Positions 1 to 22,542 of a stretch of DNA of 22,542 bases are shown one piece after another (position 1 is the first letter of the stretch; the number at the start of each line of letters is the position of its first letter). The notes under the pieces are model-generated. The model ran no database searches. It saw nothing but the letters and a program-made list of their open reading frames with translations, and was not told the DNA's origin. Source of the DNA: a virus. The position numbers and the translations under genes were made by a program. The stretch spans positions 1 to 22,542 of IMG/VR virus record IMGVR_UViG_3300022752_000422; one strand, 5' to 3'.

Positions 1-138
1 AAATATGGAGTAGGTAGTAAAGATGATTTGATTGCTAATGCTAAAAGACCTAAGAGATATTATGAGGTTACTATAGATGGAATTGTTTATACAGTACCTG
101 AAGATAAGTTTGATGAATTTATAAAATCTAAAATATAA
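1..138 (+). CDS. 3' end of an unidentified phage gene (partial)
   Basis: Reading frame 1 is open from the window edge to a TAA at 136-138 and gives the last 45 residues of a protein whose start lies outside the window. The tail contains YYEVTIDGIVYTVPEDKF, a pattern of the form Y-x-V-x-(I)-D-G-x-x-Y-x-V-P that I associate with C-termini of phage internal virion or structural proteins; this association is from memory and weak. The next gene begins five bases later, so it is probably co-transcribed with what follows. Function cannot be assigned from this fragment. Confidence 0.7.
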   Translation, partial: KYGVGSKDDLIANAKRPKRYYEVTIDGIVYTVPEDKFDEFIKSKI

Positions 139-143
139 TAATA

Positions 144-338
144 ATGGAAAAGAACTCATTATGGAAAAATATTAGAAATAAAGCAGCAGAAAATAAAAGA
201 ACTGGAGCTACACCTAAGAAACCTACAGCTGAAATGTTAAAGCAAGAAAGAAAGATTAAAGCTAATAGTAAAATGATGGGTGGTATGTTACCTGATGTTA
301 ATAAAATGAAATATGGTGGTAAAATGAAAAACTGCTAG
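144..338 (+). CDS. Small basic protein with terminal LPDVNK / YGGK motif
   Basis: This 64-residue protein is strongly basic (many Lys and Arg), starts at ATG 144 after an A/T-only leader, and stops with TAG. It has no recognisable enzyme domain. The N-terminal half (SLWKNIRNKAAENK, then PTAEMLKQERKIKANSK) looks helical. The C-terminus, MLPDVNKMKYGGKM, carries the LP-[DS]-x-N and GGK signature that also appears in the next two proteins. One base separates its stop from the next start. Small basic proteins beside peptidoglycan-binding virion proteins are often packaged with the particle, so a virion or cargo role is an inference. A nucleic-acid-binding role is equally possible from charge alone. 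Confidence 0.7.
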   Translation: MEKNSLWKNIRNKAAENKRTGATPKKPTAEMLKQERKIKANSKMMGGMLPDVNKMKYGGKMKNC

Positions 339-339
339 T

Positions 340-624
340 ATGAAAAATAAATTATTACCTGATATTAATATGTTACCTAAAATGGCTGATGGTGGTAAAA
401 CTCCTAGAGATGGTGCTACTAAAAGGTCTGATAATAAAGGTAAAAAGATGGCTGTATATATGGGAGGTAAATGGCATCACTTTGGTGATTCTTCTATGCA
501 AGACTATAGACAACATAAATCAGAGAAAAGAAAAGATGCTTTTTATTCAAGACATGCTAAGAATTTAAAAGGTAATGACAGTAGGTCAAAAGCTTTTAGA
601 GTATATGCTAGAAAAACATGGTAA
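340..624 (+). CDS. Basic protein resembling DUF5754 (HFGD..M.DY..HK)
   Basis: A 94-residue, very basic protein. The core reads MAVYMGGKWHHFGDSSMQDY followed by xQHKSEKRKDAFYSRHAKN. This matches my memory of the DUF5754 family of algal-virus and phage proteins: a short beta strand ending in a lone Lys, then H-F-G-D, then D-Y/F-x-x-H-K/D and a Tyr plus an Arg-His pair. The family has no established function. The N-terminus MKNKLLPDIN and the MADGGK at about residue 16 share the motif found in the genes on either side. It starts one base after the preceding stop and ends one base before the next start, so the three genes form a unit. A packaged virion protein is the most natural guess, by inference only. 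Confidence 0.7.
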   Translation: MKNKLLPDINMLPKMADGGKTPRDGATKRSDNKGKKMAVYMGGKWHHFGDSSMQDYRQHKSEKRKDAFYSRHAKNLKGNDSRSKAFRVYARKTW

Positions 625-625
625 T

Positions 626-2272
626 ATGAAAAATAATTTAATACCTAATATACAGAAGATAGGAAATTATTCATTTGACTCTAATTTACTATATCCAGCT
701 TCAGATATAATTCAAAAAAAAGTTAATCCTCAAGGTGGTAGCAAAATATTTATGACAGATGATTATAGAATGGTTTCAAGAAATTCTGATGGAAGTTATA
801 AATTTCATAATACACCATCTGTTGATGAGCAATTAAAAAGTAATAGTAGTAATACTAAATCACCTAATATACAAAAAGTTGGAGATATTACTTTTGATTC
901 TGATAAGTTACAAGAAATGCCTAAATCTTATATGGAAACATATCTTCCTTATTATAAAGGTAAAGATAAAATATTATCATCTGAAGAATTAATGCAAAAA
1001 ACTAAATTTCGTAGAGAAAAAGGAGTATATGAAGGAATGGTTGTTCGTAATGAAGATGGTAGTTATAAAAAGTTTAATATTATAGATTATTTACCAGATG
1101 CTCCTGTAACATCTAAATCTAAACAAGAAACTCCACAATGGATGAAAGATAGAGCTACAAAAAAGACAGACGTTGTAAATTTCTATGAAACATTAAATTA
1201 TAAAAATTGGGGATTAAAAGATTATTCTGATTATACTACTCGTGGGTCTGCTTTTAGAAATGCTAGAGCTAATGGAGAAAAAGAGTTTATGTATAAAGGT
1301 ATAAGATATAATACTAATTATGCAGGAACACCTGAACAACAATTAAAAGAAACAGGTCTTACTAATGAACAAATACAAGATAGAAGTAAAATAAACAAAA
1401 GTCTTGGTAAAAATTTATTACCTGTAAGTTATGAAAATTTACCATTAAGATATATGTTAAGTAGTAAATTTAATGTAAAAGAATCAAATAGACAATTTAT
1501 AGATAATCTTTTGAATGATAAAATGACTACAGAAGATAGAAAACAATTTAATGATTTAATTAAAACTTCTGGTCTTAGTTCTGATGAACTTAAAAAAAGA
1601 TATGCAAATAGAATGGATGCTTATAATTTATATCTAGGAATACCTCAAAAAAATAATACACTTGAAGTATCTAATCAAGTACCAAGCAAATCTACAGAGA
1701 AAAATAAGACATATTATAAATATAATGATGAAGCTAAAAATAAACTTGCAAAAGAATTAATAGATTGGGCTAATACTAATTCAGAAGAAAAAGGTGTTCT
1801 TACAGACCTTAAACAATTTGTAATGGGTGATTATACAGCATCAAAAGGAAAAGATAAAAGAGGTGATTATATTTCATATTATGATAAATGGGATTTAGAC
1901 CCTATTGGTTCACAAGTAAAATCATTAGATTATGGTAAACCTTTTGAAATGTATGACAAAATATATGTAAAGAAACAAGGAGATAAGTATGTAAAAATGA
2001 ATTACACAGATGATGAACTTTTTAAATTAAATCCTAATAGTAAAAATTTTGATGTTAAAGCATTACAAGAAGAATTAAATACTAGAGGTTATGATATGTG
2101 GAGTTCTCGTAATAAAACTGGATTTGATGGTATATATGGTAATGATACTAAAAGTGCATTAGAAGCATACCAAAGTGGTATTCCAGCATTTGAATATAAT
2201 GCTTTTAAATATGAAAAAGAAAATAAAAAAATGTATGGTGGAAAATTATTACCTTCACTAAATAAATTCTAA
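626..2272 (+). CDS. Putative virion protein with C-terminal peptidoglycan-binding domain
   Basis: I place the start at ATG 626, one base after the previous stop, rather than at in-frame ATG 575, which would overlap the upstream gene by 50 bases; this gives 548 residues. Residues about 476-517 (DVKALQEELNTRGYDM, then GFDGIYGNDTKSALEAYQ) fit the PG_binding_1 fold: LQ..L...GY, D-G-x-[YF]-G, T..A-[LV]..[FY]Q. That fold usually tethers lytic or virion proteins to peptidoglycan. No catalytic domain is recognisable in the long, polar, Lys- and Asn-rich middle. The N-terminus holds a diverged internal duplication (see the repeat entry). The protein starts MKNNLIPNIQK and ends MYGGKLLPSLNKF, echoing the motifs of the two preceding proteins. 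It may be an internal virion or ejected protein, or an envelope-acting protein; absence of a signal peptide argues against normal secretion. Confidence 0.75.
   Translation: MKNNLIPNIQKIGNYSFDSNLLYPASDIIQKKVNPQGGSKIFMTDDYRMVSRNSDGSYKFHNTPSVDEQLKSNSSNTKSPNIQKVGDITFDSDKLQEMPKSYMETYLPYYKGKDKILSSEELMQKTKFRREKGVYEGMVVRNEDGSYKKFNIIDYLPDAPVTSKSKQETPQWMKDRATKKTDVVNFYETLNYKNWGLKDYSDYTTRGSAFRNARANGEKEFMYKGIRYNTNYAGTPEQQLKETGLTNEQIQDRSKINKSLGKNLLPVSYENLPLRYMLSSKFNVKESNRQFIDNLLNDKMTTEDRKQFNDLIKTSGLSSDELKKRYANRMDAYNLYLGIPQKNNTLEVSNQVPSKSTEKNKTYYKYNDEAKNKLAKELIDWANTNSEEKGVLTDLKQFVMGDYTASKGKDKRGDYISYYDKWDLDPIGSQVKSLDYGKPFEMYDKIYVKKQGDKYVKMNYTDDELFKLNPNSKNFDVKALQEELNTRGYDMWSSRNKTGFDGIYGNDTKSALEAYQSGIPAFEYNAFKYEKENKKMYGGKLLPSLNKF
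644..1075 (+). repeat. Diverged internal duplication in the peptidoglycan-binding protein
   Basis: Two copies of the same series of motifs lie in the N-terminal part of the 548-aa protein. Copy 1 begins PNIQKIGNYSFDSN at residue 7 and continues to RNSDGSYKF. Copy 2 begins PNIQKVGDITFDSD at residue 80 and continues to RNEDGSYKKF. The distance from the first to the second motif differs (144 versus 192 bases), so the copies have diverged by insertion or deletion. This looks like a duplicated small domain. Confidence 0.75.
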
Positions 2273-2274
2273 TT

Positions 2275-2901
2275 ATGGAAATAATGAAATACGGACTAGG
2301 AATAGTCATTGGATTAATATTAGGAACAATTTACTTTACTGTATTCGATAACAAAGGATTAGGTATTGAATTTGTTACTGATACTAAAATAAAAAAAGAA
2401 TACGTTACAGTGTTTAAAGATACTTGTGCTGTAGTACAAAATAAAGTATCTGTTACAAATAGTTATAGACCTGGAAAAGTAATAGGTACTGAAGTAACTG
2501 TAGATAGCGTAATAGAAGATAATGATACTACTATTGTAGTAGATGATAGATTAAGAACTTATTTATTAAGTAGTAGAAATGGTTCTGTATCTATATATGA
2601 TACACTCAATGTAAGAGGTTATTACATGGGAACTAAAAGAGGTGTTAAATTAGATACTTTAGAGATACAAAGTATGTTTACTAATACTGTTGTAGTAAAT
2701 CCTGAAAGAACTGTAGAGTATTTACCTGTAGAAACTAAATACAATACAGTAATGTTAACAGGTACTATTTATAATAACAGAGATTATGGTTTAGGATTAA
2801 TGTATAAAACAAAAGGTAATTATACATTAAATGCTCAATATAATATAATAAGTAAAACAATATCGTTAACAGTAGGAACACCAATAATAAAATGGAAGTA
2901 A
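2275..2901 (+). CDS. Membrane-anchored beta-rich protein (possible spanin-type lysis protein)
   Basis: A 208-residue protein with one clear N-terminal transmembrane segment (YGLGIVIGLILGTIYFTVF, about residues 6-24) and a short amino-terminal tail. No lipobox Cys is present. The rest is rich in beta-prone Val/Thr/Ile stretches and ends in short alternating strands (YTLNAQYNIISKTISLTVG). The layout is that of an inner-membrane-anchored protein with a periplasmic beta domain. I recall Bacteroides phage proteins of this type (DUF6808-like) near lysis genes, which suggests a spanin or other envelope role, but the amidase is 3 kb downstream and no partner lipoprotein is seen. It starts two bases after the previous stop and overlaps the next gene by 10 bases. 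Confidence 0.7.
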   Translation: MEIMKYGLGIVIGLILGTIYFTVFDNKGLGIEFVTDTKIKKEYVTVFKDTCAVVQNKVSVTNSYRPGKVIGTEVTVDSVIEDNDTTIVVDDRLRTYLLSSRNGSVSIYDTLNVRGYYMGTKRGVKLDTLEIQSMFTNTVVVNPERTVEYLPVETKYNTVMLTGTIYNNRDYGLGLMYKTKGNYTLNAQYNIISKTISLTVGTPIIKWK

Positions 2902-3287
2902 ATTTGCTAACTGGAAAAGTTGGAGAACAAGCACTAGTTGCACAAGCAGTAAGTAAGATGAATTTTTGGGAAACTTATTTTAAATTGCTTAGTCTTAGAA
3001 AGAATTTTAAGTTTGGAGATAGAGCATTAGAAACAATATCTTATATAATGTCTAAAGACCCAACTAAGAATTTCTTTGCTAAACCTCACTCTGTAGATAT
3101 AATGATGGACTTAAGAATGAAAGCACCAAGACTTACTCAAGTTAAGAAAGAATTAATGTCATTAAATTTAATAGATAATTATGGATTTTTATCTGATAAA
3201 TTAATAAAGTTTCATACCTTTGTAATTAATCAGGAAAATGTACAATTTATATTCTCATTTCATATAAATAGTTATGCTTCCAAGTAG
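2892..3287 (+). CDS. Small protein with possible winged-helix fold
   Basis: This 131-residue protein overlaps both neighbours (10 bases upstream, 14 downstream), indicating translational coupling. A helical N-terminal half (VGEQALVAQAVSKMNFWETY) is followed by RALETISYIMSKDP and then VKKELMSLNLIDNYGFLSD. The last part has the spacing of a recognition helix followed by a short wing, as in winged-helix proteins (x-x-x-L-x-x-L-x-L-I-D-x-x-G-F-L). I do not recognise the family. A DNA-binding role, for example a regulator or packaging factor, would fit the HU/IHF-like gene next to it, but this is inferred from a pattern and not from a confident homology. Confidence 0.65.
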   Translation: MEVNLLTGKVGEQALVAQAVSKMNFWETYFKLLSLRKNFKFGDRALETISYIMSKDPTKNFFAKPHSVDIMMDLRMKAPRLTQVKKELMSLNLIDNYGFLSDKLIKFHTFVINQENVQFIFSFHINSYASK

Positions 3288-3567
3288 TAAGAGTGATATA
3301 TATTCAATGGTAGCTAATGATTGTGGAAAGAGTAAAGCTTTAGTAAAATTTGTTATTCAAGACTTTGAACAAAAGTTAAAACATATACTACGAAATCCAC
3401 TAGAGAATACTAAATATGTATTATTAGAATGGTTAGGTAAGTTTAACTTAAAAGATAGAAAATTACTAGCTAAACGTAAAAAGCTAGAAATACATAGACC
3501 AGAAAGTAAAGAACTAGAATATATTAATAACATTATAAAAAAGTATTATGACAAAGAAGAGGTATGA
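3274..3567 (+). CDS. HU/IHF-like DNA-binding subunit
   Basis: A 97-residue protein with the length and layout of an HU/IHF monomer. An N-terminal helical pair (DIYSMVANDCGKSKALVKFV, then IQDFEQKLKHIL) corresponds to the family pattern L-x-x-x-V-A-x-x-x-G-x-S-x-x-x-V-x-x-V-[IL]-x-x-F-x-x-x-[IL]. It is followed by a beta strand and the typical LxxLGKF turn, seen here as LLEWLGKFNLKDRKLLAKRK. The usual long DNA-wrapping beta arm is not clear and is replaced by a Lys/Arg-rich segment and a C-terminal helix. HU/IHF-like genes are known near the structural genes of crAss-like phages, where they may aid genome compaction or packaging. The gene overlaps the preceding one by 14 bases and the next by 20. 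I am fairly sure of the fold and unsure of the role. Confidence 0.7.
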   Translation: MLPSSKSDIYSMVANDCGKSKALVKFVIQDFEQKLKHILRNPLENTKYVLLEWLGKFNLKDRKLLAKRKKLEIHRPESKELEYINNIIKKYYDKEEV

Positions 3568-4189
3568 TAAACCTGCAATGAGTGTAAATGTTGCAGAATT
3601 TGCAGCAGCTAATTTTCCAGACCCTAATAGAAAGATTCTATTTACTGGAATGAGTGGTGAATCAACAGAAGTTGGTAAAGAAAACTTTGATATAGCTAAA
3701 GTAAATGACCATTGGGATAAGACTGAAGAATTAATTAAGAATTATAATGCTAATCTTACAATATTAGATGAAGATTATAAATCTGTAACTCCAGTACATA
3801 TTGCTATAGTAAGAGCTTATCATATTGAAGCTACAAGAACACAATCAGGATTAATTATTGCACCTAAAATACCAATGAAAGAAATGACACAGAATGGTAT
3901 TGGTATTAGACAAACAATTGATTCACCGTGGGCATTCTCAAGAAAATGTGTAGTAGTATCAGTTCCTGAACATGTTACTCATGTAAAAGCTGGAGATATT
4001 GTAGAAATAAATAGACGATGTGTATTAGCTGAAAAACCTTCAGTAGATAGTCCAGCACATTTAGCTCATGGTTTTACGTTATCAGATTGGTATGATTTTG
4101 AATCACCAACAGATATTAATAATAAACATTTTGGTTATTTAGCGGTAGACCCTATAAACGATATTACGTTAATCATTAAAAAATCATAA
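3548..4189 (+). CDS. GroES-like co-chaperonin candidate
   Basis: A 213-residue protein. From about residue 84 it follows the GroES order: a strand (VHIAIVRAYHIE), then a polar mobile-loop-like segment ATRTQSGLIIAP, where GLII occupies the place of the hydrophobic GIVL of GroES. Next come a strand VVVSVPE, the hallmark VKAGDIVEINR (family: VK-x-GD-x-V), and a last strand NDITLIIKK. The predicted GroEL-contact residues L102-I103-I104 follow G101. Differences from bacterial GroES (about 95 aa) are an extra 80-residue N-terminal domain and an insertion before the final strands, so it is at best a divergent relative, comparable in concept to T4 gp31. It overlaps the HU/IHF-like gene by 20 bases. 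If it works with host GroEL, capsid or fibre folding is the likely purpose. An unrelated beta-barrel virion protein is the main alternative. Confidence 0.55.
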   Translation: MTKKRYDKPAMSVNVAEFAAANFPDPNRKILFTGMSGESTEVGKENFDIAKVNDHWDKTEELIKNYNANLTILDEDYKSVTPVHIAIVRAYHIEATRTQSGLIIAPKIPMKEMTQNGIGIRQTIDSPWAFSRKCVVVSVPEHVTHVKAGDIVEINRRCVLAEKPSVDSPAHLAHGFTLSDWYDFESPTDINNKHFGYLAVDPINDITLIIKKS

Positions 4190-4191
4190 TT

Positions 4192-4479
4192 ATGGCTAAA
4201 TTTGTAAAGAAAGCAGGTTGTCACACAGTTAATGTGGGAGAATTTATGGAAGAACTTGGTGATAAGTACATTGACACCAACGGTAAAATAGTTCTTAACT
4301 ATTCAACAGCAGTAAAACTTATTCAGTTTGTTTACAATAAAGCAAACGAAAGTTTTGTTGAATGTGAAGGTAAAGAATTACAAATTGGTTTACCTACTGG
4401 AATGTTTGGAATGATTCTTAAAATGGTACTAAAAACTATTGGTCTTGAAATTAAGTTTACTGAGAAAGTATCTAATTAA
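4192..4479 (+). CDS. Unknown 95-aa protein
   Basis: No family recognised. The protein is 95 residues, starts two bases after the GroES-like gene, and has a mixed composition with a hydrophobic stretch near the C-terminus (GLPTGMFGMILKMVLKTIGL, about residues 66-85) that could be an amphipathic helix rather than a transmembrane segment because it contains two Lys. Its N-terminal HTVNVGEFMEELGDK resembles MSVNVAEFAAANF near the N-terminus of the upstream protein, which might be a shared docking element. Placement suggests co-expression with the GroES-like gene. Confidence 0.65.
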   Translation: MAKFVKKAGCHTVNVGEFMEELGDKYIDTNGKIVLNYSTAVKLIQFVYNKANESFVECEGKELQIGLPTGMFGMILKMVLKTIGLEIKFTEKVSN

Positions 4480-4516
4480 GCATCCTAAAGAATTAATAAG
4501 AGGTTTGGTTTTCATA

Positions 4517-4678
4517 ATGAAAGCCAAACTCTCTCTTTGGTTGATGACTGAAACACATCCATTGGAAAAAGCAAGAAGATGTAAAGAATGCTTTGAAAAT
4601 GGTTACTGTATTGTATGTGGTTGTGATTTTGATGAAATGGTATTAACTAATAAAAAATGTCCTAATGGAAAATTTTAG
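4517..4678 (+). CDS. Cys-rich zinc-ribbon-like mini-protein
   Basis: I choose ATG 4517 (53 residues); a longer reading from TTG 4439 would run through the end of the upstream gene in another frame. Six Cys at positions 22, 25, 31, 34, 36 and 48 form CKECFENGYCIVCGC and KKCPNGKF. Paired C-x2-C motifs of this kind usually bind zinc. I recall small Bacteroidota phage proteins with the same CxxC...GxCxxCGC...CPxGxF pattern beside structural genes, but no function is established. It ends in TAG and overlaps the next gene by 14 bases. A 37-base gap separates it from the previous stop. Confidence 0.65.
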   Translation: MKAKLSLWLMTETHPLEKARRCKECFENGYCIVCGCDFDEMVLTNKKCPNGKF

Positions 4679-5036
4679 TAAAATAGTAGCAACAATAGTT
4701 CAGAGTTTAATATATGCTAAGTATAAACATTGGACTATCAGAAGATTAGGAACTCATGAAGCGTTATCTGATTATTATAGTGAAATAGAACCTTTAGTAG
4801 ATACACTAGTAGAAATATATATGATGGATACGTTTAATATTGTACAACCTAAATCTTTAGATATTCCTCCATCAGATGATGTAATTACTTATTTCAGAGG
4901 TTTAAATAATATGATTAAATCTGCAATAAGTTCAGAAAAAGATGAAGCTATTAAGAATGTAATGAGTGAAATATCTTCAAGTGTAAAACGTTGTTTATTC
5001 AGATTAAAATTAGACGAAATATATGTTGGAAATTAA
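4665..5036 (+). CDS. Short Dps/ferritin-like helical protein (DUF5856-like)
   Basis: A 123-residue, mostly helical protein. Residues 18-52 (AKYKHWTIRRLGTHEALSDY, then YSEIEPLVDTLVEIY) closely follow the start of Dps proteins: [LK]-H-W-x, about eight residues, H-E-x-L-x-x-x-Y, then D-x-x-[VI]-E. The matching metal-site positions would be H22, H31, D46 and E50, all present. It is shorter than Dps (about 150-190 aa), and only the first two helices can be matched with confidence. I recall phage proteins of the DUF5856 family with this appearance. Dps itself binds DNA and iron as a dodecamer; whether this short form does either is unknown. The overlap with the Cys-rich gene (14 bases) suggests coupled expression. 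Confidence 0.6.
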   Translation: MENFSKIVATIVQSLIYAKYKHWTIRRLGTHEALSDYYSEIEPLVDTLVEIYMMDTFNIVQPKSLDIPPSDDVITYFRGLNNMIKSAISSEKDEAIKNVMSEISSSVKRCLFRLKLDEIYVGN

Positions 5037-5271
5037 TTTAGGTGAACACAAAGAGAATAGTGTAGCCACAACAACATTAACTATTGATGAACCTATTGAA
5101 CATACAGAAGTATCTTGTGGATGTTTATCAACTAGTTTTAAAGATAATACTGTAACACTAAATATGAGTGTTGGTAAAGTAAAGAATCCTGATAATAATT
5201 TTTTTGATAGATTTGTACTATTAAAAGTTAATACTAAGGAATATATTGTTAAAGCAAGAGTAATAAGATGA
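5023..5271 (+). CDS. Small beta-rich protein with Cys-Gly-Cys (DUF1573-like)
   Basis: An 82-residue protein, predicted mostly beta. EHTEVSCGCLSTSFKDNTVT at the centre resembles the start of DUF1573 domains (x-V-x-x-C-G-C-T), an Ig-like domain common in Bacteroidota proteins. The C-terminal strands (FDRFVLLKVNTKEYIVKARV) would complete a small beta sandwich. There is no signal peptide, so it is likely cytoplasmic or part of the virion. It overlaps both neighbours, by 14 bases upstream and by 4 bases (ATGA) downstream. Family membership is suggestive only, and a decoration protein is one possibility. Confidence 0.6.
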   Translation: MLEINLGEHKENSVATTTLTIDEPIEHTEVSCGCLSTSFKDNTVTLNMSVGKVKNPDNNFFDRFVLLKVNTKEYIVKARVIR

Positions 5272-5855
5272 TTAAAATAAATTATAGATTATTAGACCAA
5301 GCTACTAACTTTTGGGAGATTAATCCACAGTTTAAGATATATCCACCATTTCATCTGTTGTATGAAAAAGATAAATCTAAAGATAAAGATTTCTCATCAA
5401 GACAAATGTGGACTATATTTTTTATGTGTGACCCTGATGAACACGATAATATATTTTATAGAATGGCTTATGGTGAAAGAAAGAAAGTATTATCAGAAAC
5501 TTTTGTTAAAGACTTAGATTGGGATGATGCTAATTTTGTTAAATGTTTAGAAGCATATCCACTAGAGTGTATGACTGCTGTACAAAGAGCTTATGCAGAA
5601 GAAAAGAATCAATTACAAAAGAGAGCTAAATTAATTGCTGATACAGAATTAACATTAGATACTACAGAGTTTCTTGGAGATAAAGTAGTTGTTGTAAAGG
5701 GTACTGCTACACAAATTAATATGTTACAAAAAGATTCTTTATCTATATATCAGAAGTATCAAAAGATAGAAGAAGAATTTATTAAAGATAAACAATCTAT
5801 TAGAGCTAAAGGTGGTTCTAAATTAACTAAATCAGAAAAAGGAGATTTATGGTAG
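5268..5855 (+). CDS. Unknown 195-aa protein upstream of amidase and terminase
   Basis: No family identified. The N-terminal third (INPQFKIYPPFHLLYEKDKS, then SSRQMWTIFFMCDPDEHDNI) is aromatic-rich. The remainder is helical and charged, ending in a coiled-coil-like stretch (IYQKYQKIEEEFIKDKQSIR) and a basic tail. Similar proteins stand just before the terminase in other large Bacteroidota phages, to my recollection. That position would suit a small terminase subunit, for which there is no other candidate in this window, but no helix-turn-helix is evident, so I do not assign it. It starts within the previous gene (ATGA) and overlaps the amidase by 7 bases. Confidence 0.7.
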   Translation: MIKINYRLLDQATNFWEINPQFKIYPPFHLLYEKDKSKDKDFSSRQMWTIFFMCDPDEHDNIFYRMAYGERKKVLSETFVKDLDWDDANFVKCLEAYPLECMTAVQRAYAEEKNQLQKRAKLIADTELTLDTTEFLGDKVVVVKGTATQINMLQKDSLSIYQKYQKIEEEFIKDKQSIRAKGGSKLTKSEKGDLW

Positions 5856-6388
5856 ATATACAAGTAAAACTAGTAAACAATAATAGACCTGGAAGAAAAC
5901 TTAAAGAGTTAAAAGGTATTATTGTACATTGGACTGCTAATGTAAAACCTACAGCTGGAGCTGAAGCACATCTTAAATATTTTAGTAATACTACAGTACA
6001 AGCTAGTTGTCATTATGTAGTAGATGATAAAAATATTATACAGATGATTCCTGATAATGAAGTAGCATGGCATGTAGGTGATAAACCTAGAAGAGCTAAT
6101 CTACCTATTAGAAGAACTTTAGTTCCTGCTGGAGATAGTGCTAATAATTATTTTATTGGTATAGAAATGTGTGTTAATACTAATAGTAAGTATGAAGATA
6201 CTTTAAGAAATGTTAAGTATCTGATTAATGTATTATTAGCAAGACATAAGTTAACTATAGATAATGTTTACAGACACTATGATATAACAGCTAAAGATTG
6301 TCCAATCATGTATCAACCTAATTATGTTGAAATGCAATACTTTGATTGGTCTTGGATAACATTTAAAGAATATGTCAGAAGTAGCTAA
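5849..6388 (+). CDS. N-acetylmuramoyl-L-alanine amidase (Amidase_2/PGRP type), endolysin
   Basis: A 179-residue single-domain zinc amidase that would cut the bond between N-acetylmuramic acid and L-alanine in peptidoglycan. The three zinc ligands expected for this family are visible: H27 in GIIVHWTAN, H143 in YRHYDIT and C151 in AKDCP. Other family marks are SCHYVVDDKNIIQMIPDNE, VAWHVGD, and NYFIGIEMCVN with the conserved Glu. The length matches the catalytic domain alone, with no cell-wall-binding module and no signal or anchor sequence. Release through a holin or other membrane lesion would therefore be needed, or the protein is carried in the virion. It overlaps the upstream gene by 7 bases and TerL by 17, an unusual direct linkage of lysis and packaging. 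Confidence 0.93.
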   Translation: MVDIQVKLVNNNRPGRKLKELKGIIVHWTANVKPTAGAEAHLKYFSNTTVQASCHYVVDDKNIIQMIPDNEVAWHVGDKPRRANLPIRRTLVPAGDSANNYFIGIEMCVNTNSKYEDTLRNVKYLINVLLARHKLTIDNVYRHYDITAKDCPIMYQPNYVEMQYFDWSWITFKEYVRSS

Positions 6389-8690
6389 TGTAAGTACATG
6401 TATTGATGAATGGGATTTTAAATGGATTCAGATTGAAGATTTAGAAGGAATACTTAATGAGTTTAAACCTCAACTATATCATCCTGATGACCCTAGATAT
6501 AATTCTTTTTGGCAACTAATTCGTTCTAAATGTATTGAAGGTATTTGGTATCCTCAATTTGGACAGTATAGATATGTTCCTGGTAGAATAGGATTCTATG
6601 GGAACTACTGTACTATTGTAGAAACTGATAAGAAAACAAAAGCTAGATTAAAACTAAAACCTAATATCAGAGATATAGAATGGCATTTAGCTTATTATTA
6701 TCTTGAAGCACAAGGATTTTCAGGATTTGAAGATGATGATGAATATACTTGTAATTGGAAAGTATTAAATCCTGATGCTTTCTATATGACACTAGAAGAA
6801 AAAGTTACTATATTTAATAAAAAAGGATTCTTAAAAGAATTTATACATCCTAGAGATTATTTGTTTAAACTCCATGATAAACCATTAGGAAGACCATTAT
6901 ATTATAATGATGCTAAAAACTTTGTTATACTTGGTTCTCGAGGTGGTGGTAAATCATATACTGCTGCACTAATGTGTATGTTGTTTGAATTAATATTTGA
7001 TGGAGAGAAGTATTATAAACCTGGAGATGTAAGAAGAGAATTAAAAGCAGAAATAGATTTAGGTTCAGGAAGAAAAGATAAATCTAGTGAGTTAGCTGAA
7101 AAGATAGAAGCATCACTAAATGAATTAGCACTTAATCAAGAGTTTGGAGTATGGGGAAAACCTGGAGATGATGATTATGAACCATGTCCATTTTGGAAAA
7201 GAATGACAGGACATATTAGTGCTAATAACAAAGATAATCCGTGGCGAAATACTACTCCAGTAAAGATTAAAAATGAATGGAAAGAAATAGGAACTGGTTC
7301 TACACTATATCATAATGTTTATTCTACTAATAAAAGAGATGGTGGACAATCAGGAGCTGGTGGTAGAAGAAATCTTATAGTCTATGAAGAAATAGGATTA
7401 ATGGAGTTATTTATAGAAGCATGGTTATCAAATGATGCTGTAGTTAAAACAGATGGTGAACAGTTTGGCATACAATGGGGAATTGGTACATCAGGTAATA
7501 TAGAAACTATTCATGATGCTATGAAAATATTTACGCATCCTGATGATTATAATTGTTTAAAGTTTAGATATGGAGACCAAGACCAATGTTTGTTTCTACC
7601 AGCATATATAACAGATAAAAGATTTAAAGATAAAAATGGTAATACTGATATTCCTAAAGCATTATCATTTTATCAAGAAGAAGTAAAGAAAGCATCTAAA
7701 TCTTCAGACCCTAAAGTATTAGTAAGACAAAAGATGAACTTCCCACTACGCATAACTGATATGTGGTTATCAGAAGGTGGTTCATTATTACCAGTAAAAG
7801 AAGCTGAAGAAAGAGAAAGAGAATTAGTTAGAGATAACTTATATGAAACACTAGGTACTGCTATTGATATGTATTGGGATAGTGCTGCACAATATGGTGT
7901 TAATTATCAGATTAAAACAAATCCTAAACCTATCTATAACTTTCCAATAAAATCTGGAGATGATTTAACAGGTGAGTTTATGATGTATATAAGTCCTGAT
8001 AAACTAAAACTAAATGGTATTATTCCTAATGATGCTGTTATTGTACTACATGACCCTTATATATCAGATGAAATGGATAAAGGAGGTTCATTAGGTGCTG
8101 CTTATTTTGTTGTTAATCCTAAATATGAAGTATATGGACTTCCAGGAAATGATATAGCAGCTACATATATTGGTAAGAATTTAGATGGTATTGATAGATA
8201 TAATGAGATACTAGAAATGGGAATTGCACTATATGGTAATCCTGTTAGAAACTTATGGTATGAAGCTAATAGAGGAGATAGACTTAGAGCATATTTTCTA
8301 AAGAAAAAGAAAGCTGATTTACTATGTCTTAGACCACAGTTTGAACAAGGACAATTTATTTATTCAAGAACTGTAAGTCAGACTGGATATATAGTAGGTA
8401 ATAGTCTAGCTAAAATATCATTAGTAGATTCTTTTAGAGATTGGCTTTTAGAAAAAAAAGAAATTCAGGGAATAGAAACTTATAATATAGAACGAATTCC
8501 TTGTATATTTACCATTAGACAAATAAAGAGTTATAACATGAAAGGAAACTTTGATGGTGTTTCAGCGTTATTAGGAATAACTCTAGCTATTGGTGAACAG
8601 AATCATAGGATGATGAATAAATCGAAAACTGTAGCATTGCAGACAATACGTAATCATATAAATAATAGATGGAAGCGGTATTCAACTTAA
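6372..8690 (+). CDS. terL: Terminase large subunit (ATPase and nuclease)
   Basis: A 772-residue terminase motor that pumps DNA into the prohead and cuts it. Walker A is GSRGGGKS at residues 188-195, Walker B is NLIVYEE at 334-340 with the catalytic Glu. In the C-terminal RNase H-like nuclease, acidic residues expected to hold metal are D561 (VLHDPYISDE), E631 (LWYEANRGDRL) and D728 (GNFDGVSA). The 187-residue N-terminal extension before the ATPase and the ~170 residues between Walker B and the nuclease make it longer than typical TerL proteins (450-600 aa), as in other large Bacteroidota phages. The start overlaps the amidase by 17 bases; the stop overlaps the portal by 22. Strong call. Confidence 0.95.
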   Translation: MSEVANVSTCIDEWDFKWIQIEDLEGILNEFKPQLYHPDDPRYNSFWQLIRSKCIEGIWYPQFGQYRYVPGRIGFYGNYCTIVETDKKTKARLKLKPNIRDIEWHLAYYYLEAQGFSGFEDDDEYTCNWKVLNPDAFYMTLEEKVTIFNKKGFLKEFIHPRDYLFKLHDKPLGRPLYYNDAKNFVILGSRGGGKSYTAALMCMLFELIFDGEKYYKPGDVRRELKAEIDLGSGRKDKSSELAEKIEASLNELALNQEFGVWGKPGDDDYEPCPFWKRMTGHISANNKDNPWRNTTPVKIKNEWKEIGTGSTLYHNVYSTNKRDGGQSGAGGRRNLIVYEEIGLMELFIEAWLSNDAVVKTDGEQFGIQWGIGTSGNIETIHDAMKIFTHPDDYNCLKFRYGDQDQCLFLPAYITDKRFKDKNGNTDIPKALSFYQEEVKKASKSSDPKVLVRQKMNFPLRITDMWLSEGGSLLPVKEAEERERELVRDNLYETLGTAIDMYWDSAAQYGVNYQIKTNPKPIYNFPIKSGDDLTGEFMMYISPDKLKLNGIIPNDAVIVLHDPYISDEMDKGGSLGAAYFVVNPKYEVYGLPGNDIAATYIGKNLDGIDRYNEILEMGIALYGNPVRNLWYEANRGDRLRAYFLKKKKADLLCLRPQFEQGQFIYSRTVSQTGYIVGNSLAKISLVDSFRDWLLEKKEIQGIETYNIERIPCIFTIRQIKSYNMKGNFDGVSALLGITLAIGEQNHRMMNKSKTVALQTIRNHINNRWKRYST

Positions 8691-11203
8691 GAGAAAAAAA
8701 TAAATCAGATGATTGGTATAAGAGTATAATGAACACCATTGTACCTTTTAATAATACCAATATGGAATCTTATGAGAAGTATAGACTTATCTATTCTATT
8801 CTTAATAATGATGGTAGTGTTTTATTTAAACAGTTATATGATTTATGTAATCCTGAAGGAGATATGTTCAAATTACCTTTTGAACAAGATAGAGAAATAG
8901 TTATATACAATAGATTATATCCTAAGTTTATGTATCTCGTTGGACAAATGTTAAAACGAGGTGATAACTTTGATGTATTATTATTATCTGATAGAGATAA
9001 TGCTGCAAAAGATGAAGAATTAAAGAAAGTATTAGAAGCAGCTATTAATCAAGAGTTAATGATATTCCAAGCACAATTGGAAGCTGGAGGTGCTAATGCA
9101 GAACAGATTGAAGAATCTATGCGCACTATGCCTAAACCTGAAGATATTGATGTAAAGAATTTTAAAAGTGAGATGGAAATATTCTATAATGATGTTGTAG
9201 AATATTTTAAAGTTAAGTTTGATATTAAGTCATTAAAGTCATTATCATTTAAACATGTACTCGCAGTAGATAGATGTTTTATGGTAGTTATAGAAAAGAA
9301 TGGACAACCACATCCAATGGTATTAAATACACTTCATTGTGGTTTTCATAAGAATAGTAATGAAGAAAGAATAGAGAAAGGAGATTATTGGTGGTATAGA
9401 ACACCAATTACTGTTACAGAAGCTATTGATGAATTAGAAGGTAAAGTAGAAGATGAAGTATTAGAAAGATTAAGAGGTTATACATCATCTAATTACTTAA
9501 CACCTAATAAAGCATGGGATATAACTAGTGGACAAGCTAAATCACAATACAATTATCTTAGTGTAGAAGAAGGAATAGATTCAAGATATCATGATAATAG
9601 ATACATAGGACAATCAACAGGAACATCTGGAGATAGAAGATATAGAGCTAATCAATTAATATGGAAAACTTATTTAGAGTTTAAAGCCTATAGAGAAGTT
9701 ATATTTCTTACAATGTTTAATGAATATAATGAAATAATTACTGAAGTAGTAGATAGTAAATATCCTATTCCTGAAGATGCAGCTACTACATTTATTATTA
9801 ATAGATATAATCAGAAAGCTAAAAGATATGAATGGATTGATGAATTTGGTAATGTAGTATATGCTGAAAAGATGTATATACCTAGAAGATATGAAATAAC
9901 TAGATATGGTTATGATATATTTACTGATATGAGAGAAGTTCCTAATCAACCACTATCAATTGATAATCCTTATGATTTTGAGTTATCTTGTAAAGGTAGA
10001 ATATTTTCAGGATTAAATGCTGAATCTATATCATTAGTAGAAAGAGCATTACCATCACTATTGCAATATACATTTGTTAAAGATTTACAAAATAGAGAGT
10101 TAGCTAAATACGAAGGTTATATAAAGAATATTGATGCTAGTCAGATTCCTGATTATCTAGCTATGGATGAAAATGGTAATCCATTATATGAAGGTGCTGA
10201 TAAACTAAAAGTATGGAGATATTTAAGACGTACACTAGGAGATAGTTATTATGACCCAACAGCTACTACATCAGGATTACCAAATAATCAAAGAACTACA
10301 GCAGTATCAGCTGAACAAGCTGGTTCTATTGGTGAGATAGTTAATATGCAACAGTTGCTAGATTTGATAGATAGAGAAATGGGAATGCAAATGTTAGTAC
10401 CACCACAAGCTGAAGGTATTTATTCTCCAAGTTCTAATGTATCAGATAATCAACAAGCTATAGCACAATCATATACTATGGCTGAAGAATATTTTAGACT
10501 ACATCAATTAGTAATAAAAGAAACAGTAAATGAATATGTTACACAGTTTACTAATTACTATCGTAGATTCTTTGAAAACAATCCAGAAAAAACAGAAACA
10601 TTCTTGAACTATGTTACTAGTGATGGAATGAAAAAGACTATAAGAATAAAACCAGAGTTATTAAATCATGAAGATTTAGGAATCTTTATTCATGATGGTG
10701 ACTATAATGAAAGATATCGTCAAATGATGACACAGATGATACAACCATTAGCACAAAATGCTGGAGAAGGAGCTGAAAGAATATCAGAATTAGTTATGGC
10801 TATGACTAGAGGTGATAGTCCTGAAAAAGTACATAAGATGATTGCTGCTGCTGCTAGAGAACAAGAACAAAGAATGCAACAACAAGGACAACAGCAACAA
10901 CAAATGCAACAGCAACAATTAGAAGCTCAAGCACAAATGAAACAACAAGAGCATAATAATAAGATGGAACAAATCACATTAACTAAACAACTAGATGCTG
11001 AAATAAAAGCTATGGATGTTTATAAGTTTACTGATGATTTGAATAAAGATAAAGATGGAGTTCCAGACCATATTGAAGCTTATAGAGCTATGAGAGGATT
11101 AAATCAAAAGGATAGAGAATTAGATATAAAAGAAAAAGATATAGCTAGTAAAGAAAGAATAGCTAGAATTTCTAAAAAAGAGAATACTAGGTCATCTAAA
11201 TAA
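8669..11203 (+). CDS. Portal protein
   Basis: An 844-residue protein placed directly after TerL, matching large portal proteins in size, position and character. The N-terminal region (NRLYPKFMYLVGQMLKRGDN) followed by mixed alpha/beta with many Tyr and acidic residues fits the wing/stem organisation, and a long helical C-terminus follows. Residues about 730-770 form a Gln-rich coiled coil (EQRMQQQGQQQQQMQQQQLE), and D790 to E803 (DLNKDKDGVPDHIE) looks like a calcium-binding loop. Twelve copies would form the vertex ring through which DNA passes. The start at ATG 8669 overlaps TerL by 22 bases; an in-frame ATG 20 codons later is the alternative. I see no sequence motif that proves a portal, so the call rests on context, length and general similarity. 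Confidence 0.85.
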   Translation: MEAVFNLREKNKSDDWYKSIMNTIVPFNNTNMESYEKYRLIYSILNNDGSVLFKQLYDLCNPEGDMFKLPFEQDREIVIYNRLYPKFMYLVGQMLKRGDNFDVLLLSDRDNAAKDEELKKVLEAAINQELMIFQAQLEAGGANAEQIEESMRTMPKPEDIDVKNFKSEMEIFYNDVVEYFKVKFDIKSLKSLSFKHVLAVDRCFMVVIEKNGQPHPMVLNTLHCGFHKNSNEERIEKGDYWWYRTPITVTEAIDELEGKVEDEVLERLRGYTSSNYLTPNKAWDITSGQAKSQYNYLSVEEGIDSRYHDNRYIGQSTGTSGDRRYRANQLIWKTYLEFKAYREVIFLTMFNEYNEIITEVVDSKYPIPEDAATTFIINRYNQKAKRYEWIDEFGNVVYAEKMYIPRRYEITRYGYDIFTDMREVPNQPLSIDNPYDFELSCKGRIFSGLNAESISLVERALPSLLQYTFVKDLQNRELAKYEGYIKNIDASQIPDYLAMDENGNPLYEGADKLKVWRYLRRTLGDSYYDPTATTSGLPNNQRTTAVSAEQAGSIGEIVNMQQLLDLIDREMGMQMLVPPQAEGIYSPSSNVSDNQQAIAQSYTMAEEYFRLHQLVIKETVNEYVTQFTNYYRRFFENNPEKTETFLNYVTSDGMKKTIRIKPELLNHEDLGIFIHDGDYNERYRQMMTQMIQPLAQNAGEGAERISELVMAMTRGDSPEKVHKMIAAAAREQEQRMQQQGQQQQQMQQQQLEAQAQMKQQEHNNKMEQITLTKQLDAEIKAMDVYKFTDDLNKDKDGVPDHIEAYRAMRGLNQKDRELDIKEKDIASKERIARISKKENTRSSK

Positions 11204-11235
11204 AATTAATTAAATAACTTAAAATATATTTGCTT

Positions 11236-12237
11236 ATGGAAATAGGAGATGATTTTTTACCAGAGTTAGATTTCGACTTTGATGAACAAAAGGATGATAC
11301 AATTATTGATGATAAACCAATCAATGATGAGATTCCTGAAGATGAAAAAGAAGATGACAATCTTGAAGATGATTCTGAAGACGAATCATTGGATAATGTT
11401 GATAGTGACGAAAATGCTGTTGCAGCTTATAATTATTACAAGGATAATAATTTTATTACCATTGACCATGAGTTTGATGGTACATTTAATTCATTAAAAG
11501 AAGCTTTAGACAAACAAGCTCAAGTATCACTGGTAAGTGCTATACAAAACTTCCCACCTTTCTTACAACCTATTATTGAATATGCTACACTAAAGGAAGA
11601 TGTAACTCCTGAAGAAGTAGCTAGTTTTTTGATGCAATATCAACCACCTTCATTTACTGAACAGGATTTACAGAATGATAATGATTTAGCTGAGAATTAT
11701 CTTACTAATTCATTAAAAGCTGAAGGTCTTGATGATGATGAAATTGAAGATAGAATTGATTACTTGAAAGATAGAAATCAATTAGCTAAAGAATCAATAA
11801 GACAGTTTAGAAAAGATGAGCAAGTTAGACAACAAGAAATGAATAGTCAACTGGAACAAGTTAGACAACAGGAAGAATTAGAACTACAACAACAAGAAGC
11901 ATTTATACAAAACTTTGGTCAAGTACTAAATGATACTAATTGGAGAAACGACCATAAGCAAGTAATTGCTCATGAGTTTACAAGTGGAAACTTTAAGACT
12001 AGAATGGAACATATTTTTGAGAATCCTAAAGCATTGGTTAAGTTAGTAGATTTTTTAGCTAATTATGATGGTGAAGATATTAACTTAGATAAATACAAGA
12101 AATCAGCATTTAGTCCTTCAGTAAAAGGAGTAAAAGATACAGTAGAGAAATATTGGTCTAACTCATCATTAGCTAATAATAAATCATCAAGAGGTGGAAA
12201 TCCTAAAGTAGATTTATCAGAATTAGAACTTATATAA
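11236..12237 (+). CDS. Acidic scaffold-like protein
   Basis: I choose ATG 11236 (333 residues) over TTG 11230. The first 65 residues are extremely acidic (long runs of Asp and Glu). The middle has Gln/Glu-rich helices of coiled-coil type (QVRQQEMNSQLEQVRQQEEL) and the C-terminal part is helical, with a polar basic segment near the end (NNKSSRGGNPKVDLSE). A highly charged coiled-coil protein between portal and capsid genes is the normal place for a scaffolding protein, which guides shell assembly and then leaves. No protease domain is visible. The gene follows the portal after a 32-base AT-rich gap, the largest gap in this part of the block, and is followed by a 12-base gap before the capsid gene. 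The assignment is by position and composition. Confidence 0.8.
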   Translation: MEIGDDFLPELDFDFDEQKDDTIIDDKPINDEIPEDEKEDDNLEDDSEDESLDNVDSDENAVAAYNYYKDNNFITIDHEFDGTFNSLKEALDKQAQVSLVSAIQNFPPFLQPIIEYATLKEDVTPEEVASFLMQYQPPSFTEQDLQNDNDLAENYLTNSLKAEGLDDDEIEDRIDYLKDRNQLAKESIRQFRKDEQVRQQEMNSQLEQVRQQEELELQQQEAFIQNFGQVLNDTNWRNDHKQVIAHEFTSGNFKTRMEHIFENPKALVKLVDFLANYDGEDINLDKYKKSAFSPSVKGVKDTVEKYWSNSSLANNKSSRGGNPKVDLSELELI

Positions 12238-12249
12238 AATAATAATAAA

Positions 12250-13857
12250 ATGGAAAGAAAAACCGCTCTTAAAGTAACAGAATACAAAGGATTCGGTGGT
12301 AACTTCTTCGATAGTGTATCTCATAGTGCATTGTTTAGAGATGACCAACCTTATGACTTTGGTGTTATGACAGCTCGTTTGTTTTCTAGTTCAACCAATT
12401 TAGGTTTAACTAACAAACGCTGGAATTATTTAACTATGGCTCAAGGTAATTATTGTGTAATTCCTGGTGGTCGTAATGAGTATGCTTGGTCTGTAATTGG
12501 TGATGCTGATGTTGACTTCCGTGTTACGGAATTGTTAGTTTCAGAAAGCTCTAATCCTGGAAAAGCTAATACTACTTTTGCTATTGCTTTAGACCGTAAT
12601 TGGTTGAAAGCTCCAGTAGTACTAAAGACTGCATCTGATAATGCACCATTGTTAGAAATTATATCTGGTCCAGAACCACTTGGTACTCATTCATTTAGAT
12701 ATGAAGTTAAGATTCAAGATGGTAATCCTAACAGTTGGATTCCTGTAGAATACTTAAAACCTGGACAAGTTATTACTAGAGTATCTACTCGTGTAACTAA
12801 TGAAGAAAATACTAAATATGGTACTGACCAATACTCAAGTCAAATGAAACTTCGTGGTGTTGTAGGTCAATATGCTAATGAAGTATCTTTCACAGATAGA
12901 TTTATTCGTATGGAATTAGCTGCTAGTAAGTCTGGTAAATCTAATACTGGAACTTATGATGACCATGATGGTAAGAAGTATCGTGATGCTTTCTCTCGTG
13001 GACATATCTATCAAGCTAGTTTGAAGAATAAAAACACTAATGAGATTATTCAGAAAGGTATGTTTATTACTAAAGCTGAAGAAAGATTGTTAGAGCGTAC
13101 TGAAATGGATAGAGAGATGATGTGTGAATTTGGTAGATTACAAATTGATACAGACCAAGATTCTAAAAGAGTAAAGAAAACTGCACCAGGTTGGAGACAA
13201 TTAGTTCGTGATGGACAATATATGCCACATGGGGGTAACTTTACACTAAATAACTTATATGATTTCTTACATCAGGTATTATATCGTAGAAGAGGATTTA
13301 TGAATCGTAAACCTATGTTAGTAGGTGGAACTGGAGCTATTAGTTATCTATCAACTTTGATTGCACAACAAGCATCAGTATTCCAAACACTAGAGCCAGG
13401 TTTTGCTTTAAGAGATAATGCTGAACCTACTGGAGTACACAAGTATGAGAAAGAATGGGGTTTCCAGTTTACTCGTATTAAATTACCAATGGGAATTGAT
13501 GTAACTATTATGTATGACCCATCTAAAGATGATGATACATTATACAAAGAGAAAGCACCAGGTTCTTATTTACCATTAGAATCATTTCAAATTGATATCT
13601 TAGAGTTTGGACAAACTGAAAATGCTGCTGAAAACTCTAATGGCAATAACATTTGTATGGTAATGGAAGATAATATTGACTATTACTTCTCTGTAGCTAA
13701 TGCTATTGATTTCAAGAATGGTGTTGTTAAAGATGGTGCTAATGTTTACAAGTTTGGTAAAACATTAAGTATCTATAGAGAAATGAGTGGTTCATTAAAT
13801 ATTTGGGATACTAGTGCGGTAGGTCGTATTGAGTGGGTTCCAGGTTATGTATCGTAA
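12250..13857 (+). CDS. Major capsid protein (HK97-fold, inferred)
   Basis: A 535-residue protein directly after the scaffold-like gene, the usual site and length for a large capsid subunit. An N-terminal region (EYKGFGGNFFDSVSHSALFR) is followed by long beta-rich and helical parts, including RGFMNRKPMLVGGTGAISYL and a C-terminal strand set ending AVGRIEWVPGYVS, as in capsid proteins. I cannot point to a diagnostic motif. Codon choice supports very high expression: by my count there are about 15 CGT arginines here, against about two in the much longer terL. The start ATG 12250 follows an A/T-only leader. The 26-base gap after the stop shows no terminator. Confidence 0.85.
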   Translation: MERKTALKVTEYKGFGGNFFDSVSHSALFRDDQPYDFGVMTARLFSSSTNLGLTNKRWNYLTMAQGNYCVIPGGRNEYAWSVIGDADVDFRVTELLVSESSNPGKANTTFAIALDRNWLKAPVVLKTASDNAPLLEIISGPEPLGTHSFRYEVKIQDGNPNSWIPVEYLKPGQVITRVSTRVTNEENTKYGTDQYSSQMKLRGVVGQYANEVSFTDRFIRMELAASKSGKSNTGTYDDHDGKKYRDAFSRGHIYQASLKNKNTNEIIQKGMFITKAEERLLERTEMDREMMCEFGRLQIDTDQDSKRVKKTAPGWRQLVRDGQYMPHGGNFTLNNLYDFLHQVLYRRRGFMNRKPMLVGGTGAISYLSTLIAQQASVFQTLEPGFALRDNAEPTGVHKYEKEWGFQFTRIKLPMGIDVTIMYDPSKDDDTLYKEKAPGSYLPLESFQIDILEFGQTENAAENSNGNNICMVMEDNIDYYFSVANAIDFKNGVVKDGANVYKFGKTLSIYREMSGSLNIWDTSAVGRIEWVPGYVS

Positions 13858-13883
13858 ACAAATAAAATAAACTATTAAAGCCT

Positions 13884-14978
13884 ATGATTAAGGGACAAAA
13901 AATCTATGTGGTTCATGTACCACGTACATCAGCGCAAGGAAGACATACTTACGAGTATAAGCGTGATGATGGAACTACTATTTCGATGGGAAGAACTAGG
14001 TCTAAAGGAATATCTGTACCATTTAGTTTTGTAAGAAATGGAAACCAGTTGTTAACAGGATTAGATGAATTGATTGACAATCCATACTATGAGTTATCAA
14101 AAGACCAGATTAATTTTGGTAGCAACTGGTTTTCTAATTTTGATACAGTAACTAAACAGAAACAGATTACACTACAGATGTTGTATGAGATAATGGATGA
14201 TGTGGCTGTTGGAACTTATAGTTCTACTACTAATACTCCATTAATGAGTCAAATAATGAATGATGTAAAGATTGCTGATAGACTTAATAATCAATCAGAA
14301 TTAGAACAATTCAAGATATGGCTACAAGAAGGAACTAACGTGTTTTCTTCTGATACATCAAGAGGTAGATTAGCAATACAACTTCTAAAGAATCATCCTA
14401 AAATAGCATTAGATAAAAATCAAGTAAATGAAAATATACATGAGTTTTATATTGCTGAAGAAGAAGAAGCTATTAAAGAAGCTAACAAGAAGATTGATAT
14501 TGTTATGGATGGTTTAACTAAGTTAGGATTATTATTTGCTAACTATGATATGTTTACCAGATACCAATTAGCTGTAGTTATGGATTTAGTTACAGGAGAA
14601 GCATCTGATTCTTTAGTAGAAATGTCTTTAAAGAATCACATTTGGGAACAACGTAAAGTATCTAAAGGAACTCAAGATGAAAGAATCATACAGTTTTTAG
14701 AACAATACGATGTACTATTGAAAGATAAGGATAAAGTTTATATTCGATATATGATTCAACAAGCAATCAATACTGGAATATTCTATCTTACAGGAGGTAA
14801 ACACTTTTGGAGAAGTCAAAAAGGAATTGAAAACCTGTATAATTTAGGAGCATCTAAAACAAAAATTGAGAATATGTTGTATCAAGAATTAGAAGCTTAT
14901 GACCCTGATTTAACTGATGATAATGTATATCATAAACTATTAAGTGAACTGAAACAAAAAGGAATTAAATGTCGATAA
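13884..14978 (+). CDS. Unknown 364-aa structural protein between capsid and adaptor
   Basis: No family recognised. The protein starts at ATG 13884 after a 26-base AT-rich gap. Its N-terminal part is beta-rich and basic (KIYVVHVPRTSAQGRHTYEY, then SMGRTRSKGISVPFSFVRNG). From about residue 90 it is largely helical, with a strongly acidic/basic helical stretch (YIAEEEEAIKEANKKIDIVM) and a C-terminal helical tail. Placement between the major capsid protein and the adaptor-like protein suggests a role in head completion, vertex or head-tail joining, but nothing in the sequence identifies it. Overlap with the next gene by 10 bases implies matched expression. Confidence 0.75.
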   Translation: MIKGQKIYVVHVPRTSAQGRHTYEYKRDDGTTISMGRTRSKGISVPFSFVRNGNQLLTGLDELIDNPYYELSKDQINFGSNWFSNFDTVTKQKQITLQMLYEIMDDVAVGTYSSTTNTPLMSQIMNDVKIADRLNNQSELEQFKIWLQEGTNVFSSDTSRGRLAIQLLKNHPKIALDKNQVNENIHEFYIAEEEEAIKEANKKIDIVMDGLTKLGLLFANYDMFTRYQLAVVMDLVTGEASDSLVEMSLKNHIWEQRKVSKGTQDERIIQFLEQYDVLLKDKDKVYIRYMIQQAINTGIFYLTGGKHFWRSQKGIENLYNLGASKTKIENMLYQELEAYDPDLTDDNVYHKLLSELKQKGIKCR

Positions 14979-15697
14979 GTATAGATTTTCTACATTTTAA
15001 ATTAGAGCAAGGATATAATAAGTTATCCAATAATCACCAAAAGTATCTTACTGATGTTGAAAAGGATGAAGTATTAAATACTGCTATATTTGAATATTTA
15101 GAAATATTTATACATGGGAGAAATCCTAAGAACTTTAATATAGGTTTTGAAGTTACTCAACAAAGAATTGATATGTTACATACGTTAGTTATGTCATATC
15201 CAGAGTTTCCTAAACAAGAGTTAACACTACTAGAGGATAACATATTTTATTATGAATTTCCTGATGACTATAGGTCTTATCGTAGTGCTAGAGTTTTTGA
15301 AAATAGATGTGATACAGCTTATGATGTTAACATAGAACAACACGGAGATTTAGCAACTGCAAGACGTTCATTTCATAGAAAGACATCAAAAAGATTTCAA
15401 TACATTACAGGAACAATCAGAGACAATAGATTATACTTATATACTGAAAAAGAAATAATTCCTAGTAAGTTAGAATTAACTTATATAAAGAAACCTAATA
15501 AAGTATGTAAAGGAACATATCCAAGTCTTAAAGATAGAAATGAAGCTAATCCTCCACTTCTTCAACCACAAGATTGTAATCTACCTGAAGAATATGTAGA
15601 TATAATTATAAGTATTGCTGTCCAAGAATTAGCAAGAAGATTTAGTGATGGTAATACTAAAAATATTCAAACCGATAAACTCATAAATTTAACATAA
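14969..15697 (+). CDS. Head-tail adaptor / connector-like protein
   Basis: A 242-residue protein with features of phage head-tail adaptors: an N-terminal helical region, then YYEFPDDYRSYRSARVF, a set of beta strands (RLYLYTEKEIIPSKLELTYI), and a closing LPEEYVDIIISIAVQELARR helix. These short blocks, with paired [LF]P-x-[DE]-[YF] motifs and a final helix of the form DIIISIAVQELAR, recur in connector proteins that sit under the portal. I recall similar ring proteins in crAss-like and other podovirus-type phages. It overlaps the preceding gene by 10 bases and is followed by the 567-aa protein after one base. Specific ring position cannot be told from sequence. Confidence 0.65.
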   Translation: MSISIDFLHFKLEQGYNKLSNNHQKYLTDVEKDEVLNTAIFEYLEIFIHGRNPKNFNIGFEVTQQRIDMLHTLVMSYPEFPKQELTLLEDNIFYYEFPDDYRSYRSARVFENRCDTAYDVNIEQHGDLATARRSFHRKTSKRFQYITGTIRDNRLYLYTEKEIIPSKLELTYIKKPNKVCKGTYPSLKDRNEANPPLLQPQDCNLPEEYVDIIISIAVQELARRFSDGNTKNIQTDKLINLT

Positions 15698-15698
15698 T

Positions 15699-17402
15699 AT
15701 GAAAAGAACTCACAAGCCGTATCAAGAATATTTTCTTGTGGCAAAAGGAAATCAAGGACTTCCTACTGACAATGCTGATTTTATTACAAGTAATACTGTA
15801 AATCTTGGTGATGGTCAGATTGGTATTCTTGATGTAAAAACCAACAAATTAGTAAAAGGAAGTGATGTAAGATTATCAAGTAATCCTGCTATTAAATTAG
15901 TTGCTGGTACTCCAACATCTGCTGATTTTAGTAAAAACTATGGATGGCATATTGGAGAAGTTAAACCTTTTTTAGAAACTCCAGTTATTGATGCTAGTTA
16001 TACAGTACAATCTGTAACTGCTAGTTTAACTCCAGTACAATCTAATTCAGCTGTTTACATTGATGGAGTGTCTGTTCCAGTTGCTTCAACTGCTACTGTA
16101 GTACAAAAGTATGGTGTTAATATTTTATTCCGTTCTGTTCGCAAGGATAGAGATTATGGTAATAATATTGATAAGTTAATTACTAGTTATGATACTCCTA
16201 CTACTTTAGTAGGTTCTACAGATGCTGAAAAGAAATCTTATGTATTAGCTAAATTAATTGGTAGAATTAATGCTCAATCTAAATTGAATACACTTCAACC
16301 ACAATGGGCTAATATTGCTGCTAAAAAACATGTTATTGCATTAGGTATTAACTTAGATGGAACTGGTACTGGAACTGCTATTTCAGGAATTAAAACTGGA
16401 GATTCTATAAACGTAATGACTACTACTAATGGAACATTAGCTGTAACAGTTACTGCTGGAATGGTTCAAACATTACATAATTTTATTCAAAGTAAATTAA
16501 CAGCAACAGCTGGAGCATATCCATTAGCTAAAATTATTACTACAAATGTTGATACTGTAAATAGTGGAGATATTGATGGTATATTACTTGTAGCATTAGA
16601 CCATGATACAGCTGTAGCTTATGATGATATCTATGCAGTAAAACCTACTATTGATGTTACTGTTAGTGGATTTACTTCTTATACTACAACTACTGTATCT
16701 TCAGCAGTTGAACCAGGTGGTAGTGGTAGATTATTTAAGATTGCATTTGATGAAAGAGCTTATGCACAATATGGTAATCACCAATTAACAGGATTTGCTG
16801 ATGAGTTAATTAAAACTCCATCTTACATTGATGAGACTAAAAGTTACTCTGCATACATCATTGATTTGTATAACAAAGATGAGAAGTATGATGATTCTAT
16901 TCATCACCAAACTCGTATTTGGATATTGTTAGAAACTACATTGAATACTTCAACTGCTACTGCTGATGCTGGAATTATTCCTACTATTGCTGAAACAACT
17001 TTAGTAACTGATTTAAATACTGCATTAGGACCTTGGTTACAAGATTTAACTCCTACTTATTCTGTTAATAATACAGGAATTGGTGCTGGGTCTGTAGGTT
17101 CTCTTACTATTACTTCAGTACCTAGTATTACAAGTGTTAATAGTACTAATACTGCAACAGTAGCTCAAATGGCTGCTGGAGTTACTGTAGTAGGTGTTAA
17201 TTTAACAGGAATAGCTACTGCTGATATTACAATCATCGGAGCAAGTGGTACTACAGCAGGAACTGTAACTGCAATAAATTCTACATCATTTACTTTAACA
17301 AGTACAATAGCCGTTGGTACTTATTTCTTAAAAGTAACTGAAGTTACTGAAACAGATGTTGTACCTTATGTAACATTTAAAAGGTTTGCTGTAACTGCGT
17401 AA
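15699..17402 (+). CDS. Structural (tail or capsid-associated) protein with C-terminal Ig/TIG-like domain
   Basis: A 567-residue protein, rich in Thr, Ser, Val and Ala and low in charge, as expected for a beta-rich virion component. Its N-terminus has no signal peptide. From about residue 475 (PSITSVNSTNTATVAQMAAG, then strands ending GTYFLKVTEV) it resembles IPT/TIG-type Ig folds, commonly displayed on phage surfaces. The central part is mixed alpha/beta and unassigned. The location after the adaptor and before the fibre fits a tail tube, sheath-like, needle or decoration protein; no distinguishing motif lets me choose. A strong intrinsic terminator begins 10 bases after the stop, so this is the last gene of the transcript that starts upstream. 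Confidence 0.7.
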   Translation: MKRTHKPYQEYFLVAKGNQGLPTDNADFITSNTVNLGDGQIGILDVKTNKLVKGSDVRLSSNPAIKLVAGTPTSADFSKNYGWHIGEVKPFLETPVIDASYTVQSVTASLTPVQSNSAVYIDGVSVPVASTATVVQKYGVNILFRSVRKDRDYGNNIDKLITSYDTPTTLVGSTDAEKKSYVLAKLIGRINAQSKLNTLQPQWANIAAKKHVIALGINLDGTGTGTAISGIKTGDSINVMTTTNGTLAVTVTAGMVQTLHNFIQSKLTATAGAYPLAKIITTNVDTVNSGDIDGILLVALDHDTAVAYDDIYAVKPTIDVTVSGFTSYTTTTVSSAVEPGGSGRLFKIAFDERAYAQYGNHQLTGFADELIKTPSYIDETKSYSAYIIDLYNKDEKYDDSIHHQTRIWILLETTLNTSTATADAGIIPTIAETTLVTDLNTALGPWLQDLTPTYSVNNTGIGAGSVGSLTITSVPSITSVNSTNTATVAQMAAGVTVVGVNLTGIATADITIIGASGTTAGTVTAINSTSFTLTSTIAVGTYFLKVTEVTETDVVPYVTFKRFAVTA

Positions 17403-17412
17403 ACAAATAACT

Positions 17413-17444
17413 AGCTGGTAGTATTCATTTACTACCAGCTTTTT
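17413..17444 (+). terminator. Intrinsic terminator (11-bp stem, 6-nt loop)
   Basis: Bases 17413-17423 (agctggtagta) and 17430-17440 (tactaccagct) are perfect inverted repeats around the loop ttcatt, followed by T17440-T17444. The 11-bp stem is five G/C pairs in an otherwise AT-rich area, which makes chance unlikely. It begins 10 bases after the stop at 17402 and 12 bases before the fibre start at 17457. Confidence 0.9.
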
Positions 17445-17456
17445 AAAATGCTAAAT

Positions 17457-17510
17457 ATGAAAAGAATAGTATTATTATCATTATTATTGTTTCCTATATT
17501 TTTATTTGCT
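17457..17510 (+). other. Predicted signal peptide of the fibre gene
   Basis: The first 18 codons give two basic residues (K2, R3), a hydrophobic core of about 14 residues and FLFA before Gln at +1. The predicted cleavage is A18|Q19. A Gln directly after the cut is common in Bacteroidota secreted proteins. There is no Cys lipobox. Confidence 0.75.
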
Positions 17511-20500
17511 CAATATCCTACTTTTAGTAATAAACAAAGATTAGGAGTACAGACTACAGGAGATGGATTGATTTATAGAGGTGATTTAGAAATACCTAAT
17601 TATCAACCTAGTAATATTAATAATGCTTATTTCTATTTAGATACAGTAAGAAATACATTAAAATTCTATAAAGGAGGATGGATTCAAATATATCCTACTC
17701 CACAATTTGATACTACATTATTAAATGTTTATTTAAAAATATCAGATACAACAGCAATGTTGTTACCTTATTTTAGAGATGCTGATACTGCACAATTAAA
17801 CTTAATCAATAGATTTGCTTTAAAATTAAACATTAGTGATACTTCAGTAATGTTATCTCCCTATTTAAGAAAAGCTGATACTATTAGTTTATCTAATAGA
17901 ATTAATTTAAAACTCAATATAAGTGATACAACAATCTTATCTAATAGGATAACAACTAATGCGAATAATATAATAACTATTAATACTAAATTAAATACTA
18001 AATTAGATACTATATATAAAAAACTTAAAAACGTAGTAACTAGAGTATTAAATAAAGATACTTTAGATTTAGGAGGTTCTTTAACAGAAGGTTATGGAAT
18101 AAATATAATAGGTGATTCAATTAATATAGATACTACTATTATATTTACTCAATCAGATACAATAACTTTAAGCAATAGAATTAATAATAAACTTAACATT
18201 TCAGATACAGTATCACTTTCTAATAGAATAGATTTAAAATTAAATAAGACAGATACTATAAACTTATCAAACAGAATAGACTTAAAATTAAATCCAACAG
18301 ATACAATAAGTCTTTCAAATAGAATAAATATTAAATTAAACCCGAGTGATACTGTATCATTATCAAATAGAATTAATACTAAATTAAATACTAGTGATAC
18401 TATAAGTCTTTCTAATAGAATAAATAAAAAGTTAGATACACTATATGTAAACTATCAAACTAATGTAGATTTATTAAGTAATAAAGATACAATAAATATA
18501 ACTACATTAGAAGCTGGTGCAGGAATTAATATTGTAAATAACGTTATAAGTTTAGATACTGTATTATTAGATAGTGTAGTAAGAGTACAAAATGTATATG
18601 TAAAAAATGGTACAGGCACTGTATTAAATAAAGGAGAAGCAGTATATGTTACTGGTGCTAATGGTACTAATATAATAGTAGGTAGAGCATCTAATGTTGC
18701 TGAATCAAGTTCTAGTAAAACATTAGGACTTACAATAACATCTATTGGTGTTAATGGTTTTGGTTATGTAATTAAAGAAGGATTATTAGCAGGATTAAAT
18801 ACTAATTCAGCAACTGAAGGAGACCCTATTTGGTTAGGTGAAAATGGAGGATTACTATTTGGTTTAGCTGATAAACCTTTTGCTCCTAAACATTTAGTTT
18901 ATTTAGGAGTAGTTACTAGAAAACAAACAAACAATGGTGAAGTATATGTTACTGTACAAAATGGATTTGAGATTAAAGAACTACATGATGTTAGAATAAC
19001 TAGTCCTGTAGATAAAGCATCATTATATTATAATTCATCAGAAAGTTTATGGAGAGATACTACAGCTACATTATTAGTTAGTGATACGTTAAATATGTTA
19101 TTACCATATTTGAGAAAAGCTGATACTTCTTTATTAAATTTAACTAATAGATTTGATTCTAAATTAAATCTCTCTGATACAGCTAATATGTTAGCTAATT
19201 ATAATACTAGAATAAATCTCAAATTAAACATATCTGATACAACAAACATGTTATCTAGTTATTTAAGAAAAGCAGATACTTCTAATTTAAGTTATGTAAA
19301 TACTTATGGTAATCAAAATAATATAAATGGTAATAAAACATTTAATAATGTTATAACAATAGATTCAGCAACTGTAACAGGTAAATTACTTGTAAATACT
19401 AATATTAGTGATGCTGTTAAAATTAATACTAATACTAATTCTACTAATCTTGAATTAATGAATAGTGGTGGTAGTGTATTTATTAAGTCTGGTAATAAAA
19501 ACATGACATTACAAACAGATACAACTGCTTTAGTATATCTTAAAGGTGATGTTAATAAAGTTGGTATTCTTACTATGAATCCACAACAAGCACTACAAGT
19601 TGCTGGTACTATTAGAGTTGATAGTTTAAGTAATAATTTAATTCCAACAAAACTTGTAGGTGGTAGTAATTCTAATGATTTAACAAATGTAGCATTAGGT
19701 ACTGGATTATCATTTATAAATGATACATTAAAGATTGCTGATAATATAATTAATTCTGGAGATACTGCTACATTATTAAGAAAAGATTATCTTGGTATAA
19801 CTACTAATAAATTAGTATGGACAGAAGGTAATAAGAAACTATTACCATATTTTACACAAGTATATAGAAATGGACAATTATTAAAATTAGATGACCAATA
19901 TATTTTTAGTGGTATTAATAATGATACTATTACATTACAAACAGGAAGTTTTAGATTAAAAGATAATATTACAATAATAGCTATAGATAATATTGTAGCA
20001 TTAGCTGGTAGTGGTGGAGTAATTACATTACAAGGAAACGTAAGTGGTAGTGGTACAAATACTATAAATACAACTATAAACAATGGTGTAGTAACAAATA
20101 CTATGTTAGCTGGAGGTATATCTAATGATAAACTAGATGTTATCAGTACAGCTGGTAAAGTAAATAATTCAGCAACTACAGCTACTAATTTAAATACAGT
20201 AAACGCTATCGTATCTCGTAATGCTTCAGGTGATTTTACTGCTGGAACAATAACTGCTAGTCTTAATGGTAATGCTAATACATCTACAACATTAGCTACT
20301 GGAAGAACAATATCTATTACAGGAGATTTAACTTATACTAGTCCATCATTTAATGGTTCAACTAATATAACTGCTGTTGGTACTTTAGCTAATAGTGGAG
20401 TTACTGCTAATACATATAATTCTGCAACTATAACAGTTGATAGTAAAGGTAGAATAACATCTGCAACAAGTAATACAATTCCTACTGTAAATGATGCAAC

Positions 20501-22542
20501 ACTTACTTTAGCTGTATCTGGAAATGGATTAACTGGTTCTCAATCATTTACTGCAAATCAATCTAGTCCTGCTACATTTACTGTAACTTCCAATGCTACT
20601 AATGCTAATACTTCGAGTACTATTGTATTTCGTGATGCTTCAGGTAATTTTAGTGCTAATAATATAAGTGCTAATAACTTTCTTGGTAATGCTACAAGTT
20701 CTACTAATTCTACTTTTGCTGCTAATGTAACAAATTATTTAGTTTCTACTGAATCATTTAAGTTTAGAAGTAATACTAATGCTCTAGGTTCAAGAATTAT
20801 AACTTTTCCTGATGGTGATTTTTCAGTAGCTCGTACTGATGCAGCACAAACGTTTACAGGAACACAAACATTTAGTAGTACAATTAATGGTAGTATTAAT
20901 GGTAATGCAGCTACAGCTACTAATGTAGCTTATTCAGGATTAACAGGTACAGTTCCAACATGGAATCAAAATACTACTGGTAATGCTGCAACTGCTACAT
21001 TAGCATCAACAGTAACTACAAATGCTAATTTAAATGGAGATATTACTTCAATAGGTAATACTACTACAATAGCTAGTGGAGTTATTGTAAATGCTGATAT
21101 AAATGCTTCAGCAGCAATAGCTGTAAGTAAATTAGCTGTATCTACGATATCAGGAGTTACTTTAGGAAATAATTTAAATACATTAACTATTAATGCACCA
21201 TTAACAGGAACAAGTTATAATGGTAGTAGTGCTGTATCAATAGGAATACCTGCTGCTACATCAAGTGTAAATGGATATTTAACCTCAACCGATTGGACTA
21301 CTTTTAACAATAAACAAAATGCTTTATCAAATGCAAGTAGTTCAGTGAGCGGTATTTTAACATCAACAGATTGGACTACATTTAATAACAAACAATCACA
21401 ATTAAACGGCACGGGTTTTATAAAAGCTAGTGGTACAAGTATCAGTTATGATAATTCTACTTATTTAACTACAAGTTCTGCATCTTCAACCTATCAAACA
21501 ATTTTGACTAATCCAATAACTGGAACAGGTACAACTAATTATTTACCTTTGTTTAATGGTTCAACAACTTTAACAAATTCAAGTATACAAGAAAGTAGTG
21601 GTAATATTGGTATAGGTTTAACACCTACGGCAAATTTAGAATTATCAAGAGGTAAATTTATAATGTTGAATAGTCGAGATAATACTACTCAAGATAGTTC
21701 AGGCATAATGTTATATGAAACAGGTACTAAATCTGCAACAGATATTAATTTTGGTGCAAAAATAATGTATGATGCTGTTTCCGATAATTTAGAAATAAAA
21801 ATGAAAAATTATAATGGCACTACTTTATTTAATCCAGCCGTTTCAATTTCAATCCCTCGTACCACTGGAAATGTAAACATAGGTACATCTTTAGCGGTGA
21901 CTGGCAATATAACTGAAGGAGGAAATAATGTGCTTACAAGTGCAGACACCTCTTCAATGCTTACAAATTACTTACGTTCAGGTGTTGCCGCAACAACATA
22001 TCAAACAATTTTAACTAATCCAGTTACAGGTATAGGAGTTAGTGGACACATTCCAAGATTTACTGCGATTTCAACATTAGATTCATCTTCTATTTATTCA
22101 AGTAACGGTAAAATAGGTGTTGGCATAGATGCAAGTACAAGTTCAAGTCATTTAACATCAAAATTTGTAGTTAGAGATAATGGCAATAATTTTAAATTTG
22201 ATGGTTCGACAACAACATCAGGATATACAACAACTTTTAGTCATGATAATACGGGTTTAAAAATAGGTCATTCATCTAATATAAGAGATATTAGATTTAC
22301 CTTGAATGGTACAAGTGGTTTAACGATTGCAAATAATAGCAATAGTCCTGCAAGAGCGGTAGGCATTGCAACTGATTCACCTTCTCATCAATTAGATGTT
22401 AATGGCACATTTAGAGCAACAGGCGCAGCCACATTGTCAAGCACTTTAGCGGTTACTGGTGCAATTACCCTTTCCACAACTACGGCAACGCCTACAAGTT
22501 TACTTGGTAAAGATGGTAGCAATGTTGTTGGTAATATAACTG
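17457..22542 (+). CDS. Giant tail-fibre-like protein with signal peptide (3' partial)
   Basis: The frame is open without a stop from ATG 17457 to the window edge, at least 1695 codons; the in-frame ATG 17448 is an alternative. Residues 1-18 (MKRIVLLSLLLFPIFLFA, then Q19) look like a Sec signal peptide, odd for a phage fibre. Modules then follow: SDT..ML..YLRKADT motifs (about 95-155 and 542-615), a six-unit 16-residue repeat (233-328), a conserved fibre domain (about 378-515, GEAVYVTGANGTN, VTVQNGFEIKELHDV), a long Asn/Thr/Ser-rich shaft including GRTISITGDLTYTSPSFNGS (about 949) and VDSKGRITSATS, then paired LTSTDWTTFNNKQ and GNIGIG blocks. Such proteins often end in an intramolecular chaperone (Peptidase_S74 type), which would lie outside the window. 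Likely trimeric and host-contacting. The terminator just upstream and the change of codon use in the last 1.26 kb are noted separately. Confidence 0.88.
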   Translation, partial: MKRIVLLSLLLFPIFLFAQYPTFSNKQRLGVQTTGDGLIYRGDLEIPNYQPSNINNAYFYLDTVRNTLKFYKGGWIQIYPTPQFDTTLLNVYLKISDTTAMLLPYFRDADTAQLNLINRFALKLNISDTSVMLSPYLRKADTISLSNRINLKLNISDTTILSNRITTNANNIITINTKLNTKLDTIYKKLKNVVTRVLNKDTLDLGGSLTEGYGINIIGDSINIDTTIIFTQSDTITLSNRINNKLNISDTVSLSNRIDLKLNKTDTINLSNRIDLKLNPTDTISLSNRINIKLNPSDTVSLSNRINTKLNTSDTISLSNRINKKLDTLYVNYQTNVDLLSNKDTINITTLEAGAGINIVNNVISLDTVLLDSVVRVQNVYVKNGTGTVLNKGEAVYVTGANGTNIIVGRASNVAESSSSKTLGLTITSIGVNGFGYVIKEGLLAGLNTNSATEGDPIWLGENGGLLFGLADKPFAPKHLVYLGVVTRKQTNNGEVYVTVQNGFEIKELHDVRITSPVDKASLYYNSSESLWRDTTATLLVSDTLNMLLPYLRKADTSLLNLTNRFDSKLNLSDTANMLANYNTRINLKLNISDTTNMLSSYLRKADTSNLSYVNTYGNQNNINGNKTFNNVITIDSATVTGKLLVNTNISDAVKINTNTNSTNLELMNSGGSVFIKSGNKNMTLQTDTTALVYLKGDVNKVGILTMNPQQALQVAGTIRVDSLSNNLIPTKLVGGSNSNDLTNVALGTGLSFINDTLKIADNIINSGDTATLLRKDYLGITTNKLVWTEGNKKLLPYFTQVYRNGQLLKLDDQYIFSGINNDTITLQTGSFRLKDNITIIAIDNIVALAGSGGVITLQGNVSGSGTNTINTTINNGVVTNTMLAGGISNDKLDVISTAGKVNNSATTATNLNTVNAIVSRNASGDFTAGTITASLNGNANTSTTLATGRTISITGDLTYTSPSFNGSTNITAVGTLANSGVTANTYNSATITVDSKGRITSATSNTIPTVNDATLTLAVSGNGLTGSQSFTANQSSPATFTVTSNATNANTSSTIVFRDASGNFSANNISANNFLGNATSSTNSTFAANVTNYLVSTESFKFRSNTNALGSRIITFPDGDFSVARTDAAQTFTGTQTFSSTINGSINGNAATATNVAYSGLTGTVPTWNQNTTGNAATATLASTVTTNANLNGDITSIGNTTTIASGVIVNADINASAAIAVSKLAVSTISGVTLGNNLNTLTINAPLTGTSYNGSSAVSIGIPAATSSVNGYLTSTDWTTFNNKQNALSNASSSVSGILTSTDWTTFNNKQSQLNGTGFIKASGTSISYDNSTYLTTSSASSTYQTILTNPITGTGTTNYLPLFNGSTTLTNSSIQESSGNIGIGLTPTANLELSRGKFIMLNSRDNTTQDSSGIMLYETGTKSATDINFGAKIMYDAVSDNLEIKMKNYNGTTLFNPAVSISIPRTTGNVNIGTSLAVTGNITEGGNNVLTSADTSSMLTNYLRSGVAATTYQTILTNPVTGIGVSGHIPRFTAISTLDSSSIYSSNGKIGVGIDASTSSSHLTSKFVVRDNGNNFKFDGSTTTSGYTTTFSHDNTGLKIGHSSNIRDIRFTLNGTSGLTIANNSNSPARAVGIATDSPSHQLDVNGTFRATGAATLSSTLAVTGAITLSTTTATPTSLLGKDGSNVVGNIT
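18153..18440 (+). repeat. Six tandem 48-bp units encoding a 16-residue fibre repeat
   Basis: Six consecutive in-frame copies, exact in length (6 x 48 = 288 bases), of the form [ST]-D-T-[IV]-x-L-S-N-R-I-[ND]-x-K-L-[ND]-x. The first is SDTITLSNRINNKLNI and the last SDTISLSNRINKKLDT. Nucleotide sequences have drifted while the protein pattern is kept, so selection acts on the protein. The regular Ile/Leu spacing suits a trimeric coiled-coil or stalk. Two looser copies lie just upstream, near 17871-17960. Confidence 0.92.
21273..21395 (+). repeat. Two copies of GxLTSTDWTTFNNKQ in the fibre
   Basis: Copy 1 (21273-21317) encodes GYLTSTDWTTFNNKQ and copy 2 (21351-21395) encodes GILTSTDWTTFNNKQ, 78 bases apart start to start. 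The motif recurs widely in phage tail fibres of Bacteroidota, usually as a linker between shaft modules. Copy 1 sits exactly where codon use changes. Confidence 0.9.
21282..22542 (+). other. Fibre segment with distinct codon use (possible acquired tip)
   Basis: From the first ACC codon at 21282 the fibre uses C- and G-ending codons far more often. GGC occurs about nine times in roughly 420 codons here, against about once in the preceding 1275; GCG about four times against once. The reading frame is continuous, so this is a domain-level change, not a frameshift. Confidence 0.75.
21489..22145 (+). repeat. Diverged duplicated fibre module, offset 507 bases
   Basis: TYQTILTNPITGTG at 21489 and TYQTILTNPVTGIG at 21996 each lead, 111 bases later, to GNIGIG (21600) and GKIGVG (22107). 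The equal internal spacing indicates duplication of a unit of about 169 codons. A third, weaker relative (VGIATDSPSHQLDVNG) follows near 22360. These are typical host-contact-proximal modules. Confidence 0.8.

Follow-up and report, generated by a model that had tools for sequence, protein, structure and literature searches.

Among phage co-chaperonins, gp31 of phage T4 is devoid of roof loops, and its mobile loop is lengthened (PMC6318259); folding of the T4 capsid protein gp23 (~56 kDa; PMC6318259) requires gp31 rather than GroES (PMC3012670). Because gp31 has no roof (PMC6318259), the roof hairpin is not required for co-chaperonin function. In crassviruses, which rank with the most abundant phages of the gut and are also widespread elsewhere, the co-chaperonin gene is known by annotation label only, and no dedicated study was found in the literature searched. 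In crAss001 (MH675552), the reading frames of gp14 ('protein HU') and gp15 ('putative 10kDa chaperonin') overlap by 26 nt, and gp16, gp17, an endonuclease, and the terminase large subunit (TerL) come next; this order is repeated in related crassvirus genomes, and the pairing of HU and co-chaperonin upstream of TerL is annotated in crAss001 and about 20 further genomes.

The window analyzed here, a virus record of 22.5 kb, is a Crassvirales fragment, as evidenced by a crassvirus major capsid protein (535 aa, 60.5 kDa) encoded at 12250–13857 on the plus strand (Pfam Crass_capsid, E = 1.7e-31) and by a terminase (TerL, 6372–8690, plus strand) nearest to those of Cellulophaga phage phi14:2 and crAss-like phages. 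The ORF under study, at 3548–4189 on the plus strand (stop included), starts with ATG, encodes 213 aa, and ends with a stop codon at 4187–4189. It was assigned as a GroES/Cpn10-like co-chaperonin gene on the combined basis of the ORF itself, its relatives, PHROG and profile matches, synteny, and Foldseek searches. The original prediction had read it as a GroES-like gene bearing the motifs SGLII and VKAGDIV, and both the ORF and the two motifs were present as claimed. Relatives were detected on 18 IMG/VR contigs, with 15 at 88–95% and three at 44–47% amino acid identity, and two further scans returned the same 18 contigs and added none. Nucleotide changes relative to these relatives fell mainly at third codon positions, with 43 synonymous and 25 non-synonymous codon changes against the relative L013; the ORF is a real gene under purifying selection.

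The window protein alone gave no significant match in Pfam, PHROGs, NCBIfam, or PDB sequences (hmmscan/phmmer), and it scored below the Pfam Cpn10 (PF00166) cut-off. At the family level, PHROG 3188 ('co-chaperonin GroES') was matched by 8 of 11 members (best E = 1.4e-4), with residues 79–158 of one member (L016) aligning to positions 2–71 of the 96 in that profile. Profile–profile comparison (hhalign) placed residues 78–172 of the family on positions 3–85 of GroES with a score of 31.5, whereas 60 column-shuffled controls had a mean of 12.0 (sd 2.3, maximum 21.5) and reversed profiles scored ~10.5. The resemblance to GroES is thus beyond chance, since the score of 31.5 exceeds the shuffled maximum of 21.5. 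Against the profile of the crAss gp15 family the score was 33.9 (null maximum 21.9), over a match of only 20 columns, and the family exceeded all 60 shuffles for each of three target profiles. An HMM built from a mixed alignment of the window family and gp15 ranked co-chaperonins first among PDB sequences (3.4e-7), with T4 gp31 at 0.012. Matches to Pfam ADH_N (GroES-like) were also seen among the relatives; a dehydrogenase reading of these was rejected: ADH_N shares the fold, yet the proteins lack a dehydrogenase domain and have better scores to co-chaperonins. The window protein is very probably a divergent GroES, which in bacteria serves as the lid on the protein-folding chamber. The GroES-like reading of the original prediction was supported by the PHROG and hhalign results, and the profile search that it had proposed, in which a missing match was to count against it, recovered GroES at the level of the family.

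The GroES/Cpn10-like core spans approximately residues 78–213 (3779–4186, plus strand), as delimited by the hhalign match, AlphaFold2 (AF2) modeling, and Foldseek. A full-length AF2 run with 11 family sequences reached a pLDDT of 34 and gave no usable model of the N-terminal extension. The core (residues 77–213), modeled with an alignment of 58 family and gp15 sequences, had a mean pLDDT of 57.8, with core strands at ~70–89 and loops below 50. A Foldseek search of this model against the PDB returned GroES/Cpn10 as the top two matches, followed by GroES-fold dehydrogenases (weak E-values, 0.58 and worse), and a search of a viral library returned co-chaperonins as the top ten (likewise weak, from 0.014), with crassvirus proteins (cr108_1, a CrAss-like virus) at ranks 11 and 12. 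This predicted fold is weak in its E-values but consistent in kind, and it may be regarded as partly independent evidence given the gp15 rows in the alignment. A capsid decoration fold, named by the original prediction as the outcome that would speak against it, was pointed to by nothing in these searches; the best structural matches were GroES/Cpn10, and a capsid decoration protein was rejected as a candidate, with no such family among the Pfam, PHROG, or Foldseek matches.

The neighborhood of the gene resembles that of crAss001 gp15. An HU-like gene at 3274–3567 (plus strand) overlaps the start of the co-chaperonin gene by 20 nt, and a crAss001 gp16 orthologue of unknown function lies at 5268–5855 (plus strand; hhalign probability 97.8, score 81.2). 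In a matrix of window-neighbor against crAss-neighbor profiles, the main comparisons were highest on the diagonal (HU 20.0, GroES 34.2, gp16 81.2), with the HU and VpsT-like matches weak on their own. For the HU/IHF-like neighbor that had been proposed, the position agreed, and crAss 'protein HU' was its best match among the crAss001-neighborhood families tested (20.0, next 11.9), but this match was weak (HH probability 6%) and HU-type Pfam models stayed below their cut-offs (E = 0.005–0.05).

Other ORFs were also observed in this part of the window. A Cys-rich, zinc-ribbon-like segment (CKECFENGYCIVCGC) at 4439–4678 is conserved in L033 at 4109–4324, and a DUF5856/Dps-like protein is encoded at 4665–5036 (PF19174, 4.1e-10; phrog_858, 2.2e-14), and the corresponding region of crAss001 contains a 'DpsA' (gp7). 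The gp16 homologue and TerL are separated by an N-acetylmuramoyl-L-alanine amidase (5849–6388; Amidase_2, 4.5e-23), in the place occupied by gp17 and the endonuclease in crAss001.

The crAss gp15 family itself is close to Cpn10 (HH probability 97.5%), and two gp15-type proteins at the gp15 position exceed the Pfam Cpn10 cut-off. When a profile of 76 gp15 sequences was searched against 2886 ORFs, the next matches were true Cpn10 proteins, short GroES-like crassvirus ORFs, and the window family, most members of which had E-values of 0.002–0.02, at the level of the true Cpn10 proteins. Furthermore, every TerL locus with at least ~4 kb of upstream sequence was preceded by a candidate co-chaperonin ORF, 1.4–4.7 kb before the TerL match, with weak matches among the more divergent of these ORFs. 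The comparison suggests that the crassvirus packaging region very commonly includes a GroES-like gene next to HU and TerL. Like gp15, the window gene occupies the slot after an overlapping HU-like gene and before gp16 and TerL, and the two families have in common an 8-residue roof spacing, a GG/SG-[IL]-I loop motif, and a similar insert after GD[ILV]. They differ in that gp15 lacks the ~80-aa N-terminal extension and has a loop ~20 residues shorter, with a core identity of ~20–30% and a length of 85–164 aa among 76 members (typically ~120–160) compared with the 213 aa of the window protein. Judged by position and the common roof-loop deletion in the aligned sequences, the window gene is orthologous to the crassvirus gp15 family. 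Since gp15 is already labeled a chaperonin and lies beside HU, the window gene is therefore a divergent version of a known type; the pairing with HU pointed out by the original prediction is already annotated in crassviruses, and only the extension and the expanded loop are unusual.

The roof-loop deletion site was located at approximately residues 136–151 (VSVP-EHVTHVKA-GD; 3953–4000, plus strand). The spacing from the AVG/SVP strand to the GD turn was 8 residues in 11/11 window-family members and in 65 of the 69 matched gp15-type members, compared with 16–17 residues, which constitute the roof loop, in the Cpn10 members measured. The roof beta-hairpin of bacterial GroES is thereby absent from the window family. 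The T4 gp31 sequence has 10 residues between SVG and GD, and the loss of the roof in crassviruses, like that in gp31, is possibly a second, independent case of a phage remodeling the folding cage.

The putative mobile loop is expanded and covers approximately residues 94–132 (...RTQSGLIIAPKIPMKEMTQNGIGIRQTIDSPWAFSR; 3827–3943, plus strand), according to the family, gp15, and gp31 alignments. Within it, SGLII of the window protein aligns with GGIVL of GroES and with TESGLII of T4 gp31, and the family motif SG[LI]I[IL] retains the hydrophobic tripeptide after the glycine, with the loop taking the forms TESGLIL or TQSGLII among family members. After the tripeptide, ~20 residues (PMKEMTQNGIGIR) are inserted relative to crAss gp15, and this insert is invariant except at one position across both subclades of the window family, giving the clade a conserved expanded loop of the form SGLIIxPxxPMKEMTQNGIGIR.

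Approximately residues 1–77 (3548–3778, plus strand) form an N-terminal extension that is absent from the crAss gp15 family, as judged by the alignment and member lengths. The extra N-terminal domain of ~80 residues noted by the original prediction proved real, with the core beginning near residues 78–82. The extension carries FAxxNFPDPNxK as a conserved motif and a helix predicted at low confidence, and it evolves faster than the core, with 19 compared with 6 amino acid differences to L013. Profile comparison with the neighbor families found no relative of it, and its origin as a fused neighbor (the kolpuevirus 70-aa ORF, HU, VpsT-like, gp16, or gp17) was rejected with all probabilities at or below 0.3. 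The 70-aa ORF occurs in kolpueviruses between HU and the chaperonin (L063, 2281–2490; L065, 2279–2488) and is unrelated to the extension. What is new in this clade is the ~80-aa extension together with the expanded, very conserved loop. The extension may add client or partner specificity, with no particular role supported by the tests made. These two elements merit follow-up, as does the roof deletion seen across crassviruses.

Compared with GroES/Cpn10 (PF00166), the window protein keeps the order of core elements, the GIVL-type tripeptide, and (V/K)xGDxV, but differs in its missing roof loop, its extra N-terminal domain, and the long insertions that follow both the tripeptide and GDIV. With T4 gp31 and RB49 CocO it has in common the missing roof loops and the longer loop (PMC6318259), the TESGLII-type motif, and a phage use beside a large capsid protein, whereas gp31 is only 111 aa long without an N-terminal extension and sits in another gene neighborhood. 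The window family gave no significant direct match to the gp31 profile (HH probability 3), and the gp31 family phrog_931 was not among the matches listed for it; crAss gp15 itself matches phrog_931 weakly (E = 0.0006–0.0012).

Phage GroEL genes occur in some crassviruses. On one crassvirus contig (L084, 2375–4326), a roofless GroES-like ORF whose assignment is weak (E = 0.017 against the gp15 profile and no match to PHROG GroES) is followed after 9 nt by a phage GroEL ORF (PF00118, 2e-52; phrog_5725, 1.2e-123), the pair lying between an HU-like ORF and TerL, and GroEL is also encoded near the same module in phi14:2, cr108_1, and cr111_1. The GroEL/GroES sets of Flavobacterium phage immuto and phi14:2 resemble the present case as phage-borne chaperonin genes in viruses of Bacteroidetes, but differ in that no GroEL was found on the contigs of the window's clade, which are incomplete (largest 53.6 kb). 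As no GroEL was found on these incomplete contigs, host GroEL is the likelier partner of the window co-chaperonin. Separately, near-bacterial groES genes were seen in short or unverified contigs among phage-collection records (e.g., OR851569.1, OR847265.1, and OR846590.1), which look like host DNA contamination.

Taken as a whole, the window gene is considered, with a probability of about 0.8, to encode a phage co-chaperonin with the GroES/Cpn10 fold that is orthologous to gp15 and would probably cover GroEL as a roofless lid in the manner of gp31, serving large phage proteins. We infer a heptameric ring that would most likely cap host GroEL, or phage GroEL where one is encoded, with SGLII of the long loop docking on the apical domains of GroEL. 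Lacking a roof and having a longer loop, the lid would make the cage larger or leave it open at the top, as T4 gp31 does, letting large phage proteins fold during infection; the most plausible client would be the major capsid protein, which at 60.5 kDa is larger than T4 gp23 (~56 kDa). Such a gp31-like role is directly testable with the culturable crAss001 and its capsid protein. A more elaborate and rather doubtful version is a separate architecture, in which the N-terminal domain, at or outside the dome opening, recruits or shapes a phage client while the loop insert PMKEMTQNGIGIR makes new contacts with GroEL; if true, one clade of crassviruses would have maintained a folding machine dedicated to a specific client.

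Proteins other than chaperones can have the GroES fold as well, as the ADH_N-type matches illustrate. The window protein could have kept the fold and lost the co-chaperonin function, serving instead in packaging or assembly, e.g., as a scaffold or a terminase/portal assembly factor with the extension and PMKEMTQNGIGIR as binding surfaces. The strict linkage to TerL in crassviruses, the novelty of the extension, and a conservation that is strongest in the inserted segment, outside the classical tripeptide, would fit such a role. However, SGLII is kept and matches gp31 and GroES, phage GroEL co-occurs in some crassviruses and is adjacent in one, and the best matches are co-chaperonins rather than dehydrogenases, making a loss of function unlikely. 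A structural role in the virion, e.g., in capsid decoration or head completion, would agree with the location within the structural and packaging region and with the failure of the window protein to match the family libraries directly. It is nevertheless very improbable, given that the relatives match co-chaperonins, that the positional orthologue in phi14:2 (g096) lacks the MS/MS annotation borne by the phi14:2 virion genes, and that the virion structural atlas (PMC10172136) does not mention crAss001 gp15 in its text; g096 and gp15 together suggest a non-virion status for the crassvirus co-chaperonin. The direct similarity of the window sequence is weak and some alignments are short, such as the one to gp15, which could indicate an unrelated protein with a fortuitous likeness to GroES. 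This too has very little probability, as the scores lie beyond all shuffles for the three targets and the position, roof spacing, PHROG matches, and Foldseek results agree.

Upstream of the HU-like gene, three consecutive window ORFs, at 144–338, 340–624, and 575–2272, have a common motif near their ends, M-x-GG-(K/M)-LLP-(D/S)-(I/V/L)-NK, which recurs in L012 at 3050 and is possibly a sorting or packaging tag.
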